Positions 1 to 64,000 of a DNA stretch of 64,000 nucleotides are shown piece after piece. How positions within the stretch are numbered: the stretch's first letter is position 1; each line of letters starts with the position of its first letter. Position numbers and translations under genes: made by a program. The notes under the pieces are model-generated. The model had not been told where the DNA came from, made no database searches, and saw only the letters and a list, made by a program, of their open reading frames with translations. The stretch is from an uncultured Clostridia bacterium (GTDB lineage: Bacteria > Bacillota > Clostridia > Oscillospirales > Ruminococcaceae), in NCBI GenBank assembly GCA_947588805.1, contig CANPYR010000001.1, forward strand, positions 62,001 through 126,000, read 5' to 3'.

Positions 1-135
1 TCTAAGGGCTGGACGTACTGCGAAGTCATGACCGACTCGGACAAGCTTATTTCATTTTCAAAGCACGCTTATGCGTACTGGACGACGGATCTCGGAGAAT
101 ATTACGTCACGGTGTACTGGATAGAGCAGGACTGA
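1..135 (+). CDS. C-terminal fragment of an unidentified protein
   Basis: An open frame enters from the left edge in frame 1 and ends at TGA 133-135, giving the last 44 residues of a protein that starts outside the window. The visible part is rich in Trp, Tyr and Thr (it ends YYVTVYWIEQD), which suggests a beta-strand-rich tail. A short hairpin terminator follows at 161-184. I do not recognise the family and assign no function. Codon use resembles the genes downstream. Confidence 0.55.
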   Translation, partial: SKGWTYCEVMTDSDKLISFSKHAYAYWTTDLGEYYVTVYWIEQD

Positions 136-160
136 TATATCAAGCTTAAAATTAAATTTC

Positions 161-184
161 GCCCGCCGACCAAAGCGGGCTTTT
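161..184 (+). terminator. Rho-independent terminator after the first partial gene
   Basis: GCCCGC and GCGGGC form a six-pair stem around an eight-base loop, followed by TTTT. The U-run is short and runs straight into the ribosome site of the next gene, so some read-through is possible. Confidence 0.55.
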
Positions 185-196
185 GAGGTGAAGGTT

Positions 197-922
197 TTGA
201 CAGCGATCGTTACAGGCTCCTCTCGCGGCATAGGCCGGGCGACGGCTATTTCTCTTTCTCGGCTCGGGTATTTTGTGATCGTAAACTACCGTTCTTCAAA
301 AGCCGAAGCGGAAAAAACCAAAGAAGAAATTATCCGCTTAGGAGGACGGGCGGTTACCTGCATGGCCGACGTTTCCTCGGAGGAGGACGTAAAAAAGCTT
401 TTTGAGACCGCAAGATCCTACGGCGGGGCAGACGTTCTTGTAAATAACGCCGGAGTGAGTTATATCGGGCTTTTGCAGGACATGAGCGCTGATGAAATTA
501 AAAGAGTTTTAGACATAAACCTCACCGGAGCGATACTTTGCTCCCGTGAAGCCGCAAAGCAAATGATCCCCAAAAAAAGCGGCTGCATTATTAACATAGC
601 TTCGATGTGGGGAGAGGTGGGCGCGTCGTGCGAAGCGGTATATTCTGCTTCCAAGGCGGGGCTTATAGGCTTTACAAAAGCACTCGCTAAGGAGCTCGGA
701 CCTTCGGGGATAAGGGTGAACTGCGTATCCCCCGGGGTAATAAAAACGGATATGAACAAAGAGCTTACCGAAGAAACGCTTGCGGAGCTTTCGGAGGATA
801 CTCCCCTTTTGCGGCTCGGAAGTCCAGAGGAGGTCGCAAAGGCCGCAGCGTTTTTAGCAAGCGAGGAATCGTCGTTTATCACAGGTCAGGTGCTTTCGGT
901 GAACGGCGGGATCACAGTCTGA
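197..922 (+). CDS. fabG: 3-oxoacyl-ACP reductase FabG-like short-chain dehydrogenase
   Basis: Classical SDR of about 241 residues. The N-terminus carries the nucleotide-binding motif TGSSRGIG, then NNAG, the catalytic Ser in NIASMWG and the YSASK catalytic Tyr/Lys pair, and it ends with the ITGQVLSVNGG segment typical of FabG. The family reduces 3-oxoacyl-ACP with NADPH in fatty-acid synthesis; many SDRs share these motifs, so the substrate is inferred, helped by acpS two genes downstream. I prefer TTG 197 because GAGGTG lies six bases upstream; GTG 188 is an alternative but overlaps that ribosome site. It leads a tight operon with the DUF6106-like gene, acpS and nnrD. Confidence 0.85.
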   Translation: MTAIVTGSSRGIGRATAISLSRLGYFVIVNYRSSKAEAEKTKEEIIRLGGRAVTCMADVSSEEDVKKLFETARSYGGADVLVNNAGVSYIGLLQDMSADEIKRVLDINLTGAILCSREAAKQMIPKKSGCIINIASMWGEVGASCEAVYSASKAGLIGFTKALAKELGPSGIRVNCVSPGVIKTDMNKELTEETLAELSEDTPLLRLGSPEEVAKAAAFLASEESSFITGQVLSVNGGITV

Positions 923-934
923 GAGGTGCAAAAA

Positions 935-1429
935 ATGGAAGGATTAAGGGAACAGTTAGTAAAAAGGCCGTCCTATCCCGAGGACATGATCAAAAAGATA
1001 ATAATAATTCTGAGCTCGGTGACTCTCGCGATTGTAATTATCGGAGCGCTGAGATTTATAAGCGGGATATGGCTTCTGACAGAGCTCGGGATTTTAATCG
1101 GAATCGGGATAGTCTGGGGCGGCATATGGCTCGCCGGGCGGCTCAACGTCGAGTATGAATACATAATCGCGGACGGAGAGATGCAGATAGATAAGATCTA
1201 TAACAAGCGCTCGCGTAAATCGCTTATCTCCTTCAAGCTTCGCTCCGCTGAAGCGTTTTCAAGAGGTCAGCGGGATGAAAGGGACGCTTCCGAGATAGAC
1301 GTAAGAGGAGAAGGAGAATGCTATTCGATAGTTTTCAGCGACGCCGAGCTCGGAAAAGCGGTTTTATGGTTCACGCCCGACGAGCGCACGCTTGAAGCTA
1401 TAACCCCCTACCTTCCTAAGCTGTCATGA
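935..1429 (+). CDS. Small membrane protein, DUF6106-like
   Basis: About 164 residues. Two hydrophobic segments (roughly residues 23-45 and 50-70) are followed by a soluble domain beginning EYEYIIADGEMQIDKIYNKR, a layout I associate with the DUF6106 family of Clostridia; that assignment is from memory. The function is unknown. ATG 935 is chosen because GAGAGGTG lies six bases upstream. Its end overlaps the start of acpS by 4 bp, so the two are translationally coupled. Confidence 0.65.
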   Translation: MEGLREQLVKRPSYPEDMIKKIIIILSSVTLAIVIIGALRFISGIWLLTELGILIGIGIVWGGIWLAGRLNVEYEYIIADGEMQIDKIYNKRSRKSLISFKLRSAEAFSRGQRDERDASEIDVRGEGECYSIVFSDAELGKAVLWFTPDERTLEAITPYLPKLS

Positions 1430-1770
1430 GAGTCGGGATAGATTCGGTCGAGATAAAAAGAGTCGCTAAGGCTATTGAAAAACCCGCGTTTGTTAAAAGA
1501 GTCTATTCGGATGAGGAAATAGAGCTTTTAAACGGCAGGCGCGCGGAATCGTACGCCGGGAATTTTGCGGCGAAGGAAGCGTTTTCAAAGGCTTTGGGGA
1601 CGGGTATGGCGGGACTTAAGTGGAACGATATCTCGGTTTTAAGGGATGAAAAGGGCGCGCCTTATCTTAAGCTTAAAGATACCGCCGAAAAGGCTGCAAA
1701 GGGATTAAACTTTACAGTCAGCATCACTCACACGGAATTTACTGCCACTGCGATCGTAATCGCATATTGA
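1426..1770 (+). CDS. acpS: Holo-ACP synthase
   Basis: 114 residues, the usual AcpS size. The protein starts MRVGIDSVEI, with the Mg-binding Asp in GIDSVEI, and carries the second signature FAAKEAFSKALGTG. It moves 4'-phosphopantetheine from CoA to the serine of acyl-carrier protein in the cytosol, which links it to the fabG-like gene upstream. The acpS-nnrD gene order is common in Firmicutes. Four-base overlap with the preceding gene and a four-base gap to nnrD. Confidence 0.93.
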   Translation: MRVGIDSVEIKRVAKAIEKPAFVKRVYSDEEIELLNGRRAESYAGNFAAKEAFSKALGTGMAGLKWNDISVLRDEKGAPYLKLKDTAEKAAKGLNFTVSITHTEFTATAIVIAY

Positions 1771-1774
1771 GAAA

Positions 1775-2758
1775 ATGAAAAGATTTATCACCGAAGAAAG
1801 CTTTAAAAAGGCTGAAAAAACAGCATTTGATAAAAATATCCCGATCAGGCGCGAAGTAATTAAGCGAAGCTCGCCGAACGGGGATATGGAGATAATCGAT
1901 CCGTGTAAAGTAATTAAGCTTGTCAGGCCCAGGGCTTATAACAGCCACAAGGGCGATTTCGGCAAGCTTATAATTATAGGCGGCTCGGACAGATATCCGG
2001 GAGCGTTGCAGCTTTCCGCGCTTTCCGCGCTTCGATGCGGAGCGGGAATCGTTACCGCTGTAACCACCAACGCGGCGGCTTTGGCGCTTTCTTCCTCAGT
2101 TCGAGAAGCGACGTTATATCCCCTGCCCTCCGACGGCTCGGGATTTATTTCCCCGGACGAACACACCGGCGAGATTGTAAGCATGATAAAATCGGCTTCT
2201 GCGGTTCTTATAGGAAGCGGTCTCGGACAGGGCGAGGGATGTAAAAGGCTCCTTGAATTAGTTCTGGAAAATTCGGAATGTCCTATAATTTTGGACGCGG
2301 ACGGAATAAATATTGCAAGCTCCCGCATAGAATGTCTCAGAAAAAGAAAAGCCAAGGCGCTTATCTTAACTCCCCACGTCGGAGAACTTGCAAGGCTTTC
2401 CGGAGCTTCCGTAAGCGACGTAAAGTATGAACGCTTTACATATGCTAAAAAGATTCATCGGGAAACAGGGGCTGTAGTCGTTGCTAAATCTTCCTCCACC
2501 GTCGTCGCTTCCGACAGATTTTATCTTTCAGTGAGCGGAAACTGCGGGCTCGCGAGGGGCGGCAGCGGAGATATGCTTGCGGGAATAATTTCCTCCTTCG
2601 CGGCGCAGGGGTATTCGGCTGAAACAGCTTCGATCATAGGCGTGAGCGTTTCCGGGCTCGCCTGCGAAAGGGCGGTCAGAAAATTCGGTACGAGAGGAGT
2701 TTTGCCGAGCGATATCATCGCGGAGCTGCCGGGGCTTTTCAAGAAATATGGAGTGTGA
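1775..2758 (+). CDS. nnrD: NAD(P)HX dehydratase NnrD
   Basis: 327 residues. The carbohydrate-kinase-like NnrD domain starts near residue 52 (NSHKGDFGKLIIIGGS) and shows GSGLGQ, ILDADG, LTPHVGELARL and the catalytic NCGLARGGSGDMLAG segment. It repairs hydrated NAD(P)H with ADP or ATP. The NnrE epimerase domain fused ahead of NnrD in many bacteria is absent, yet the first 33 residues (FITEESFKKAEKTAF, then IP) resemble the first helix of NnrE. It follows acpS closely and overlaps the lipoprotein gene by 4 bp. Confidence 0.9.
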   Translation: MKRFITEESFKKAEKTAFDKNIPIRREVIKRSSPNGDMEIIDPCKVIKLVRPRAYNSHKGDFGKLIIIGGSDRYPGALQLSALSALRCGAGIVTAVTTNAAALALSSSVREATLYPLPSDGSGFISPDEHTGEIVSMIKSASAVLIGSGLGQGEGCKRLLELVLENSECPIILDADGINIASSRIECLRKRKAKALILTPHVGELARLSGASVSDVKYERFTYAKKIHRETGAVVVAKSSSTVVASDRFYLSVSGNCGLARGGSGDMLAGIISSFAAQGYSAETASIIGVSVSGLACERAVRKFGTRGVLPSDIIAELPGLFKKYGV

Positions 2759-3270
2759 TATTCTTGAAAAAAATTTTAGCGTTTTTAATTGTCGCCCTGC
2801 TTCTTGTATCCTGCGCAAAATCTCCGTCCGGCGAGATAACTCTTCCGGGCTGTTTCAGCGCCGACGCGGATATTACCGTCGGTGAAACCGTTTACACAGT
2901 ATGTCTCAACCGATTCTCAGAGGGCCGCTGGCAGGCCGAGGTCATGTCTCCCGCTGCTGTAAAGGGACTTACATTTACAATCGAAGGTGATACTGTCACT
3001 CCGGGATTTAAGGGGCTGAGCTTCTCTTTCGACCGGGACAAATTCCCTGCGGGATCGGTTATCAACATCGCTATCCGAGCTTTTGACAGGCTTGCCGCCG
3101 CGCCTTTAGGGGTGATAGTCGGGGATGAAAATCTTCTTGCTTCCGGGGATATCGACGGCGAAGCTTATGCTTTGACCGTATCTAAGTCCGGGATCCCGGA
3201 GCACCTTGAATACGGCGCTATGTCGGTATCATTCACAAGATTCGACGTTGCCGAAGAGGTTGAGGAATAA
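2755..3270 (+). CDS. Putative lipoprotein of unknown function
   Basis: About 171 residues with a lipoprotein signal peptide: a hydrophobic stretch then the lipobox LLVSC at about residues 16-20, followed by a beta-rich extracellular domain without a motif I recognise. The start is ambiguous: GTG 2755 overlaps the nnrD stop, and TTG 2764 fits the upstream GGAG slightly better. It is the last gene of the fabG-nnrD unit, before the bidirectional terminator at 3286. Confidence 0.65.
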   Translation: MIFLKKILAFLIVALLLVSCAKSPSGEITLPGCFSADADITVGETVYTVCLNRFSEGRWQAEVMSPAAVKGLTFTIEGDTVTPGFKGLSFSFDRDKFPAGSVINIAIRAFDRLAAAPLGVIVGDENLLASGDIDGEAYALTVSKSGIPEHLEYGAMSVSFTRFDVAEEVEE

Positions 3271-3285
3271 TTTTTGGCATAAAAA

Positions 3286-3318
3286 TCCGGAGCCAATTAC
3301 GACTCCGGAAATTTTTGT
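3286..3318. terminator. Bidirectional terminator between the nnrD operon and pnp
   Basis: TCCGGAG and CTCCGGA pair around a ten-base loop. On the plus strand the stem is followed by AAATTTTT; on the minus strand by a run of T (complement of AAAAAT at 3281-3286). It lies between the convergent lipoprotein gene and pnp. Confidence 0.8.
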
Positions 3319-3327
3319 CTTTAGATT

Positions 3328-5463
3328 TTATCTGTTCTTCTTTTTCGCTTCAAGCTCGGCAAGAGCGTCTTTTCTTGAAAGATTGATCCTGCCCTGATCG
3401 TCGATCTCAGTCACCTTGACTATGATCTCGTCGCCTATCGAGACTACGTCCTCTACCCTCTCGACGCGGTGGCTTTCAAGCTTGGAGATATGAACCATTC
3501 CGTCAACTCCGGGGACGATCTCTACGAACGCGCCGAAGCTCATGATCTTTACTACCTTTCCGCGATAAATGGCTCCGATCTCAGGCCCGTTCGCGATGGT
3601 ATTCACGATATCGATAACAGCCTTGGCCTTTTCAGCGTTGAGACCGCTTACGAATACCGAGCCGTCCTCTTCTACGTCGATCTGGACCTCAAAGTCAGCC
3701 TGAAGCTTCTGGATAACCTTACCGGACTTTCCGATAACGTCTCCGATCTTATCCGTAGGAACCTTGGTGTTGAACATCTTCGGCGCCCACTTAGAAACCT
3801 CCGGTCTCGGCTCTGCGATCGCCTTCGCCATTATCTCGTCAAGGATGTAGTCGCGAGCCTTATGAGTCTTAGCGAACGCTTCCGCAATTATATCGTAAGT
3901 CAGACCGTCTACCTTTATATCTACCTGGATGGCGGTAATACCCTTGTGAGTGCCGCCCACCTTGAAGTCCATATCCCCGAAGAAGTCCTCAAGACCCTGG
4001 ATATCTACCATCGTCTGGAAGGAACCGTCGTCGCGGGTTATAAGTCCGCAGGAGATTCCTGCTACGGGAGCCTTGATCGGAACGCCGGCATCCATAAGAG
4101 CAAGAGTCGAGCCGCAGATAGAGCCCTGAGACGTGGAACCGTTGGAGGAAAGAACCTCGGATACGACTCTTATCGCGTAGGGGAATTCCTCAACAGACGG
4201 AAGAACCGGAACGAGGGCCTTTTCCGCAAGAGCGCCGTGGCCTATTTCACGTCTTCCTGGGCCGCGTGAGGGCTTTGTCTCGCCGACGGAATAGCTCGGG
4301 AAGTTGTAGTGATGCATATAGCGCTTCTCTTCCTCGTCGTCGATGCCGTCAAGCTTCTGAGCTTCGCTCACGGAGGCGAGAGTCGCTATCGAAAGTACCT
4401 GAGTCTGTCCTCTTGTGAAGAGTCCGGAACCGTGTACGCGCGGCACTACTCCTACCTCGGCGGTGAGAGGTCTTATCTGATCGAGTCCTCTTCCGTCAAC
4501 GCGCTTACCCTCATAGAGCCAGTTTCTTACTATCTTCTTCTGGAGCTTATAGATGCACTCGTCTATCATCGCGAGCTGCTCGGGATACTGCTCGTCGTAC
4601 TTTTCATGAATAGCGTCCTTGATGGGCTGGAGTCTTGCTTCTCTTACGTTCTTATCATCCGTATCGAGAGCGGCCTTTACGTCCTCGGCGGCCATTTCTT
4701 CAATAGCGTCGAAGAGATCGTGATCCACGTCCATCGACTCAAATTCAAACTTAGGCTTTCCGACCTCGGACCTGATCTGATTGATGAATTCAACCATCTT
4801 TCTGATCTCCTGATGTCCGGTCTTGATAGCGTCGAGCATCTGATCGTCGGGAACCTCGTCGGCTCCGGCTTCTATCATTACTATCTTCTCCATGGTCCCG
4901 GCTACGGTAAGGTTAAGACGGCTTACCGCCTTCTGGGACTGGGAGGGATTGAGAACAAATTCTCCGTCAATAAGTCCTACGTTCACTCCGGCGATAGGAC
5001 CCGCCCACGGGATATCCGAAATGGAAATCGCGATAGAGGTTCCGAGCATGCCCGCGATCTCGGGGCTGCATTCGGGATCTACCGACAAAACGGTCATGAC
5101 AACCGATACGTCGTTACGCATGTCCTTCGGGAAGAGGGGTCTTATCGGACGGTCTACCATTCTTGAAGTGAGAATAGCCTTATCGGTAGGCTTGCCCTCG
5201 CGCTTGGTGAAGCTTCCCGGGATCTTTCCGACGGAATAAAGTCTTTCCTCAAAATCGACCGAAAGCGGGAAGAAATCAACTCCCTCTCTCGGCTTTACCG
5301 ACGCCGTGACGTTGCACATCACTGTGGTCTCGCCGTAGCGTACCCAGCAGGAACCGTTTGAAAGCTCGCAGGTCTTTCCCGTCTCGACGACGAGCGGACG
5401 GCCCGCAAACACGGTTTCAAACTTTCTGTATCTGTCAAACTGCTTGATCTCTGACATTGCCAT
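3328..5463 (-). CDS. pnp: Polyribonucleotide nucleotidyltransferase (PNPase)
   Basis: 711 residues, normal PNPase length. Two RNase PH-like domains flank a helical linker; the second carries the GRGPGRREIGHGALAEKAL stretch and the ending DFKVGGTHKGITAIQVDIK. A KH domain follows (KIGDVIGKSGKVI), then a C-terminal S1 domain (GVDGMVHIS). It degrades RNA 3' to 5' with phosphate. ATG 5463 has AGGAGGAC eight bases upstream. It lies downstream of rpsO, as in many bacteria, with an 80-nt hairpin in the interval. Confidence 0.97.
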   Translation of the reverse strand: MAMSEIKQFDRYRKFETVFAGRPLVVETGKTCELSNGSCWVRYGETTVMCNVTASVKPREGVDFFPLSVDFEERLYSVGKIPGSFTKREGKPTDKAILTSRMVDRPIRPLFPKDMRNDVSVVMTVLSVDPECSPEIAGMLGTSIAISISDIPWAGPIAGVNVGLIDGEFVLNPSQSQKAVSRLNLTVAGTMEKIVMIEAGADEVPDDQMLDAIKTGHQEIRKMVEFINQIRSEVGKPKFEFESMDVDHDLFDAIEEMAAEDVKAALDTDDKNVREARLQPIKDAIHEKYDEQYPEQLAMIDECIYKLQKKIVRNWLYEGKRVDGRGLDQIRPLTAEVGVVPRVHGSGLFTRGQTQVLSIATLASVSEAQKLDGIDDEEEKRYMHHYNFPSYSVGETKPSRGPGRREIGHGALAEKALVPVLPSVEEFPYAIRVVSEVLSSNGSTSQGSICGSTLALMDAGVPIKAPVAGISCGLITRDDGSFQTMVDIQGLEDFFGDMDFKVGGTHKGITAIQVDIKVDGLTYDIIAEAFAKTHKARDYILDEIMAKAIAEPRPEVSKWAPKMFNTKVPTDKIGDVIGKSGKVIQKLQADFEVQIDVEEDGSVFVSGLNAEKAKAVIDIVNTIANGPEIGAIYRGKVVKIMSFGAFVEIVPGVDGMVHISKLESHRVERVEDVVSIGDEIIVKVTEIDDQGRINLSRKDALAELEAKKKNR

Positions 5464-5497
5464 AAATTTACGTCCTCCTAAAAAATAAATTTTTAGG

Positions 5498-5585
5498 TAT
5501 CTTCAAGCGCGTTTTAGCAATAAGTTCAGAAGCCGTATCCTGTACGGTTTTTCAGCTTATTACTAAAAAACGCCGCTTGAAAATA
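5498..5585 (-). ncRNA. Long hairpin in the rpsO-pnp intergenic region
   Basis: The arms TTCAAGCG and CGCTTGAA (5502-5509 and 5574-5581) close a nested structure in which CGTTTTAG pairs with CTAAAAAACG, AATAAG with CTTATT, and CCGTA with TACGG at the tip. The hairpin ends about 35 nt before the pnp start codon. It has no U-run, so it is not a standard terminator. In E. coli the pnp leader forms an RNase III substrate used for autoregulation; a similar role here is inference. Confidence 0.5.
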
Positions 5586-5624
5586 CTTTAATACATTTTT
5601 GATACAGTTTTAATTTCGCCTAAA

Positions 5625-5672
5625 GCATCCGTCCGGCGATCGGCTGACGAAACCTCGCCGCCGATCACCGTA
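5625..5672 (-). other. Stable hairpin just after rpsO
   Basis: On the minus strand GGTGATCGGC pairs with GCCGATCGCC (nine of ten positions) around a loop of about 16 nt, some 25 nt after the rpsO stop. No U-run follows, so it may be a 3'-end stabiliser or processing site, not a terminator. Confidence 0.4.
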
Positions 5673-5694
5673 AAAACGTTTTGCCTTTGCTTTC

Positions 5695-5961
5695 TTACTT
5701 TCTTAAGCCGAGCTTTTCTACGATAGCTCTGTAGCGCTCGATATCGGTGCGCTGGAGGTAGTTAAGAAGGTTACGGCGGCGGCCTACCATCTTGAGAAGC
5801 CCGCGGCGGGAGTGATGGTCGTTCTTATGGAGCTTAAGATGCTCGGTAAGATCCGCGATCCTCTTGGAAAGAATCGCGATCTGGACCTCAGGAGAGCCGG
5901 TATCGTTCTCGCTCAGTCTGTTGGCTTCGATGATAGCTGTCTTTTCTTCCTTCAAAAGCAT
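5695..5961 (-). CDS. rpsO: 30S ribosomal protein S15
   Basis: 88 residues, the standard S15 length. It contains [37 protein letters not shown] and RRNLLNYLQ, all strongly conserved. It binds 16S rRNA at the h20-h22 junction early in 30S assembly. The gene has its own promoter at 6093-6121 and a leader of about 125 nt, and it precedes pnp. Confidence 0.98.
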
Positions 5962-6086
5962 TACTCTGATCCCCTTTCGTTAAAATTATTCCTGCGATCA
6001 TAGGCCGCGGCAGGATCTTTCCGGATGGCTTTACCCGCGGTCTGCGAGGGAGGTTTATATGAGACGGACTTCGCCGTGGCTCAACA
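5962..6086 (-). promoter_or_regulatory. Structured rpsO leader, possible S15 autoregulatory site
   Basis: The leader between the predicted start site (about 6086) and the rpsO ATG holds two competing pairings: CCGCGG twice, and CCTGC with GCAGG. S15 is known to repress its own mRNA in several phyla through lineage-specific leaders with alternative helices. Here the structure is seen in the sequence; the regulatory role is inference. Confidence 0.4.
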
Positions 6087-6092
6087 TTTTGT

Positions 6093-6121
6093 ATTCTACC
6101 ACAAATTTCGGTATTTGTAAA
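6093..6121 (-). promoter_or_regulatory. Sigma-A promoter of rpsO
   Basis: On the minus strand TTTACA is followed by a 17-nt spacer and TAGAAT. Confidence 0.75.
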
Positions 6122-6176
6122 GTAGTTTTTTAAAATTTTTTATCCGTTTATTTAAATTTTCACAGCGGCCGCCGTC

Positions 6177-7031
6177 TTACTCTAATCCCATCGCAAGCTT
6201 ATATGCGGTAAGGGTGTTCTGCATGAGCGTCGCTCGCGTCATAGGCCCTACTCCTCCGGGGACCGGGGTGATATACGAAGCCTTTTCCTTGACTTCCTCA
6301 AAATCAACGTCGCCGCAGAGCTTTCCGTTTTCGTCCCTGTTCATACCTACGTCTATTACCACCGCGCCTTCCTTTACCATATCCGCTTTTATCATCTTCG
6401 CTTTTCCTACCGCCGCTACCAAAATATCAGCCTGAAGCGTTTCGGCTTTAAGATCTACCGTTTTTGAATGGCAAACAGTGACCGTCCCGTTTTCATGCAA
6501 AAGAAGCATCGCCATAGGCTTTCCGACTATATTCGATCTGCCTATAACCACGCACTTTTTACCGCTTACGCTTACGCCCGAGGAGTGGATAAGCTCCATC
6601 ACTCCGGCTGGGGTGCAGGGAAGAAAATCGTAGTTTCCTATCATTATCTTTCCTACGTTTGAGGGGTGGAACGCGTCCACGTCCTTTTTCGGCTCTATCG
6701 CGTTAATGATCTCACGCTCGTTAAGGCCCTTAGGAAGCGGAAGCTGGCATAAAATACCGTGTACCGCTGTGTCTTTATTAAGCTCTCCGACAAGAGACAT
6801 AAGCTCTTCTTGGGTGGCAGAAGCCGGAAGAATATGCTCAAAAGAGCGGAAACCTACCTCCGCGCAGTCCTTGGTCTTGTTTTTTACATATACTGCGGAC
6901 GCGGGATCGTCCCCTACGAGTATCACCGCAAGCCCGGGAGTTACTCCCGTCTTTTTTACAAGCTCCTCGGTCTCCGCTTTTATTCTTTCCCTCGTCTGCG
7001 CGGCTATTTTTTTACCGTCTATAAGATTCAT
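6177..7031 (-). CDS. folD: Bifunctional methylenetetrahydrofolate dehydrogenase / cyclohydrolase
   Basis: 284 residues. Family signatures visible: YVKNKTKDCAEVG with the catalytic Lys, GILCQLPLPKGLNE, KKDVDAFHPSNVGKI, CVVIGRSNIVGKPMAMLL and ITPVPGGVGPMTRATL. It interconverts 5,10-methylene-, methenyl- and 10-formyl-tetrahydrofolate in the cytosol. It follows lgt directly (1 bp gap), so the two share the promoter at 8280-8308. FolT, a folate-uptake component, is encoded about 10 kb away. Confidence 0.97.
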   Translation of the reverse strand: MNLIDGKKIAAQTRERIKAETEELVKKTGVTPGLAVILVGDDPASAVYVKNKTKDCAEVGFRSFEHILPASATQEELMSLVGELNKDTAVHGILCQLPLPKGLNEREIINAIEPKKDVDAFHPSNVGKIMIGNYDFLPCTPAGVMELIHSSGVSVSGKKCVVIGRSNIVGKPMAMLLLHENGTVTVCHSKTVDLKAETLQADILVAAVGKAKMIKADMVKEGAVVIDVGMNRDENGKLCGDVDFEEVKEKASYITPVPGGVGPMTRATLMQNTLTAYKLAMGLE

Positions 7032-7032
7032 G

Positions 7033-8247
7033 TTATTCCTCCCCCGAATTTTCGCCGGCTATATCCGTTATATCCGTTATATCTTTCTCTTCAGTCTCGG
7101 TATTTTCATCCGGCTCCGCAGGCTCGCCCTCTGATTCGGCTGCGGCTTCTTCGGATTCTTCCGGCTCTTCGGGATTCTCCGAAGCTTCGCTTTCCTCTGT
7201 CTCTTCCGAAAGGATATGCTCGCTCAGCTCGGCGTTTTTATCTACTTTCTTTTTCTTATCGTCCGCAGCCTTCAAAATCGCTATTGACTCCTCGGAATCA
7301 CGGTACAGGCGTATACCGTTCTTTTTTATCTGGAGATAGTTTATTATCAAAAGCACTACCGCGAACAGCACGCAGGTCCCGGCGACAAGCTGAGAGACCT
7401 TGAACGGGGTGTTCGGGATATAGAGACTGTCGGTTCTTAAGTGTTCTATCCAGAATCTTCCCGCGCCGTACCAGCCGATATATAACAAAAAGATTTCGCC
7501 GTCAAATTTGCGGAATTTCTTGGAATAGAAGTGCAGGAAGATGAAGCCCGCAAGGCACCAGAGCGATTCGTATAAGAAGCAGGGGTGCGCTACCATCTCC
7601 GTCGCGCGGTTTGTGATTATGCTCGTGTTTTCGGGGTAGTAGAAGAAGTAGAGATCGTTAAGTATCGAGTTTGAAGTCATTCCCCAAGGAAGAGTAGTTT
7701 TTGAGCCGAAGGCTTCCTGGTTGAAGAAGTTCCCCCAGCGCCCAAGGCACTGCCCGATCAGAAGCCCGAGACCCGCTAAGTCAAGCATCGGCAAAAGCCG
7801 CACTTTTCTTATCTTCGCTACTATTGCTCCGAATATCAGCGCGCCTATAACGCCGCCGTAGATGGCGAGCCCTCCGTCGCGTATCCTCAGCACCGCCGCG
7901 ATATCAAGCCCTCCCTCGTCGGTCATGTAGTGCGGAAGGCTGAATATTACATAATACGCCCTCGCGCCTAAGATGCCGCCGACAAGCCCCGAAAGAACAA
8001 CGTCCAAAACGCTGTCGCCGTCAAGACCGAAGGATCGAGTCCTTCGTGAAGCGTATATTACAGCCAAAAGCATACCGAAAGCTATCAGAAAACCGTACCA
8101 GTATACGTCGATAGCTGTGCCGTTGAACCATGGGACGCTGAAAATTACGTTATTTATCTTTAGTCCGTTCGGAAACAACCAATCGCAGAACGGAAAATAT
8201 ATCACGTCCTGCGTATCGAGAATTTCTCTTACAAATTCCTGCGTCAT
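7033..8247 (-). CDS. lgt: Phosphatidylglycerol-prolipoprotein diacylglyceryl transferase
   Basis: 404 residues. Membrane core of about seven helices with YWYGFLIAFGM, the signature GRWGNFFNQEAFG and a late FWIEHLRTDS stretch. It attaches diacylglycerol to the lipobox cysteine of prelipoproteins; several such lipoproteins are encoded in this window. After the last helix (about residue 310) comes an unusual tail of about 90 residues that is charged, then almost purely acidic (many Glu, with Pro and Ser). Most Lgt proteins end at 260-300 residues. Confidence 0.95.
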   Translation of the reverse strand: MTQEFVREILDTQDVIYFPFCDWLFPNGLKINNVIFSVPWFNGTAIDVYWYGFLIAFGMLLAVIYASRRTRSFGLDGDSVLDVVLSGLVGGILGARAYYVIFSLPHYMTDEGGLDIAAVLRIRDGGLAIYGGVIGALIFGAIVAKIRKVRLLPMLDLAGLGLLIGQCLGRWGNFFNQEAFGSKTTLPWGMTSNSILNDLYFFYYPENTSIITNRATEMVAHPCFLYESLWCLAGFIFLHFYSKKFRKFDGEIFLLYIGWYGAGRFWIEHLRTDSLYIPNTPFKVSQLVAGTCVLFAVVLLIINYLQIKKNGIRLYRDSEESIAILKAADDKKKKVDKNAELSEHILSEETEESEASENPEEPEESEEAAAESEGEPAEPDENTETEEKDITDITDIAGENSGEE

Positions 8248-8279
8248 AAAAATTCCTCCGAATATAAATTCTGAATTTT

Positions 8280-8308
8280 ATTTTACCACATATCCTCAAA
8301 ATATGCAA
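8280..8308 (-). promoter_or_regulatory. Sigma-A promoter of lgt-folD
   Basis: On the minus strand TTGCAT, a 17-nt spacer and TAAAAT lie about 30 bp upstream of the lgt start. Confidence 0.7.
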
Positions 8309-8389
8309 GAGAAAATTTTAAAGTGGAAGCCTTGATCTGATAATTTTATCCGTCTTAGAGAGCAGTATGAAAAATTTCTCTTCATTCCG

Positions 8390-9445
8390 TCATACCGTCG
8401 GCGCTTCGGTCACGGATATACTTCTTTTCTCGCAGTCAAGCTCGCACATAAGTCCGTAGGGTACGATCCCAATCGGGTATGCGTGTCCGAAGTTTACGTT
8501 ATAAAAAATCGGGAGGTCCTTTCTTCCGGCTTCATCCGAAACAAAGTCATAAAGAAGCTTTTTGTAGTCCTCATACTTTTCCCGAAGCGGCGGCTTTCCC
8601 ATGATTATCCCGTTGACAACGCCGAGGATACCCTGAGAGCATAGATTTCGCAGTATCCACACAAAAAGCGCTTCGGGGTATTCGTTTCCGCGCTCGGAGT
8701 CTGAGGTCTCGATAAATAAAATCTTCCCTCTCCACTCCTCCAAATCCGGCCAAAGTGACGTTCCGATTATATCCACGAAAGTTTCTATACAGCCGCCCAA
8801 GAGCCTTCCCGAAACCTTTCCCGCGCCCTGCAAGACCTCGTGACACTTAGTATCAGGGATCCTTTCGCGTATCACTCCGGAGCATTCCTTTTTCCACTGT
8901 ACCTTCTGGTCGTCGTCAAAGCATTCAAATCCCGCGGGCAGGATCTCAAAGCTTGACGCAGGCTCAAAAAACGCCCTCTTAAACGCGCTCTCGGTGTAGG
9001 GATTTATCTCCACATACTCTCCCCAGTTGCACATCAGACTGCCGCCGTAGTAGCTTACAAGACCTGCTTTGTACATCATGAAGTGGTTGACGGTTGTATC
9101 GGAAAATCCCATGAATATTTTGGGATTATTCTTTATCGCTTCAAAATCTATATACGGCAAAAGACGAATCGTATCATCGCCGCCTATCGCGCAGATTATC
9201 GCCTTTACGGAGTTGTCTCGGAACGCTTCCATAAGATCCTCGGCGCGCGCTTCGGGGTGGTCAAACAGCCAAGATATACCCTTTAAGGCGTTAGGCATGA
9301 CCTTGACCTCAAGTCCGAATTCGCTTTCAAGCCGCTCTCGGGCGATATCAAGAATATGAATAAATCTCTCTTCGCCGAGCATGCCTTTTGAAAGGCTTAC
9401 GACCGCGACTTTATCGCCGCGTCTTAAACGCGCGGGTTTTAACAT
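8390..9445 (-). CDS. S66 family LD-carboxypeptidase / MccF-like peptidase
   Basis: 351 residues from ATG 9445. The start KPARLRRGDKVAVVSLSKG is typical of family S66. The catalytic Ser is probably in MGFSDTTVN, the Glu in LFIETSDSE and the His in NFGHAYPIG, the order expected for the Ser-Glu-His triad. Members either trim tetrapeptide stems in peptidoglycan recycling or, as in MccF, cleave microcin C7; which applies here cannot be told. A promoter at 9476-9504 lies inside the longer open frame, which supports the later start. No signal peptide, so cytoplasmic. Confidence 0.85.
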   Translation of the reverse strand: MLKPARLRRGDKVAVVSLSKGMLGEERFIHILDIARERLESEFGLEVKVMPNALKGISWLFDHPEARAEDLMEAFRDNSVKAIICAIGGDDTIRLLPYIDFEAIKNNPKIFMGFSDTTVNHFMMYKAGLVSYYGGSLMCNWGEYVEINPYTESAFKRAFFEPASSFEILPAGFECFDDDQKVQWKKECSGVIRERIPDTKCHEVLQGAGKVSGRLLGGCIETFVDIIGTSLWPDLEEWRGKILFIETSDSERGNEYPEALFVWILRNLCSQGILGVVNGIIMGKPPLREKYEDYKKLLYDFVSDEAGRKDLPIFYNVNFGHAYPIGIVPYGLMCELDCEKRSISVTEAPTV

Positions 9446-9475
9446 TCGATCATCTCTTTTCTCGGGTTTTGGGAT

Positions 9476-9504
9476 ATTATAACACGGAAGCCGCGCGGAG
9501 TCAA
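9476..9504 (-). promoter_or_regulatory. Sigma-A promoter of the S66 peptidase gene
   Basis: On the minus strand TTGACT, a 17-nt spacer and TATAAT, 31 bp upstream of ATG 9445. Confidence 0.8.
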
Positions 9505-9554
9505 GTGTAGCGCGGACGGGCGTGATTTCAGGCATAATCATCCCCGGAAAACGT

Positions 9555-9589
9555 AAAAACGACCGTCCCGCTTATAAACAGGACGGTCG
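9555..9589 (-). terminator. Terminator of the AbrB-like gene
   Basis: CGACCGTCC and GGACGGTCG form a perfect nine-pair stem, followed on the minus strand by TTTTT. Confidence 0.85.
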
Positions 9590-9654
9590 ACGTCGGAATA
9601 AAATTGTCCGATACTGAATAAGATTAGTGAGTCGCGAAAACAGCTTCTTCCAAA

Positions 9655-9897
9655 TCAGAAACTCTTGAGCTGATCAAGGCACTTTTTGCATACTATCTTG
9701 CCTTCATACCTGACGGCGTCCTCGTCCGAGCCGCAGAAGATGCAGCTGTCATTGAACTTACGAAGAACGATATTGTCGCCATCGGTAAAAATCTCGATAG
9801 GATCCTTCTCCTTGATGTCAAGCGTCTTACGAAGCTCCATAGGAACGACTATTCTCCCCAGTTCATCCACTTTTCTTACGATTCCGGTTGATTTCAT
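9655..9897 (-). CDS. AbrB-like transition-state regulator with C-terminal zinc ribbon
   Basis: 80 residues. The N-terminus STGIVRKVDELGRIVVPMEL is nearly identical to the swapped-hairpin DNA-binding domain of AbrB. The usual C-terminal oligomerisation domain is replaced by a short CIFC...CKKC segment (residues about 52-74), probably a small zinc ribbon. ATG 9897 has AAAGGAGG seven bases upstream. The gene is divergent from spmA, has a consensus promoter at 10051-10079 and a leader of about 145 nt. It is likely a global growth-phase regulator; its targets are unknown. Confidence 0.88.
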   Translation of the reverse strand: MKSTGIVRKVDELGRIVVPMELRKTLDIKEKDPIEIFTDGDNIVLRKFNDSCIFCGSDEDAVRYEGKIVCKKCLDQLKSF

Positions 9898-10004
9898 GAT
9901 TGTCCTCCTTTGATACATCGTGATGTTTGTTTGGTTGGCTGCAGTAAAAAATACTTCAGTATCGCCTTGGTAAAACAGGTACTCGGCGCCGGCCGGACAT
10001 AATA

Positions 10005-10026
10005 TGAGCATTTTTTTAAATGCTCA
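10005..10026. promoter_or_regulatory. Perfect 9-bp inverted repeat between abrB-like gene and spmA
   Basis: TGAGCATTT, four T and AAATGCTCA form a perfect dyad about 20 bp into the predicted abrB transcript. It could be an operator or an RNA hairpin in the leader. Confidence 0.45.
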
Positions 10027-10050
10027 ACATATTAAATATCTGTTTGAGAT

Positions 10051-10079
10051 ATATTAACATAAATCACATCGTTTGTCAA
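10051..10079 (-). promoter_or_regulatory. Sigma-A promoter of the AbrB-like gene
   Basis: On the minus strand TTGACA, a 17-nt spacer and TAATAT. Transcription would start near 10044, leaving a 5' leader of about 145 nt. Confidence 0.75.
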
Positions 10080-10121
10080 TACATAAAAATATACAAAAAA
10101 CGACTAAAAGTAGGTGAAAAA

Positions 10122-10694
10122 GTGGGGTTTTTGACAATTTTTCTTTTTTTGGTTTCAGCGCTATATTCTGTAAAAGCGGGCACTCTTTCCGCTGTTGCGA
10201 ACGCTGTAACAGAGTGCGGAAGCAGCGCTGTAACACTTGTTATCGGCATGTGCGGAGCGATGGCGGTATGGGGAGGACTTGTAAACGTCGCTAACGAATC
10301 GGGGCTCTCAGAATTATTGACTAAAGCTATGAAACCTTTAATCAACAAAATTTTTAAAGGTTTAAACCGTGACAGCAAAGCGACGAACGCCATAGCATTA
10401 AATATCACTGCAAATCTCTTGGGGCTCGGAAACGCCGCCACGCCGCTCGGTCTCAGCGCGATGAAGCTGCTTGAGGAGGAAGAGCGCGCCGGGGATAAGC
10501 CCACGAAAAACATGACTCTTCTTGCGGTCATAAACGCCTGCTCGTTACAGATCATCCCGACCACCGTGGCTGCGCTTCGGCTTTCTTCCGGCAGCCGTTC
10601 GCCTATGGAGATACTCCCCTGCGTGATCTTGGTTTCGGCGGCTTCGCTTTTGGTCGCGCTCATTACTGCGGAGGTTTTGGAAGGTGGACGTTAG
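10122..10694 (+). CDS. spmA: Spore maturation protein A
   Basis: About 190 residues from GTG 10122, which has AGGTG six bases upstream; B. subtilis SpmA is 196. Several membrane helices surround the nucleoside-recognition (Gate) core: MCGAMAVWGGLVNVANESG, LGLGNAATPLGLSAM and LQIIPTTVAALR. With SpmB it contributes to spore-core dehydration in B. subtilis, probably as a membrane transporter. The end overlaps spmB by 11 bp. Its presence supports a spore-forming host. Confidence 0.93.
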   Translation: MGFLTIFLFLVSALYSVKAGTLSAVANAVTECGSSAVTLVIGMCGAMAVWGGLVNVANESGLSELLTKAMKPLINKIFKGLNRDSKATNAIALNITANLLGLGNAATPLGLSAMKLLEEEERAGDKPTKNMTLLAVINACSLQIIPTTVAALRLSSGSRSPMEILPCVILVSAASLLVALITAEVLEGGR

Positions 10695-11202
10695 CTCCGT
10701 TATCGTAGTCGGGATCGTCTGCGGGATACTTATTTACGGGCTTATAAAGCGTACCGACGTAGCTTCGGCGTTTACTAAGGGCGCTGAGGACGGGCTCAGG
10801 ACAGCATTCGGGCTTTTGCCGACGTTATGCTTTGTGACGCTGTCGGTAGCGGCGCTTCGGGCTTCGGGGATCTTGGAAATGATAACCGGGCTGTTAAGTC
10901 CTTTGGCGGGAAGGCTCGGGATACCTGTACAGTGCCTTCCGCTCGCGCTCTTAAGACCTATCTCCGGAAGCGGCGCTCTCACGCTTCTTGGAGAAATTCT
11001 AAAAGACTGCGGCCCGGACAGCTTTGCCGGGAGAACGGCTTCTGTGATGGCGGCTTCGACCGAAACTACGTTTTATACCGTAGCGATATATTTCGGGGCC
11101 GTGAAGGCAAAAAGATCCCGCAAGGCAGTTATAGCCGCGCTTGCGGGAGATATCACCGCTTTTTTCCTTTCGGTATTTGCAGTCAGGATCATTCTCGGAT
11201 GA
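10684..11202 (+). CDS. spmB: Spore maturation protein B
   Basis: 172 residues from GTG 10684 (B. subtilis SpmB has 178). Gate-domain membrane protein with ALLRPISGSGALTLLGEIL and the STETTFYTVAIYFGAV segment typical of SpmB. It acts with SpmA, whose gene it overlaps by 11 bp. Its 3' end overlaps the convergent gene at 11189 by 14 bp, so no room is left for a terminator between the two. Confidence 0.94.
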   Translation: MDVSSVIVVGIVCGILIYGLIKRTDVASAFTKGAEDGLRTAFGLLPTLCFVTLSVAALRASGILEMITGLLSPLAGRLGIPVQCLPLALLRPISGSGALTLLGEILKDCGPDSFAGRTASVMAASTETTFYTVAIYFGAVKAKRSRKAVIAALAGDITAFFLSVFAVRIILG

Positions 11203-11593
11203 ATTTTACCTTCTGAGATCCGCCGTACTCTTTTGAATATTCAAGCTCTCCGCTTCGGTTCAGTATCACCGTAAAGCCCTTTTCGTCGCATTTTGATCTG
11301 AGCCAGCCGTCGGTTCCGTTATCCGATCTTACGGTAAGCTCTCCGCGTGTGCTGTCGTATACGGAATAGATCTTATCCTCATAAATAAGCTCCGCTCTGC
11401 ATTGCAGCTCGTTTTCGTCGTATTCATATACATTCAGAGTCAATTTTCCGTCCTCGGATCTCCAAACGCTGTTTTCGTACTGAGTCGGAGTCGGCATAAA
11501 CGCCGTTCTAAGGCTCCCGATAAGAAGTATTACTATTATTATCGCCGCAAGCGCCGCTATTGCCGCCGCTGCGATCCCCGCCGCCTTTTTCAT
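11189..11593 (-). CDS. Small single-pass membrane protein of unknown function
   Basis: 134 residues. An N-terminal Ala/Ile-rich transmembrane helix (residues 5-28) acts as anchor or uncleaved signal; the rest is a small polar domain likely outside the cell (EYDENELQCRAELIYEDKIY). I do not recognise the family. It starts within a 4-bp overlap with the ymdB stop, so it belongs to that operon. Confidence 0.6.
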   Translation of the reverse strand: MKKAAGIAAAAIAALAAIIIVILLIGSLRTAFMPTPTQYENSVWRSEDGKLTLNVYEYDENELQCRAELIYEDKIYSVYDSTRGELTVRSDNGTDGWLRSKCDEKGFTVILNRSGELEYSKEYGGSQKVKFIRE

Positions 11594-12357
11594 CTTTCAC
11601 ATATCCTTTCTATGCTTAAAGCCCTTCCCGTCTTTTCATCAAACTCAACTACCGCCCCGCAGATAAAGCAGGGCGTTTTCGCTTCATAAAACCTGACCGG
11701 AATCTGAAGTCTCATCTTTTCGATCGCAAGCTCCTTTGCGACTCCGAGAACCGATTCCTCCGGGCCGGTCATTCCTACGTCCGTAATATATGCGGTGCCG
11801 CCGTCAAGAATTTGTTCGTCCGCTGTCTGGACATGAGTATGCGTGCCGAAAAGAGCGGTTATTCTTCCCGCTAAATAATATCCCAGAGCTTTCTTTTCGG
11901 CCGTGGCTTCGGCGTGAAAGTCAAGAAAAATATTATCGGTATCTATTTCCGAAAGTATCCTGTCTATTGTCCTGAAGGGATTTTCAAGCGGCTCCATGAA
12001 CGAAGTCCCTAAAAGATTTATCACCGCTATCTGCGTCCGTCCCATATCGAGTATGAAGTATCCCCTGCCGTACACCTCGTCGGAATAGTTCGCGGGACGG
12101 ATAAGGTGCGGGACCTCGTCGTATACCGTGTGCGCTTCATGCCTTTTAAAGGCGTGATTTCCGGTTGTGATTACGTCCGCGCCGAGACGTGTGAGAGCCC
12201 CGACCGAAACGTTTGTAACGCCGTTTCCGGAAGCGGAATTCTCACCGTTTACCACTAAAACATCCGCGCCGTATCTTATCCTCAGCTCCTTTATCTTTGA
12301 AGCGAGAAACTGGCACCCGACCGCTCCGACTACGTCGCCTATGAACATCAGTTTCAT
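11590..12357 (-). CDS. ymdB: YmdB-type metallophosphoesterase (TIGR00282)
   Basis: 255 residues. Metal-binding motifs FIGDVVG, NGENSASGNG, TTGNHAF, DFHAEAT and GTHTHVQTAD are all present and match the TIGR00282 family. In B. subtilis YmdB is a cyclic-nucleotide phosphodiesterase that affects biofilm and motility programmes. It lies 33 bp downstream of the TtcA-like gene and overlaps the small membrane protein gene. Confidence 0.92.
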   Translation of the reverse strand: MKLMFIGDVVGAVGCQFLASKIKELRIRYGADVLVVNGENSASGNGVTNVSVGALTRLGADVITTGNHAFKRHEAHTVYDEVPHLIRPANYSDEVYGRGYFILDMGRTQIAVINLLGTSFMEPLENPFRTIDRILSEIDTDNIFLDFHAEATAEKKALGYYLAGRITALFGTHTHVQTADEQILDGGTAYITDVGMTGPEESVLGVAKELAIEKMRLQIPVRFYEAKTPCFICGAVVEFDEKTGRALSIERICER

Positions 12358-12389
12358 ATTCAGCCCTCCAAATAGTTCGCTCTTTAAGG

Positions 12390-13139
12390 CTATCTCTTAT
12401 CCTCAGTACCGATTCCTTCCTCTTTGAATCCCCAGCCGTCTATCCCTGCTCTTCTCATCGCCCCGAAAATCCTGTCCGTAAAGCCGTGGTCGCGGCGCTC
12501 CATATCCGCAAGAAATTCCTTTATTTCCTCCCGCTTTGTATGCCCGTCAGCAGGGCATTTCGATTTTACTACCTCTATCCCCTCTCGCCTTAAAGCTCTT
12601 TTTATCTCAGATTCCGGCGCGAATACAAGCGGCCTTATAACCGTTATATCCCTGCGGTCAAGATGGCTTTTCGGCGCGAAACAGCCTATTCTTCCCTCTA
12701 TGAACAGGTTCATCACAAACGTCTCCGCAGCGTCGTTAAAATGATGCCCGAGGGCGACTTTATTGCATCCCGCCTTCTTTGCGGCGTTATGAAGCGCTCC
12801 GCGCCTGAGCTTTGCGCATAATGAACATGGGTGCTCTTCCTTTCTTACGTCAAATACGATCTCCCCTATCCTCGTTCTTTCAAGAATATATTCCACCCCA
12901 AGCCTGTCGCAAAGCTCGCTTACAGCGGAATAGTCCCCCTCCGTCCCGCCGAAGCAGGGGTCGAGCGTTATCGCGACGACGTTATAATCGATCCCTATAA
13001 AGCTTCTGAGTCTTGCAAGACCGATAAGAAGCGCTAAACTGTCCTTTCCTCCGGAAACTCCTACCGCAACCCTGTCTCCGTCCTGCAAAAGATCAAACTC
13101 CGTTATCGCTCTTCTCATATATCCCAAAATTTTCTGCAT
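12390..13139 (-). CDS. TtcA-like tRNA thiolation enzyme
   Basis: 249 residues. The PP-loop motif VSGGKDSLALL activates tRNA with ATP; the CSLC pair (around residue 110) and a Cys later in the protein (KSKCPADG) fit [4Fe-4S] cluster ligands of the TtcA/TtuA group. The family makes 2-thiocytidine at tRNA position 32; Firmicute members are less studied, so the modified base is inferred. It leads the unit with ymdB and has a predicted promoter at 13166-13194. Confidence 0.85.
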   Translation of the reverse strand: MQKILGYMRRAITEFDLLQDGDRVAVGVSGGKDSLALLIGLARLRSFIGIDYNVVAITLDPCFGGTEGDYSAVSELCDRLGVEYILERTRIGEIVFDVRKEEHPCSLCAKLRRGALHNAAKKAGCNKVALGHHFNDAAETFVMNLFIEGRIGCFAPKSHLDRRDITVIRPLVFAPESEIKRALRREGIEVVKSKCPADGHTKREEIKEFLADMERRDHGFTDRIFGAMRRAGIDGWGFKEEGIGTEDKR

Positions 13140-13165
13140 GCTCTCACCTACTCCTTACAGATTAC

Positions 13166-13194
13166 AGTATACTACACTTTTTTCGATTTGAAAA
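13166..13194 (-). promoter_or_regulatory. Possible promoter of the TtcA-like gene
   Basis: On the minus strand TTTTCA, 17 nt and TATACT. The -35 is weak. Confidence 0.5.
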
Positions 13195-13230
13195 GACCCT
13201 TTTTGAAAATTTTTCGCGTAAAAATTCAAC

Positions 13231-13270
13231 AAAAAGCCCTGCGGGAGAACGATCGCTCGCTCTCCCGCAG
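13231..13270 (-). terminator. Strong terminator closing a short intergenic transcript
   Basis: CTGCGGGAGA pairs perfectly with TCTCCCGCAG (ten pairs, 12-nt loop) and is followed on the minus strand by GGGCTTTTTG. It sits between the promoter at 13362 and the TtcA-like gene. Confidence 0.88.
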
Positions 13271-13356
13271 AACCATTTACTTGGAACATTATATTATGAA
13301 GAAGTCATAAAGAAAGTGTCGTATCAAACATAAACACAGTCGAATTAAATTTTCTA
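13231..13356 (-). ncRNA. Candidate small RNA (about 120 nt)
   Basis: A promoter at 13362-13389 and a strong terminator at 13231-13270 on the same strand bracket about 120 nt with no credible coding frame (only tiny frames of 4-8 codons). An internal TATGA-CTTCT-TCATA hairpin is visible. The next gene downstream has its own possible promoter, so this may be an independent sRNA; a terminated leader is the alternative. No known family recognised. Confidence 0.5.
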
Positions 13357-13361
13357 TTTAT

Positions 13362-13389
13362 ATTATACTCAAAAGTTCGGATTTGTAAA
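13362..13389 (-). promoter_or_regulatory. Sigma-A promoter of the candidate small RNA
   Basis: On the minus strand TTTACA, a 16-nt spacer and a perfect TATAAT. Confidence 0.7.
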
Positions 13390-13462
13390 CAGGCAAAATA
13401 TAAGAAAATATATCAATATATAAGGTCTTTACGTTAAGATTGCACAAATTTCATGATTTCCG

Positions 13463-13592
13463 CTGACCGACAGCACCTGTTTTATCCGAATTATTTCCAT
13501 TTTCTAAGATCCTGCTAATGTTCTTAGAAAGATTTAAAATATGCATGAAAATGACGGCTCGGTGTTATCCGCGCCGCATTTCAGTCGGTCAG
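13463..13592. other. 130-nt rod-like nested inverted repeat
   Basis: CTGACCGAC (13463-13471) is complementary to GTCGGTCAG (13584-13592). Inside lie CACC/GGTG, CATTTTC/GAAAATG and a perfect TTTCTAAGA/TCTTAGAAA hairpin (13501-13530), though the last two share bases at their edges. No terminator-like U-run follows on either strand. The shape resembles a structured RNA or cruciform; strand and function are unknown. Confidence 0.45.
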
Positions 13593-13614
13593 AATACTGT
13601 AAAGCTGTATGCCT

Positions 13615-13869
13615 TTACTTGTTCTTTTCCTGATATTCCTTGAGAGCCTTGGCGAGCTGGTCGGGGCAGGAAGTGTTTTTCATCCCGCACTTGGTATTCT
13701 CAAGCTTTGAAATTACGTCCTCTACCTTCATACCGGTCACAAGCTTTGAGATCCCCTTGAGGTTTCCGTTGCAGCCGCCGATGAATTCTACAGACCTGAT
13801 AACTCCGTCCTCTATTTCAAGATTTATCTGACGCGAGCAGGTGCCTTTGGTGAGATATTGGTATTCCAT
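13615..13869 (-). CDS. TSCPD domain protein (TIGR03905 type)
   Basis: 84 residues. It carries the hallmark NTSCPDQLAKAL ending, with further Cys in GTCSRQ, GGCNGN and TKCGMK, matching the small stand-alone TSCPD proteins of Clostridia. The TSCPD domain is otherwise the C-terminus of some ribonucleotide reductases and may bind metal; the stand-alone form has no assigned function. It is followed by a long non-coding gap. Confidence 0.85.
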   Translation of the reverse strand: MEYQYLTKGTCSRQINLEIEDGVIRSVEFIGGCNGNLKGISKLVTGMKVEDVISKLENTKCGMKNTSCPDQLAKALKEYQEKNK

Positions 13870-13926
13870 TTTTTAACCGCCTTTCAGTTTTTGTTTTATT
13901 TTTTTAGCTGTTTAAATTATTGCTTA

Positions 13927-14877
13927 TTACGAAAAATATTTTTTCACAAACTCCGGCTCGGGAGCCTTTACAGTGAGCCCGTCAAGATATCTTAGCGGCG
14001 AAGCGTTATCCGAAACTACGAATCTGAGCTTATACGCGCAAAGAGCCTGGGATTTGGCGCGATATTTTCTGTTCGGAACGTTTTTACCGTATTTTCCGTC
14101 CCCTAAAAGAGGACAGCCTATATACGCCATATGCGCCCTTATCTGATGAGTCCTTCCGGTGTGGAGCCTTACCTCGCAAAGCGCAAGGCTGTCGCGGGTA
14201 TCGAGCACCTTATATTCCGTAACAGCCGACTTAGCTCCGGGAGTTTTTTCCTTTTTTACATATACCGTGTTTTCGCTTTCGGATTTTTCAAGATATGTTT
14301 TTATTATCCCCTCCGGCTCCCTCGGGATACCGGCAGTCACGCAAAGATATATCTTTTCTACGCTTCTTTGCCTGATGAGAAGATTCATCTCCCGAAGCGC
14401 GGAAGCGTTTTTAGCGCAAATAACAAGCCCTTCGGTGTTTCGGTCTATTCTGTTGCAGAGCGCCGGGGCGAAGCTGTGTTCGTTTTCGGGGACGTACTCC
14501 CCTTTTTTCTTTAAATATGCCGTTATCCTCGCTATAAGCGTATCGGGAGAATTCTCGTTATCCTCGTGAACCACAAGCCCCGCCTGCTTATATACGATCA
14601 GAATATTTTCATCCTCATAAACCGCCCGGATATCGCCCGCTTCTTCGGTCTCGGGCTTTTTCGGAGCTTCGGTGAAATACTCGTCCGGGATATAAAATCG
14701 CATCACGTCGCCGGCGTTTAATCGCGTTGAGATCTCAAGTCGCTTTCCGTTCAGCTTTATATCCTTGGAACGGATATATTTATACATCCTGCCGTCCGGC
14801 AGTGCGGGAAGCGCTTTTCTGATAAACCTGTCCGCACGCTGTCCCGCGTCGTTTTCGGTAATAATTATTTCGCGCAT
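13927..14877 (-). CDS. RluA-family 23S rRNA / tRNA pseudouridine synthase
   Basis: 316 residues from ATG 14877 (GGGGGCGA upstream). An N-terminal S4 RNA-binding domain (about residues 10-65, RADRFIRKALP ... GDVMRFYI) precedes the synthase domain with the catalytic Asp in NRIDRNTEGL (HRLD in most homologues; here the His is Asn) and LHTGRTHQIRAHMAYIGCPLLGD. The exact uridine cannot be told. A MITE-like repeat ends 24 bp upstream of the start codon, so the promoter may lie in or beyond it. Confidence 0.9.
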   Translation of the reverse strand: MREIIITENDAGQRADRFIRKALPALPDGRMYKYIRSKDIKLNGKRLEISTRLNAGDVMRFYIPDEYFTEAPKKPETEEAGDIRAVYEDENILIVYKQAGLVVHEDNENSPDTLIARITAYLKKKGEYVPENEHSFAPALCNRIDRNTEGLVICAKNASALREMNLLIRQRSVEKIYLCVTAGIPREPEGIIKTYLEKSESENTVYVKKEKTPGAKSAVTEYKVLDTRDSLALCEVRLHTGRTHQIRAHMAYIGCPLLGDGKYGKNVPNRKYRAKSQALCAYKLRFVVSDNASPLRYLDGLTVKAPEPEFVKKYFS

Positions 14878-14900
14878 AATTCGCCCCCGCTCCGGAAGTA

Positions 14901-15159
14901 GGGCACCACCGCACAATTATTTTGGTGCAGATACGCAGTCAGATTTTTTGTCAGATGAAACAAAAACCGGAGCTAATACTTTGTGTATTAGCGAGGATTT
15001 TTGTGAAATATGACGAAAAATATGCAATAAAAGCTGGTTTTATTCCCAATCGGACTTCGTGGACATAAACGACCGCCCACTCGTCCTCTTGGATAAAACC
15101 CCGCGTTTATTCGCAGATGCGCCAAAAAGGCGTTAGCCGCTAATTGCGCGGTGGTGCCT
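14901..15159 (-). mobile_element. MITE-like element, copy 1 (259 bp)
   Basis: Terminal inverted repeats GGGCACCACCGCACAATTA (left) and TAATTGCGCGGTGGTGCCT (right) close a non-coding element flanked by TA on both sides (14899-14900 and 15160-15161). Inside are the hairpin GCTAATAC/GTATTAGC and a GCGCC/GGCG hairpin. It shares its ends with the copies at 32411 and 56538 and lies inverted relative to them. The TA flanks suggest an IS630/mariner-type mover; no transposase gene is in the window. Confidence 0.75.
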
Positions 15160-15176
15160 TAGGATTTCATATCTCC

Positions 15177-16364
15177 CTATCCCCTTTTAAGTATTTCAAG
15201 GCACATCCTGCCGTTGTGATAGGGACATTTCCACGGCTCCACTATCGGCTTTCGGGACGGCGTGCCGTCCTCATATACCTCCGAGAACCATTCCGAACCC
15301 TCGCGCTTATCGGATATCACGTCGCGGATATATCTCCACTGGCTCAGGTAGGCGTTTCTGAATTTTATGTCCCCGGTCTTTTCGTATGCGTTAAGAAATC
15401 CCAAAAGCGCTTCGGCCTGCACCCACCATATCCTCACGGTATTTATCTTTCCGTTCTCGCTTTCGTTGCAAAAACCGTTCTCTGTAAACGCCGTCTCGAA
15501 AGTATGCTCAGCCATTTCAAGAAGCGCGGGACGGATCTCTTCGTTAAGCCTTTGATCGTTAAGAAGATCAAGAGTATGCCCAATAAGCCAGGAGGTTTCT
15601 ATATCGTGGCCGAAGCTGTGAAGATCTATAAGCGAATTATAGTCTTTGTCAAAAAATACATCCTGCCTTCTGAGCTTTTTATTATAAATCTTCGTGTAAA
15701 AGATATCCTCGATATAAATAAGGCGTTCTCTTACTCTTTCGCTCCCCGAAGCTTCATAAAGCCCGGTATAGCCTTCCATAACGTGCAGGATAGTATTCAT
15801 AGTTCTTCCGGCTTCAACGCCGTTTTCCGAAAGCTTATCGTTTCCCGCGGGCTTCCAGTCAACCGTAAAGGCTTCAAGATATCCCCCGCCGTCTCTGCAT
15901 TTAGTCTCTATGACCTCAAAAATTTCGTTCGCTCTCTTAAGAGCTTCATTTTTCCCGCTTGCTCGGTAGTAAGCGGAGAGCGCATATATAGCAAACGCCT
16001 GATTATATGTGTGCTTAGTACCGTCTACTATCTTTCCGTCGGGGGCTATGGACCAGTATACCCCGCCGTTTTCGCTGTCGGTCATCCTTTTAAGCATTTC
16101 ATACGCGTGATCCGCTTCGGAAAGAAGCTCGGGATCATTAAAATACATATAAGCTTCCGAGAAAAACCAGAGTATCCTGCTGTTTAATATACACCCTCGC
16201 TCCGCCATGGGATCGCGCTTAAGATCACAGTCCACAAATCCTATATAACCGCCGTTTTCATCGTCTCTTAAGCCGCGCCAGAACGGTATTATCTTCTCGG
16301 TCAGTTCTTTATAAACCTCCGCTCTGAAAATTCTGTCTTCCTCTGAAAGCTCGGTTACGCTCAT
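15177..16364 (-). CDS. Cellobiose 2-epimerase (AGE family)
   Basis: 395 residues. The sequence follows the Ruminococcus albus-type enzyme closely: IIPFWRGLRDDENGGYIG near the start, SRILWFFSEAYM, TKHTYNQAFAIYALSAYY, catalytic-His segment SFGHDIETSWL, VWWVQAEA-like RIWWVQAEALLGF and the end WKCPYHNGRMCLEI. The enzyme turns cellobiose into 4-O-glucosyl-mannose (and epimerises other beta-1,4 disaccharides) in the cytosol, the entry to the mannobiose-phosphorylase route. It stands alone here, with GGGAGG before ATG 16364 and a MITE-like repeat behind it. Confidence 0.92.
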   Translation of the reverse strand: MSVTELSEEDRIFRAEVYKELTEKIIPFWRGLRDDENGGYIGFVDCDLKRDPMAERGCILNSRILWFFSEAYMYFNDPELLSEADHAYEMLKRMTDSENGGVYWSIAPDGKIVDGTKHTYNQAFAIYALSAYYRASGKNEALKRANEIFEVIETKCRDGGGYLEAFTVDWKPAGNDKLSENGVEAGRTMNTILHVMEGYTGLYEASGSERVRERLIYIEDIFYTKIYNKKLRRQDVFFDKDYNSLIDLHSFGHDIETSWLIGHTLDLLNDQRLNEEIRPALLEMAEHTFETAFTENGFCNESENGKINTVRIWWVQAEALLGFLNAYEKTGDIKFRNAYLSQWRYIRDVISDKREGSEWFSEVYEDGTPSRKPIVEPWKCPYHNGRMCLEILKRG

Positions 16365-16426
16365 ATTCTACCTCCCCGCGCAGAAACCCGCGCGAACGAA
16401 TTTATATTATTTATCCGTATTATCCT

Positions 16427-17236
16427 TTATTCCTCGGCCGCCGGCTCCGGTCTTTCAAGATCAAGTCGGCTGTATAAATCTCCTATCTCGGCATCAAGCT
16501 TATCTATCTCATCCTGCTGCGAGCTTATCTGCGACTTAAGATCCTTTATCTGGTCGCTGAGGTACTGCGCCGCGTACGCAAGGCTGCATACCACTACCAT
16601 TATAAGAACCACGAGAGTTATCATCGCTTTTCCGGTGTTAGCGTCGCTGAATAAGAGCTTTTCATCCGTTACCCGCTTATTTCCGGGAACGGACAGCCAT
16701 GCCTTCAAAATCAGAGGAAGGAGCAGCGAGAGGATTATGATATCTATAGGCAGCTGGACGAGATTTTTTATCGCCCTCGCCGGGAACATGGCTAAAAAGC
16801 CTTTGCCCGCTAAGGAAGCTACCGCCCATGTCGTCAGCCACAAATTACATACCGCCACGACTGTAGTCTTAGCAGCTATAACGCGCGGGACGAACCATTT
16901 GTCGTTTTTGGCGTTATATAAAAATATTCCGTAGATAAGAGCTCCGAGACCTTCTATCAGCGTGAAGCGGATATCAAAAGCTCCGGAGGGCTTGAGGATG
17001 AATCCGAGAAGGTCGGTAATTATCCCTGCGGTGAAGCCTACGGTCGGGCCGAAGAGCATCGAGATAGTCGAAAGCGCTACGAATGCGAAGGAAATATGAA
17101 GCGTTTCGCTCGTGTGGATATCCACCGTCAGCTTAATTACTATGTCGAGCGCTATCAGCATCGCGGTCGCAACAAGGCAGCGAATGTTTTTAAGCTCAAG
17201 CGCCGAGCGCCTGAAGAGATTGAAAAAGCCTTTCAT
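16427..17236 (-). CDS. folT: Folate ECF transporter S-component FolT with C-terminal extension
   Basis: 269 residues; FolT is usually about 170-190. The S-component core (residues about 18-190) has the GFTAGIITDLLGF helix and the PARAIKNLVQLP segment used by FolT for EcfT contact and folate binding. An additional part follows: a transmembrane helix (about 206-226) and a coiled coil (about 228-262, QIKDLKSQISSQQDEIDKL). The gene is preceded by a THF riboswitch and terminator, which supports folate as substrate. The energising EcfA1A2T genes are at 49131-51668. Confidence 0.92.
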   Translation of the reverse strand: MKGFFNLFRRSALELKNIRCLVATAMLIALDIVIKLTVDIHTSETLHISFAFVALSTISMLFGPTVGFTAGIITDLLGFILKPSGAFDIRFTLIEGLGALIYGIFLYNAKNDKWFVPRVIAAKTTVVAVCNLWLTTWAVASLAGKGFLAMFPARAIKNLVQLPIDIIILSLLLPLILKAWLSVPGNKRVTDEKLLFSDANTGKAMITLVVLIMVVVCSLAYAAQYLSDQIKDLKSQISSQQDEIDKLDAEIGDLYSRLDLERPEPAAEE

Positions 17237-17283
17237 AAGGCGTCCTCCTTACTTTAAAAACAGCGAGCCTGCTTAAAATGCGG

Positions 17284-17305
17284 AAAAAGCCCTTTGAAAG
17301 GCGCT
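17284..17305 (-). terminator. Attenuator terminator between THF riboswitch and folT
   Basis: AGCGCCTTTCAAAGGGCT folds into a short stem with one bulged G, followed by TTTT on the minus strand. It lies 13 nt after the riboswitch and about 48 bp before the folT ATG. Confidence 0.6.
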
Positions 17306-17317
17306 ATATGAGGCAAA

Positions 17318-17507
17318 TCAAGCGGGATGCGAATACCGAACCGCAGCAGATCTAAACGATTATTTTCTCAATACGTTTTCCGCATTCGTTCAGGCGGCAA
17401 CTCCCCGTCCGCCCAACACTCCGATCATGCCGACCGTTTTTTCACGCATTATCAACGCAGACTAAACGGCTCGGTTATGACTCTTACGCTCGGTATTCTA
17501 CTCTTAA
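17318..17507 (-). ncRNA. Tetrahydrofolate (THF) riboswitch
   Basis: Read on the minus strand: P1 pairs TTAAG with CTTGA; then conserved GAGTAGA; then a nine-pair helix GAATACCGA with TCGGTATTC; then GCGTAAGAG on the 5' side and GCATCCCGC on the 3' side. This is the order of the THF-I aptamer (GAGUAGA, GCGUUAAG, UGCAUCC). The middle part is about 120 nt, far longer than usual (whole aptamers are about 90-100 nt), and I could not align the GGGAUGUCG core with confidence. Position before folT and an attenuator agrees with the call. Confidence 0.72.
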
Positions 17508-17535
17508 TGTTTTTATTTTAATTTTTTATGCAAAC

Positions 17536-18504
17536 TCAGATCGAAAGGATCCTTAAGACGGAGTGGAGCTTTTCGTCGTAGCCCTTCTGCATCTTAAGCG
17601 CTTCCTCTATATCGAAGTCCACAAGCTTATCGTTTCTTACCGCGACTATGCGGTTAGAGATACCGTTTGAAAGAAGCTCCACGGCGTAGTATCCCATCTT
17701 AAGCGCCATCACTCTGTCATAGCAGGTGGGAGAGCCGCCGCGCTGTACATGCCCTAAAACGGTCGCTCTTGACGTTACTCCGGTCTTTGCTTCTATGTAT
17801 TTTGCTATATCGTCGGAGGTGAAGTCCTTGCTGACTACTCCCTCGGCGACAATAAGCTCGAAGTGAGATTTTCCGGCGTTTTTCTGCTCTATGATCTTTT
17901 GGCAGATCTCGTCGAGATCGTAAGGCCTTTCGACGGTAAGGCAGTCGATAGCGCCGGTCGCCGCCGCGACTCTTACGCCGATATGTCCGGCCTTCCTTCC
18001 CATGACCTCAACGACCGAGCAGCGATTATGCGACATCTCGGTGTCCTTAAGCTTATCAAGCATCTCAAGCGCGGTATTCTGCGCGGTATCGAATCCGATC
18101 GTATACTCCGTGCAGACGATATCGTTATCGATGGTACCCGGGATACCTATGCACCTAACGCCGAGCCTTGAAAGATCAAGAGCGCCGCGGTAGGTTCCGT
18201 CTCCTCCGATAACTATAAGCGAATCGATCCCAGCGCTGTCAAGGACCTCCTTGGCCTTTCTGACTCCGTCGGGGGTTGCGAATTCCTTGCTTCTTGCGGT
18301 GTAAAGCATAGTGCCGCCGCGGTGCAGGATATCCGAAACGTCTCTTGCGCCGAGCTCATACATATCGCCTTCCAGAAGACCCTGATAGCCTCTGCGGATA
18401 CCTATGACCTTGAAGCCTCTTGCTATCGCCGATCTCGTTACGGAACGGATCGCCGCATTCATACCCGGAGCGTCTCCTCCGCTTGTCAATAAGCCGATTG
18501 TCAT
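17536..18504 (-). CDS. pfkA: ATP-dependent 6-phosphofructokinase
   Basis: 322 residues, standard bacterial PfkA size. ATP-binding LTSGGDAPGMNAAIR and GGDGTYRGA, the catalytic TIDNDI loop, MGRKAGHIG and GHVQRGGSP are visible. GGDGT (not GGDDS) predicts ATP, not pyrophosphate, as phosphate donor. It commits fructose 6-phosphate to glycolysis in the cytosol. GGAGGAG precedes ATG 18504 and a promoter lies at 18616-18644. Confidence 0.96.
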   Translation of the reverse strand: MTIGLLTSGGDAPGMNAAIRSVTRSAIARGFKVIGIRRGYQGLLEGDMYELGARDVSDILHRGGTMLYTARSKEFATPDGVRKAKEVLDSAGIDSLIVIGGDGTYRGALDLSRLGVRCIGIPGTIDNDIVCTEYTIGFDTAQNTALEMLDKLKDTEMSHNRCSVVEVMGRKAGHIGVRVAAATGAIDCLTVERPYDLDEICQKIIEQKNAGKSHFELIVAEGVVSKDFTSDDIAKYIEAKTGVTSRATVLGHVQRGGSPTCYDRVMALKMGYYAVELLSNGISNRIVAVRNDKLVDFDIEEALKMQKGYDEKLHSVLRILSI

Positions 18505-18615
18505 TTCAAAACTCCTCCATTTATCGGCAAGCGCCGAAGCCTTCCGACGCGCGCCGTTTAAATTTTACAGGATATACCGATTTGTTGTAAAGCGAGATAA
18601 ATTGCTATTAAAAAT

Positions 18616-18644
18616 AGAATATCACAGCTTTGACCTAAAGTCAA
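18616..18644 (-). promoter_or_regulatory. Sigma-A promoter of pfkA
   Basis: On the minus strand TTGACT, 17 nt and TATTCT. A second, weaker candidate (TTTACA, 18 nt, TAAAAT) lies about 40 bp closer to the gene. Confidence 0.6.
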
Positions 18645-18652
18645 GATATCTT

Positions 18653-18686
18653 AAAACAAAGAGCCGCCGAAAATCGACGACTCTTT
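18653..18686 (-). terminator. Terminator downstream of the pseudokinase gene
   Basis: AAAGAG and CTCTTT close an imperfect stem whose inner part pairs CG steps; on the minus strand it is followed by GTTTTAAG and on the plus strand by TTTTG. It may also work in the plus direction. Confidence 0.55.
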
Positions 18687-18801
18687 TGAAATTATTATGT
18701 GCAAATAGCCAATACCAAAAGCTCAAAATCGCTTCCGCGGCAAATTGACCCCGCAAAATGCAGTTTAAGCCGTTAAAGCGCCGCGCTCTTATCGGAAAAC
18801 G

Positions 18802-20586
18802 CTATCCCGCGATTCCCATTTCCGGGGAAAATACCGAAACCTGGACGATAAGAGTATTCCCCTCCGCGACGTTGATATCTCCTCCTACCTCTCCCCCTGT
18901 CTCGGCGCAGTAAACTCCTAAAACAAGGTCAGAAAGCTCGTAGCTCTCCTGCATGCTGTATTCGTACTTTATATTCAGAGCGTCAAGCTCGGCCGCGTAT
19001 TCTTCTTTGGTCATTCTCGTGCCGTCTTCTCTCATGAAGTCGGGGATCTTTACTACCGCAAGTCCCTTTGAGACCTTGACCTTTACCTTTGTAAGACCCG
19101 TGAGCTCGGTGCCCTTTTCGATATCCTGCTCGTAGATCATGCCGTTTTCGTATTCTTCGGTATAGTCGTATGTCGGCTCAAGCTCAAGCTTGCCCTGCCA
19201 GACCGAGTTGTTTACTACGCTGTCGTATCTCTTCCCTAAAAGATCCGGCATTGCAAATATCATTCCCGCCTGAGTCGCAGGTTCGGACTGCGCTTCGGTA
19301 GGCGGCGCTGTGGAAACCGTGGGAAGAGTCGCAGATTCCGTGGGAGAGGTCGGAGCGGAGCTTACGACGGGCGGCGTGGAGACCGTGACTCCAGGGATCG
19401 TCAGATCCGGAACGGTGTTATCGGGAAGAAGCATCCTTGCAAGCATTATAAACGCCGCGATCACTATCCCGACCAGCACCAGCGCTCCGATTATCATGAA
19501 GACGTTGGCGACGGCCTGAGCGCGCTTTCTGTTTTTCTTTTTCTTGGACGGCTTTGTCTGGGTCTTTTTCGGCGCCTGGATCGGTATCGTCTGCGTGGAG
19601 CCCGTCGGCGGGAGCTTTTGCATATAGCTCGGCTGGTCGAAAAGCTTTGTGACAAAATCCGTGACAGTTCTTATCCTCTGGTCGCAGTTAAGGCGCATGG
19701 CCTGCATTATGACCTTAGATACGTTCGCGGGAACGTTATAGTTTATCTTCGCGGGCTCCAGAAGATCGTCGTTTCCGACTCTTGCCATCGGCTCGGTCGG
19801 CATGCATCCCGTAAGAAGCCTGTACATTACCGCCGCCACCGCATAAACGTCGGTCCAGGTACCTATCCACTCCGAGCTCGAATACTGCTCCGGCGCGGAA
19901 TATCCCATGAACAGCTCGGGCGCAAGATCGGTATTTACAGTTCTTACCGCCGCTATCGAAAAGCCTGTTAAAAGAAGCTCTCCCCTGTCGGTGACAAGAA
20001 TATTCTCAAGGCTGATACCACGGTGCAGAAGTCCCGCGTTATGTATGCAGCTAAGAGTAGTGAGAAGCGGCGGGAAAAGCTTTTTTACCTGCTCCCAGGT
20101 CAGCTCCCCTGCGTTGTCGGCAAGATATTGCTTAAGCGTTACCGCTTCGGAGTACTGAGTTATCACATACGCGGTGTTGTTCTGGGAAAACATATCCTTC
20201 GGCGCGGTGATATGAGACATGGTGCGAAGTCTTGAAAGCTCCTTATTAAGCTCGATGTATTCCGACATATAGTTCTTATACTGTACCACGGAGCTCGGAT
20301 TCACTATTATCTCGGAGGAATCCTTTTCTCTGGCGCAGAGCGCGTCCGGCATATATTCGCTGACCCAGACCTTTGTCTCGGTAGACCTGTCGTAACCGAT
20401 ATAGACTGCGGATTCGCCGTTTTTATGCAGAAGCTTTCCAACGATATATTTCCCGTCAAGCACGGTCTTGGGCTTAAGATATCCCGTCGGGGGCGGCGTT
20501 CCGTCCTCGTATCCGCAGTAGGGGCACTTCCCCGCCTGCTCAAGCGGCTCCATGCATCCCATACAGAGAGTTTTATGTTCGGTCAT
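18802..20586 (-). CDS. Zinc-ribbon / pseudokinase / PASTA membrane protein
   Basis: 594 residues. Order: N-terminal zinc ribbon (CMGC and CPYC, residues 8-24), kinase-fold domain (about 46-315), basic linker, one transmembrane helix (about 360-385), Ser/Thr/Pro-rich linker, then two PASTA-like repeats (about 448-590). The kinase domain lacks all key residues: the VAIK Lys is Ser76 (VWVSEYMP), HRD reads HRG (188-190) and DFG reads TGF (207-209); GYSAPEQY is kept. It should bind but not phosphorylate, probably as a wall-sensing receptor, since PASTA domains bind peptidoglycan. A promoter lies at 20697-20725. Confidence 0.88.
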   Translation of the reverse strand: MTEHKTLCMGCMEPLEQAGKCPYCGYEDGTPPPTGYLKPKTVLDGKYIVGKLLHKNGESAVYIGYDRSTETKVWVSEYMPDALCAREKDSSEIIVNPSSVVQYKNYMSEYIELNKELSRLRTMSHITAPKDMFSQNNTAYVITQYSEAVTLKQYLADNAGELTWEQVKKLFPPLLTTLSCIHNAGLLHRGISLENILVTDRGELLLTGFSIAAVRTVNTDLAPELFMGYSAPEQYSSSEWIGTWTDVYAVAAVMYRLLTGCMPTEPMARVGNDDLLEPAKINYNVPANVSKVIMQAMRLNCDQRIRTVTDFVTKLFDQPSYMQKLPPTGSTQTIPIQAPKKTQTKPSKKKKNRKRAQAVANVFMIIGALVLVGIVIAAFIMLARMLLPDNTVPDLTIPGVTVSTPPVVSSAPTSPTESATLPTVSTAPPTEAQSEPATQAGMIFAMPDLLGKRYDSVVNNSVWQGKLELEPTYDYTEEYENGMIYEQDIEKGTELTGLTKVKVKVSKGLAVVKIPDFMREDGTRMTKEEYAAELDALNIKYEYSMQESYELSDLVLGVYCAETGGEVGGDINVAEGNTLIVQVSVFSPEMGIAG

Positions 20587-20696
20587 AAATTCATATACCC
20601 CTTTCGTGCCGCCTGCGCCGAATATAACGTCCGGTTTTCCTTCTCTTATGCCGCCTGCGGCTTCCCGTCCCTGTCATGCATAAAATTTCAAACTAT

Positions 20697-20725
20697 ATTT
20701 TATATCGAAATTGCAAAAATGTCAA
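20697..20725 (-). promoter_or_regulatory. Sigma-A promoter of the pseudokinase gene
   Basis: On the minus strand a perfect TTGACA, 17 nt and TAAAAT. Confidence 0.75.
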
Positions 20726-20834
20726 CCCAAAAAACCAAATCGTAATATTTGTTACCAACTTGTAACTATTTCCGACAGCAAGTTTTAACGCTCCCCCAAA
20801 AAATCCCGCCGCAATAATGAAAATATTTTTTGAG

Positions 20835-20935
20835 CGCCCATCCCGCGCACCGTTATAAAATCTTCCCTAAATCGAACCCCTTGCAATTCTGACTTCTGAC
20901 CTCTGACTACTGATCGGGGGTCTTGACAAAAGGTG
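20835..20935 (+). repeat. TCTGAC-heptad interspersed repeat, copy A
   Basis: GAGCGCCCATCCCGCGCAC is followed about 35 bp later by TTCTGACTTCTGACCTCTGA, a run of degenerate heptads (TCTGACN), and then TCTTGACA. Related copies lie near 22509 (-), 23668 (-), 26508 (+) and 56336 (+). It fills most of the 397-bp gap between the divergent pseudokinase and cls genes. Confidence 0.65.
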
Positions 20936-20983
20936 TATAATAGTATTAAAAGACTCAAAAATTCTTTCGGGAGGTGCAGTATA

Positions 20984-22510
20984 TTGAAAAAAGTCGCTAA
21001 ATTTTTACAGAGCAGACTCTTTATCACCGCGCTTCTTATGCTTATTCAGGTCGCGATATTTGTGGTGCTGCTCGGGATCTTAGCCGTTAATTTCAGCGTC
21101 TACTATATTTTATCGATGGCCGCGGCGGTAATAGTCGTCGTAGATATCGCTAACGACAAGATGAATCCTTCCTTCAAGCTTCCGTGGGTAATACTTGTGA
21201 TGGCGCTTCCGGTCATAGGCGCGCCGCTTTATATTCTTTTCGCAAAATCAAAACAGAACCGCAGGATATCAAAGCGCTTTAAGAATTACCGCTCGTTTAT
21301 GCGCAACACGCTTCCGTATCCCGAGGACGCGATATCGGAGATAGAAAAGGAAGATCCCGTCTTGGCAAGGCAGATGGAATACGTCAAAAAGACCGCCTAC
21401 GCGCCGGTCTATAAAAACACCGAAGCCGTATTCTTAAACAGCGGCGAGGAGTATTTCTCGAACGTATTAAAAGAAATATCTAAGGCCGAAAAATTTGTCT
21501 TTATGGAATTTTTCATAATCGAGCCGGGAAAGATGCTCGATCCTATTCTTGATATTTTACGGAAAAAGGTCGCGGACGGAGTCGAAGTCAGGATCATGTA
21601 CGACGATATCGGCTCTATAAACAAGCTTCCGAAGAAATATGACCGTTATCTTGAATCGCTGGGATTCAGGGTATCGGTCTTCAACAGGATGAAGCCCTCG
21701 CTCGACGCGTTTTTAAATTACAGAGACCACAGAAAGATCGTCGTGATAGACGGAAACGTTGGATTTACCGGAGGGATAAATCTTGCGGACGAGTATATCA
21801 ACGAGGTTGAGAGGTTCGGGCACTGGAAGGATACGGGAATAATGCTTAGAGGTCAGGCGGTCACGAAGCTCACAGAGACGTTTTTACAGCTCTGGCATTT
21901 TTCTCGCGGCGAGACAAAAATCGACTACGGGGAATATATAAACAGCGCCCCATGCGATACCGACGGATATATCCAGCCGTTCGCGGACGGGCCTTCTACC
22001 GACGATCTGACGGCCGAGCTCTGCTATATGGGGCTTATCAACTCCGCGGTCGATCATTTTTACTTCACTACTCCGTATCTTATCTTAGACAACGAAATGA
22101 CTACCGCGCTCTGTCATGCCGCGAAAAGCGGAGTGGACGTAAGGATAATCACCCCTCACATCCCGGACAAAAAAACGGTGATGGCGGTAACGCGCTCTAA
22201 CTACCGCACGCTTCTTACAAGCGGCGTAAGGATTTTTGAATACACGCCGGGATTCATCCACGCGAAAGAGATCTGCATGGACGGGAAAGCCGCGGTGGTA
22301 GGGACCGCGAATTTTGATTTCAGAAGCCTTTATCTGCATTTTGAAAACTGCGTTTTATGCTACAAATCGAAATGCGTGTCAGACGTTGAGCGGGACTTTA
22401 TCGAGACTCAGGAAAAATCTACCGAGATAACTCTTGAAGAGATAAAGAAAAAAGGCCCGCTGTATGGAATACTGCAGGCGATTTTGAAAGTGTTCAGTCC
22501 GTTGCTGTGA
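20984..22510 (+). CDS. cls: Cardiolipin synthase
   Basis: About 508 residues from TTG 20984, which has GGGAGGTG seven bases upstream. Two N-terminal membrane helices (about residues 15-65), a PLDNc-type segment, then two HKD motifs: DHRKIVVIDGNVGFTGG and FIHAKEICMDGKAAVVGTAN. The enzyme condenses two phosphatidylglycerols into cardiolipin at the membrane. It is a single-gene unit, and a copy of the heptad repeat sits directly upstream and another directly behind it. Confidence 0.93.
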   Translation: MKKVAKFLQSRLFITALLMLIQVAIFVVLLGILAVNFSVYYILSMAAAVIVVVDIANDKMNPSFKLPWVILVMALPVIGAPLYILFAKSKQNRRISKRFKNYRSFMRNTLPYPEDAISEIEKEDPVLARQMEYVKKTAYAPVYKNTEAVFLNSGEEYFSNVLKEISKAEKFVFMEFFIIEPGKMLDPILDILRKKVADGVEVRIMYDDIGSINKLPKKYDRYLESLGFRVSVFNRMKPSLDAFLNYRDHRKIVVIDGNVGFTGGINLADEYINEVERFGHWKDTGIMLRGQAVTKLTETFLQLWHFSRGETKIDYGEYINSAPCDTDGYIQPFADGPSTDDLTAELCYMGLINSAVDHFYFTTPYLILDNEMTTALCHAAKSGVDVRIITPHIPDKKTVMAVTRSNYRTLLTSGVRIFEYTPGFIHAKEICMDGKAAVVGTANFDFRSLYLHFENCVLCYKSKCVSDVERDFIETQEKSTEITLEEIKKKGPLYGILQAILKVFSPLL

Positions 22511-22550
22511 GAAGACAGAGGTCAGAAGTCAGATATCAGAAATTTTTAAA
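22509..22550 (-). repeat. TCTGAC-heptad repeat, copy B
   Basis: On the minus strand TTCTGATATCTGACTTCTGA then CCTCTGTCTTCT, nearly the same as copy D. It begins at the cls stop codon. Only the heptad core is clear here; the GCGCCCATTCC module is not seen. Confidence 0.6.
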
Positions 22551-22644
22551 AAGAGATACGGGCGCATACCGCAGGAGGGTTTGTAAGAGTTTGAGGATAG
22601 GCAGGCGGCGTGAAGGTCTCGGATTTTTATCATCCGCACGGCTT

Positions 22645-23601
22645 TCATTTCGCCGCTTTGAATATTCCTCCGTTCCAAATATCTCTGTGCAAAATCTCCG
22701 TCGGTTCAAAGCCGCGCTCCTTCATAGCTTCAAGTATTTCTTCAAGTCTTCCGTCAATAATTCCGCTTAGGATAATAACTCCGTCGCGCTTGACAAGCTT
22801 AGGGAAAATATCCTTCATCCCTAAAAGAACGTCCGCGACTATATTAGCCGCGACTATATCGTACTCCGCTGCGACCTTTTCAAAAAGCTTTCCGTCGGTT
22901 GTGATATCGCCCTGAAAAACCGCGAAATCATTTTCAGGGATCCCGTTCTGAAGCGCGTTTTTGTGAGATATCTTTACTGCGTCCTCGGATATATCTACGC
23001 CCACGGCTTTTGAAGCCCCGAGCGCCATAGCTGAGATAAAAATTATACCGCTCCCGCAGCCGAGATCGATTATTTTCTCGCCGCCCGAGATATTTTTTTC
23101 AAGAAGTTCAAGACATATCTGCGTGGTGTAGTGCCTGCCGGTCCCGAAGCTTGATTCCGGGTCAAGCTCGATTATTTTTCTCTCGGTCGGCTTTAAGGTC
23201 TCCCACGTCGGCTTTATAATGAGCTTTTCGCCTATGGGCTGGGGCTTGAAATATTTTTTCCACTCGTTCGCCCAGTCCTCTTCTCTTATGCTCCCGGACT
23301 CGGTTCTTATCCCGATACCCATTCCGCGAAGTCTCTCAAGCGCTTCGCCCACGGCTTCCGCTAAAAGAGCGCCGTCTTCGTCTCCGGATATATACGCAAT
23401 AACGTACGGCTCGCCGGAAGCGGCTTCCTTTAACAGCTCGTCGTCGATATAATCCCAAGCCGAGGTCTTTTCCGCTGCAAATTCCTTCACGTCCTCCGGG
23501 TCGTTTATAACAAGTCCGGATACTCCCGCGGAAATAAGCGCGGCAGACAGGTTCTCCATATTTTCGTGCGAGGTATAAATTTTAAGCTCTTTCCAGTCCA
23601 T
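22645..23601 (-). CDS. prmA: Ribosomal protein L11 methyltransferase
   Basis: 318 residues. The N-terminal substrate-recognition part is followed by a class I SAM fold with ELDPESSFGTGRHYTTQICLE-type entry, motif I DLGCGSGIIFI, then DIVAANIVADVL, all typical of PrmA. It trimethylates L11 in the cytosol. It stands alone in this window with a promoter at 23628-23656 and a clear AAAGGAG site. Confidence 0.94.
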   Translation of the reverse strand: MDWKELKIYTSHENMENLSAALISAGVSGLVINDPEDVKEFAAEKTSAWDYIDDELLKEAASGEPYVIAYISGDEDGALLAEAVGEALERLRGMGIGIRTESGSIREEDWANEWKKYFKPQPIGEKLIIKPTWETLKPTERKIIELDPESSFGTGRHYTTQICLELLEKNISGGEKIIDLGCGSGIIFISAMALGASKAVGVDISEDAVKISHKNALQNGIPENDFAVFQGDITTDGKLFEKVAAEYDIVAANIVADVLLGMKDIFPKLVKRDGVIILSGIIDGRLEEILEAMKERGFEPTEILHRDIWNGGIFKAAK

Positions 23602-23627
23602 GGCTATTCTCCTTTCGATTTATTCTA

Positions 23628-23656
23628 ACAATAGCATAATTTTTGAAAATAGTCAA
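23628..23656 (-). promoter_or_regulatory. Sigma-A promoter of prmA
   Basis: On the minus strand TTGACT, 17 nt and TATTGT; repeat copy C lies just upstream of the -35. Confidence 0.7.
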
Positions 23657-23659
23657 GGG

Positions 23660-23760
23660 CGATTAGATTGCAAGACGTCAGACGTCAGAAATCGGATATC
23701 GGAATTTAAAATATGGAAATAATGTGCGGGAATGGGAGCACGCTGAGTGTAGATAATTAT
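23660..23760 (-). repeat. TCTGAC-heptad repeat, copy C
   Basis: On the minus strand CGTGCTCCCATTCCCGCAC, an AT-rich step, then ATTCCGATATCCGATTTCTG and ACGTCTGACGTCTTG. It has the same order of modules as copies A and D and abuts the prmA promoter. Confidence 0.6.
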
Positions 23761-23764
23761 ATTT

Positions 23765-23786
23765 GCCGCCTTGGGGGCGGCTTTTT
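23765..23786 (+). terminator. Plus-strand terminator in the prmA-blaI gap
   Basis: GCCGCC and GGCGGC around a five-base loop, followed by TTTTT. No annotated plus-strand gene ends here. Confidence 0.7.
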
Positions 23787-23794
23787 AATTTGGC

Positions 23795-23935
23795 TATTGC
23801 TTAAGGATAAGTAATAGCGTAATGACAGGGCGCCGGTTGGATGCGTCGCACTTGGGCGGCGCGATTTTTTCACTTTGCGCCCTGCACCGCTGTAACCGCT
23901 CGTCACACGTCTTATTCCCCGCCCTATTACGTTAA
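23795..23935 (+). other. Structured non-coding stretch with a second terminator
   Basis: In order: hairpin CTATTGCTTA/TAAGTAATAG, then CGTAAT(gac)AGGGCG complementary to CGCCCTATTACG about 100 bp further on, and between them a terminator-like stem GCGTCGC/GCGGCGC (one G-U pair) followed by ATTTTTT at 23843-23870. This looks like a small transcribed element or a palindromic repeat; no coding frame. Confidence 0.45.
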
Positions 23936-23978
23936 AATATTAACATACTGTAAATTTTATGTTTCAAAAATGTAAATT

Positions 23979-23990
23979 CTACAGTTGTAG
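23979..23990. promoter_or_regulatory. BlaI/MecI-type operator
   Basis: CTACAGTTGTAG contains TACA-N2-TGTA, the half-site pair bound by BlaI/MecI repressors, two bases upstream of the -35. A wider dyad ACTGTA...TACAGT surrounds it. Confidence 0.6.
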
Positions 23991-23992
23991 TA

Positions 23993-24021
23993 TTGACTTT
24001 TTCGTACGACAATAGTAGTAT
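23993..24021 (+). promoter_or_regulatory. Promoter of the blaI-M56 operon
   Basis: TTGACT, 17 nt and TAGTAT; a TATAAT five bases further gives too long a spacer. Confidence 0.6.
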
Positions 24022-24081
24022 ATAATCGTGGCCACAAATAAACCGTGCGACTTGACACGGGAAATTGAAAGGAATGGTATT

Positions 24082-24441
24082 ATGACTTCAAAGCTCGGCT
24101 CGTCGGAGATCAGGATCATGAATCTTCTCTGGAAAAACGGTGAAACGCCGGCTAAGGATATCGCTAAGGCGATGAAGAGCGAAACGGGGTGGAATGTAAA
24201 TACTACTTATACCCTGATAAAGCGCTGCGTCGATAAAGGCGCGGTCGAAAGGACGGATCCCGGGTTTATCTGCAGAGCGACAGTATCCAAAGAATCGGTC
24301 GCAGACGCGGAGACCGACGAGCTGATAGAAAAGCTCTACGACGGCTCCGCTAATAAGCTCTTTGCGGCTTTGCTCGGCAAAAATAAACTCACCAAGGAGC
24401 AGATCGAAGAACTTAAGAGGATCGTATCGGAGATGGAATGA
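24082..24441 (+). CDS. BlaI/MecI-family repressor
   Basis: 119 residues from ATG 24082 (GAAAGGAATGG upstream). Winged-helix repressor with the typical SSEIRIMNLLWKNGETPAKDI and the recognition-helix part WNVNTTYTLIKRCVDKG. It should bind TACA/TGTA dyads such as the one at 23979 and be removed by its membrane peptidase partner. It overlaps the M56 gene by 4 bp. No beta-lactamase or PBP2a gene is nearby, so the targets are probably wall-stress genes elsewhere. Confidence 0.9.
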   Translation: MTSKLGSSEIRIMNLLWKNGETPAKDIAKAMKSETGWNVNTTYTLIKRCVDKGAVERTDPGFICRATVSKESVADAETDELIEKLYDGSANKLFAALLGKNKLTKEQIEELKRIVSEME

Positions 24442-26390
24442 CTATGGCTTATCTGTCGGGAATTTTAGAGCTGAGTATCCGCGGGTCGGTCTTGATAGTA
24501 GCGGCGATCATTCTCCGCGCGCTCTTTATCTCTAAGCTGCCTAAGTCCGCATTTATTTTAATGTGGATAACCGCAATCGCAGCGCTTTTGATTCCGGTAA
24601 ATCTGACGAAGATCGGATCAACCGCCGATATGTCCGGAAAACGGTACGGCGTGATATTACCGGATTCCGGGTACCGGACAGAAAGCGAAGATAAATATGC
24701 CGTGACAGAAAATATCGCCGACGAAAAGACCGAGGATATGACCGGAGAAGCGCTTTTCGCGCTTTGGGCCGTCGGAGCGGCGGCCTGCTCGGGATATTTC
24801 ATATTCAGCTGCATAAAGTGCCGCAGGGCGTTTTCATTCGCCGAAAGAGCGGACTCGGAATTTATCTCCGACTGGAAAAACTGCCACAGACTCAAAAGAA
24901 CCGTCGAGGTAAAAATAAGCTCCCATATCGGCACTCCCCTCACCTACGGTATTATCAGGCCGGTGATACTCCTTCCGAAAAATCTTGACCTAAAAAACGA
25001 AAAACAGCTTCGTTTCATCCTCCTTCACGAATTCATCCATATCAGAAATTTTGACGGACTTATCAAGGGAGCGGCTTCGGCTGCGCTTTGCATACACTGG
25101 TTCAATCCGCTGGCGTGGGCTTTGCACCGCCTTTTAAGCTTCGACCTTGAACTGCGCTGCGACGAAAAAGTCCTCAGGGAGCTCGGGATAGATCTTCGCG
25201 CCGAGTATGCGCGAACACTTATTTCACTCGAAGAGCAAAGAAGCGGTTTTTTACCTGTCGGCTCGGGCTTTTTGGGAGAATGCAGCGCTAAAGAAAGGAT
25301 AGTTGAGATCATGAAATTCAGTAAAAAATCAGTTCTTGCTTCCTGCGTGGCGATAGTATTATTCGCTTCCGCAGCTATCGGAGCATACGCTATATCCGCA
25401 AAATCAAAAACAGACAAAAATAACGCCGGAACAAATCCGGACGACTACAGCTTCTCTGTGGGATACGACAAGGTTGATCCCGAATTCGACCGGGAGGACT
25501 TCGAGAGCGGCGTAGACTATACTCTTTACAGCTCGGAAAACGGCGAACCGGTTTATATCCCGCTTAAAAAAATCTCTTCTTATATCGCGGAAAACGGTTG
25601 CGAGAGATATTCCTACGCGGCTGAGAATATCGCCGTCGCGGGAAAAGCGATATTTACGGACGAGGACGGGAATCCGTTCAGCGCCGACTTCGGCGGCTTT
25701 GACAGCTTCAGTCTCAAGATCAAAAGAAGCGAGGACTCTGTTTCGGTCGCCGGAGAGACTCTTGGGTATTTGGATGAAAGCGAAAACGTTATAAGATCGG
25801 CGACGGACGCAAATTATTCCTCCCCTACCTCGCTTGAAGCAGTCGCGATGTACGGACTTACAAACGAATTCGACAGGGACTGCGATTTTAACGTCTTTAT
25901 CGAGACGGAAAGCATTATAAAATACGATAAGATCGAGCTTTATAACTCCCACGCAATCTACGGCAACAGCATAAAGGAATACACCCTCGGCGGGGAGACC
26001 GTAGACGCTTCCGAGCAGTGGAACGCAGATTCCGCTCCGAGCTTCGAGGTAGATATAAACGATCTTGACGGGCTCAGCTTCGGCGGCCTTACGGCGATTA
26101 TAACCGGGGACGAGCTCGACGGGCTCTCGGCGGGAGATACGGTATCTCTTGATATCAATCTTGATTTTTCCGAAGAGGACGATATTAGGTGGGAGATATG
26201 CGTGATCGCGAAAAACGACGACGGGAGCTTTGATATCAACGACGGCTCGGACTGCGTTGACTTTTCAAGAAATGAGGATATCGTTTCTGAGATCACAATT
26301 CCGGAAGACGGAAGCTACGCTATAGGAATACGAAACGTAGGAAGAAGCAGGATCACCGTCGCTTCGGGAACGGTCTCGGTTAAGAAGTAA
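24438..26390 (+). CDS. BlaR1/MecR1-like M56 family membrane metallopeptidase
   Basis: 650 residues. Four N-terminal membrane helices hold the M56 zinc site HEFIH (residues 197-201) and the downstream LRCDEKVL Glu ligand; a further helix follows near residue 300. The extracellular part (about 320-650) is Asp/Glu/Ser-rich and lacks penicillin-binding motifs (no SxxK in a PBP context), unlike BlaR1. The likely role is to sense an outside signal and cleave the BlaI-type repressor. Terminator at 26412. Confidence 0.85.
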   Translation: MTMAYLSGILELSIRGSVLIVAAIILRALFISKLPKSAFILMWITAIAALLIPVNLTKIGSTADMSGKRYGVILPDSGYRTESEDKYAVTENIADEKTEDMTGEALFALWAVGAAACSGYFIFSCIKCRRAFSFAERADSEFISDWKNCHRLKRTVEVKISSHIGTPLTYGIIRPVILLPKNLDLKNEKQLRFILLHEFIHIRNFDGLIKGAASAALCIHWFNPLAWALHRLLSFDLELRCDEKVLRELGIDLRAEYARTLISLEEQRSGFLPVGSGFLGECSAKERIVEIMKFSKKSVLASCVAIVLFASAAIGAYAISAKSKTDKNNAGTNPDDYSFSVGYDKVDPEFDREDFESGVDYTLYSSENGEPVYIPLKKISSYIAENGCERYSYAAENIAVAGKAIFTDEDGNPFSADFGGFDSFSLKIKRSEDSVSVAGETLGYLDESENVIRSATDANYSSPTSLEAVAMYGLTNEFDRDCDFNVFIETESIIKYDKIELYNSHAIYGNSIKEYTLGGETVDASEQWNADSAPSFEVDINDLDGLSFGGLTAIITGDELDGLSAGDTVSLDINLDFSEEDDIRWEICVIAKNDDGSFDINDGSDCVDFSRNEDIVSEITIPEDGSYAIGIRNVGRSRITVASGTVSVKK

Positions 26391-26411
26391 GCTTTGGGAT
26401 TTCATATTATT

Positions 26412-26443
26412 GCCGCCGGGGATATCTTCGGCGGCGATTTTTT
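26412..26443 (+). terminator. Terminator of the blaI-M56 operon
   Basis: GCCGCCG and CGGCGGC with a ten-base loop, then ATTTTTTC. Confidence 0.88.
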
Positions 26444-26507
26444 CTTGTCTTTCATACGGGTAAGAATGGCTGTAATATTTGCTCAGAGCGGGCGAGCTGT
26501 TCCGGTT

Positions 26508-26640
26508 TAGTGGGAGCGCCCATTCCGCGCACGCTATTTTTATATATTAAAATCCTCACCGAAGGCGAAACATTGAAATTCTGATATCTGACTTCTGATC
26601 TCTGTCTTCTTGACGCGGTCGTTTCGGCCGCGTCCGGAGC
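26508..26640 (+). repeat. TCTGAC-heptad repeat, copy D
   Basis: GGGAGCGCCCATTCCGCGCA, an AT-rich step, CACCGAAGGCG, then the heptads TTCTGATATCTGACTTCTGA and a hairpin GACGCGG/CCGCGTC. It ends at the -35 of the lrp promoter. The hairpin is matched in copy E by GATGTGG/CCACATC, so base changes are compensated. Confidence 0.68.
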
Positions 26641-26669
26641 TTGACTTTATTACTAAAAGGTGGTATACT
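26641..26669 (+). promoter_or_regulatory. Sigma-A promoter of the lrp-aminotransferase operon
   Basis: TTGACT, 17 nt and TATACT, directly after repeat copy D. Confidence 0.75.
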
Positions 26670-26726
26670 AAATCTCAATCAGCGCCGGTGGGCGCCGAAT
26701 TCTGCTTATTGAAAGGAAAGACTTTT

Positions 26727-27200
26727 ATGGATATGCTCATAAAGCTTTTAAGAACTAACGCCAGGATCTCCGACAGCGAGCTTGCGGTCATGCTCGGAAC
26801 CACCGAAGAAGAGGTTCGCTCAAGAATAAAGGAGCTTGAAGATAAGGGTATAATCAAGGGCTACAGCACCGTTTTTGACGAGGAATTCGTCTCGCGTGAC
26901 TATGTGCGCGCCATCATCGAGCTTAAAGTCACCCCGAAAGCTCAGGTCGGCTATGACGAGATAGCTAAGGAGATCGCTCAGTACAGCGAGGTCGAAAGCG
27001 TTTATCTTGTTTCGGGAGGCTATGATCTCTCGGTAATGCTCCGCTGCCACAGCCTTAAAGAAGTGTCCGACTATGTCGCGCAGCGGCTCGCTACTATCGA
27101 CGGCGTGGTCTCGACTACCACCCACTTCTTCCTCCAGAAATACAAGGAGAGCGGGATAATGCTCATCGACGAGGACGAGGACGAAAGGGTCATGCAGTGA
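26727..27200 (+). CDS. Lrp/AsnC-family regulator
   Basis: 157 residues from ATG 26727 (GAAAGGAAAG upstream). N-terminal helix-turn-helix (about 5-50, ISDSELAVMLGTTEEEVRSR) and a C-terminal RAM effector domain (VESVYLVSGGYDLSVMLRC). The family senses amino acids. The stop overlaps the aminotransferase start, so it probably regulates that enzyme's operon. The acidic end (DEDEDE) is somewhat unusual. Confidence 0.9.
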   Translation: MDMLIKLLRTNARISDSELAVMLGTTEEEVRSRIKELEDKGIIKGYSTVFDEEFVSRDYVRAIIELKVTPKAQVGYDEIAKEIAQYSEVESVYLVSGGYDLSVMLRCHSLKEVSDYVAQRLATIDGVVSTTTHFFLQKYKESGIMLIDEDEDERVMQ

Positions 27201-28375
27201 TGGATTATTCTAAGATACTGAGCAAAAAGGCCGAGGGGCTTAAGCCCTCCGGGATAAGAAAATATTTTGATATCGCGGCGAAGATGGATAACGTGATTTC
27301 CCTCGGAGTCGGCGAGCCTGATTTCAGAACCCCTTGGGCTGTAAGACGCGAAGCGATCAAGACTCTCGAGAGAGGTAAGACTATTTATACCGCTAACCCG
27401 GGACTTATGTCCTTAAGAAAAGTTATTTCGGAATACACCGAGGAAAAAACCGGCGTAAAATACGATCCGGACGGGGAGATCATCGTCACCGTCGGCGGCT
27501 CGGAAGCTATCGATCTTACGGTAAGAGCAATAGTAGAACCCGGCGACGAGGTAATTATCCCCGAGCCGAGCTTTGTATGCTACAAACCGATCGTCGAGCT
27601 TACCGGAGGCGTTCCGGTCATTATTGAAACCCGCGAGGAGGATATGTTCAGACTTCGAGCTGAGGATCTTAAAAACGCGATAACAGATAAAACAAAGCTT
27701 CTTATCCTCCCCTATCCGAATAACCCTACAGGAGCGGTAATGCCGAAAAAAGAGCTTTCCGAGATAGCGGAAGTTTTAGAGAACACGAATATAATGATCC
27801 TCACCGACGAGATCTATTCCGAGCTCACCTACGGTCATAAGCACTTTTCCGTTATCTCCCTGCCCGGGATGAAGGAACGCTGCATATATGTAAACGGATT
27901 TTCCAAGACCTTTGCTATGACCGGATGGAGACTCGGGTATATGTGCGGACCGAGGGAGATCTTAAAGCACGCGCTTAAGATCCATCAGTTCGGGATAATG
28001 TCTTCGCCTACCGTAAGCCAGTACGCGGCGATAGAAGCGCTTAAGAGCTGCTCGGAGGACGTTGAGAACATGAGAGCGGAATACGATATGAGAAGAAGGC
28101 TTCTTGTAGACGGCTTCAACAAGCTCGGGCTGAGATGCTTTGAACCGGAGGGCGCGTTTTATGTTTTTCCATGCGTAAGCTCTACGGGGCTTTCAAGCGA
28201 TGAATTCTGCGAAAAGCTTCTTTATTCAAAGAAGGTGGCTGTTGTACCCGGTACCGCCTTCGGCGACTGCGGCGAGGGTTACATAAGGGTCTCTTATGCG
28301 TATTCCAGAAAGCATCTTCTCACGGCGCTTGAAAAGATCGGGGAGTTTATCGAAGAAATAAGAACCGGGAAATAG
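27200..28375 (+). CDS. Class I/II aminotransferase (PLP-dependent)
   Basis: 391 residues. Fold-type I motifs: LGVGEPDFRTP, YPNNPTGAVM, the PLP Lys in NGFSKTFAMTGWRLG and the Arg in YIRVSYA. It belongs to the aspartate/aromatic aminotransferase group; a PatA-like role is possible. Translationally coupled to the Lrp-type regulator (TGATG overlap), which suggests amino-acid-responsive expression. The exact amino acid cannot be read from sequence. Confidence 0.9.
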   Translation: MDYSKILSKKAEGLKPSGIRKYFDIAAKMDNVISLGVGEPDFRTPWAVRREAIKTLERGKTIYTANPGLMSLRKVISEYTEEKTGVKYDPDGEIIVTVGGSEAIDLTVRAIVEPGDEVIIPEPSFVCYKPIVELTGGVPVIIETREEDMFRLRAEDLKNAITDKTKLLILPYPNNPTGAVMPKKELSEIAEVLENTNIMILTDEIYSELTYGHKHFSVISLPGMKERCIYVNGFSKTFAMTGWRLGYMCGPREILKHALKIHQFGIMSSPTVSQYAAIEALKSCSEDVENMRAEYDMRRRLLVDGFNKLGLRCFEPEGAFYVFPCVSSTGLSSDEFCEKLLYSKKVAVVPGTAFGDCGEGYIRVSYAYSRKHLLTALEKIGEFIEEIRTGK

Positions 28376-28424
28376 TGCCGTTTGAATCGCAAAATCATTC
28401 AGATAAAGTAAAGGAGCCGATCAA

Positions 28425-29249
28425 ATGCTCTCGCAAAAAGCCTACGCAAAAATAAATCTGACTCTTGACGTCGTCGGAAAACGCCCCGACGGTTATCACT
28501 TACTTGAAACGGCAATGAGCTCGGTATCGCTTTTTGATATCGTATCGGCTGAAAAAAGCGGCGATATTATTCTCTCTTGCTCCGCGCCGGGAATCCCTCT
28601 TGACGGGAAAAACACCTGCTATAAGTCCGCGGAGCTGTTTTTTTCTCATACCGGAATATCGGGCGGCGCAAAGATTCATATCGAAAAAAATATCCCCTCT
28701 CAGGCAGGTCTCGGAGGAGGTTCATCGGACGCTGCGGCCGTTTTAAGAATGCTTAACGAGCTCTACGGCGCGCAGCTGTCTTACGGAGAGCTTGAAAAAT
28801 TGGCTTCTTATGTGGGCGCGGACGTTCCGTTTTGCATAAGGGGCGGCGCGGCCGTGTGCAGGGGGATAGGCGAAGATCTTAGCATGATAAGGCTTGAAAA
28901 GAGATACGTTCTTCTTGTAAAGCCGCGGTTCGGGATATCTACGCCCGAAGCTTACCGAAGCTTCGATGAAAAAAATCTTTCTTCGGGTCGTGGGACAGAG
29001 AGATTTCTTGAAGCGCTTTCGTCGGGTAACGATCCGTATCTTAAGCTTTCTAACGATCTTGAAGCCGCTATCGACAACGGATATATATCTTCGCTTGAAG
29101 AAAAATTGCTTAAGGCCGGAGCGGATTCGGCGCAGATGACGGGGAGCGGGTCCTGCGTTTTCGGGATATTCAGAAGCGGGGATTCGGCCGGGAATGCTAT
29201 AAAACGCTTTGAAAACGAAGGATTTGTAACGCTATGCGAGACTATCTGA
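28425..29249 (+). CDS. ispE: 4-diphosphocytidyl-2-C-methyl-D-erythritol kinase
   Basis: 274 residues. GHMP-kinase motifs: KAYAKINLTLDVVGKRPDGYH at the start, the ATP loop IPSQAGLGGGSSDAAAVLR and the C-terminal MTGSGSCVFG. It phosphorylates CDP-methylerythritol in the non-mevalonate isoprenoid pathway. AAAGGAG precedes ATG 28425. It overlaps the radical SAM gene by 16 bp. Confidence 0.95.
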   Translation: MLSQKAYAKINLTLDVVGKRPDGYHLLETAMSSVSLFDIVSAEKSGDIILSCSAPGIPLDGKNTCYKSAELFFSHTGISGGAKIHIEKNIPSQAGLGGGSSDAAAVLRMLNELYGAQLSYGELEKLASYVGADVPFCIRGGAAVCRGIGEDLSMIRLEKRYVLLVKPRFGISTPEAYRSFDEKNLSSGRGTERFLEALSSGNDPYLKLSNDLEAAIDNGYISSLEEKLLKAGADSAQMTGSGSCVFGIFRSGDSAGNAIKRFENEGFVTLCETI

Positions 29250-30124
29250 AATGCGAGCTCTGCCCAAGAAGGTGCGGCGTGAACAGGTCCGTTTCGGTCG
29301 GAGCCTGCGGCCAAAGCGACAGGATAAGAATTGCAAGGGTCGGGCTTCATATGTGGGAGGAGCCGCCTATATCCGGCGAACGCGGCTCGGGGACGGTTTT
29401 CTTCTCGGGCTGCCAGCTTCGCTGCGTTTTCTGTCAGAATTATGAAATATCTCAGCTCAGGCGTGGGTACGAAATAACCGAAGAGAAGCTTGCGGACCAA
29501 TTTTTGCGGCTTCGGGACATGGGCGCGGAAAATATAAATCTTGTCTCCCCTACCCCGTTTCTGCCGTCGGTCATGAACGCTCTCAACTCCGTTAAGCCGC
29601 GCCTTGGGATACCGATAATAATGAATTCCGGAGGATATGAAAGAGTCGAAACAATCAAGGCGCTCAAGGGATATATAGACGTGTATTTACCCGATCTTAA
29701 ATACTTTTCTTCCGAAACGTCCAAGAAGTATTCGGGAGCCGAGGATTATTTTGAATGCGCGATACATGCGATCGAAGAGATGTACGCTCAGGTCGGAAAG
29801 CCGGAGCTTGACCGGCGCGGAATGATAAAAAAAGGAGTTATCGTCAGGCATCTTATCCTTCCGGGAGGGAGGTTTGATTCCGAAAAAGCGATTCGGGCGC
29901 TCGGCGAAAGATTCTCTTCGGATGAGATACTTTTAAGCCTTATGCGGCAGTACACGCCGATGTATCGGGCGGGAGAATTCAAGGAGATAAACCGCAGGGT
30001 CTCTACGTTTGAGTATAATTACGTCCTTAAAGCCGCTGAGGAATACTGCTTCGACGGGTTTACTCAGTCCCTGGAAAGCTGCGGGGAGAATTATGTCCCT
30101 CAGTTTGAAGGGGATCCGAAATGA
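29234..30124 (+). CDS. Radical SAM protein, COG1313 / PflA-like
   Basis: 296 residues. An N-terminal Cys-rich segment (CELCPRRCGVNR, GACG) precedes the radical SAM cluster motif CQLRCVFC, then SGGYERVET and DVYLPDLKYFS. It resembles the stand-alone 'putative pyruvate formate-lyase activating enzyme' group, whose substrate is unknown. No glycyl-radical enzyme gene is nearby. It overlaps ispE and is followed by the histidine phosphatase. Confidence 0.85.
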   Translation: MRDYLKCELCPRRCGVNRSVSVGACGQSDRIRIARVGLHMWEEPPISGERGSGTVFFSGCQLRCVFCQNYEISQLRRGYEITEEKLADQFLRLRDMGAENINLVSPTPFLPSVMNALNSVKPRLGIPIIMNSGGYERVETIKALKGYIDVYLPDLKYFSSETSKKYSGAEDYFECAIHAIEEMYAQVGKPELDRRGMIKKGVIVRHLILPGGRFDSEKAIRALGERFSSDEILLSLMRQYTPMYRAGEFKEINRRVSTFEYNYVLKAAEEYCFDGFTQSLESCGENYVPQFEGDPK

Positions 30125-30144
30125 TAGGAAAGAAGTAGATAAAA

Positions 30145-30744
30145 ATGCTGACTAAGGTATATTTTGTAAGGCACGCGCAGCCGGAGCACGACCACCGCGA
30201 CGACCGCACAAGACCGCTTACTGAAGAAGGAATTAAAGATTCGGAAGCGGTTTTTGATTTTTTTAAAAACAAAAATATAGATTCGGTATATTGCAGCCCT
30301 TATAAGCGGAGCATAGATACGATCAAGAAAACCGCCGAATATTTTGGGCGGGAAATTGTTTTGGATGAACGGCTCAGGGAACGTGAAAAGGGTGAAAACG
30401 GGAATAATTTCGGGATGTTTCAAAAGCGTTGGGAGGATCGCGACTATCACGAGGAAAACGGAGAATCTATCGCTCAGGTCCAAAGGCGAAATATCGAAGC
30501 GCTCACGGAGATTCTGGATAATAACTGCGGTAAGAATATTCTGATAGGCACGCACGGGACGGCTTTGAGCAGTATCGTCAATTACTATAAGCCGGAATTC
30601 GGCTGCGGGGATTTTCTGCGGATAATAGACTGGACTCCGTATGTTCTTGAGATGGATTTTGACCGACGGCGGCTCGTCGGCATGACCGAACGCTTACATA
30701 TCGAAAAACCGTTTAACGGCTCGGTACGCGCCGATAAGAAATAA
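30145..30744 (+). CDS. Histidine phosphatase family protein
   Basis: 199 residues. The catalytic RHA motif (FVRHAQPEHDHRDDRTRPLTEEG), the YCSPYKRSIDTI segment with the second Arg, and the C-terminal GTHGTALSSIV His define the phosphoglycerate-mutase-like superfamily. The substrate cannot be told. GGAAAG precedes the ATG; it is the last gene after ispE. Confidence 0.88.
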   Translation: MLTKVYFVRHAQPEHDHRDDRTRPLTEEGIKDSEAVFDFFKNKNIDSVYCSPYKRSIDTIKKTAEYFGREIVLDERLREREKGENGNNFGMFQKRWEDRDYHEENGESIAQVQRRNIEALTEILDNNCGKNILIGTHGTALSSIVNYYKPEFGCGDFLRIIDWTPYVLEMDFDRRRLVGMTERLHIEKPFNGSVRADKK

Positions 30745-30796
30745 AGCAGTTTTTTCCATTATTCCGGATTTTATTTGATTACCGCTTTGTTCTTTT

Positions 30797-30823
30797 TTGC
30801 AAGTATTTGTGTACTTAATGCAA
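30797..30823. promoter_or_regulatory. Dyad upstream of the solute-binding protein gene
   Basis: TTGCA...AGTA and TACT...TGCAA form a near-palindrome about 25 bp before a TATAAT (30849-30854), so it may be an operator. No convincing -35 at 17 bp was found. Confidence 0.35.
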
Positions 30824-30896
30824 GGAAAAAGCAAAAAAAATGTGTTATTATAATTGTAAGCTTATGCTGAAATTTTAAGGAAAGGAACATTGCTTT

Positions 30897-32342
30897 ATGA
30901 AAAGAATTTTCGCCATCATACTGGCAGTTCTGATGATTACGGCGCTTGTGGGCTGCGGCTCCAAAAAGCGTCAGCCTATCATACTCACGCTGTCCACCGA
31001 GGATTCCGAAGCGATCCTGAAGGCCGCCGGCATAACTCTGCCCGACGCTTCCGAAACCGCCGCTGCGAATTCTACGATAACCTTCTTCTCCTGGTTCGAC
31101 CCGATCAACAACTACAGCGAGGCCGAGGTTATCAACACCGGTTACTGGACATTCCGTGAAAAATACGGCGGAACCGTCGAATATTATGAGTGCAGCTACG
31201 ATACACGATACGACGAGCTCGCAAACCTCATAATGGCGGCTACTTCGCCCGACTTCTTCCCGGCCGGAGTTTCCTCCGAAGCCACATTCCCGATGTACTG
31301 CGTAAAGGGAACCTTCTCCCCCGTCGACGCTTATATCGATTACACCGAACCCCTTTGGGAGGAGATGGCCGAACCTGCTCAGGCGTTCACTCTCGCCGAC
31401 AAGTGCTTCGCGTTCATCACAGATATCACCTTCCGCAACATCTGCCCTTACAACCGCAGAGTTGTCAACGAGTGGGGCTTTGACGATCCCGCGCAGCTCT
31501 ATGCTAACGACGAGTGGACCTGGGACGTATTCTACGATATGTGCGTGGAATTCTCCGACCCCGACTCCAACCGCTACGCCATAGACGGTTACGCCTATAA
31601 CGGCGCTCTCGTTCAGGAGGCTTCCGGTCATAAGTTCGTCGATAAGGACGAAAACGGCCACTACATCTCCAACCTTGACGACCCCGTTCTTGAGCAGGCT
31701 AACCAGCTCATCTACGACCTCGTTAAGAACGAATGCGTATATCACGAGGGCAGCTCCTACTGGGCCGGCAGAGACAACCATACCGACGGCGCAGGCGTTA
31801 AGGACGGCTTATGTCTCTTCTATATCACCTACTTCACCAGCATCCAGGGACCTGTAGACGAGATCTCGGCGGTTTGGGGCGACGTTACCGCTAACGAGCT
31901 TATGTACGTACCGCTCCCGAGGAACCCCAACGGCGACGGCGAATACTATCTCGCTTCTATCCCCTCCGGTTATATGCTCGTACAGGGCGCTAAGAACCCC
32001 GAGGGCGTTGCTCTCTTCTCCGCTTGCGAGAGATTCAAGATCATCGACCCGACAGTAGAAAGAATCGACCGCAGACAGCTCCAGGAAAAATATCTCTGGA
32101 CCGAAGAGATGCTTGAAATGTACGACGAGTGCCGCAGACTCATCCTTAAGAACTCCTATATGTATCTCAACGGCAACTTTATCGACAACCTCAACACCGC
32201 TTATAACCACTTCCGCGATGATATCGCCAGAGGCGGCGCTTCCACCTCTTGGGCTCAGCTCAAGGAATCCTATGCCGAGAACTTCGAGTATTATCTTGAA
32301 GAGCAGAACGCGGTAATCGACGATTACATAGCCAATAATTAA
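30897..32342 (+). CDS. Extracellular solute-binding lipoprotein (ABC family 1 type)
   Basis: 481 residues. Signal peptide with lipobox LVGC at about residue 19-20. The mature part is Trp/Tyr/Asp-rich with FFSWFDPIN, ANDEWTWDVFYDMCVEF and GSSYWAGRDN, like sugar- or oligosaccharide-binding proteins. No permease or ATPase gene is adjacent, so it is an orphan here. Codons end in C far more often than in neighbouring genes, suggesting high expression or a different history. AAGGAAAGG before ATG 30897; strong terminator behind. Confidence 0.85.
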   Translation: MKRIFAIILAVLMITALVGCGSKKRQPIILTLSTEDSEAILKAAGITLPDASETAAANSTITFFSWFDPINNYSEAEVINTGYWTFREKYGGTVEYYECSYDTRYDELANLIMAATSPDFFPAGVSSEATFPMYCVKGTFSPVDAYIDYTEPLWEEMAEPAQAFTLADKCFAFITDITFRNICPYNRRVVNEWGFDDPAQLYANDEWTWDVFYDMCVEFSDPDSNRYAIDGYAYNGALVQEASGHKFVDKDENGHYISNLDDPVLEQANQLIYDLVKNECVYHEGSSYWAGRDNHTDGAGVKDGLCLFYITYFTSIQGPVDEISAVWGDVTANELMYVPLPRNPNGDGEYYLASIPSGYMLVQGAKNPEGVALFSACERFKIIDPTVERIDRRQLQEKYLWTEEMLEMYDECRRLILKNSYMYLNGNFIDNLNTAYNHFRDDIARGGASTSWAQLKESYAENFEYYLEEQNAVIDDYIANN

Positions 32343-32368
32343 ATCGGCCGTATTATCCGAATGAAGCT

Positions 32369-32406
32369 TCCCCCGTCAGAGCTAAGGCTTTGGCGGGGGG
32401 ATTTTA
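32369..32406 (+). terminator. Terminator of the solute-binding protein gene
   Basis: CCCCCGTCAGAGC and GCTTTGGCGGGGG pair, followed by ATTTTAT. Confidence 0.85.
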
Positions 32407-32410
32407 TATA

Positions 32411-32643
32411 AGGCGACTCGCACAATTTAACGGCTTACGCCCTTTTGGCGCATGCGCGAATAAACGCGGGGATTTATCCAAGAGTTCGGGCGGGACATGC
32501 GGGATTTTGCCGAAGAGAGCGTCATGCGGATGGGCCGATTGCTGCAAAATCAGTCTGTCCTTAGGTCATTTATGGCCGCGAAGTCCGATTGGCAATAAAA
32601 CCGGCTTTATAGTATCCGCAACAAAATAATTCTGCTGTGAAGC
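32411..32643 (+). mobile_element. MITE-like element, copy 2 (about 233 bp, decayed right end)
   Basis: Starts AGGCGACTCGCACAATTTAA after TA (32409-32410), then CGCCCTTTTGGCGCAT and GCGAATAAACGCGGGG as in copy 1, carries an extra block of about 80 bp, then rejoins at CGAAGTCCGATTGG and ends GTATCCGCAACAAAATAATT plus a degenerate terminal repeat. It lacks the CTAATACAC hairpin block of copies 1 and 3. Confidence 0.65.
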
Positions 32644-32652
32644 AATAAATAT

Positions 32653-32679
32653 GCTCCCGTCGGATATCCGGACAGGAGC
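32653..32679 (-). terminator. Probable terminator of the lipoprotein gene
   Basis: GCTCC...GGAGC hairpin with inner GTC/GAC; only a weak AT-rich tail on either side. A second hairpin, GCTC-CCCTGC/GCAGGA-GAGC, lies at about 32710-32742. Confidence 0.45.
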
Positions 32680-32757
32680 GTTATTTATTTATATCGTTTT
32701 ATATGACTCGCTCCCCTGCTTTTATTGGCAGGAGAGCTAAATCTCAATCTTAAATCT

Positions 32758-33822
32758 TTAATCGGTAAAGTCTTCACCTGCGACGGCCCAGATCTCAAGC
32801 TCGTCGCTTTCCATATCCTCAGCGTCGAAGATATCATCCATAGAAAGGCTATCGCTTGTGTAGGTCTCAAATACCTTGCCGCCTCCGTATACGGTCACCA
32901 CGGCTGTTTTAGATACGCTTATGGTCTGCGTTTCGCTGTAGTCGCCGTCGGTGATGTGGACCGTGAGCTCGCATACGTCTCCTTCCGAGAGCTCGGAATC
33001 TGTCGTAAGATCAAGAGTCCTGTCTGCTCCGTACTGCACGGAGTAGGTATCTATCGACATGACCGGCGCTGTATCTACGCCGTATGCAGTCTCGGGATCG
33101 GGAACCGCGTTTTCTGTGACGAGATACATTGTGACTTCCTTATATACGATCCTGCCGCTTTCGTCAAGATAGTAGAGCGAACGCTTATAGGTTTCACCGT
33201 ATTCCTCGTCAAAATCAAAGGTCACGACAACCGTCGCGCCGTCCTGCTCCGAAACGTCTATCAGCGTTTCGTTCGGAAGGCTCGGGTACATCATCCCCCA
33301 AATAGCGTCGATCTGTTCTTCATAGCGGTTCTTCGGTATCACCGAAACAGAGCCGGAAAACCCGCGGTAGATATCGTATTCGGCTGCGAAGTCTTCATTC
33401 ATCATGCACTTTATCTCGGAGGTCCCGACCTCTTCGCTCTCGTATAGTCCCTGCATTGCCGGAGAGCCGTCGTCAAGGCTGTAGAATTCAAGAAGGTTGT
33501 TTCCGTATACCGAGCCGTCGGAATTCATCGCGGTATAATTTACCGTTACCGTCCCGGCTTCATTGATAAGGTCGCAGACGCTGTTCTTTGCGGCTATGTC
33601 TTCAAGCGTTACCGCCGCGGCTTCGGAGTCTGTCGGGGCTTCCGATTCCGGCTCCGAGGGTTCTTCGGGTGTTGAAGAGCCGTCTTCCGCGTTTTCCGCG
33701 CCTAAAGTCTGTTCGGGCTCGGGAGTAGTATCAGGACAGGATTGGATCTCAATCTCGCCGCAGGCGCATAGTGAAATCGCAAGCGAAGCGGAAAGAATAA
33801 TTGCTAAGAGTTTTTTTATCAT
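32758..33822 (-). CDS. Putative lipoprotein of unknown function
   Basis: 354 residues from ATG 33822 (GGAG nine bases upstream). Signal peptide MIKKLLAIILSASLAISLCAC with lipobox SLCAC, then a Glu/Pro/Ser/Thr-rich spacer (about 30-75) and a beta-rich domain. Only eight Cys or fewer are visible and no catalytic motif is recognised. Monocistronic, convergent with the solute-binding protein gene. Confidence 0.65.
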   Translation of the reverse strand: MIKKLLAIILSASLAISLCACGEIEIQSCPDTTPEPEQTLGAENAEDGSSTPEEPSEPESEAPTDSEAAAVTLEDIAAKNSVCDLINEAGTVTVNYTAMNSDGSVYGNNLLEFYSLDDGSPAMQGLYESEEVGTSEIKCMMNEDFAAEYDIYRGFSGSVSVIPKNRYEEQIDAIWGMMYPSLPNETLIDVSEQDGATVVVTFDFDEEYGETYKRSLYYLDESGRIVYKEVTMYLVTENAVPDPETAYGVDTAPVMSIDTYSVQYGADRTLDLTTDSELSEGDVCELTVHITDGDYSETQTISVSKTAVVTVYGGGKVFETYTSDSLSMDDIFDAEDMESDELEIWAVAGEDFTD

Positions 33823-34036
33823 TATTATAGTCTCCATTTTAGGTATATTCCGGGTTTCCGGAAAAATAATTATATCACATATTGTATGAAAAGTCAATTA
33901 TCCGCCGGCGATCCGACAGGTCGTGTACGTATCAAAGTCCGACGTGATTTACAATGAAGAAGTGCCGGCGCTGTTTGAAGATACGGTCGCGACTTCTGAA
34001 TTTGGATCGACTGTTTAGCACGCTGCCGAATGCGAA

Positions 34037-34067
34037 AGCTTGAAATCTTATAGTCCGATTTCAAGCT
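34037..34067. promoter_or_regulatory. Perfect 11-bp inverted repeat upstream of marR
   Basis: AGCTTGAAATC and GATTTCAAGCT flank a nine-base centre, ending 24 bp before the -35. It could be a second operator or an insulating hairpin. Confidence 0.45.
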
Positions 34068-34091
34068 CTGACAACTTTTCAATTTTCTTAC

Positions 34092-34120
34092 TTGACATAT
34101 CCCATATTTTATGCTATAAT
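34092..34120 (+). promoter_or_regulatory. Consensus sigma-A promoter of the marR-marR-citrate synthase operon
   Basis: TTGACA, exactly 17 nt, TATAAT. Confidence 0.9.
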
Positions 34121-34140
34121 ATCTAACACCGTTAGATATT
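34118..34140. promoter_or_regulatory. MarR operator: perfect palindrome over the -10 and start site
   Basis: AATATCTAAC, ACC, GTTAGATATT: ten-base arms that match perfectly. The left arm overlaps the last bases of TATAAT, so binding would block RNA polymerase. Autoregulation by the MarR protein encoded next is inferred. Confidence 0.8.
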
Positions 34141-34155
34141 GAAGGAGTGGTTTTG

Positions 34156-34578
34156 ATGAGCGCTCACGAGGACGCGCAGGAATTTCTTAACCGGCTCAGT
34201 CGCTGCATTCCGAGATCCTTCTACAGCCGGCTTGACGCTATGCAAAAAGGGTACTGCTTCGTTTTAGGCTATCTTATAAGGGCAAAAGACGACGTATGCG
34301 CGGGAGAGCTTTCCGAAAAGCTTAATGTCAGTTCCGCACGGATATCGGCTCTTTTGAACCGTATGGAGCAGTGCGGATATGTAAAGCGCTTCGCTTCCGA
34401 GTCGGACGGGCGGCGAACCGTGGTAAGGATCACACCGGAAGGTGAAAAATATATTACCGATCTGCGCGAACAGACTCTTAAAAGAATCGAAAAACTGCTC
34501 GATACTATGAGCAGGGAGGATCTTGAGACATATATCTCGCTCTCGGATAAGATCCGGGACGCGCTGGAAGAAGAGTAG
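34156..34578 (+). CDS. MarR-family regulator 1
   Basis: 140 residues from ATG 34156 (GAAGGAG upstream; GTG 34147 overlaps that site and is rejected). Winged helix around LSEKLNVSSARISALLNRMEQCG and the wing SDGRRTVVRITPEG. It is preceded by a consensus promoter with a perfect palindromic operator, the classic autorepressor layout. Ligand unknown. The operon continues with a second MarR and citrate synthase. Confidence 0.92.
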   Translation: MSAHEDAQEFLNRLSRCIPRSFYSRLDAMQKGYCFVLGYLIRAKDDVCAGELSEKLNVSSARISALLNRMEQCGYVKRFASESDGRRTVVRITPEGEKYITDLREQTLKRIEKLLDTMSREDLETYISLSDKIRDALEEE

Positions 34579-34654
34579 GCTTTTTTCTTCGGAGTATCTT
34601 ACGGGCGTAAAGAAGAACAGGGATGAGTATCGGACTTGGAACAGGAGGTATTTT

Positions 34655-35140
34655 ATGGAATCAAACATCAGAACGCTGTCGAACGAGCTGACATATCAGG
34701 CGTATATCATGAATCGCGACCAGATCTGGAAGCGGCTTTCCGATCTCAGCGTCAGGGAATATGTCGCTCTGCACCGGATCACCGAGCTCGGACAGGCGAC
34801 GGAGATATATTCCGGGAAAATTTATCTTAAAGAACTTGCGGAGAATATGCGGCTTACAATCAGGCAGACTTCTAAGCTTGCGGGCGAGCTCAGAGACAGA
34901 GGGCTGATAGAATGGTCCCACGACGGAAACGGAAACGACGGGACTTATGTTTCCATAACTCCGTCGGGTCGGAAGCTTTTAGAGGAAAATCAGGAGAGAA
35001 TCATAAATTATTACGGACGGGTGATAGAGAAATTCGGAAAGGATAAACTGATAGAAATGCTTCAGATGATGAAGCAGCTCGATACCGTCATGCAGAGCGA
35101 GCTTGAAGAGAAAACGGAGGTTTCGGATGAAAGCGAATAA
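34655..35140 (+). CDS. MarR-like winged-helix regulator 2
   Basis: 161 residues from ATG 34655, AGGAGGT seven bases upstream. Winged-helix core LKELAENMRLTIRQTSKLAGELRDRG with a basic/polar wing (NGNDGTYVSITPSG) and a C-terminal amphipathic helix for dimerisation. It is divergent from regulator 1 and may be a cofactor or a heterodimer partner. It overlaps the citrate synthase start by 14 bp. Confidence 0.82.
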   Translation: MESNIRTLSNELTYQAYIMNRDQIWKRLSDLSVREYVALHRITELGQATEIYSGKIYLKELAENMRLTIRQTSKLAGELRDRGLIEWSHDGNGNDGTYVSITPSGRKLLEENQERIINYYGRVIEKFGKDKLIEMLQMMKQLDTVMQSELEEKTEVSDESE

Positions 35141-36455
35141 TAACGAATATTTGAAAAAACAGGTCGAAATATGCATAGCTAACGATAAGATCTCGCCCCG
35201 GCTTTACAGCGAATACGGCGTTAATCTCGGTCTCAGAGACGAAAACGGTAACGGCGTTCTGACGGGGCTTACGAAGATATCCAAAATAGTATCCTCAAAA
35301 GTAATCGACGGTAAAAAGCAGTCCTGCGACGGCGAGCTTTGGTATCGCGGGTACAGGATAGAGGATATAATCAACTCTCTCGGCGAGGAAGAACTCGGAT
35401 TTGAAAAGACCGCTTATCTGCTTCTGATGGGCAGCGCGCCGGATGAAAAGGAGCTTTCGGATTTCAAAAGTATAATCGGTCGGAGCCGCACGCTGCCTAC
35501 TAATTTTACCCGGGACGTTATCATGAAAGCGCCGTCGGAGGATATAATGAACTCGATGACAAGGAGCATCCTCACGCTCGCTTCATATGATAATTCGATA
35601 CGCGACGGCAGTCTTCCAAACGTTTTAAGGCAGTGCATACAGCTTATAAGCGTGTTCCCGCTTTTAGCGATCTACGGCTATAACGCCTATGTGCACTACG
35701 AAAAGCGCGAGAGCATGATAATACACTATCCAAAGCCGGAGCTTTCTACCGCTGAAAACATCTTGACTCTTCTGCGGCCGGATAAGTCGTATACGCCGCT
35801 TGAAGCTAAGGTCTTGGATACCGCGCTGATACTTCATATGGAGCACGGCGGCGGGAATAATTCCACATTCACCACCAGGGTCGTAACGTCCTCGGGCTCG
35901 GATACTTATTCTACGATCGCGGCCGCTATGTCGTCGCTGAAGGGCCCGAAGCACGGCGGGGCGAACGTTAAGGTCATGGAGATGATGGAGGATATACGTA
36001 AGCACGTCAGGGACTTCGGAGATAAGGACGAGGTTTCGGCATATCTTACTAAGCTTTTAGACGGCGAAGCGTTTGACGGCAAAAAGCTTATCTACGGGAT
36101 GGGTCACGCGGTTTATTCTCTTTCGGATCCGAGGGAGAGGATATTCAGAAAATACGTCGAGGAGCTTGCGGAAAGCAAGGGCAGACAGGACGATCTTAAG
36201 CTTTACGAGAACGTCGAAGAGCTTGCTCCTAAGCTTATCGCGCAGAAAAGACGTATCTATAAGGGCGTTAGTCCGAATATAGACTTTTACAGCGGGTTCG
36301 TTTACGATATGCTCGGGATCCCGCAGGAGCTTTATACCGCGCTGTTCGCTGCCGCAAGAATTGTCGGCTGGAGCGCTCACAGGATGGAGGAGCTTATCTG
36401 CATGGATAAGATTATCAGGCCGGCTTATATGAGCGTCATGGAGGAGCTGGACTGA
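35127..36455 (+). CDS. Citrate synthase
   Basis: 442 residues from ATG 35127 (CGGAGGT upstream). Catalytic parts: HMEHGGGNNSTFTTR (first His), GPKHGGAN, and YGMGHAVYS with the second His; the late Asp is in PNIDFYSG. The long N-terminus (about 60 residues before the core) is typical of Clostridia. It condenses oxaloacetate and acetyl-CoA, probably for glutamate supply by a partial citric-acid route. It is the last gene of a MarR-controlled operon and is followed by a terminator. Confidence 0.93.
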   Translation: MKANNNEYLKKQVEICIANDKISPRLYSEYGVNLGLRDENGNGVLTGLTKISKIVSSKVIDGKKQSCDGELWYRGYRIEDIINSLGEEELGFEKTAYLLLMGSAPDEKELSDFKSIIGRSRTLPTNFTRDVIMKAPSEDIMNSMTRSILTLASYDNSIRDGSLPNVLRQCIQLISVFPLLAIYGYNAYVHYEKRESMIIHYPKPELSTAENILTLLRPDKSYTPLEAKVLDTALILHMEHGGGNNSTFTTRVVTSSGSDTYSTIAAAMSSLKGPKHGGANVKVMEMMEDIRKHVRDFGDKDEVSAYLTKLLDGEAFDGKKLIYGMGHAVYSLSDPRERIFRKYVEELAESKGRQDDLKLYENVEELAPKLIAQKRRIYKGVSPNIDFYSGFVYDMLGIPQELYTALFAAARIVGWSAHRMEELICMDKIIRPAYMSVMEELD

Positions 36456-36479
36456 GTTAAAACTTAATTAAAAAATTTT

Positions 36480-36511
36480 CGGCGCGGATTGCAACCTTCG
36501 CGCCGATTTTT
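36480..36511 (+). terminator. Terminator of the marR-citrate synthase operon
   Basis: CGGCGCG and CGCGCCG pair around 12 nt, then ATTTTTG. Confidence 0.85.
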
Positions 36512-36604
36512 GCATCTATATTTACAGAACGTTCTATACGGCCGTGTCAAGCCGCCGTAATTATAATTTTTATCGCTTACATTGTAAGAAAGCAGGGTGA
36601 AAAC

Positions 36605-37156
36605 GTGGACGAATGCGAGATCGTCAGGATGTATTTTTCGCGTGACGAGAATGCTCTGAGCGCGACCGAGAGACAGTACGGGGGATTGCTTAAAAGGCTT
36701 GTTTTCGGGATACTTCGCAGCGAAGAGGACTGCGAGGAATGCCTTTCGGACGTGTATTTTAAGCTCTGGAGCACCATACCTCCGCTTTCGCCGGATTCTT
36801 TGAAGGCGTACGCGCTTAAGGTCGCAAGAAGCGAAGCGCTTATGAAGCTCAGGAAGAAAACGGCGAAGAAAAGACGCTGCGAAGCGGAAATATCTCTTAG
36901 CGAGCTTGAAGATATCCTCCCGGACAAAAGCGCTCAAGACAGCTCCGAGAGCGAGATAAGGGAAATCCTGAACCGTTTTTTGGGAGAGCTCGATCGGGAC
37001 GCAAGGATCATTTTCGTCAGAAGATACTGGTACTTTGACAGCGTTAAGGAGATCTCGCTGCGATTCGGTTTTACCCAGTCAAAGGTCAAATCGAGCCTAA
37101 GATATACCCGGGAAAGGCTCAGAAAATTTCTTATTAAAGAAGGAGTGGTTTTATGA
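36605..37156 (+). CDS. ECF-like RNA polymerase sigma factor
   Basis: 183 residues from GTG 36605 (AGGGTG upstream). Region 2 covers about residues 5-80 (CEECLSDVYFKLW), region 4 about 120-178 (LDRDARIIFVRRYWYFDSVKEI then FGFTQSKVKSSLRYTRERLR). It overlaps the next gene by 4 bp; that gene encodes a membrane protein with an outside propeller-like part, a typical sigma/anti-sigma arrangement. Signal unknown. Confidence 0.88.
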   Translation: MDECEIVRMYFSRDENALSATERQYGGLLKRLVFGILRSEEDCEECLSDVYFKLWSTIPPLSPDSLKAYALKVARSEALMKLRKKTAKKRRCEAEISLSELEDILPDKSAQDSSESEIREILNRFLGELDRDARIIFVRRYWYFDSVKEISLRFGFTQSKVKSSLRYTRERLRKFLIKEGVVL

Positions 37157-38523
37157 ATATACCGAAGCTTGCGGAATATCTCACGGATATAGACAGCGGG
37201 TATATCCTTGAAGCCGCGGAAAAGGAGGATAGTATGGCTAATTCTGGAAGAATAAAGCTCAGAAGAGCGGTTATAATCGCCGCGGCCTGCGTATGTCTGA
37301 TACTTCTGATGGCGGCGGGGCGAACGCTCTTTGACTCCGAGAAGTATCTAAGGGAGTACGACGTCGACCCGAGCTATATGATACAGGACAAGATGATAAC
37401 GAGCGACGGCGAAGGGCATTACTTCGGCGTGATAATGTGCGGAAACGGTTTCAGGCTGATGGGTTCGGACGGCTCGGACGGCGAAAACGCCTACAACATC
37501 TGCGACGTGCCGGGGTGCGATCACACCGATAACAAAATCTGTTTAGCTCTAAGCAGGCCGGAGTTCACAGGTCTTTCGGTCTATGACGGCAGGCTTTACT
37601 GGACTTCAAGACAGAAGGGAGTAGACTACGCAGAAGCGTTAGAGACCGTAAACATTATGTCGTCAAATCTTGACGGCAGCGACATTCGGCTTGAAAGAAA
37701 GGCACCGGGAGAGGTTTTTTCGGATACCGTGTACAACAAATACATCCGCGTTCACAGAGGGTATATGTATTTTATCGGCTTTAAAGAGCCTGAGACAGTC
37801 TTTGATCCCGATACTCTGACTTCTCATCAGAAGGACCCCGACGAAACGCCTTCTCTGAACGTTTACGCCGAGGAGCTAAGGGAAGACGGAACGAGTGAAA
37901 AGATCTTCGGCTACAGCTGCGAAAACGGAAGATTCTACAGCTACACCTCGCAGTTTTATGCAAACAACCTCTACATCATGATCCGAAGCGACTCCACAGA
38001 CGGCTCGGGCTTCAGATTTGAGGTCTTTAAGGTCGATCTAAAGACAGGCGGCAGCAAGCGCGTTTACAGCACCGATAAATACGATATCAACGGCTGGTGG
38101 CTCGACGGTTCGGAAAATCTCTATTACACCGAGACCGATCCCGAGACAAATTCAACGTCGCTTATGCGGCTCGATATTAACAGGGGAAAGCCTAAGAAAA
38201 CGCTTAAGCTGCCGGAAATGTCAATCTACAGAGTCATAAACGGCAGGGCGGTAGGACTTGACGGAAACGCTCATAAGCTCGATGTAGTTGAATTTGACGG
38301 AAGCGTGACCGAGCTTGATTTTGACGATTTAGCAAAGCTTGTGGAGGAAGAGTACGGTTATGCGGGGATCTCCTTATGCGGAGTCGATAACGAGAACGTG
38401 ATCTTACAGATGTGCGACGACGAGTGCTTCGCGCTGATTCCCCTCGACGGCTCGGAACCGAGGATAATTATCGCTTCCTGTTATAGCGATACGGAATTTG
38501 AAAGGCTTTGGGGCGGGGAATAG
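37153..38523 (+). CDS. Membrane protein with extracellular propeller-like domain, likely anti-sigma partner
   Basis: 456 residues. A short cytoplasmic part (1-36, IPKLAEYLTDIDSGYILEAA) is followed by a transmembrane helix (about 37-55, RRAVIIAAACVCLILLMAAG) and a large outside domain with repeated aromatic/Asp blocks (SVYDGRLYWTSRQ, NLYYTETDPETNSTS), like DUF5050-type propellers. A CDVPGCDH Cys pair lies near residue 115. The N-terminal helix is a common feature next to clostridial sigma genes, and anti-sigma action is inferred from this context. Confidence 0.72.
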   Translation: MNIPKLAEYLTDIDSGYILEAAEKEDSMANSGRIKLRRAVIIAAACVCLILLMAAGRTLFDSEKYLREYDVDPSYMIQDKMITSDGEGHYFGVIMCGNGFRLMGSDGSDGENAYNICDVPGCDHTDNKICLALSRPEFTGLSVYDGRLYWTSRQKGVDYAEALETVNIMSSNLDGSDIRLERKAPGEVFSDTVYNKYIRVHRGYMYFIGFKEPETVFDPDTLTSHQKDPDETPSLNVYAEELREDGTSEKIFGYSCENGRFYSYTSQFYANNLYIMIRSDSTDGSGFRFEVFKVDLKTGGSKRVYSTDKYDINGWWLDGSENLYYTETDPETNSTSLMRLDINRGKPKKTLKLPEMSIYRVINGRAVGLDGNAHKLDVVEFDGSVTELDFDDLAKLVEEEYGYAGISLCGVDNENVILQMCDDECFALIPLDGSEPRIIIASCYSDTEFERLWGGE

Positions 38524-38684
38524 ATTTTTTAGCGCAAGTTTTCTTGAGCCTCGAAATGAAGTCCTGATTCGCAAAGCCGATCCCCCGTCAGTATAAATTC
38601 CGTCTTCCGTACGGCTTTGATTTTACTTTTCACAGCCCGAATTTGTATAATAATACTCCCCTGCTCCGAATTTGCCTTTTATGA

Positions 38685-38713
38685 TTGACAAGAGCGCCGG
38701 TTTGTTGTATAAT
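38685..38713 (+). promoter_or_regulatory. Sigma-A promoter of the GH31 gene
   Basis: TTGACA, 17 nt and TATAAT, a full consensus. Confidence 0.88.
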
Positions 38714-38804
38714 TATTTCATCATTTACCGTCAATTTAAAATTATTATCGGTTATTCAAAAATTTTAAAAATTTAAAAATCTATATTTTGACAGGAGGTA
38801 AATT

Positions 38805-40787
38805 ATGAGATTTGTAAACGACAACGGCGCGCTGATCGCTAATACCGGCGGGGAAACGCTCAGGATCGAGCCTTGGGGCAGGGATTCCCTGAGAGTGCGC
38901 TCAACTATGCGCGGGAAATTTACCGGGAATCTTTGGGCTCTGACCGAAGAACCGGGAAGCTGCAAAGCCGAGATCAAAACCGAAAACGGCGGCGCGGAAA
39001 TAACTAACGGCAGGATTAAGGCTACCGTCAATTTTGCGGGAGTCATATCTTTCTACCGCGACGAAAAGCTGATCCTAAGAGAATATTTTCGCTCATACGG
39101 CGGGACGCTTTCTAAGAGCAGCAGATGCTTAAAGATCGTAAACCGCGAGTGGAAGGGAATTATCGGCGGGTCGGAGTATTCTCTGAATATGAAGTTCGAG
39201 TCGAATCCCGGTGAAAAAATTTACGGAATGGGTCAGTATCAGGACGGGTGCTTCGATCTCAAGGGCTGCGTTTTAGAGCTCGCTCAGAGAAATTCCCAGA
39301 TCTCCGTACCGTTTATGATATCCGACCGCGGCTATGGGTTCTTATGGAACAACCCCGCCGTGGGACGCGTGACTTTCGGAAACAACTACACCGAATGGAT
39401 CGCAAGAGCGACCAAGGAGATGGACTACTATATCACGGTCGCGGATACCCCGAAGGATATAATTTATAACTATACGTCAGCTACCGGAAGAGCAGATATG
39501 TTCCCGGAGGACCTGATGGGGCTTTGGCAGTGCAAGCTGAGATACCGCACTCAGGACGAGGTTTTGACTGTCGCGCGCAGGTACCGCGAGGAAGGAATTA
39601 AGATAGATCAGATCGTTATCGACTTCTTCCACTGGACCGTTCAGGGCGACTGGAAATTCGATAAGAAATACTGGCCCGACCCGAAGGCGATGGTAGACGA
39701 GCTTCACAGCATGGGTATCAAGGTTATAGTTTCGGTATGGCCGTCGGTTGACAGAAAGAGCGAAAACTTCTACCCGATGATGGAGCGGGGGCTTCTTATC
39801 AGGACCGAACGCGGCGCGGCCCAGACCTACGACTATCAGGGCGACTGCGTTGAGATCGATCCGTTTAATCCCGAGACGAGAAAATACGTCTGGGAGGTCT
39901 GCAAGAGAAATTATTACGACTACGGAATAGACGCTTTCTGGCTTGACAACTCCGAGCCGGATTACGGAGTATACGATTTTGAAAATTACAGATACTCCGA
40001 GGGTCCCGCGCTTGAATGCAGCAATATGTATCCGCAGATGTACAGCAGAGTTTTCTATGACGAAATGAAAAAATCAGGTAAACCTGTGGTCAATCTTCTG
40101 AGATGCGCTTGGGCGGGGTCTCAGAAGTACGGAAACGTAGTATGGTCCGGCGACGTTCCCTCTACCTTTGAAGCTTTCCGGGATCAGCTGAAGTGCGGTC
40201 TTAATATGGGTCTTGCGGGTATCCCTTGGTGGACTACCGATATCGGCGGTTTCATGACCGACGACGTAAACGATCCCGATTTCAGGCAGCTTCTTATAAG
40301 ATGGTATCAGTTCGCTGTTTATTCCGCAGTCCTTCGTATGCACGGAGACAGGGGGCCTTACGACATTCCTCCTCTTGACGATCGCGACTGGGGCGGCGGC
40401 TATCTCCACACCGGTCAGCCGAACGAGCTTTGGAGCTACGGCGAAGAGAATTATAAGATCATGCGAAAATATTACGACATAAGGATTTCCCTGCACGACT
40501 ACATTAAAAAGCTCTACGAGGAAGCTCATGAAAACGGCTCCCCGCTTATCAGAACGATGTTCTACGAGTTCCCGGAGGATAAAATCTGTTGGGAGCTTTC
40601 GGATCAGTATATGTTCGGCGATAAGTATCTTGTCGCGCCGGTGACGGAGCTCAACTGCTTCGAGCGCGAGGTTTATCTGCCTAAGGGCGTATGGAAATTG
40701 ACCTCGACCGGAGAAAACTTCGAGGGCGGCAGAACTGTCAAGGTCTCTGCGCCTATAGACTACATGCCGGTATTTGAAAGAATTTGA
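38805..40787 (+). CDS. Glycoside hydrolase family 31 (alpha-xylosidase / alpha-glucosidase)
   Basis: 660 residues. N-terminal beta-sandwich, then the GH31 barrel with nucleophile Asp381 in AFWLDNSEPDYG and probable acid/base Asp450 in VVWSGDVPSTFEAF; WWTTDIGGF follows. No signal peptide, so cytoplasmic. Family members release alpha-linked glucose or xylose; which one is not certain. AGGAGG precedes ATG 38805 and the promoter is consensus. It stands alone and ends at a terminator shared with the ZIP gene. Confidence 0.92.
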   Translation: MRFVNDNGALIANTGGETLRIEPWGRDSLRVRSTMRGKFTGNLWALTEEPGSCKAEIKTENGGAEITNGRIKATVNFAGVISFYRDEKLILREYFRSYGGTLSKSSRCLKIVNREWKGIIGGSEYSLNMKFESNPGEKIYGMGQYQDGCFDLKGCVLELAQRNSQISVPFMISDRGYGFLWNNPAVGRVTFGNNYTEWIARATKEMDYYITVADTPKDIIYNYTSATGRADMFPEDLMGLWQCKLRYRTQDEVLTVARRYREEGIKIDQIVIDFFHWTVQGDWKFDKKYWPDPKAMVDELHSMGIKVIVSVWPSVDRKSENFYPMMERGLLIRTERGAAQTYDYQGDCVEIDPFNPETRKYVWEVCKRNYYDYGIDAFWLDNSEPDYGVYDFENYRYSEGPALECSNMYPQMYSRVFYDEMKKSGKPVVNLLRCAWAGSQKYGNVVWSGDVPSTFEAFRDQLKCGLNMGLAGIPWWTTDIGGFMTDDVNDPDFRQLLIRWYQFAVYSAVLRMHGDRGPYDIPPLDDRDWGGGYLHTGQPNELWSYGEENYKIMRKYYDIRISLHDYIKKLYEEAHENGSPLIRTMFYEFPEDKICWELSDQYMFGDKYLVAPVTELNCFEREVYLPKGVWKLTSTGENFEGGRTVKVSAPIDYMPVFERI

Positions 40788-40794
40788 AACAGAT

Positions 40795-40845
40795 AAAAAA
40801 ATATCCCCCGGCGAACGGACTTCCGCTGCCGGGGGTATTATTATT
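40795..40845. terminator. Bidirectional terminator between GH31 and the ZIP transporter
   Basis: CCCCCGGC and GCCGGGGG pair with an inner GGA/TCC step. On the minus strand a run of seven T follows; on the plus strand TATTATTATTT. Confidence 0.88.
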
Positions 40846-41696
40846 TAAATGTAAATAACTATCAGCCCGACTATCATCCCTATCAGGATAGCAAACGCCG
40901 GCTTTTTTGAGCGCCACATCAGTATCGCTTCCGGGATCAGCTCGCCGAAGACTACGTATATCATAGCTCCTGCCGCAAACGAAAGCGCAAGGCAAAGCGC
41001 TACGGGTCCGAGTTCGCCTAAAGCGTATCCTATGAGCGCGCCTATTATCGTCGGAGCGCCGCTCAGAGCAGTTACCAATACCGCGCGCAGCTTCGGCATG
41101 CCGCCCGAAATAAGCGGAACGGATACTGCCATTCCCTCCGGAATATTATGTAAACCGATGACTATAGCCATGACAAGCCCGGCTCTATCCATTACGTTGA
41201 CGGCTCCCGAGTATGATACGCCGATTACCATCCCCTCCGGAAGGTTATGAAGCGCGATAGCGCAGGCCATTATCACACCGGCGACAAACATCTCGCGCCA
41301 GTTTCCGGTCTCGCGGTGGTGGGAATAGTGGTCGCTGTGGATGAGCTCGTTAAGATCGTCAGCGGTCTCGGGGTGGCTTTTATCGATATGCTTGACCTCG
41401 TGGTTCGTATTCTGGTCGATAAGCCGGTTGAGGGCGTATACGGTCAGGTAGCCGATTATAAGCCCGGCAATGGTCAGAAAAAGATAGCTAAGGCTGTCCT
41501 CGCCGGATGGCTTGATAGCGTCCGCGATAAGATCAAAGCAAACGATAGAGAGCATTACCCCGCCGGCAAAGCTCAGAAACAGGCTTACTACTTTCGAGGA
41601 GTCTCTTTTAGCAATACTCCCGATAAGCCCGCCGAGACCTGTTCCGAGCACCCCGGATATAAACGTTACAATAATTATCCAACAATATACAGGCAT
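40845..41696 (-). CDS. ZIP-family metal transporter
   Basis: 283 residues from ATG 41696 (GGGAG upstream). Eight predicted helices; helices IV and V contain the metal-site motifs ALHNLPEGMVIG and GLHNIPEGMAVS. A cytoplasmic His-rich loop (HSDHYSHHRETGNW) lies before helix IV. It probably imports Zn or other divalent metals. Monocistronic, with no obvious Zur box seen. Confidence 0.92.
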   Translation of the reverse strand: MPVYCWIIIVTFISGVLGTGLGGLIGSIAKRDSSKVVSLFLSFAGGVMLSIVCFDLIADAIKPSGEDSLSYLFLTIAGLIIGYLTVYALNRLIDQNTNHEVKHIDKSHPETADDLNELIHSDHYSHHRETGNWREMFVAGVIMACAIALHNLPEGMVIGVSYSGAVNVMDRAGLVMAIVIGLHNIPEGMAVSVPLISGGMPKLRAVLVTALSGAPTIIGALIGYALGELGPVALCLALSFAAGAMIYVVFGELIPEAILMWRSKKPAFAILIGMIVGLIVIYI

Positions 41697-41820
41697 AAAA
41701 TTACTCCCAAGTATTATTCGACTTATTATAACACCCCGCGCGATTTTTATCAATAAGCAATAATAACAACATTGAGAAAATTTATCGGAAATATTGGGGG
41801 AGGTTGTACAAAAGGGAAGG

Positions 41821-41961
41821 ATGCGATATAGATATTTTTATGGCTGGCCGGATTTAGAAGATAGAAATTATACGGCTGGAAGTCAGATAAACGCTGTATG
41901 GGAATTTATTCGACTGATGGCGATTTCATGTTATGGGGACTTAGCGAGAATTTTAGCATAA
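41821..41961 (+). CDS. Possible small protein (46 residues)
   Basis: ATG 41821 to TAA 41961, ending at a terminator hairpin. The product begins MRYRYFYGWPDLEDRNY and is aromatic-rich, with a hydrophobic ending. A GGGGGAGG lies 17 bp upstream, rather far, and the closer GGGAAGG touches the start codon. It may be real, a decayed gene or chance. The rest of the 340-bp gap shows nothing further. Confidence 0.25.
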   Translation: MRYRYFYGWPDLEDRNYTAGSQINAVWEFIRLMAISCYGDLARILA

Positions 41962-41990
41962 AAAACAGCCCTTGTCTTGGGGCTGTTTTT
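41961..41990. terminator. Bidirectional terminator
   Basis: AACAGCCC and GGGCTGTT pair perfectly around eight bases; TTT on the plus side and a run of T on the minus side. It ends the GH51 operon on the minus strand and the possible small gene on the plus strand. Confidence 0.88.
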
Positions 41991-42036
41991 ATCTTTTATT
42001 CCTGTCCTACCCCTTCTCCTCATCTTCCCCCTCTCC

Positions 42037-42318
42037 CTACCGTCTCTTCTCCCCTTCCCATTTATGCAGCGCGCTTGGGCAGCGATTTTTTGCCGTCGCT
42101 GCCCGCAGCTCTACAAAACATCCGCACTCGCGGCATATGCCGTTCTCAAGTCCGTCGCATTCCCGGCATATCCCGAGACGGCGATTATATTCCTCTTGGT
42201 CCGTCTTTACATCCTCCGGGATAACCGCTATAAGCTCGTTTACTTTCTTATAAAGCCCCTCTGGATCGATCTGCAAAAGCAAACATCTTTTACAGACCGG
42301 CCTGCCTTCGATCTCCAT
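42037..42318 (-). CDS. Small Cys-rich protein, DUF6171-like
   Basis: 93 residues from ATG 42318. Cys pairs CKRC, CRECDGLENGICRECGCF and a late NRCP suggest one or two zinc sites; I recall this pattern from DUF6171. The start shares a base with the GH51 stop (TGATG), so the two are coupled. No function is known. Confidence 0.75.
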   Translation of the reverse strand: MEIEGRPVCKRCLLLQIDPEGLYKKVNELIAVIPEDVKTDQEEYNRRLGICRECDGLENGICRECGCFVELRAATAKNRCPSALHKWEGEKRR

Positions 42319-43817
42319 CAGCAGAGCTCGATCGCTACGACGGAACACTTCGGAAGCTTGAATCTAAGCTTCTCGCCGTCAAGCTTGATATCCTCAAACG
42401 CCTTCGGAGCTACAACGTCGGGATTTTCAAAATCGTTAAGCGCATTATACGCCCCCGTCAGGATCTTCGCGGTCGCGGTCTTGTATTCCGCTCTCGGCAT
42501 AACGCAGTCAATATCAAAATCTTCATCCAAAGAAGCGTTCGAGATCGTAATATGCATTTTTCCTTCCGCGTCTACGGAAACCGACTGAGAAACAGCTCTT
42601 AAGCTGTCAACCTCCTGGCCGGGCCATCTGCGCTCGGGCTGGGGAAGAAGCTCTTTATTCTCGCAGTTTGAATATACAAGCTCCGCGTCCATGTGATCCT
42701 TATACATATCAAAGACGTGATATGTCGGAGTCTTTACCATCTTTTCTCCCTCGGTGAGAAGTATGGCCTGCAAAACGTTTATCATCTGCGCGATATTCGC
42801 CATCTTTACTCTTGCCGAATGCTCGTTGAAGAGATTCAGGTTGATGGAAGCAAGTATAGCGTCCCTCATCGTGTTCTGCTGATAGAGGAATCCGGGGTTG
42901 GTGCCCTCTAAAACGTCGGTCCAGATCCCCCACTCGTCTACGATAAGTCCGATCCTGTGATCGTTGTCGTATCTCTGCATTATCCCCTCCTGATCCTTGA
43001 GGATCCTCTCCATGAACCAGGTGTGGGAAAGAGTCTTATAGTATTCCTCCTCGGAGAAGTTTACGGAATCTCCTTTATGGAACCACTGATTCGTCGGGAC
43101 GGTGTAATTATGCAAAGAAAGTCCCTGCATCTGATGCGCGCCTACGTTTTTCATCATACCGTCAGTCCAGTTCACGTCGTTTCCGTTGGGGCCGCATGCT
43201 ATCTGCTGCTCCGCGCCGCGGACAAAGCAGTGGAATCTCTTATATACGCTCGAATAGTAATCGACGTTCATCTCGCCGCCGCAGCCCCAGTTCTCGTTGC
43301 CGATACCGACATATTTGACCTTCCAGGGCTTCTCGCGGCCGTTCTTCTTTCTGAGCTCTGTCATCGGGCTCTCGTTCGCGCTTGTCATATATTCCATCCA
43401 CTCGGCGGCTTCCTCTACGGTGCCGGAGCCTACGTTTACGGATACGTACGCTTCGCAGCCGATAAGCTCGCAGAAGTCGAGGAATTCATGAGTACCGAAG
43501 GAATTGTCCTCGGTTATGCCGCCCCAGTGGATATTTACTATCTTTTTCCTTTCCTCCTGAGGACCTATTCCGTCGCGCCAGTGGTATGTATCGGCGAAGC
43601 AGCCGCCCGGCCAGCGGATAACCGGGATCTTTATTGCCTTGAGGGCTTCGACTACGTCCTTTCTGTAGCCGTTGATATTCGGGATCGGAGAATCCTTTCC
43701 CACGAATATCCCTCCGTAGATGCAGCGGCCGAGATGCTCGGCGAAGTGGCCGTAGATTTCCTTATTGATTTTTGATATTCTGTTTTCCTTGTCAACGGTC
43801 ATTTTCAGTGTGCTCAT
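42318..43817 (-). CDS. GH51 alpha-L-arabinofuranosidase
   Basis: 499 residues. Acid/base Glu175 in GIGNENWGCGG and nucleophile Glu295 in LIVDEWGIW; the N-terminal INKEIYGHFAEHLG and IPVIRWPGGCFADTYHW are family hallmarks. No signal peptide, so it trims arabinose from imported arabino-oligosaccharides in the cytosol. GGAGG precedes ATG 43817 and a promoter lies at 43848-43876. Coupled to the DUF6171-like gene. Confidence 0.95.
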   Translation of the reverse strand: MSTLKMTVDKENRISKINKEIYGHFAEHLGRCIYGGIFVGKDSPIPNINGYRKDVVEALKAIKIPVIRWPGGCFADTYHWRDGIGPQEERKKIVNIHWGGITEDNSFGTHEFLDFCELIGCEAYVSVNVGSGTVEEAAEWMEYMTSANESPMTELRKKNGREKPWKVKYVGIGNENWGCGGEMNVDYYSSVYKRFHCFVRGAEQQIACGPNGNDVNWTDGMMKNVGAHQMQGLSLHNYTVPTNQWFHKGDSVNFSEEEYYKTLSHTWFMERILKDQEGIMQRYDNDHRIGLIVDEWGIWTDVLEGTNPGFLYQQNTMRDAILASINLNLFNEHSARVKMANIAQMINVLQAILLTEGEKMVKTPTYHVFDMYKDHMDAELVYSNCENKELLPQPERRWPGQEVDSLRAVSQSVSVDAEGKMHITISNASLDEDFDIDCVMPRAEYKTATAKILTGAYNALNDFENPDVVAPKAFEDIKLDGEKLRFKLPKCSVVAIELC

Positions 43818-43847
43818 GATTATTCCTCCTTGGTTTTTAATACCCTT

Positions 43848-43876
43848 ATTTTACTACCTTTTCTAAGATAAGTCAA
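43848..43876 (-). promoter_or_regulatory. Sigma-A promoter of the GH51 operon
   Basis: On the minus strand TTGACT, 17 nt and TAAAAT. Confidence 0.75.
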
Positions 43877-43958
43877 CACCTTTTCGGAATTATTGCCGCA
43901 GTTTCATCTATCTTTCATATTTGATTTATCCTAAGATATGACTGCGATTTAATCTTTA

Positions 43959-46238
43959 TCACAGTCCCTCGACTTTTATCTTTCCGTCCTCGGCTGTGAC
44001 GTTTATCGAGCGAAGCTTTATCTCGCCGCTGTCTACTATCATCGAAGCTATTTTATCCTCCACTTCCTTCTGAAGGACCCTTCTTATATCTCTCGCGCCG
44101 TATTTTTCATCATACGCAAGCTCCGCGATCGCAAGCTCGGCCGCGCGATCAAAGGTGAACATAATAAGCTTCTCGGAAAGCGGGGCTTCCATCTCTTTAA
44201 GCATTATGTGGGCGATATCGGCGTAGTTATCCTTTGAGAGCGGGTTGAATACCACTATCTCGTCTACTCTGGAAATAAATTCCGGACGAAGGAATTCTCT
44301 TAAACCCTTTATCGCTCTGTCGCGGGAGACCTGAGCGTCGGTCTTTGAGAAGCCTATTCCCATGGACTTATCAGTAGAACCCGCGTTTGAGGTCATTATT
44401 ATTACCGTGTTTTCAAAGTTTACGCTTCTGCCCTGGGCGTCGTTTACTCTGCCCTCGTCCAAGATCTGCAAGAGTATATTCATAACGTCGGGGTGAGCTT
44501 TTTCTATCTCGTCGAAGAGCACCACAGAATATGGCTTGCGGCGGATTTTCTCGGTGAGCTGTCCCGCTTCGTCGTATCCTACGTAGCCCGGAGGGGAACC
44601 TATGAGTCTTGAGACGGTGTGCTTTTCCATGTACTCAGACATATCTATCCTTACAAGCGGCTCGGTAGCGTCAAAGAGTTCCTTTGCAAGCGTTTTCGCA
44701 AGCTCCGTCTTTCCAACGCCGGTTGGTCCTACGAAGATGAACGACGCGGGGCGCTTATTTTCAGAGAGCTGCACCCTTGATCGCTTTATCGCGTTGCATA
44801 CAAGCTCCACAGCTTCGGGCTGGCCGATTATTCTCTTTGAAAGGGCTTCCTTCAGATTTCTTATCTTCAGGTATTCGCTCTCGACTATCTTGTTTGCAGG
44901 TATTCCGGTCCAGAGCTCTATTACCTTTGAAAGATCGTCCTCGGTCACTTTTACAGATTCGACTATAGGCTTAAGCTCTTCCATGCGGCTGTCTATCCGC
45001 AACAGCTCGGCTCTTGCCTTCGCTATCTCCTCGTAGTCGGGATTCTCGGAATTTTCGCTGTCGGATATCCAGTTTCCGACGCTTTCGGATTTTCCTTTAA
45101 GATCCGCGTACTCCCCTATCTCCGGACATCTTATCGAAGCGGAGGCGCAGGCTTCGTCAAGAAGATCTATCGCCTTATCGGGCAGGAATCTGTCGGTTAT
45201 ATATCTTTCGGACAGCACCGCGCACATCCTGAGAGCCGCGTCTGATATCTTCACGCGGTGGAAGTCCTCGTAGTATCCCCTTATTCCCTTTAAGACCTCG
45301 AAAGTATCGTCTACCGTGGGTTCGGAGACGGTGACGGGCTGGAATCTTCTTTCGAGCGCGGAGTCCTTCTCGATGTACTTTCTGTACTCGTTGAAGGTCG
45401 TGGCGCCGATGACCTGGACTTCTCCTCTTGAAAGCGCCGGCTTAAGAATATTCGCCGCGTTCATCGAGCCTTCGCTGTCTCCGGTTCCCACCAGTCGGTG
45501 CACCTCGTCGATGAATAAAATTATATTCCCCTCGCGCTTTACCTCTTCTATCAGTCCCTTCATCCTCGACTCGAACTGCCCTCGGAACTGAGTTCCCGCG
45601 ACGAGCGCGGTCATATCCAAAAGAAACAGCCTTTTGCCCCTGATATTATACGGGACTTCGCCGGAAACTATCTTCTGGGCGATGCCTTCCGCTATCGCAG
45701 TCTTTCCGACTCCCGGCTCTCCTATCAGACAGGGGTTATTCTTCTGCCGCCTTGAAAGGATCTGCATGACTCTCCCGATCTCGCGGTCTCTTCCGATTAT
45801 CCTGTCAAGCTTTCCTTCTATCGCCCTCTGATTCAGATCGGTGCAGTAGGTCCCGAGGAATTTAAGCTCCGGCTTTCCGCGTTCCTTCTGATCCCCCGCC
45901 CTGCTCTTTCCGTTCTTTGTCTCCTGGCCGCCATCCTGATTACGGTTCTGCCGATCCTGCTGATTCGTCGGCGTCATCCTGTTGAAGAAATTAGATACGA
46001 AATTCGGAAGCGTTCCCGAACCGCCCGGCTCAAAGCTGTCGCCGTCGGGCGAAAAGCTCTCGGAAAACGCTTCAAGGTCCTCGTCGGTGATCCCCATCTG
46101 CTTCATATATTCATCGACCTGGGCTATGCCCGCTTCCTTGGCGCAGATAAGACAGAGCCCTTCGCTCTTCTTCTCGTTGCCGTTCATGGTGGTAATAAAT
46201 ACCACCGCCTGTCTCTTTTTGCATCTTGAACAAATCAT
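43959..46238 (-). CDS. clpE: ClpE-like ATP-dependent Clp ATPase
   Basis: 759 residues. An N-terminal zinc ribbon (CSRC and CLIC, residues 3-31) replaces the Clp_N repeats of ClpC and is the ClpE hallmark; a Gln/Asn-rich linker follows. Two AAA+ modules carry GEPGVGKTA and GPTGVGKTE, with VLFDEIEKAHPDV in the second. A GIGF tripeptide loop (SMGIGFSK) fits ClpP docking. It unfolds damaged proteins for ClpP. It is the last gene of the long ruvC unit; no CtsR box was seen in front. Confidence 0.93.
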   Translation of the reverse strand: MICSRCKKRQAVVFITTMNGNEKKSEGLCLICAKEAGIAQVDEYMKQMGITDEDLEAFSESFSPDGDSFEPGGSGTLPNFVSNFFNRMTPTNQQDRQNRNQDGGQETKNGKSRAGDQKERGKPELKFLGTYCTDLNQRAIEGKLDRIIGRDREIGRVMQILSRRQKNNPCLIGEPGVGKTAIAEGIAQKIVSGEVPYNIRGKRLFLLDMTALVAGTQFRGQFESRMKGLIEEVKREGNIILFIDEVHRLVGTGDSEGSMNAANILKPALSRGEVQVIGATTFNEYRKYIEKDSALERRFQPVTVSEPTVDDTFEVLKGIRGYYEDFHRVKISDAALRMCAVLSERYITDRFLPDKAIDLLDEACASASIRCPEIGEYADLKGKSESVGNWISDSENSENPDYEEIAKARAELLRIDSRMEELKPIVESVKVTEDDLSKVIELWTGIPANKIVESEYLKIRNLKEALSKRIIGQPEAVELVCNAIKRSRVQLSENKRPASFIFVGPTGVGKTELAKTLAKELFDATEPLVRIDMSEYMEKHTVSRLIGSPPGYVGYDEAGQLTEKIRRKPYSVVLFDEIEKAHPDVMNILLQILDEGRVNDAQGRSVNFENTVIIMTSNAGSTDKSMGIGFSKTDAQVSRDRAIKGLREFLRPEFISRVDEIVVFNPLSKDNYADIAHIMLKEMEAPLSEKLIMFTFDRAAELAIAELAYDEKYGARDIRRVLQKEVEDKIASMIVDSGEIKLRSINVTAEDGKIKVEGL

Positions 46239-46257
46239 AAACCTTTCCTCCTTAGTC

Positions 46258-47172
46258 TCAGCGCGAAGATAAAAACGCCGCTATATCAAAATCGTAGAAG
46301 TATCTGAAAACATAGGTCCTGGCGACCGTGGACGAATTAAGGAAAATAAGCGAATCGGTGGTGAAGATACAGATAAGCTTAACTATCTGAGCGGCGACAT
46401 AGATTATAAGTATGCCCTCCGCGGCTCCGAATATCGCGCCCGCCAATACGTTCACGGGACCTATTATCGGGATCTTGTTAAGACTCTTGAAGGCGTTCGC
46501 GATGGCTCCCGAGATTACCGTTAATATCGCCATCGCGGCCACCCATATTATCGCTTTAAGCAAAAGCTTTACCGCAGGAGCTATCAGAAGCTCCTCGACC
46601 GTCTCGGCTGTGGAATTTCTGTCTCCCTTTAAAAATACGTTCACGGTATTTTTAAGATTATTCTCAGCGTCCGTCACCTGAGTCAGGATCTCTTTAAGAG
46701 TATCCGGCGAGACCACGTCTCCGACAAGCGCTTTAAGCATCCCTTCCGTGACGCTCGATTCCACTCCCGCTTCTATATCGCTCTGGGATTTCCCGGAACC
46801 GTTGTTTTTTATCTCCGAAGCTATATTTGTAAAGAAATCGCTCCCCGCCGAGCCTGCGATGACTCCTTCGATCTCGGGGTTAGTCATTTCTACTCCGTAT
46901 CCCCCATCGGAAACCGCGGATGAAACTACGTTAAGGGGATTCGTTTTTTCCGAAGCGTCCGTAAGAGCGGTCATTATCGGACTGCGAAGCGCTTTTTCAT
47001 ATATGACCGGCGCTCCGACCGTAGAGAGAAGCCAGCTGCATACGACCGAAACCGCCATCATCGCGATCAGGACCACGCTTCTCATAAGCCCGCGTTTCGA
47101 GCCGCAGTACGCGGTCACAAGGATTATCCCCGCCGCGCATATATCATAAAACCAGAAAAGATCCTGTGCCAT
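46258..47172 (-). CDS. CvpA-like membrane protein
   Basis: 304 residues. Helices at about 10-30 (FYDICAAGIILVTAYCGSKRG), 33-52, and two near the C-terminus (around 205-225 and 245-275) match the CvpA/colicin V production fold, with a polar extracytoplasmic insertion (about 70-195) that makes it longer than usual (about 160-220). Its molecular role is unsettled. It lies between the DUF5711 gene and clpE. Confidence 0.78.
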   Translation of the reverse strand: MAQDLFWFYDICAAGIILVTAYCGSKRGLMRSVVLIAMMAVSVVCSWLLSTVGAPVIYEKALRSPIMTALTDASEKTNPLNVVSSAVSDGGYGVEMTNPEIEGVIAGSAGSDFFTNIASEIKNNGSGKSQSDIEAGVESSVTEGMLKALVGDVVSPDTLKEILTQVTDAENNLKNTVNVFLKGDRNSTAETVEELLIAPAVKLLLKAIIWVAAMAILTVISGAIANAFKSLNKIPIIGPVNVLAGAIFGAAEGILIIYVAAQIVKLICIFTTDSLIFLNSSTVARTYVFRYFYDFDIAAFLSSR

Positions 47173-47192
47173 ATTTATTCCACTCCTTTGTT

Positions 47193-48377
47193 TTAAATAC
47201 TGAATTCTATTTTCTCTACCGAACGGTATCCCAAAAGGAATATCTCGTCGTCTATTACGGAAAATTCCCGGTATACCGTTCCGAGCGGAGCGGTGGCCAA
47301 AAGATCCCCGCCGCTTCCGTATGCTTCTACCGACGTATCGGTGAGTATGTATATCGCCTTATCGGCGCAATATACGTCCTTCACGGTTCCCGAGATCGGG
47401 ACGTTTTTGACCTCTTCTCCCGAAAAGCTTATTATCGAAAGCATTCCTCCGCTTCCTCCCGCGCCCTCGAACACAAGCGCCGCTAAGGATTTCCCGACAT
47501 AATAATTCAGAAGCTCGTAGTCGTAGCCGAAATTCATCTCAATGCTGCCTTCGGAATTAAGACGGTAGAACCTGTCTCTGCCGAGCAGGCAGCAGCCGTT
47601 CGGGGTATACGCGGCGCAAAAGCCGAGAGTTTCAAGAGCTGCGGTCTTCATCACTATCTCGGTGGAGCTAAAGCTCAGCTCGGTTACTACCGATTGAAAG
47701 GTTCCGCCCCTTGCGTATGAGCTCGATACAAGGCAGCCCTTTCCGTTCGGCTTAAGGGCTACAGCCGTTATCATCGACCCGTCGGCCCAGTGATAAATCT
47801 CCGAGCCGCCCTTATCGTACACCGTAAGATAGGCGAGATATTTTTCATTCGCGGTCACGATAGCTACGCTCCCGTCGTCTCCGACCGCTCCTAAGAGTAT
47901 CTGGTCCGTGACCTTCTTTGAATATATCTTATCCCTCTGACCGGCAAGCATGAAATTATAGCCGCCCTGATCGTATACGAGAGTCCTCTTTTCGGATTCG
48001 GCAACGATGGGATTTGAATACGGCGCCTGCTCGGTGTACTTAAGATTTCCGGAGGAGTCGTATACGTAAAACGAAGTATCCGCAAAAAGCGTCCAGCTTC
48101 CAGCGACCTTTCCTATGCCGGTATGAGTCTTTTTCGAGATATCTATCGGATAGTTTCCTCCCGCCAGCGCGCCGTCGTTCTGAACTGCGGAGTCGGAATG
48201 CCGCTCAAGTATCCCGTCGAAGAAATTGAGCCACGCGTCGCGGCTTAGATATATCAGCCCCGCGATTATAAGCACCGCAAGTATGAAGGAAAAATTCTTT
48301 ATATTTCTTTTCGCGCGCTTTTTTCTTCTTGCGCGCCGCATGTCTGTTTCAAACGATTTTACCGAAGGCAAAGCCAT
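47193..48377 (-). CDS. DUF5711-like membrane-anchored beta-propeller protein
   Basis: 394 residues from ATG 48377 (398 from GTG 48389; both have weak ribosome sites). A basic cytoplasmic start (RRARRKKRAKRNIKN) is followed by a transmembrane helix (about 29-48) and an outside domain with repeating GSWTLFADTSFYVYDSSG-like blades. I recall DUF5711 for such proteins; function unknown. It sits between truA and cvpA in the same unit. Confidence 0.7.
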   Translation of the reverse strand: MALPSVKSFETDMRRARRKKRAKRNIKNFSFILAVLIIAGLIYLSRDAWLNFFDGILERHSDSAVQNDGALAGGNYPIDISKKTHTGIGKVAGSWTLFADTSFYVYDSSGNLKYTEQAPYSNPIVAESEKRTLVYDQGGYNFMLAGQRDKIYSKKVTDQILLGAVGDDGSVAIVTANEKYLAYLTVYDKGGSEIYHWADGSMITAVALKPNGKGCLVSSSYARGGTFQSVVTELSFSSTEIVMKTAALETLGFCAAYTPNGCCLLGRDRFYRLNSEGSIEMNFGYDYELLNYYVGKSLAALVFEGAGGSGGMLSIISFSGEEVKNVPISGTVKDVYCADKAIYILTDTSVEAYGSGGDLLATAPLGTVYREFSVIDDEIFLLGYRSVEKIEFSI

Positions 48378-48399
48378 ACCCCCAATCACTGTTTATTAT

Positions 48400-49134
48400 T
48401 CAGTAGAAAACTCTGTTGAGATAGAGTCCCTGCGGCGGGACCGTCTTTCCGGCGAGCCGCCTGTCGCGGGAGGATAAGATCCCGGGGATGGAATCCTCGG
48501 AAAGCTTCCCGTCGTTTATAAAAAGCAGCGTTCCGACGGTTATCCTTACCATGTTATATAAAAATCCGTCCCCCGAGACCGTGAATTTCACCACGTCCCC
48601 GCTTCGCTCCACTTTATATTCGTATACCGTCCTCACCGTTACTTCCTTGTCGCAGGCCGAAGCGCAGAACGATTTGAAGTCGTGAGTCCCTATGAACGCC
48701 TTGCACGCGCGATCTAACTTCTTTTCGTCTATCGGATACCACGAGCGGTACATCCTGTCGGCGTAAAACGGGGATTTCGTCTCGCTGTTGTGTATCAAAT
48801 ATATATACTCCTTGCCGCGGCAGCAAAATCTCGCGTGAAAATCCGGCGGGGCTTCCTCGGCTGAGAGGACGGCTATATCCGGCGGCAGAACGCCGTTAAG
48901 TCCGTATTTTATTCCGCGGCAGTCGATCGGGCTTTCAAGCTCGGCGCTGAATACGAACTCGTTCGCGTGAACTCCCGCGTCGGTCCTTGAACAGCCGTTC
49001 ACCGTAACCGTCTCTCCGAGAAGCTTTTTTATCGCTTTTTCTATCTCGCCCTGAACCGTCGGGAGATTTTCCTGTCTCTGGAAGCCGTGATATCCCGTCC
49101 CCGCGAACGCGCAGGTCACTTTGTAGTTTTTCAT
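48400..49134 (-). CDS. truA: tRNA pseudouridine(38-40) synthase TruA
   Basis: 244 residues. FAGTGYHGFQRQ near the start, catalytic Asp in GCSRTDAGVHANEF, FHARF and the late YNMVRITVGTLL are all typical. It modifies the anticodon arm of many tRNAs. The ATG overlaps the ecfT stop by 4 bp; the ecfA-ecfA-ecfT-truA order is widespread in Firmicutes. Confidence 0.96.
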   Translation of the reverse strand: MKNYKVTCAFAGTGYHGFQRQENLPTVQGEIEKAIKKLLGETVTVNGCSRTDAGVHANEFVFSAELESPIDCRGIKYGLNGVLPPDIAVLSAEEAPPDFHARFCCRGKEYIYLIHNSETKSPFYADRMYRSWYPIDEKKLDRACKAFIGTHDFKSFCASACDKEVTVRTVYEYKVERSGDVVKFTVSGDGFLYNMVRITVGTLLFINDGKLSEDSIPGILSSRDRRLAGKTVPPQGLYLNRVFY

Positions 49135-49940
49135 ATCGGCAGGAACCTGTTGAGAAGTATCACCGCGACTATGAACAGTACCGTCACGGCGAGCGCGACA
49201 TAATCTCTCGGCGCGGTTTTTAACTGTTTAAGTCTTGTTCTGCCCTCGCCGCCGTGGTAACAGCGGCATTCCATCGCAAGCGCGAGCTCCTCGGCTCTTC
49301 TGAACGCGGATACAAACAGCGGGATCAGTATCGGTATAAGCGCTTTTGCGCGCTTTATTACGTTTCCGCTCTCCATATCCGCTCCCCTCGCCTTCTGAGC
49401 GGACATTATCTTATCCGTCTCCTCTATAAGCGTGGGGATAAAGCGAAGCGCTATCGTCATCATCATCGCTATCTCATGCGCCGGGAACTTTATCACTTTA
49501 AGCGGCGACATCACTCGCTCTATGGCGTCGGTGAGGGTTATCGGGGAGGTGGTATAGGTGAGAAGAGAGGTCCCGAAAATCAGAAGAATTATCCTTGAGG
49601 CCATGAATACCATCGTCTTTAAGCCGCCGGTGGTTATTTTTATAAAATGCCATTCTACAAGCGGATCTCCGGTAGTTATGAAGAACAGGTTTAAAAATCC
49701 CGTGAAGACGATTATCGGCAGGATCGGTTTTACGGATTTTAACATCATCCTTATCGGTATCCCGGACATTAAAAACGCCGCGAGCATGTATATTATCCCC
49801 ACCGCGAGCCCTAAAAAGCCCTTGGCTATAAAAAGCATCACTATATATAAAACGGTCAGAAGAAGCTTCATTCTCGGGTCTAATCTGTGGACCGCCGATT
49901 TTCCGGGGAAATACTGACCTATCGTTATATCCTTTATCAA
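49131..49940 (-). CDS. ecfT: ECF transporter transmembrane component EcfT
   Basis: 269 residues with five or more helices and the two Ala-Arg coupling motifs for the ATPases: QKARGADME and FRRAEELALAMECRCY. It links EcfA1/EcfA2 with exchangeable S-components such as FolT. It is translationally coupled to truA and lies 7 bp after ecfA2. Confidence 0.95.
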   Translation of the reverse strand: MIKDITIGQYFPGKSAVHRLDPRMKLLLTVLYIVMLFIAKGFLGLAVGIIYMLAAFLMSGIPIRMMLKSVKPILPIIVFTGFLNLFFITTGDPLVEWHFIKITTGGLKTMVFMASRIILLIFGTSLLTYTTSPITLTDAIERVMSPLKVIKFPAHEIAMMMTIALRFIPTLIEETDKIMSAQKARGADMESGNVIKRAKALIPILIPLFVSAFRRAEELALAMECRCYHGGEGRTRLKQLKTAPRDYVALAVTVLFIVAVILLNRFLPI

Positions 49941-49946
49941 AGCCTT

Positions 49947-50807
49947 CTATCTCCTTTTTTCAGCAAGAAGTCTAAGTACGAGATCCTTAGCGTAGTCTAT
50001 GCTGAAAACCTCGTCGTCAAATTCTATCCCCATCGCCCTCAGTCTGTCGAAAACTCTCGTTACCTGCGGGACAGTCAGCCCCATCGCCGTCAGCTCGTCC
50101 GCTTTCGCGAACACGCTCGAACGGTCGGAATACATGAACACCTTTGCGTCGTTCATTACAAGTATCTTCGATACCGTCTTAGCTACGTCCTCCATGGAAT
50201 GCGACACCAGCAAAACGGTCGTACCTTTCTCGGCGTGGTATTCCTTTATAAGCCCTAAGATACGGTCCCGTCCCCTCGGGTCGAGTCCCGCGGTCGGCTC
50301 GTCTAATATCAGGACCTTAGGCTCCATCGCCATTACTCCCGCGATCGCTACGCGGCGTTTCTGACCGCCCGAAAGCTCGAACGGGGATTTATCCAAAAGC
50401 TCCGGCTTTAATCCCACAAGCCTTGCGGTCTCCTTTATCCTCTTATCCGCTTCGCCGTCGGTAAGACCCATGTTCTTAGGCCCGAAGGCTATATCCTTAT
50501 ATACCGTCTCCTCGAAGAGCTGGTACTCGGGGTACTGGAATACCAGCCCGACCTTGAAACGGATCTCTTTAAGCCGTGATTTGTCGGCAAAAAGCTCCTC
50601 GCCGTCTATGAAAACCTTTCCGGAGGTCGGCTTCAGAAGTCCGTTGAAGTGCTGGATGAGCGTGGATTTTCCGGAACCCGTGTGCCCGATTATACCTACT
50701 ATCTCCCCGGCTTCTATGTCAAGATTCACGCCGTCTACCGCCGTCTTGCGAAACGGCGTGCCCTCTCCGTATACGTAGGTGAGATCCTCAGTTCTTATTA
50801 TTCCCAA
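49947..50807 (-). CDS. ecfA2: ECF transporter ATPase EcfA2
   Basis: 286 residues. Walker A GHTGSGKST, Q-loop FQYPEYQLF, signature LSGGQKRRVAIAG, Walker B VLILDEPTAGLDP and the H-loop VSHSMED. The FQYPE spelling and a C-terminal extension fit EcfA2. It forms a heterodimer with EcfA1 encoded upstream (7 bp gap). Confidence 0.95.
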   Translation of the reverse strand: MGIIRTEDLTYVYGEGTPFRKTAVDGVNLDIEAGEIVGIIGHTGSGKSTLIQHFNGLLKPTSGKVFIDGEELFADKSRLKEIRFKVGLVFQYPEYQLFEETVYKDIAFGPKNMGLTDGEADKRIKETARLVGLKPELLDKSPFELSGGQKRRVAIAGVMAMEPKVLILDEPTAGLDPRGRDRILGLIKEYHAEKGTTVLLVSHSMEDVAKTVSKILVMNDAKVFMYSDRSSVFAKADELTAMGLTVPQVTRVFDRLRAMGIEFDDEVFSIDYAKDLVLRLLAEKRR

Positions 50808-50813
50808 AATCGA

Positions 50814-51668
50814 TCATTCCTTCTTAAGCAGTTGATAAAGCCTTTCTACGCACTCGTCCTCCGAGATTATGTCGTCCGGAAGATCTATCCCCGCGCGTAT
50901 TAAGCCGTGAGTCAGATCTGTCACGTCCGGAACGTCAAGTCCTACGGATTTTAACAGCTCGGCCTGTGAAAAGACCTTCTTCGGAGCGCCGTCTAACAGT
51001 ATCTTACCGTCGTCCATAACCACTACTCTTCCCGCGCGTGCAGCTTCTTCCATGTAGTGGGTGATGAGCACCACTGTCACGCCTTCGGAATTTAGCTCGG
51101 TTATCGTCTGCATTATCTCGCGCCTTCCGATCGGGTCAAGCATCGCCGTCGGCTCGTCCATGACTATGCACTTGGGCTGCATCGCCAAAACTCCCGCTAT
51201 CGCTATTCTCTGCTTCTGACCGCCGGAGAGCTTGTGGGGAGCGTGCTCGCGGTATTCATACATTCCGACCTTCTTGAGAGCCCAATCTACACGCTTTCTT
51301 ATCTCGGACGGCTCTACGCCGATATTTTCAAGCGCGAACGCTACGTCCTCCTCAACTACCGTCGCTACGATCTGGTTGTCGGGGTTCTGAAATACCATCC
51401 CGACAGTCCTTCTTATATCGTAAAGCTTATCTTCGTCCCGGGTGTTCATCCCGTCCACAAAAACGTCTCCGCTCTCGGGGAGGTTTATTGAATTCAGAAG
51501 CTTTGCAAGCGTTGACTTTCCCGAACCGTTATGTCCGAGCACCGCCACAAATTCTCCCTTATTTATATCGAGCGTCACGCCCTTAAGAACCGTATTCTTT
51601 GTCGGAGGATCGTCGTAGTCGTTTATATAACTGAAGGATACGTCCTTGATTTCTATAAATTTTTCCAT
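50814..51668 (-). CDS. ecfA1: ECF transporter ATPase EcfA1
   Basis: 284 residues. Walker A GHNGSGKST, Q-loop FQNPDNQIVATVVEEDVAF (typical of EcfA1), signature LSGGQKQRIAIAG, Walker B CIVMDEPTAMLDP and H-loop ITHYMEEA. It powers vitamin uptake by the group II ECF system. It follows the methyltransferase gene after 64 bp. Confidence 0.95.
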   Translation of the reverse strand: MEKFIEIKDVSFSYINDYDDPPTKNTVLKGVTLDINKGEFVAVLGHNGSGKSTLAKLLNSINLPESGDVFVDGMNTRDEDKLYDIRRTVGMVFQNPDNQIVATVVEEDVAFALENIGVEPSEIRKRVDWALKKVGMYEYREHAPHKLSGGQKQRIAIAGVLAMQPKCIVMDEPTAMLDPIGRREIMQTITELNSEGVTVVLITHYMEEAARAGRVVVMDDGKILLDGAPKKVFSQAELLKSVGLDVPDVTDLTHGLIRAGIDLPDDIISEDECVERLYQLLKKE

Positions 51669-51732
51669 ATCAAATTTTCTTTCCGTAAATTCATCGGTAT
51701 TCCGTCCGCGTACTGCCGCCGGGGATTTATCC

Positions 51733-52599
51733 TCAGATTTCGCGCCATATCGCCGTGGAGCCCGCGGGAAGGCTCATGCCTTTTTCCTCTACGGGCAGCC
51801 CTATCTCGTCGGCGCTGACTTCGCCCCCGTATTTCGGCTTTATAAGCGCCCCGAGCATATAGCTCATCACCGAGGGAGAAAGTCCTGCGGTGTAGCTGTT
51901 AAGCATGAAGAAGAGCGGGCTGTCGCTTAAAAGCTTTACGCAGATCTCTAAGAGCGAATAAATGCTGTCCTCAAGCTTCCAGACCTCTCCCGAGGGTCCC
52001 CTTCCGTAGGACGGCGGATCCATTATTATAGCGTCGTAGGTCCTTCCGCGCCTTATCTCGCGTTCCGCAAACTTTAAGCAGTCGTCTACTATCCATCTTA
52101 TCGGCTTATCCGAAAGTCCCGAAGCCGCAGCGTTATCTTTAGCCCACTGAACCATTCCCTTTGAAGCGTCCACATGGCACGCCGAAGCGCCCGCTTCCGC
52201 GCATGCAAGAGTCGCGCCGCCGGTGTATGCGAAAAGATTAAGAACGCTTATATTTCTTCCCGCGCCCTTTATCATCTTTCTTGCAAGATCCCAGTTTACC
52301 GCCTGCTCGGGAAAAAGCCCGGTGTGCTTGAATCCCGTCGGACGGATGATGAATTTAAGCCGGTCGTATTCTACGGTCCAGCTCTCGGGGAGCTTTTTTC
52401 TGAATTCCCAGCTTCCCCCGCCCCGCTCGGAGCGGTGATACACCGCGTCGCAGCTCTCCCAAAGCGGATTTTCCTTCGGCGTTTTCCATATGATCTGCGG
52501 ATCCGGTCTTGAAAGCGAGATATCCCCCCACTTTTCAAGCCGCATCCCGTCCGACGCGTCTATTAAACGGTAGTCGCGCCACTTATCAGCCGTTCTCAT
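51733..52599 (-). CDS. Class I SAM-dependent methyltransferase (RlmI/RlmK-like, COG1092 type)
   Basis: 288 residues from ATG 52599 (GGGG six bases upstream). Motif I VLNLFAYTGGATLACAEAG, motif II HVDASKGMVQWAKDN and motif IV MDPPSYGRGPSGEVW match the Methyltrans_SAM family that modifies 23S rRNA. The PUA domain found in full RlmI is missing. It overlaps the GlmM-like gene by 14 bp. The target base is not known. Confidence 0.85.
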   Translation of the reverse strand: MRTADKWRDYRLIDASDGMRLEKWGDISLSRPDPQIIWKTPKENPLWESCDAVYHRSERGGGSWEFRKKLPESWTVEYDRLKFIIRPTGFKHTGLFPEQAVNWDLARKMIKGAGRNISVLNLFAYTGGATLACAEAGASACHVDASKGMVQWAKDNAAASGLSDKPIRWIVDDCLKFAEREIRRGRTYDAIIMDPPSYGRGPSGEVWKLEDSIYSLLEICVKLLSDSPLFFMLNSYTAGLSPSVMSYMLGALIKPKYGGEVSADEIGLPVEEKGMSLPAGSTAIWREI

Positions 52600-53965
52600 C
52601 CGTTTCCCCCGTTCCAACATAGTCGGCGGCAGTCTTAGCGATTGCCTGCGCGTACTGCCATACAAGCTCCTTGTCTCTTCCCTCTGCGATTATCCTGAGT
52701 ATCGGCGATGTTGATGATTCCCTCACGAGAACCCTTCCGTCGCCTTCAAGCTTTTGCTGGCAGTAAGATATCATTTCCTTGAGCGCCGGAACGTCCTGCC
52801 ACCTCGTTCTGTATTCCGGACGGAGAGGGATATTGAGAGTGAATCTCGGATAAGGCTCGTAGAGCGCGCTGAGCTCGCTCATTCTCTTTTTGGATTTTGA
52901 AAGCACCTCCAAGATCCTTGCCGCCGTCAGCATGCCGTCCGCGGTCTTTTTCTTTCCGAATACGGTATGCCCCGAAGCGGATCCCCCTAAATTATAGTCC
53001 CCGGTCTCCATTCTTTCTATTATATATCTGAGTCCTACCTCCGGAGCCTGCGATACCACTATCCCGTTCTCCTTAGCCCATCTGAAAAATCCGAGGTTCA
53101 CGGTCTGGGATACTACGCAGGTGTTCGCGGCGAGCTTCTGTTCCCGCTTCATGTAGTCCGCAAGTATCGCCGTTATTATATCCCCGCTTATGGGATTCCC
53201 CTTTTCGTCCACCATAAGGCATCTCCCGCCGTCTCCGTCGAGCGCGACTCCCGCATGCGCGCGGTTTTCAATTACCGCTTTTGACAAGGACGAAAGATCG
53301 GTCGTTCCGCAGGAAAGATTTATATTCTTCCCATCGGGAGCGTTATTTATAAGGGTTATCCCCGCTCCTATCCCCCGGAAGAATTTCTCCGCTGCGGTAT
53401 ATGCCGCGCCGTTCGCGCAGTCTATGACCACTCTCATCCTTGCAAGATCAGCTTCCGTCTCCTTTAAAAGTCCTCTTACATAATCCCACTCGGCGTTTTT
53501 TTCATGCGTTATCGTTCCTATGTTATCCCCGCCCGAGCAGAGCGTTTCCGCTTTATCAGAAAAGGTCAGCCGCTCTACTTCGGAAAGGATCTCTCCCCGA
53601 AGCTCTCCCCCGTCGGGGCCGAAAAATACTATGCCGTTGAATTCAAAGGAATTATGAGCCGCGGTTATCATCACGCCCGCGTCGGCTCCGTATCTTTTAG
53701 TGAGCTCTGAAACTCCCGCAGTCGGCAATACTCCGAGTATATGCGCGTCGGCTCCCGCCGAACAGCAGCCCGCCGAAAACGCCGCGCAGAAAATATCGCT
53801 TGATATTCTCGTATCCCTTCCGATAAGTATCTTCGGCTTTCTTGCAAGACGGTTTGAAAGTATAAGCGCAAGCGCCCGGCCCGCTCTTAATATCATCTCG
53901 CAGGAAATTTCGGTTATCGCCCTTCCGCTCACGCCGTCGGGGGTAAAAGCTTTCTTGGTTGACAT
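52586..53965 (-). CDS. GlmM-family phosphohexomutase homologue with degenerate active site
   Basis: 459 residues from ATG 53965 (GGAGG upstream; TTG 53983 lies in that site). The four-domain mutase layout is intact and FTPDGVSGRAITEI matches the GlmM start, yet each catalytic loop is altered. The phosphoserine loop reads ITAAHNS with Ala103 in place of Ser; the metal loop reads DGDGGR (third Asp is Gly247); the sugar loop reads GGSASGH instead of GGEQSGH; the phosphate loop reads RESSTSP instead of RPSGTEP. It may be inactive or changed in function. Genomic copies of true glmM cannot be judged here. Confidence 0.88.
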   Translation of the reverse strand: MSTKKAFTPDGVSGRAITEISCEMILRAGRALALILSNRLARKPKILIGRDTRISSDIFCAAFSAGCCSAGADAHILGVLPTAGVSELTKRYGADAGVMITAAHNSFEFNGIVFFGPDGGELRGEILSEVERLTFSDKAETLCSGGDNIGTITHEKNAEWDYVRGLLKETEADLARMRVVIDCANGAAYTAAEKFFRGIGAGITLINNAPDGKNINLSCGTTDLSSLSKAVIENRAHAGVALDGDGGRCLMVDEKGNPISGDIITAILADYMKREQKLAANTCVVSQTVNLGFFRWAKENGIVVSQAPEVGLRYIIERMETGDYNLGGSASGHTVFGKKKTADGMLTAARILEVLSKSKKRMSELSALYEPYPRFTLNIPLRPEYRTRWQDVPALKEMISYCQQKLEGDGRVLVRESSTSPILRIIAEGRDKELVWQYAQAIAKTAADYVGTGETDENG

Positions 53966-53984
53966 ATTATGTCCTCCGCTCAAT

Positions 53985-55040
53985 TTAATATAAAGTCGTC
54001 TGCTCCGAAGCTTCGCCGCCCGGCTTTTTTATGCCGAGGTGCTTATACGCAAGCTCGGTGGCGCATCTTCCTCTCGGAGTTCTTGCCAAAAATCCGAGCT
54101 GCATAAGAAACGGCTCGCATACGTCCTCCAAAGTAACCGCTTCCTCTCCTATCGCCGAGGCGAGCGTTTCAAGCCCTACCGGACCGCCGTTATAACCGTT
54201 TATTATCATCGAAAGCATTCTCTTATCAAGAGAATCGAGACCGAGATTGTCTACCTCCATGCGGTCGAGCGCTATTTTCGCTATGTCCTTTGTAATCCTT
54301 CCGTCGCTCATCACGTCCGCATAGTCCCTGACTCTTTTGAGAAATCTGTTCGCGATACGCGGAGTGCCCCTGCTTCGCGAAGCCATCTCGTAAGCGGCTT
54401 CCCGGTCTATCGCTACGCCTAAGATAACTGCGGAACGGGTTATTATCTCCGCAAGATCCTCAGTCGAATAAAGCTCGAGTCTCTGGATTATTCCGAAACG
54501 GTCGCGAAGCGGCGCGGAGAGCTGCCCGGAACGGGTGGTCGCGCCTATTAAAGTGAATCTTTGAAGATCTATCCTTATTGATCTTGCGGCCGGGCCGTTT
54601 CCTATCATAAAGTCTATCGCGAAATCCTCAAGCGCGGGATAGAGTATCTCCTCTATGGCGCGGCTCAGGCGGTGTATCTCGTCTATAAAAAGCACGTCTC
54701 CTTGCTGAAGGCTCGTTAAAAGCGCCGCAAGATCCCCGGTTTTTTCTATCGCGGGGCCGGACGTCACCCTTATATTTACTCCCATCTCGTGGGCGATTAT
54801 ATTTGAAAGGGTGGTCTTTCCGAGCCCGGGAGGACCGTAAAGCAGAACATGATCGAGCGGTTCTCCGCGCTTCTTCGCCGCTTCTATGTACACCGACATA
54901 TTTTCCTTTACCTTGTCCTGACCGATATATTCGCTCAGAGTCTTAGGTCTTAAGGAATAATCCGTATCAGAATCGTCGTCCTTTATAACCTGCGGCGCGA
55001 CAAGTCTGTTTTCAAAATCAAATTCGCCCGTTTCAATCAT
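53985..55040 (-). CDS. ruvB: Holliday junction branch-migration ATPase RuvB
   Basis: 351 residues. [18 protein letters not shown], Walker [16 protein letters not shown], Walker B FIDEIHRL, sensor [18 protein letters not shown] and the C-terminal winged helix with FLARTPRGR are all typical. The hexamer drives branch migration together with RuvA. It follows ruvA after 31 bp and ends 19 bp before the GlmM-like start. Confidence 0.97.
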
Positions 55041-55071
55041 CTTATTTAACGCTCCGTTATTTATAATCTAT

Positions 55072-55677
55072 TTAAAACTTACCGCTTGAAAGCTCTTTAA
55101 GCGCCCTTCTTATCATATCGTCAACCGAAAGACCGGGATCCATCCTTCCTATGCATGAAGCGGCTTCGGACTGGGAATACCCTAATACCGCCAGCGCCAT
55201 TATCGCGTCGTGAGCGTTTGAGGAGGGATTCGCTGCGCTATGTATGTCGGAACCTGTCGGGGATATCCTTGAATAGTCCTTTGCTATCTTGTCCTTAAGC
55301 TCCATCACTATCCTCTGGGCGATCTTCGATCCCACTCCCTTGACCTTCGTAAACGCCTTTACATCCTCGGAAGCTATCGCAAGCGCGGTCTGGTCGGGAG
55401 TCATTCCGGAAAGAATCGCCAAGGCGTATTTAGCTCCAACTCCGCTCACCGTCGTTAAAAGCTTGAAGCATTCAAGCTCCTCCGTGGACGCGAACCCGAA
55501 AAGCTCTACCGCGTCCTCCCTGACGGCAAGATACGTATAAAGCGTAGCGGTCTCGCGGCCCTGTATCTCTCCTACGGTGTAAAGAGTCGTTTTACACGCA
55601 TACCCTACTCCCGCGCATTCTATCACTATCATCTCCGGGGTAACTGCCGCCACCCTTCCGGTAAGGCTGTATATCAT
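55072..55677 (-). CDS. ruvA: Holliday junction DNA-binding protein RuvA
   Basis: 201 residues. OB-fold start MIYSLTGRVAAVTPEMIVIE, tandem HhH motifs LTTVSGVGAKYALAILS and KVKGVGSKIAQRIVMEL, and a small C-terminal RuvB-binding domain (ALAVLGYSQSEA). It is the junction-binding partner of RuvB. Confidence 0.97.
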   Translation of the reverse strand: MIYSLTGRVAAVTPEMIVIECAGVGYACKTTLYTVGEIQGRETATLYTYLAVREDAVELFGFASTEELECFKLLTTVSGVGAKYALAILSGMTPDQTALAIASEDVKAFTKVKGVGSKIAQRIVMELKDKIAKDYSRISPTGSDIHSAANPSSNAHDAIMALAVLGYSQSEAASCIGRMDPGLSVDDMIRRALKELSSGKF

Positions 55678-55705
55678 CCTGAAAATCTCCTCTTAATAAA
55701 TTATA

Positions 55706-56263
55706 TCAGTGTTCCCCGCCCTTCGGAGCGTTTCGGTATTTCTGATAATCTCCGCTTTTATAGGCTACTTTTGAATACTCGTCAAAGAACGCCGAGCCGG
55801 AATAGTGGCCGTGGGTTATTGCGAGCGCGAGAGCGTCCGCAGCGTCGTCGGGCTGTGGGACGTCCTTTAGCCCTAAAATAGAGCGAGTCATCTCCTGAAC
55901 TTGGTGCTTTTCGGCTCTTCCGTATCCCACAACGGAGCTTTTGACCTGGAGCGGGGTATACTCAAAGATCTTGACTCCGCACTGCGCCGCCGAAAGAAGT
56001 ATAACTCCCCTCGCCTGCGCCACGTCTATACCGGTGGTGTGGTTAGTATTGAAAAAAAGTTTTTCTACCGAGATGGAATCCGGCTCATAGAGCTTGATGA
56101 GGTCGGTCATATCGCGGTGGATAGTTAAAAGGCGCTCCGGAAATTCAGAGTCTGCGGGAGTAGTGATAGCGCCGAAGGATATAACGCGAAACCGTCTTCC
56201 GTCATAATCCAACGCTCCGAAGCCCACCGTCGCATACCCCGGGTCGATCCCGATAATTCTCAA
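55706..56263 (-). CDS. ruvC: Crossover junction endodeoxyribonuclease RuvC
   Basis: 185 residues starting at TTG 56263 (GGGGAGG eight bases upstream). Acidic residues of the RNase H-like fold: Asp in GIDPGYATVGFG, Glu in SVEKLFFN, and Asp in QPDDAADALALAITH. It resolves Holliday junctions. It heads the 12-gene minus-strand unit behind a consensus promoter. Confidence 0.96.
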   Translation of the reverse strand: MRIIGIDPGYATVGFGALDYDGRRFRVISFGAITTPADSEFPERLLTIHRDMTDLIKLYEPDSISVEKLFFNTNHTTGIDVAQARGVILLSAAQCGVKIFEYTPLQVKSSVVGYGRAEKHQVQEMTRSILGLKDVPQPDDAADALALAITHGHYSGSAFFDEYSKVAYKSGDYQKYRNAPKGGEH

Positions 56264-56295
56264 AGCTATGACCTCCCCATTTTCATATTCGGTTT

Positions 56296-56324
56296 ATTAT
56301 AACATACTTTTCAGAAATAATCAA
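56296..56324 (-). promoter_or_regulatory. Sigma-A promoter of the ruvC-clpE unit
   Basis: On the minus strand TTGATT, 17 nt and TATAAT. No LexA box was recognised nearby. Confidence 0.78.
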
Positions 56325-56335
56325 GAGGTTTTTTA

Positions 56336-56500
56336 AAGCGGGAGCTTCTAAATCGCATTATTAATTATTTTTAAAATCGTCGCCATAGGCGACGCCTTGA
56401 AGTTCTGACGTCTGACTTCTGACATCTGTATTCTTGATGTGGCCGCCTTGGCCACATCTTCCGAAGCGGGGACCGCTCTTCTTTTGCAACGGATCTATTT
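56336..56500 (+). repeat. TCTGAC-heptad repeat, copy E
   Basis: GCGGGAGCTTC, an AT-rich step, a GTCGCC/GGCGAC hairpin, the heptads TTCTGACGTCTGACTTCTGA, and the hairpin GATGTGGCC/GGCCACATC. It lies in the 493-bp gap between ruvC and ftsH, beside MITE copy 3. Confidence 0.65.
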
Positions 56501-56537
56501 TAACATAACAAAAGAAGAAAAATGCTTCAAATATCTA

Positions 56538-56711
56538 AGGCATCACCGCGCAATTAGCGGCTAACGCCTTTTTGGCGCATCTACTTGCATATTTTTCGTC
56601 ATATTTCACAAAAATCCTCGCGAATACACAAAGTATTAGCTCCGGTTTTTGTTTCATCTGACAAAAAATCTGACTGCGTATCTGCACCAAAATAATTGTG
56701 CGGTGACGCCC
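56538..56711 (+). mobile_element. MITE-like element, copy 3 (174 bp)
   Basis: Begins AGGCATCACCGCGCAATTAG and ends AATTGTGCGGTGACGCCC, flanked by TA at 56536-56537 and 56712-56713. It matches copy 1 over both ends and the CTAATAC/GTATTAG hairpin, and lacks the interior GCGAATAAACGCGG...CCGATTGG block, so copies differ by modules. Confidence 0.75.
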
Positions 56712-56712
56712 T

Positions 56713-56745
56713 AAAAAAATCAGCAGCACGGATATTTCCGTACTG
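56713..56745 (-). terminator. Terminator of the gdpP-ftsH unit
   Basis: CAGTACGGA and TCCGTGCTG pair around four bases (one mismatch); on the minus strand the stem is followed by ATTTTTTT. The U-run overlaps the end of MITE copy 3. Confidence 0.8.
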
Positions 56746-56756
56746 CCGAATGTTTT

Positions 56757-58820
56757 TTATGCCTCGGGCTTGCCAGAATCTTCGGAAGGCTCGGCGTATT
56801 CGTTGCTCGCTTCGCTTTCCGGCGGTAATTTCTCGGCGTGCTCCGCTGCATTATCGCCGAGCGTGCCCTCATCCTTGATCTCGGGCGCTATGACCGCGCC
56901 GTCGGTCGGAGTCCCGTTCTTTTCGGGCTTATTATCGTGTCCATCCGGATTATCCGGATCCTCGCCCGCCATCAGCTTATAGAACTGCTCGCCGTTTATC
57001 TTCTCATGCTTTATAAGATACTCCGCTACGCGCGTAAGCTGGTCTTTATGCGCAGAAAGTATCTCCTGCGCTCTGTCGTATGCCGAGTGTATTATCGCGC
57101 GCATCTCAGAATCTATCTCGCTCGCTATGACCTCCGAATAGGTCTTTGAGGAGTTGTAATCCCTTCCCAAAAATACCTCGTTATCGTCGTGACCGTATAC
57201 CACGGGTCCGAGCTTATCCGAGAATCCGTACCGCATTACCATATTCCTTGCGGTATCCGTCGCCCTCTCGATATCGTTTGAAGCGCCTGTCGAGATATCG
57301 TCAAGAATAAGCTTTTCAGCCGCTCTGCCGCCTAAGAGCACAACTATATTCTCGTTCATCTCGGTCTTTGAGATATAGGATTTGTCATGCTCGGGAAGAG
57401 CCATGGTGTACCCTCCCGCGGAACCTCTCGGTATTATCGATACCTCCGATACTTTATCCTGAGTCGGGCAGTAGTAGTGGCAGACCGCGTGGCCGGCTTC
57501 GTGATACGCGGTGAGTCTCTTTTCCTCCGGCAAAACTACCCGCGACTTCTTTTCGGGACCTGCGATAACCTTTATCGACGCGTCGTTCAGATCCTGCATC
57601 GTTATCGCTTTTCTTCCCTTCTTTACGGCCAAAAGCGCGGCTTCGTTTATAAGATTCGCAAGATCCGCTCCGGTAAAGCCTACCGTCGCCGCGGCTACCT
57701 GCTTAAGATCTACGTCCGGAGCGAGCGGCTTATTCTTTGAATGGACTTTAAGGATCGCTTCTCTTCCCGCTATATCGGGATAATTTACATACACCTGTCT
57801 GTCAAAACGTCCCGGTCTTAAAAGAGCGGGGTCCAAAACGTCACGGCGGTTCGTCGCAGCCATGACTATCACCGACTCGTTTATGTCAAAACCGTCCATC
57901 TCTACAAGAAGCTGGTTCAGAGTCTGCTCGCGCTCGTCATGCCCGCCGCCTAATCCTGCTCCTCTGCGACGGCCTACAGCGTCTATTTCGTCTATGAATA
58001 TTATCGACGGAGCGGCTTTCTTAGCCTGATCGAACAGATCCCTGACTCTTGCGGCTCCAACGCCGACGTAAAGCTCCAGAAAATCAGATCCCGAGATCGA
58101 GAAGAACGGAACTCCCGCTTCGCCGGCGACCGCTTTAGCTAAAAGCGTCTTACCGTTGCCGGGAGGGCCTACAAGAAGCACCCCTTTAGGAATCTTCGCG
58201 CCTATCTGCTGATATTTTCCGGGATCCTTCAAAAGCTCCACTATCTCTTCAAGCTCCGCTTTTTCCTCATCCGCTCCCGCTACGTCGTCAAACGTCACCT
58301 TATTCTTATCGTTAGCCCCGTCAACTCTCACGTTGGCCTTTCCGACCGAATTTATCTTTCCGGCCGAAGATATGCTCTTTGACATAGATATCGCTAAAAA
58401 TACCATCACGCCTATCATCAGAAGCGTCGGTATAAGATTCAGCCAGATAGAGCTGTCAGACGCGGGTATAGGATTATATACCAGCGGACTCTCGGGGTAT
58501 TTATTGTTATATGCCGCGCGGTAGCTGCCGCCCTCAAAATCGTTTTCCTCGCCGAAGAGCTCGTTATAGAAAAGCCCTACGTTCGGCACCTTGTACTTGT
58601 ATACCGTATCCCCTCCGCGCAGCTTATACTGCAGCGCTCCGGAGCCGAGATCAAGACTGAACTCCGATACCTCAAGATTGTCAAAGTGCGCGATAACATC
58701 CGAGTAGTTTTCTGTCGAGTCGGGAGTCATCAGCCCCCGAAGCCCTACTACAAGAATGATTATTATGAGGGCGGCAAAAATTATATATGAAACCAGCCCT
58801 CTTGACGCTTTGCGGTTCAT
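56757..58820 (-). CDS. ftsH: ATP-dependent zinc metalloprotease FtsH
   Basis: 687 residues from ATG 58820. Two membrane helices (about 10-30 and 125-148) flank a small outside domain. The AAA+ part has [29 protein letters not shown] and the second-region-of-homology segment [11 protein letters not shown]; the zinc site is [12 protein letters not shown]. An acidic, disordered tail of about 70 residues ends the protein. It degrades membrane and regulatory proteins. Last gene of its unit, 74 bp after hpt. Confidence 0.97.
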
Positions 58821-58893
58821 CAAATGAAATTCCCCATTTCTTTTCGCTTTTTATTATTTGCTGTTTTTATATTTATTCTGCATGACTCTGCTT

Positions 58894-59415
58894 TTAAAGA
58901 ATTACTTCTCCCACATAGTCGAGATTTCTGTATTTCTCGTCGTAGTCGAGCCCGTATCCGACTACGAATCTGTCCTCTATCGTATAGCAGCTGTAGTCGG
59001 CGCTTATATCAATCTTTCGCCTTGCGGGCTTATCCAAAAACGTAACTATCTTTACATCCGAAGCCCCTCTTGACAGAAGAGTCTCCCGAAGCGCTGAGAG
59101 AGTTTTTCCGGTATCAAGTATGTCCTCTACAAGTATCACCGACTTCCCTTCGATATCGAGGATAGTATCCATCTTTACGTTCACGACTCCTGTGGATGTG
59201 GTTCCCTGGTAGGATTTCGCGCATATAAAATCGATCTCGACCGGAAGATCTATCGCTCTCACAAGATCTGACAGAAAAATAAACGAGCCTTTAAGAACGC
59301 CTATAAGCGTAAGCTCTTTTCCCGCATAGTCCCTGCTTATCCTCTTGCCGAGCTCTTTGACCTTGCTTTCGATCTCTTCTTTCGTGATCATCACCTTGAC
59401 GTTGTCATAAGTCAT
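58894..59415 (-). CDS. hpt: Hypoxanthine phosphoribosyltransferase
   Basis: 173 residues. The PRPP motif VILVEDILDTGKTLSAL, the LIGVLKGSFIFLSDLVR loop and the late VVGYGLDYDEKYRNL are typical. It salvages hypoxanthine and guanine. Overlaps tilS by 4 bp; tilS-hpt-ftsH is a highly conserved Firmicute order. Confidence 0.97.
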   Translation of the reverse strand: MTYDNVKVMITKEEIESKVKELGKRISRDYAGKELTLIGVLKGSFIFLSDLVRAIDLPVEIDFICAKSYQGTTSTGVVNVKMDTILDIEGKSVILVEDILDTGKTLSALRETLLSRGASDVKIVTFLDKPARRKIDISADYSCYTIEDRFVVGYGLDYDEKYRNLDYVGEVIL

Positions 59416-60716
59416 TTTTCTCTCTCCTTTATGTCTGTTGATTTGATTATCTCAATTTTTAAAGCTTCCGACGTGTTTTCATCGCAGGCGGCTCTCTCGC
59501 TCACGCCCGCTCCCTCTACAAAAATCACGCCCTCGCCGTCGCTTATGACGAGATTGTCTCTTCTTTCCTCCGCGGATAAAAGCTTTTTGACCGTGGATGT
59601 GAATCCCCTGCCCGCAAGCCTTATCTTCTCGTTCCCTTTCGTATGCCTTACGGTATATTCCTCCGACATTTTATAACAGTCGATAAAACATCTTAACTCT
59701 TTTTTTTGATAACAAGACATATCAAAGGGTGAAATTTTTGTGACAACTATTTTTTTATCTCCTACCTCGGCGTTTTCGCGAAGAGTTACCTTATATTCCC
59801 TTACGTCCTTATTATCGCCGCGCTCGATCCTTATTCTTCCCCCTATTGAACGGATGTAAACGTCCTTCGCGGGATTTATTCTCCCGCCCTCGAAGATTAT
59901 CTTCTTTAAGGACGCTATGCGTTCGTATGAAGGCTCGATATTGTTTTCGCGCAGATACATCCCGAGCGCTCTTGACAGCGCCGCGCCGTCGCTTATCCCG
60001 GAAAAATCCGGAGCGCGTAAAAGGATCCTTTCGGCTTCGGCAGTTATATAGCCGTCCGCTTCCCGAAGCGCATTCACGGTGTTGTAAAACGACTGCATAA
60101 GTCCCGGATTTATCTTTTTAAGCTCCGGGATTATATTAAGTCTTATTATGTTTCTTGAACAGTCCGGAAGAAGATTCGTTGAGTCGGTCATAAAGCTCTG
60201 ACCTTTTTCGCTCAGGTATTTTTCTATCTCCTCGCGGGTGCAGTCTATAAGCGGGCGTATAAGCCTTCCGCGCACAGGCGGCACCGAAGCTATGCCGTGG
60301 ACTCCCGAGCCGCGGGAAAGATTAAAAATCGCAGTCTCAAGACAGTCCGAAAGCGTATGCGCAGTCGCGATCTTTCGGTCTCCGGCGCGTCTGTATACGG
60401 CTTCGTATCTTAACTGCCGCGCGCCAAGCTCTGTCGAGACCTTATTTTCAACGCAGTATTTTTTAACGTCCACGCTCTCGACGTAAAGCTCAACGCCAAG
60501 GCCCTTACAAAGCTCCCGGCAGAATTTTTCATCCCGCTCCGACTCTTCTCCCCTGAGATTGTGGTTCACATGTATCGCCGAGACCTTATAGCCGAGCTCC
60601 CCGAGCGCTAAAAGCATAGCGGTGCTGTCGGCTCCTCCGGAAAGCGCGCAGAGCGCTTCCTCGCCTTTTTCAAGCATTCCGTATTTTTCTATCGCGGCTC
60701 TGATCTTTTCAATCAT
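59412..60716 (-). CDS. tilS: tRNA(Ile)-lysidine synthase
   Basis: 434 residues from ATG 60716, which is 26 bp after the dnaB stop (a longer frame reaches into dnaB and is less likely). PP-loop ALSGGADSTAMLLAL, then the TilS signature AIHVNHNLRGEESERDEKFC and ATAHTLSDCLETAIFNL. It converts C34 of tRNA-Ile2 to lysidine. No very strong ribosome site; GGAGA lies 17 bases upstream. Confidence 0.93.
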   Translation of the reverse strand: MIEKIRAAIEKYGMLEKGEEALCALSGGADSTAMLLALGELGYKVSAIHVNHNLRGEESERDEKFCRELCKGLGVELYVESVDVKKYCVENKVSTELGARQLRYEAVYRRAGDRKIATAHTLSDCLETAIFNLSRGSGVHGIASVPPVRGRLIRPLIDCTREEIEKYLSEKGQSFMTDSTNLLPDCSRNIIRLNIIPELKKINPGLMQSFYNTVNALREADGYITAEAERILLRAPDFSGISDGAALSRALGMYLRENNIEPSYERIASLKKIIFEGGRINPAKDVYIRSIGGRIRIERGDNKDVREYKVTLRENAEVGDKKIVVTKISPFDMSCYQKKELRCFIDCYKMSEEYTVRHTKGNEKIRLAGRGFTSTVKKLLSAEERRDNLVISDGEGVIFVEGAGVSERAACDENTSEALKIEIIKSTDIKEREK

Positions 60717-60741
60717 ATTACTTGAATTTCCGTTCTCCGTC

Positions 60742-62109
60742 TTATCCCGGCTCGTTTCTTGAATCGACTCCCCGGAAGAGATAATACTCCCCGAGATACG
60801 CAAGATTAACCGTTCCGGTGGTTCCGTGGCGGTTCTTTGCGACTATGCACTCCGCTGCCGACTGATTGGGGCTCTGCTTGTCATACATAGCTTCCCGGTA
60901 GATAAATAAAATTATATCCGCGTCCTGCTCGATGGAACCCGATTCCCTGAGATCCGACGGCATAGGCCTGTGGTCGGTTCTTGATTCCACCGAACGGTTT
61001 AGCTGCGAAAGCAGTATGACCGGAACGTTCAGCTCCTTCGCCATAAGCTTCACCTGTCTTGTTATCTCCGAGACCTCGGTGACGCGGTTATTATGAAACG
61101 ACGGCGACTCCATGAGCTGGAGATAGTCTATGACCACCAGCCCGAGGTTTCTCATCCTTCTGAGCTTCGCCTTGATCTGCGGGACGGTTATTCCCGCCGT
61201 ATCGTCGATATATATATTCATCTGCGAAAGAAGATCCGCAGCTTCCGCAAGCTTTATCCACTCGTCCGAGGATATCATCCCGGAGCTTAAAGAGCCGTTC
61301 GGCACAAGAGCTTCAGCGGATAACATTCTTGAAGCTATCTGCTCCTTTGACATTTCGAGCGAGAATATTACTATCTCCTGATCCTTCGCCCTTTTCGCCA
61401 CGTTCGCGGCGATATTTACCGCAAAAGTCGTCTTACCCGAGCCGGGTCTTCCCGCTACGACTATCATATCCGACTTATTAAGCCCCGCGATATAGGTATC
61501 GAGCATGGAATACCCCGACCGAAGTCCTTGGTACTGCTCCTTATCCTCTCCCGAGAGCTTCTGGATCCTGTCGTAGGCTGTGACAATTATCTCGCTTAAG
61601 CGCGTAAGACCTTCGACTTCTCTTCCCTGTCTTATGTCGTAGATCTTCTGCTCGGCGAGGTCAAGAAGATTCTTAGCGCTCTCCCCGCCTTCGCTCGCGG
61701 CTTTTATTATCTCCGCGGAAGCGTTAATAAGCGATCTTAATAAATATTTATCCTCTACTATCCTGCAGTAGCTTTCAAGATTCGCTACCGTCGGAACGCT
61801 GTCCACTATCCCTTTGAGATATGTCCTCGCCATCGCCGGAGTCTCGAATATCCCCGCCGCCACAGACTCGTTTATAACCGTAACTATGTCGGTCGGGACG
61901 TTATTTGAAAACATCCGGAGAATGATCGAATATATCTCCCTGTGCTGCTCGCGGTAAAAGCTCTCCGGCTTGATATGCGCTATAACCGTCGGCATCGACT
62001 CCGGACTTATAAGAAGCGCTCCGAGCACCGTCTGCTCGGCTTCTATGCTGTACGGCGGCTCCCTTCCGATGAGCTCGGAAATTTCGTATGCCGCTAATCT
62101 TTCAGGCAT
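60742..62109 (-). CDS. dnaB: Replicative DNA helicase
   Basis: 455 residues. N-terminal helical domain (PPYSIEAEQTVLGALLI), linker, then the RecA-like domain with Walker A VVAGRPGSGKTTFAVNIA, VVIDYLQLM and RQVKLMAKELNVPVILLSQL. Called dnaC in B. subtilis nomenclature. It unwinds the fork as a hexamer. It starts 4 bp after rplI. Confidence 0.97.
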   Translation of the reverse strand: MPERLAAYEISELIGREPPYSIEAEQTVLGALLISPESMPTVIAHIKPESFYREQHREIYSIILRMFSNNVPTDIVTVINESVAAGIFETPAMARTYLKGIVDSVPTVANLESYCRIVEDKYLLRSLINASAEIIKAASEGGESAKNLLDLAEQKIYDIRQGREVEGLTRLSEIIVTAYDRIQKLSGEDKEQYQGLRSGYSMLDTYIAGLNKSDMIVVAGRPGSGKTTFAVNIAANVAKRAKDQEIVIFSLEMSKEQIASRMLSAEALVPNGSLSSGMISSDEWIKLAEAADLLSQMNIYIDDTAGITVPQIKAKLRRMRNLGLVVIDYLQLMESPSFHNNRVTEVSEITRQVKLMAKELNVPVILLSQLNRSVESRTDHRPMPSDLRESGSIEQDADIILFIYREAMYDKQSPNQSAAECIVAKNRHGTTGTVNLAYLGEYYLFRGVDSRNEPG

Positions 62110-62112
62110 TTT

Positions 62113-62562
62113 TTACTCCTCCGGCTCTACCTTTACCGTCATCTTCGCCGATATCCCCTGCGTGAATTTGACCTCGCAGCCGTATTCTCCGTACGCCTTG
62201 ATATCCGACTGCAGGCTGACCTTTTTCTTATCCACCGCTTCCCCGAACTGCTTCTCGATATATTCCGCTACCGTCGCGGAGGTTATAGCTCCGAAGAGCT
62301 TTCCGCTCGCGCCGGCCTTCGTCTTTATCGTAACGGTATGCCCGTTAAGATTTCTTGCGGCGTTCTCGGCTTCGGTCTTTGCTACGTCGAGCCTGTGCTG
62401 TTCGGCGGCCTTCTTGCCGGCAAGATCGTTCACGTTCTTAGCCGTCGCTTCGATAGCGTATCCTCTTGCAAGAAGAAAGTTTCTTGCGTATCCGTCCGCT
62501 ACGTTCAGAGTATCCCCGGCCTTGCCGGAGCCCTTTACATCCTTGATCAAAATTACCTTCAT
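62113..62562 (-). CDS. rplI: 50S ribosomal protein L9
   Basis: 149 residues. The start [19 protein letters not shown] and the long connecting helix ([20 protein letters not shown]) are typical of L9; the C-terminal domain carries [21 protein letters not shown] precedes the ATG. It sits between gdpP and dnaB as in B. subtilis. Confidence 0.97.
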
Positions 62563-62586
62563 TTTTCTTTCCTCCTATAGTTCAGA

Positions 62587-64000
62587 CTATGATTTTATCA
62601 AAAAGTCCTCGATGGCGTTTCTTACCATTTCTTCCGCTTCCTCAAGCGTCGCTTCTATCTGAGCGCCCGCCATGGTCTGGTGCCCTCCCCCGCCTATCGC
62701 TTCCATTATAAGCTGCACGTTGAAGCTGTCCATCGACCTTGCGGAGATATACGCGATATTATCTATCCGATAAATCACAAACGAAGCCTTGACTCCGATT
62801 ATCCCCAAAAGCTCGTCGGCAGCCTGCGGGGCCGCAAGCCTTAGCTCCGGCGAAGCCGAATCCGTAACCGCTATCGCGCAGCCGTGGAAGAGCTTCGCGG
62901 ACTGTATAAGGACGCTCTTTTCACGGTATGTCTCCAAGGAATCCGCAAACAGTCTCTTTACCGTCACGGTATCCGCTCCTAACTTTCTTAAGTAAGCCGC
63001 GGCTTCAAACGTCCTCGCGCCGGAGCGCATGACGAAGTTTTTAGTATCGAGCATTATCCCGCACATCAGAGCTTCCGCTTCGGCTATGGATATCTTGCAG
63101 TCGGGCCCGAAGTACTGTATCAGCTCGGTGCACATCTCGCACGCCGAGGACGCGAACGGTTCATGGAAGAATACCACCGCGTTCGCGATATGATCTACCA
63201 TCATCCTGTGGTGGTCTATCACCACTACCTGCTTCGCTTGCTCGTAAAGCTCCTTCGAGTCGAGCATAGAAGCCTTATGCGTATCGCAGATAATCAAAAG
63301 ATCCCGATCCCCCATCTCGAGCCTTGCGTCCCCTATCGGCTTGAAGTAGTCCTTCCCGCAGCGCTCCGAGATATGCTCCACAAGCGACTTCGAGAGATTT
63401 TTTTCCATATCTATCACGCAGTACGCGTTCTTTCCCATGCTCCGAAAAGCTCCGCAGAGTCCCGCCGCCGCTCCCACGGCGTCGAAGTCGGCAAAGCGGT
63501 GCCCCATTATGTAGATGTTCTGGCACCCGGAAGCAAGCTCCAAAAGCGCCGTCGCTATTACTCTCGTTCTGACCTTGGTTGATTTCTCTATGCCCTTTGA
63601 GACTCCTCCGTAGAAATCAAAGCCGTTCTCGGTCTTAACCGCCGCCTGATCTCCTCCGCGCCCTAAGCACATATCAAGAGCCTGGCGCGCGAATTTCTCG
63701 CTCTCCGCAAGATCTCTTCCCCCGCGTCCCACTCCTATCGAGAGCGATACCGAGGATCTCTCGCCGAGACTTATGGATCTCGCTTCGTCCAAAATATCAA
63801 ACTTTCTCTCTATTATCGGACCCAAGTGCCGCTCCTCGATTATGCAGTAGAACCTGTCGGTGGAAAGCCGGTGCAAAATGCCGTTGGTGTTTTCTATGAA
63901 GTGCTCGAAAAGCTTCTCTATCTGCACCCTGAAACCCGCTTTATCCGATTCCTTGGAATTCTGAAGCACCTCTTCGTAGTTGTCCACCGCAATCAAAAGG
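62587..64000 (-). CDS. gdpP: Cyclic-di-AMP phosphodiesterase GdpP (5' part cut by the window edge)
   Basis: At least 470 C-terminal residues; full GdpP has about 650-670, so two membrane helices and the PAS part lie beyond the edge. Visible: a degenerate GGDEF domain (AVDNYEEVLQ ... FYCIIEERH ... SLSIGVGRGG) and the DHH/DHHA1 phosphodiesterase with GHRFADFDAVGAAAG, ICDTHK, IDHHRM and GGGHQTMAGA. It hydrolyses c-di-AMP. First gene seen of the gdpP-rplI-dnaB-tilS-hpt-ftsH run. Confidence 0.94.
   Translation of the reverse strand, partial: LLIAVDNYEEVLQNSKESDKAGFRVQIEKLFEHFIENTNGILHRLSTDRFYCIIEERHLGPIIERKFDILDEARSISLGERSSVSLSIGVGRGGRDLAESEKFARQALDMCLGRGGDQAAVKTENGFDFYGGVSKGIEKSTKVRTRVIATALLELASGCQNIYIMGHRFADFDAVGAAAGLCGAFRSMGKNAYCVIDMEKNLSKSLVEHISERCGKDYFKPIGDARLEMGDRDLLIICDTHKASMLDSKELYEQAKQVVVIDHHRMMVDHIANAVVFFHEPFASSACEMCTELIQYFGPDCKISIAEAEALMCGIMLDTKNFVMRSGARTFEAAAYLRKLGADTVTVKRLFADSLETYREKSVLIQSAKLFHGCAIAVTDSASPELRLAAPQAADELLGIIGVKASFVIYRIDNIAYISARSMDSFNVQLIMEAIGGGGHQTMAGAQIEATLEEAEEMVRNAIEDFLIKS

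Follow-up and report, generated by a model that had tools for sequence, protein, structure and literature searches.

GlmM is an essential enzyme of peptidoglycan-precursor synthesis and, in B. subtilis and S. aureus, it also inhibits the synthesis of c-di-AMP. Since a single protein carries both roles, they are difficult to disentangle. Passages in two reports (PMC8573169, PMC6368335) place the non-catalytic role of the GlmM fold in the helices of domain 2, in B. subtilis (structures 7OLH and 7OJS) and in S. aureus. Other members of the fold bear comparison. PGM5 (aciculin), a vertebrate phosphoglucomutase paralogue with the phosphohexomutase fold, is reported in sections of PMC5570346 to lack activity and is described there as non-enzymatic, structural and protein-binding. 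It belongs to the vertebrate PGM1 branch, whereas the protein considered here is a bacterial GlmM, the resident copy where the genome also has another GlmM. PgcA of B. subtilis, according to parts of PMC6797236, is a phosphoglucomutase with secondary GlmM activity; it shows that a phosphohexomutase other than GlmM can help with the GlmM step, but it is an active enzyme, unlike the probable pseudoenzyme described below. Within the literature searched, which did not extend to most subscription journals, no title or abstract described an inactive GlmM or a GlmM pseudoenzyme.

GlmM1 has the GlmM fold and an altered active site

The window, the whole 64,000-nucleotide stretch of DNA analysed here, encodes a GlmM-fold protein, GlmM1, in which translation and alignment revealed changes in all four catalytic loops and in two more active-site motifs:

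52586..53965, minus strand: GlmM1, probable pseudoenzyme, coding sequence for 459 residues (translation, Pfam, NCBIfam TIGR01455)
53924..53944, minus strand: N-terminal loop TPDGVSG, canonical GTDGxRG (alignment)
53648..53665, minus strand: phosphoserine loop TAAHNS, with Ala103 (codon GCT, 53659-53657) at the catalytic Ser (translation, alignment)
53222..53239, minus strand: metal loop DGDGGR, the third Asp being Gly247 (translation)
53021..53038, minus strand: VGLRYI in place of VGDRYV (alignment)
52967..52987, minus strand: sugar loop GGSASGH (alignment)
52703..52723, minus strand: phosphate loop RESSTSP (alignment)

Each of the Pfam PGM_PMM domains I–IV scored above its cut-off, the AlphaFold2 model had a pLDDT of 87.6, and its five top PDB matches were GlmM, with TM scores of 0.85–0.92 (query-normalised). 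By these measures GlmM1 has the four-domain alpha-D-phosphohexomutase fold and, like GlmM (TIGR01455; 7OJR, 3PDK, 6GYZ), aligns over its full length, at 37–38% identity to the B. anthracis and B. subtilis structures. Confidence in the model is low in the phosphoserine loop and in the N-terminal loop, where the mean pLDDT is 45 over residues 1–10 and likewise over residues 11–20.

None of the four canonical patterns is retained: SASHN with its Ser, DGDxDR with its three Asp, GGEQSGH and RxSGTEP have all been replaced, as the earlier note on this DNA had read from the letters of the window. The other 13 window-clade genomes all have altered loops too, in copies that are 61–73% identical (record L126, which contains DNA of the G020 locus, is counted once, within those 13), and this rules out chance and a sequencing or assembly error as the source of the changes. 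The counter-case that the note had named, close homologues with normal loops and an error in the window, was not what the alignment gave. In B. subtilis numbering, R11, D244, D308, E325, G413 and E415 are missing from 14/14 window-clade members, with Ser at the Arg11 position and in place of the sugar-loop Glu in every one. The third metal Asp is gone from all 14 and from the 11/11 members of clade B. At the catalytic Ser position, the 14 window-clade proteins have Ser (9), Ala (3), Thr (1) or Glu (1).

Gene neighbourhood

The gene had been placed by the earlier note in a conserved unit with ruv and ECF genes. The ruvB part holds, as the following two genes lie on either side of glmM1 in 31/31 genomes of the genus; ECF genes near glmM1 were seen in the window.

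53985..55040, minus strand: ruvB, upstream neighbour (NCBIfam search)
51733..52599, minus strand: SAM-dependent RNA-methyltransferase-like gene, under every NCBIfam cut-off

The probable methyltransferase ATG (52599-52597) falls within the 3' end of glmM1. The order ruvB, glmM1, methyltransferase gene is shared across the family, which makes GlmM1 the resident copy; it also groups with the intact ruvB-linked GlmM proteins of the same family, which have the same gene neighbours. Retention is not obligatory, since in 12 genomes of the family the methyltransferase gene comes next after ruvB, with no GlmM1 found in between. In 10 genomes of the family that have no GlmM1, the methyltransferase gene starts no more than ~20 bases from the end of the ruvB ORF or overlaps that ORF.

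A second, canonical GlmM

A genome search for a second glmM with intact loops, which the earlier note had proposed, found one. This gene, glmM2 (G000:C20:23797-25143), encodes a protein with canonical loops and, as elsewhere in the window genus, adjoins glmS, away from glmM1. GlmM1 is therefore not the only glmM of the host, which the note had offered as an option. In the TIGR01455 search, GlmM2 scored 532.2 bits and passed the GlmM equivalog cut-off of 447.55, whereas GlmM1 (P0001) scored 394.7 bits; GlmM1 thus departs from described GlmM in its loops, in falling below the cut-off and in the presence of a canonical GlmM in the same genome. Two intact GlmM1 relatives scored 556.1 and 561.7 bits. 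The altered copy of G100 scored 470 bits, above the cut-off, so that this threshold alone cannot separate intact from altered proteins.

GlmM1 copies were scored as intact or altered over 15 catalytic positions. In the family, absence of GlmM2 refers to a search with P0001 at E ≤ 1e-30 (where GlmM2 was present, it scored at 1e-68 or lower), and 28 genomes were searched with TIGR01455 as well. The family sample comprised 119 genomes, of which 91 had an intact GlmM1 without GlmM2 (four of them partial sequences), 7 had an altered GlmM1 with GlmM2, 6 had GlmM2 without GlmM1, 14 had neither GlmM2 nor a scorable GlmM1, and a single one, G137, had an altered GlmM1 without GlmM2. No genome combined an intact GlmM1 with GlmM2. 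Put differently, among genomes without GlmM2 whose GlmM1 was readable, 91/92 had it intact, and among GlmM2 carriers 0/13 did. Among the 31 genomes of the genus, GlmM1 was altered in 26/26 carriers of GlmM2 and intact in 4/5 non-carriers, the exception being G028, whose genome is 76% complete; that of G137 is 99% complete. Outside the family, a fully canonical GlmM1-type gene is kept in 2/34 GlmM2 genomes (G283 and G286).

Independent pairs on the RuvB tree, with altered, broken and absent GlmM1 pooled as one state, gave a mean of 6.1 to 0 in 9 pairs (median p 0.03), on trees that are quick searches and, for RuvB and GlmS, contain many weak forks. In the GlmM tree, long branches may meet at the extremely diverged copies of G119 and G137, and the G078 copy is broken into three ORFs. 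Some copies classed as altered may keep activity, given that the G001 copy has lost just D308 and H329 of the 15 positions and given the score of the G100 copy.

Selection on altered GlmM1

Across 13 pairs, hand-picked from the window clade and clade B, dN/dS of altered GlmM1 was 0.059–0.120 by the NG86 method, whose values are rough once dS exceeds about 1. The same pairs gave 0.036–0.069 for GlmM2 and 0.035–0.134 for the methyltransferase. One intact GlmM1 pair had a dN/dS of 0.036; two further intact pairs were saturated. Pooled over 9 pairs, the value for altered GlmM1 was 0.076; the individual domains and the loops fell at 0.065–0.084. At 0.2 substitutions per site, 0/300 frames stayed open in a neutral-drift simulation. 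In both genus clades examined, purifying selection acts strongly on altered GlmM1, and the dN/dS values and the drift simulation lead us to reject a decayed pseudogene for the window clade and clade B. The earlier note had argued as much from the intact frame, which is conserved in the clade.

Catalytic residues lost under purifying selection are what a functional pseudoenzyme would display, and GlmM1 is very probably a pseudoenzyme with a selected function. The note had suggested a pseudo-enzyme with a regulatory role; clade-wide changes, conserved frame and low dN/dS support the first part, while the regulatory part is carried here as a conjecture.

Shift of constraint within GlmM1

Three regions of GlmM1 stand out in the window clade:

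53462..53503, minus strand: domain-2 helix region 1, EKNAEWDYVRGLLK, matching the first CdaA-contact helix of B. subtilis GlmM
53363..53392, minus strand: domain-2 helix region 2, AEKFFRGIGA, matching the second CdaA-contact helix
52631..52660, minus strand: domain-4 C-terminal helix WQYAQAIAKT (window-clade conservation)

The two most conserved 10-residue segments of the window-clade proteins coincide with the CdaA-contacting helices of domain 2 known from B. subtilis: one lies within helix region 1, and AEKFFRGIGA is invariant across the clade. Segment pairs equally conserved make up 0.59% of all pairs, a figure that is partly post hoc because the helix intervals were set after the conservation ranking was known. 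The same two segments are also conserved in GlmM2 (0.03 and 0.05), where 10% of pairs are as low. The domain-4 helix WQYAQAIAKT is more variable in GlmM2 and in the near intact GlmM1 proteins than in the window clade.

The ratio of diversity in domains 2 and 4 to that in domains 1 and 3 was 0.79 for GlmM1 of the window clade (13 genomes), compared with 1.59 for GlmM2 of the same 13 genomes and 1.29 for eight near intact GlmM1. Domain 1 is the most diverged domain of GlmM1 in this clade (1.14x), and its catalytic loops have 0.83x the average diversity, versus 0.21x in near intact GlmM1. These comparisons indicate a shift of constraint in the window clade, away from the catalytic loops and onto domain 4 and both helices of domain 2. 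Clade B gives a weak helix signal, with 22% of segment pairs as low, and its domain shift has p 0.12, from permutations that ignore relatedness.

CdaA as a candidate partner

The conserved domain-2 helices, the most conserved part of GlmM1 in the window clade, are what GlmM1 may share with CdaA-inhibiting GlmM, although the latter is at the same time an active mutase. In the published passages on the B. subtilis pair, changing CdaA Arg126 to Ala abolished GlmM binding and inhibition, and Ala variants of GlmM at contact residues barely changed CdaA binding. An Arg at the position of CdaA 126 was found in 0/58 aligned CdaA proteins (60 were found; G027 and G058 were left out of the alignment), and the position next to it is Arg or Lys in 28/58. 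On the other side, the acidic contact residues of GlmM, Asp151, Glu154 and Asp195, are absent from GlmM1, intact or altered, with His, Asn and Gly in P0001. GlmM2 has Asp151 in 37/37 proteins and an acidic residue at 194 in 37/37, so that CdaA might pair with GlmM2 rather than with GlmM1. Within the aligned CdaA domain of the window-clade genomes, variability is higher in the docking segment than outside it (0.27 versus 0.17).

Each of the 31 genus genomes has one DAC gene, for a CdaA-type cyclase. In the genome of the window, cdaA lies elsewhere on the contig and is followed by an ORF that reads as CdaR-like from its sequence; no glmM adjoins it, so the order cdaA-cdaR-glmM is not found. CdaA occurs in 29/30 family genomes regardless of GlmM1 state, which makes its presence uninformative on that state; the one genome in which it was not found is G078 (75% complete). 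It is also present in 6/6 GlmM2 genomes without GlmM1, so a role with CdaA cannot be universal. Regulation of CdaA by the contact chemistry known from B. subtilis finds no support, since the contact residues are missing on both partners. CdaA is consequently kept only as the leading candidate partner, and a doubtful one.

Proposed role and alternative explanations

We propose that the resident, ruvB-linked GlmM of the lineage has turned pseudoenzyme. Where relatives have no second GlmM, their GlmM1 loops are canonical, G137 being a clear exception and the incomplete G028 genome another, and where catalytic residues have been lost the second type is present. GlmM2 would now supply glucosamine-1-phosphate in place of GlmM1, which would be kept for another, non-enzymatic task that GlmM2 does not perform, presumably the binding of a partner protein via domain 2, domain 4 or both. 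Action by protein binding or regulation seems to us somewhat the likelier mode, and a non-catalytic regulator is our best guess for its role. More tentatively, arrival of a second GlmM may, within this one family, have freed the resident one from catalysis several times to become a dedicated non-enzymatic regulator, for example of c-di-AMP through a re-wired CdaA contact.

GlmM1 might instead be a sugar-phosphate sensor, one that no longer catalyses but still binds a hexosamine phosphate in the changed pocket and signals flux through the pathway to a partner. D240, D242, R245, H329, R410 and S412 are kept in 14/14 window-clade members, recent pairs show constraint on the altered loops as well (dN/dS 0.078), and Ser is newly fixed at 11, 325 and 415. 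We consider this unlikely, however, as the clade has lost the sugar-loop Glu, Arg11 and Asp308, its catalytic loops are near average in diversity, the N-terminal loop is predicted with low confidence, and H329 is substituted in 11/11 clade-B members. Most of the same retained residues (D240, D242, H329, R410 and S412) and the constraint on the loops could also point to an enzyme with another chemistry, an option of the earlier note that gained no positive support. A catalytic position that varies among four residues within one clade and the lost third Asp mean that the phosphoryl-transfer mechanism of the family cannot be common to the whole clade, and we regard such an enzyme as improbable.

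Scarcely more probable is an accessory subunit of GlmM2, the dead half of a heterodimer that tunes the active copy. GlmM does form dimers, and altered GlmM1 is found almost only alongside GlmM2; but B. subtilis GlmM dimerises via domain 1, the domain that has diverged most here, the two proteins are just 33–37% identical, and six genomes have GlmM2 without GlmM1. Least probable of all is a decaying relic, its frame open only through translational coupling via the overlap with the methyltransferase start. The position of the likely ATG, the state of the G119, G137 and G078 copies and the faster evolution of GlmM1 than of GlmM2 in the same genomes (0.333 versus 0.138) would fit, yet coupling puts no constraint on amino acids, which the low dN/dS reveals, and the methyltransferase gene follows ruvB closely in genomes without GlmM1. 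For the copies of G119, G137 and G078, outside the two clades that supplied the dN/dS pairs, decay is possible. A contribution like that of PgcA may explain G137 and the family genomes in which no GlmM was found.

If the preferred reading of GlmM1 as a non-catalytic regulator is right, nature appears to have split catalysis from whatever else GlmM does, and the two functions of an essential moonlighting enzyme would have come apart of themselves. Together with the intact sister species and candidates from six more genera of the family, GlmM1 offers a protein set ready for asking what the non-catalytic function of GlmM is. Name transfer in annotation could label the gene glmM, to be mistaken for the essential enzyme.

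The glmS genes

The four genus genomes with intact GlmM1 carry another GlmS clade in the GlmS tree. Displacement of an older glmS by glmM2-glmS in the genus is plausible, and is put no more strongly because both GlmS types are present in the wider family. The split second glmS of G025, considered as a relic of the displaced gene, is not one, as it groups with the glmM2-linked type.

GlmM1 and a Second, Canonical GlmM in the Host

The earlier note had described one gene of the window as an open frame of 459 codons whose four catalytic loops read TAAHNS, DGDGGR, GGSASGH and RESSTSP, all of which was borne out:

52586-53965, minus strand: glmM1, encoding the ruvB-linked, GlmM-fold protein GlmM1 (P0001)

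Two further active-site motifs, TPDGVSG and VGLRYI, are changed as well. GlmM1 scored above the Pfam cut-off for four of four phosphohexomutase domains and reached 394.7 bits on the NCBI GlmM equivalog model (cut-off 447.55). An AlphaFold2 model built from a 38-row alignment had a pLDDT of 87.6, and its best PDB matches were GlmM structures, among them the GlmM chains from the complex with CdaA, a DAC-type c-di-AMP cyclase; residues 1–5 and 9–18 fell below 50, and block 101–110, the phosphoserine loop, was at 60. These values indicate that the GlmM fold is kept, and the active-site loops appear loosened in this model. The probable start codon of the methyltransferase gene falls within glmM1 (window 52586-52599), and this 14-base overlap suggests translational coupling.

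The full-genome search for a second glmM with intact loops, proposed in the same note, succeeded in the host assembly (G000; 2.0 Mb, 53 contigs, 86% complete):

G000:C20:23797-25143: glmM2, encoding GlmM2, with motifs GTDGFRG, SASHNP, DGDADR, GGEQSGH and RESGTEP

GlmM2 is 34% identical to GlmM1 and scored 532.2 bits on the same equivalog model. A putative transposase-like ORF, identified by sequence, lies directly upstream (L078 4589-5785). All 26 GlmM2-bearing genomes of the genus have glmS adjoining glmM2, and one of the genus loci (L311, G025:C3) holds a second glmS of the glmM2-linked type, split in two ORFs. The host also encodes a further phosphohexomutase on contig G000:C19 (L003 1390-2958), with the unusual loops TASHLP, DTDVDR and ETSGHG and 30% identity to P0001 across the matched part.

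A sample of 197 genomes across the order gave GlmM2-like genes in 35, host included (E ≤ 1e-150), the closest one outside the family being 77% identical. In the GlmM tree, 37 GlmM2 sequences formed a single clade (SH-aLRT 100), and transfer between lineages is likely because the GlmM2 of three genomes from other genera (G049, G100, G083) were nested among those of this genus.

Locus Order and Distribution of the Two Copies

GlmM1 is the resident copy of the lineage. At every one of the 31 genus loci it lies between ruvB and the methyltransferase gene; most of the family loci inspected have these flanks too, as a rule around an intact GlmM1. Of 23 RuvB loci looked for, 21 were located; 12 had the methyltransferase downstream of ruvB with no GlmM1 between them, close behind in 11 and ≈1.1 kb behind in G060. 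The two genes are close together in G089, G101, G109 and G108 (L176, L179, L182, L183); a GlmM model search gave no GlmM in G089, G101 and G108, only distant longer mutase-like genes, and zero matches in G109.

GlmM1 was scored as intact or altered over 15 catalytic positions. Across the 31 genus genomes, altered GlmM1 occurred with GlmM2 in 26, intact GlmM1 without GlmM2 in four, and altered GlmM1 without GlmM2 in one, G028, which is 76% complete. The family sample of 119 genomes, two of them genus members, held 91 with intact GlmM1 and no GlmM2 (G056, G075, G085 and G112 scored from partial sequences), seven with altered GlmM1 and GlmM2, six with GlmM2 and no GlmM1, and one, G137, with altered GlmM1 and no GlmM2; none of the 119 combined intact GlmM1 with GlmM2. 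The remaining 14 had neither GlmM2 nor a scorable GlmM1. Among these, G039 retained an 85-residue piece only, and in G078 (L168; 75% complete) GlmM1 was split over three ORFs, which may reflect either genuine decay to a pseudogene or an error of assembly. Altered GlmM1 was found in 7 of 118 genera in the sample. With altered, broken and absent GlmM1 pooled as one state, independent pairs on the RuvB tree associated GlmM2 with that state (mean 6.1 to 0 in 9 pairs, median p 0.03).

In G137 no GlmM2 was found in a 99% complete genome (L146); a PgcA-like enzyme could be its source of glucosamine-1-phosphate. Outside the family, 2 of 34 GlmM2 genomes (G283, G286) also had a canonical GlmM1-type gene, so it is possible for both to be intact in one genome; G224 and G278 each showed a weak second match.

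Loss of Catalytic Residues and Purifying Selection

The residues lost vary, from only D308 and H329 (B. subtilis numbering) in G001 to six in G004 and twelve in G119; the 14 members of the window clade, which includes the host, lost five to seven, and the 11 further altered genus genomes of clade B seven or eight. Altered genus copies clustered together in the GlmM tree with modest support (86), whereas the RuvB tree grouped the intact G005 with the window clade (support 95). Because the trees disagree, the genus may have undergone one loss or several.

Thirteen altered pairs, hand-chosen within the window clade and clade B only, had dN/dS of 0.059–0.120, compared in these same pairs with 0.036–0.069 for GlmM2, 0.011–0.064 for RuvB and 0.035–0.134 for the methyltransferase; one intact GlmM1 pair gave 0.036, and two more were saturated. 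Pooled over nine pairs, the altered copies gave 0.076 overall, 0.084, 0.066, 0.079 and 0.065 for domains 1–4, and 0.078 for the loops. When neutral drift of glmM1 was simulated at 0.2 substitutions per site, 0 of 300 frames were still open. Low dN/dS and the simulation together argue that the altered amino-acid sequence is selected for something in this genus, which in most members cannot be standard mutase catalysis. GlmM1 is the faster-evolving of the two copies: its mean distance across 13 window-clade genomes was 0.333, that of GlmM2 in those genomes 0.138. Altered copies from other genera (G049, G100, G119, G125, G135, G137) also have open frames of 450–490 residues.

We consider the feature real and unusual: in a genus that has another GlmM, strong purifying selection acts on a GlmM whose catalytic sites are dismantled. 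Six further genera of the family show similar alterations. Pseudoenzymes as such are known, and among the papers found in the literature searches none described, by title or abstract, a bacterial GlmM example. The vertebrate phosphohexomutase PGM5 is reported to lack activity (PMC5570346); the likeness would lie in a phosphohexomutase without activity, the difference in GlmM1 being a bacterial GlmM.

CdaA as Candidate Partner and the Location of Constraint

A protein-binding role of some kind is the somewhat favored reading of GlmM1, and CdaA is its leading candidate partner, albeit a doubtful one. In B. subtilis and S. aureus, GlmM is reported to inhibit CdaA (PMC8573169, PMC6368335), and a single DAC gene is present in every one of the 31 genus genomes. 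Several observations count against this partner. CdaA is present also in genomes without GlmM1. CdaA Arg126 is described as essential in B. subtilis and conserved among homologues (PMC8573169). None of 58 aligned CdaA of the family (L034-L063, L248-L275) has Arg there (Thr 41, Ser 11, Gln 4, Asp 1, Pro 1), and 28 of the 58 have Arg or Lys one position later. Since Arg126 is replaced throughout, the CdaA–GlmM contacts of this family must, on this alignment, differ from those of B. subtilis or be absent. The acidic contacts to CdaA are absent from GlmM1 and partly kept by GlmM2, and a diversity comparison gave no special conservation of the CdaA docking segment. Alanine variants of GlmM are reported to have hardly any effect on CdaA binding (PMC8573169), so the absence of the acidic residues is by itself not enough to reject CdaA.

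Among 85 intact GlmM1, 88 positions were at least 97% invariant; all 14 window-clade members retain 47 of these, and all 11 clade-B members retain 61. Catalytic loops hold many of the lost positions; D240, D242, R410, S412 and many glycines are among those retained. The diversity ratio of domains 2+4 to 1+3 was 0.79 in the window clade, 1.59 in GlmM2 and 1.29 in near, intact GlmM1 (permutation p 0.0005 against each), so that domains 2 and 4 are the better conserved ones in the window clade and the less conserved ones in the other two sets; clade B shifted in the same direction, non-significantly (p 0.12). The two most conserved 10-residue windows of the window clade, 189–198 and 152–161 (B. 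subtilis numbering), are domain-2 helices carrying D194/D195 and E154, beside D151, residues described as contacts in the B. subtilis CdaA complex (PMC8573169). GlmM2 conserves both windows too (0.03, 0.05), near, intact GlmM1 does so to a moderate degree (0.22, 0.14), and the helix-1 sequence is already found in intact GlmM1 of genus members. With windows of contact residues ± five, picked after the conservation ranking was seen, the share of window pairs as conserved was 0.59% for the window clade, 22% for clade B, 10% for GlmM2, 30% for near, intact GlmM1 and 86% for the full set of 85 intact GlmM1. Catalytic-loop diversity relative to the mean was 0.83× in the window clade and 0.21× in near, intact GlmM1.
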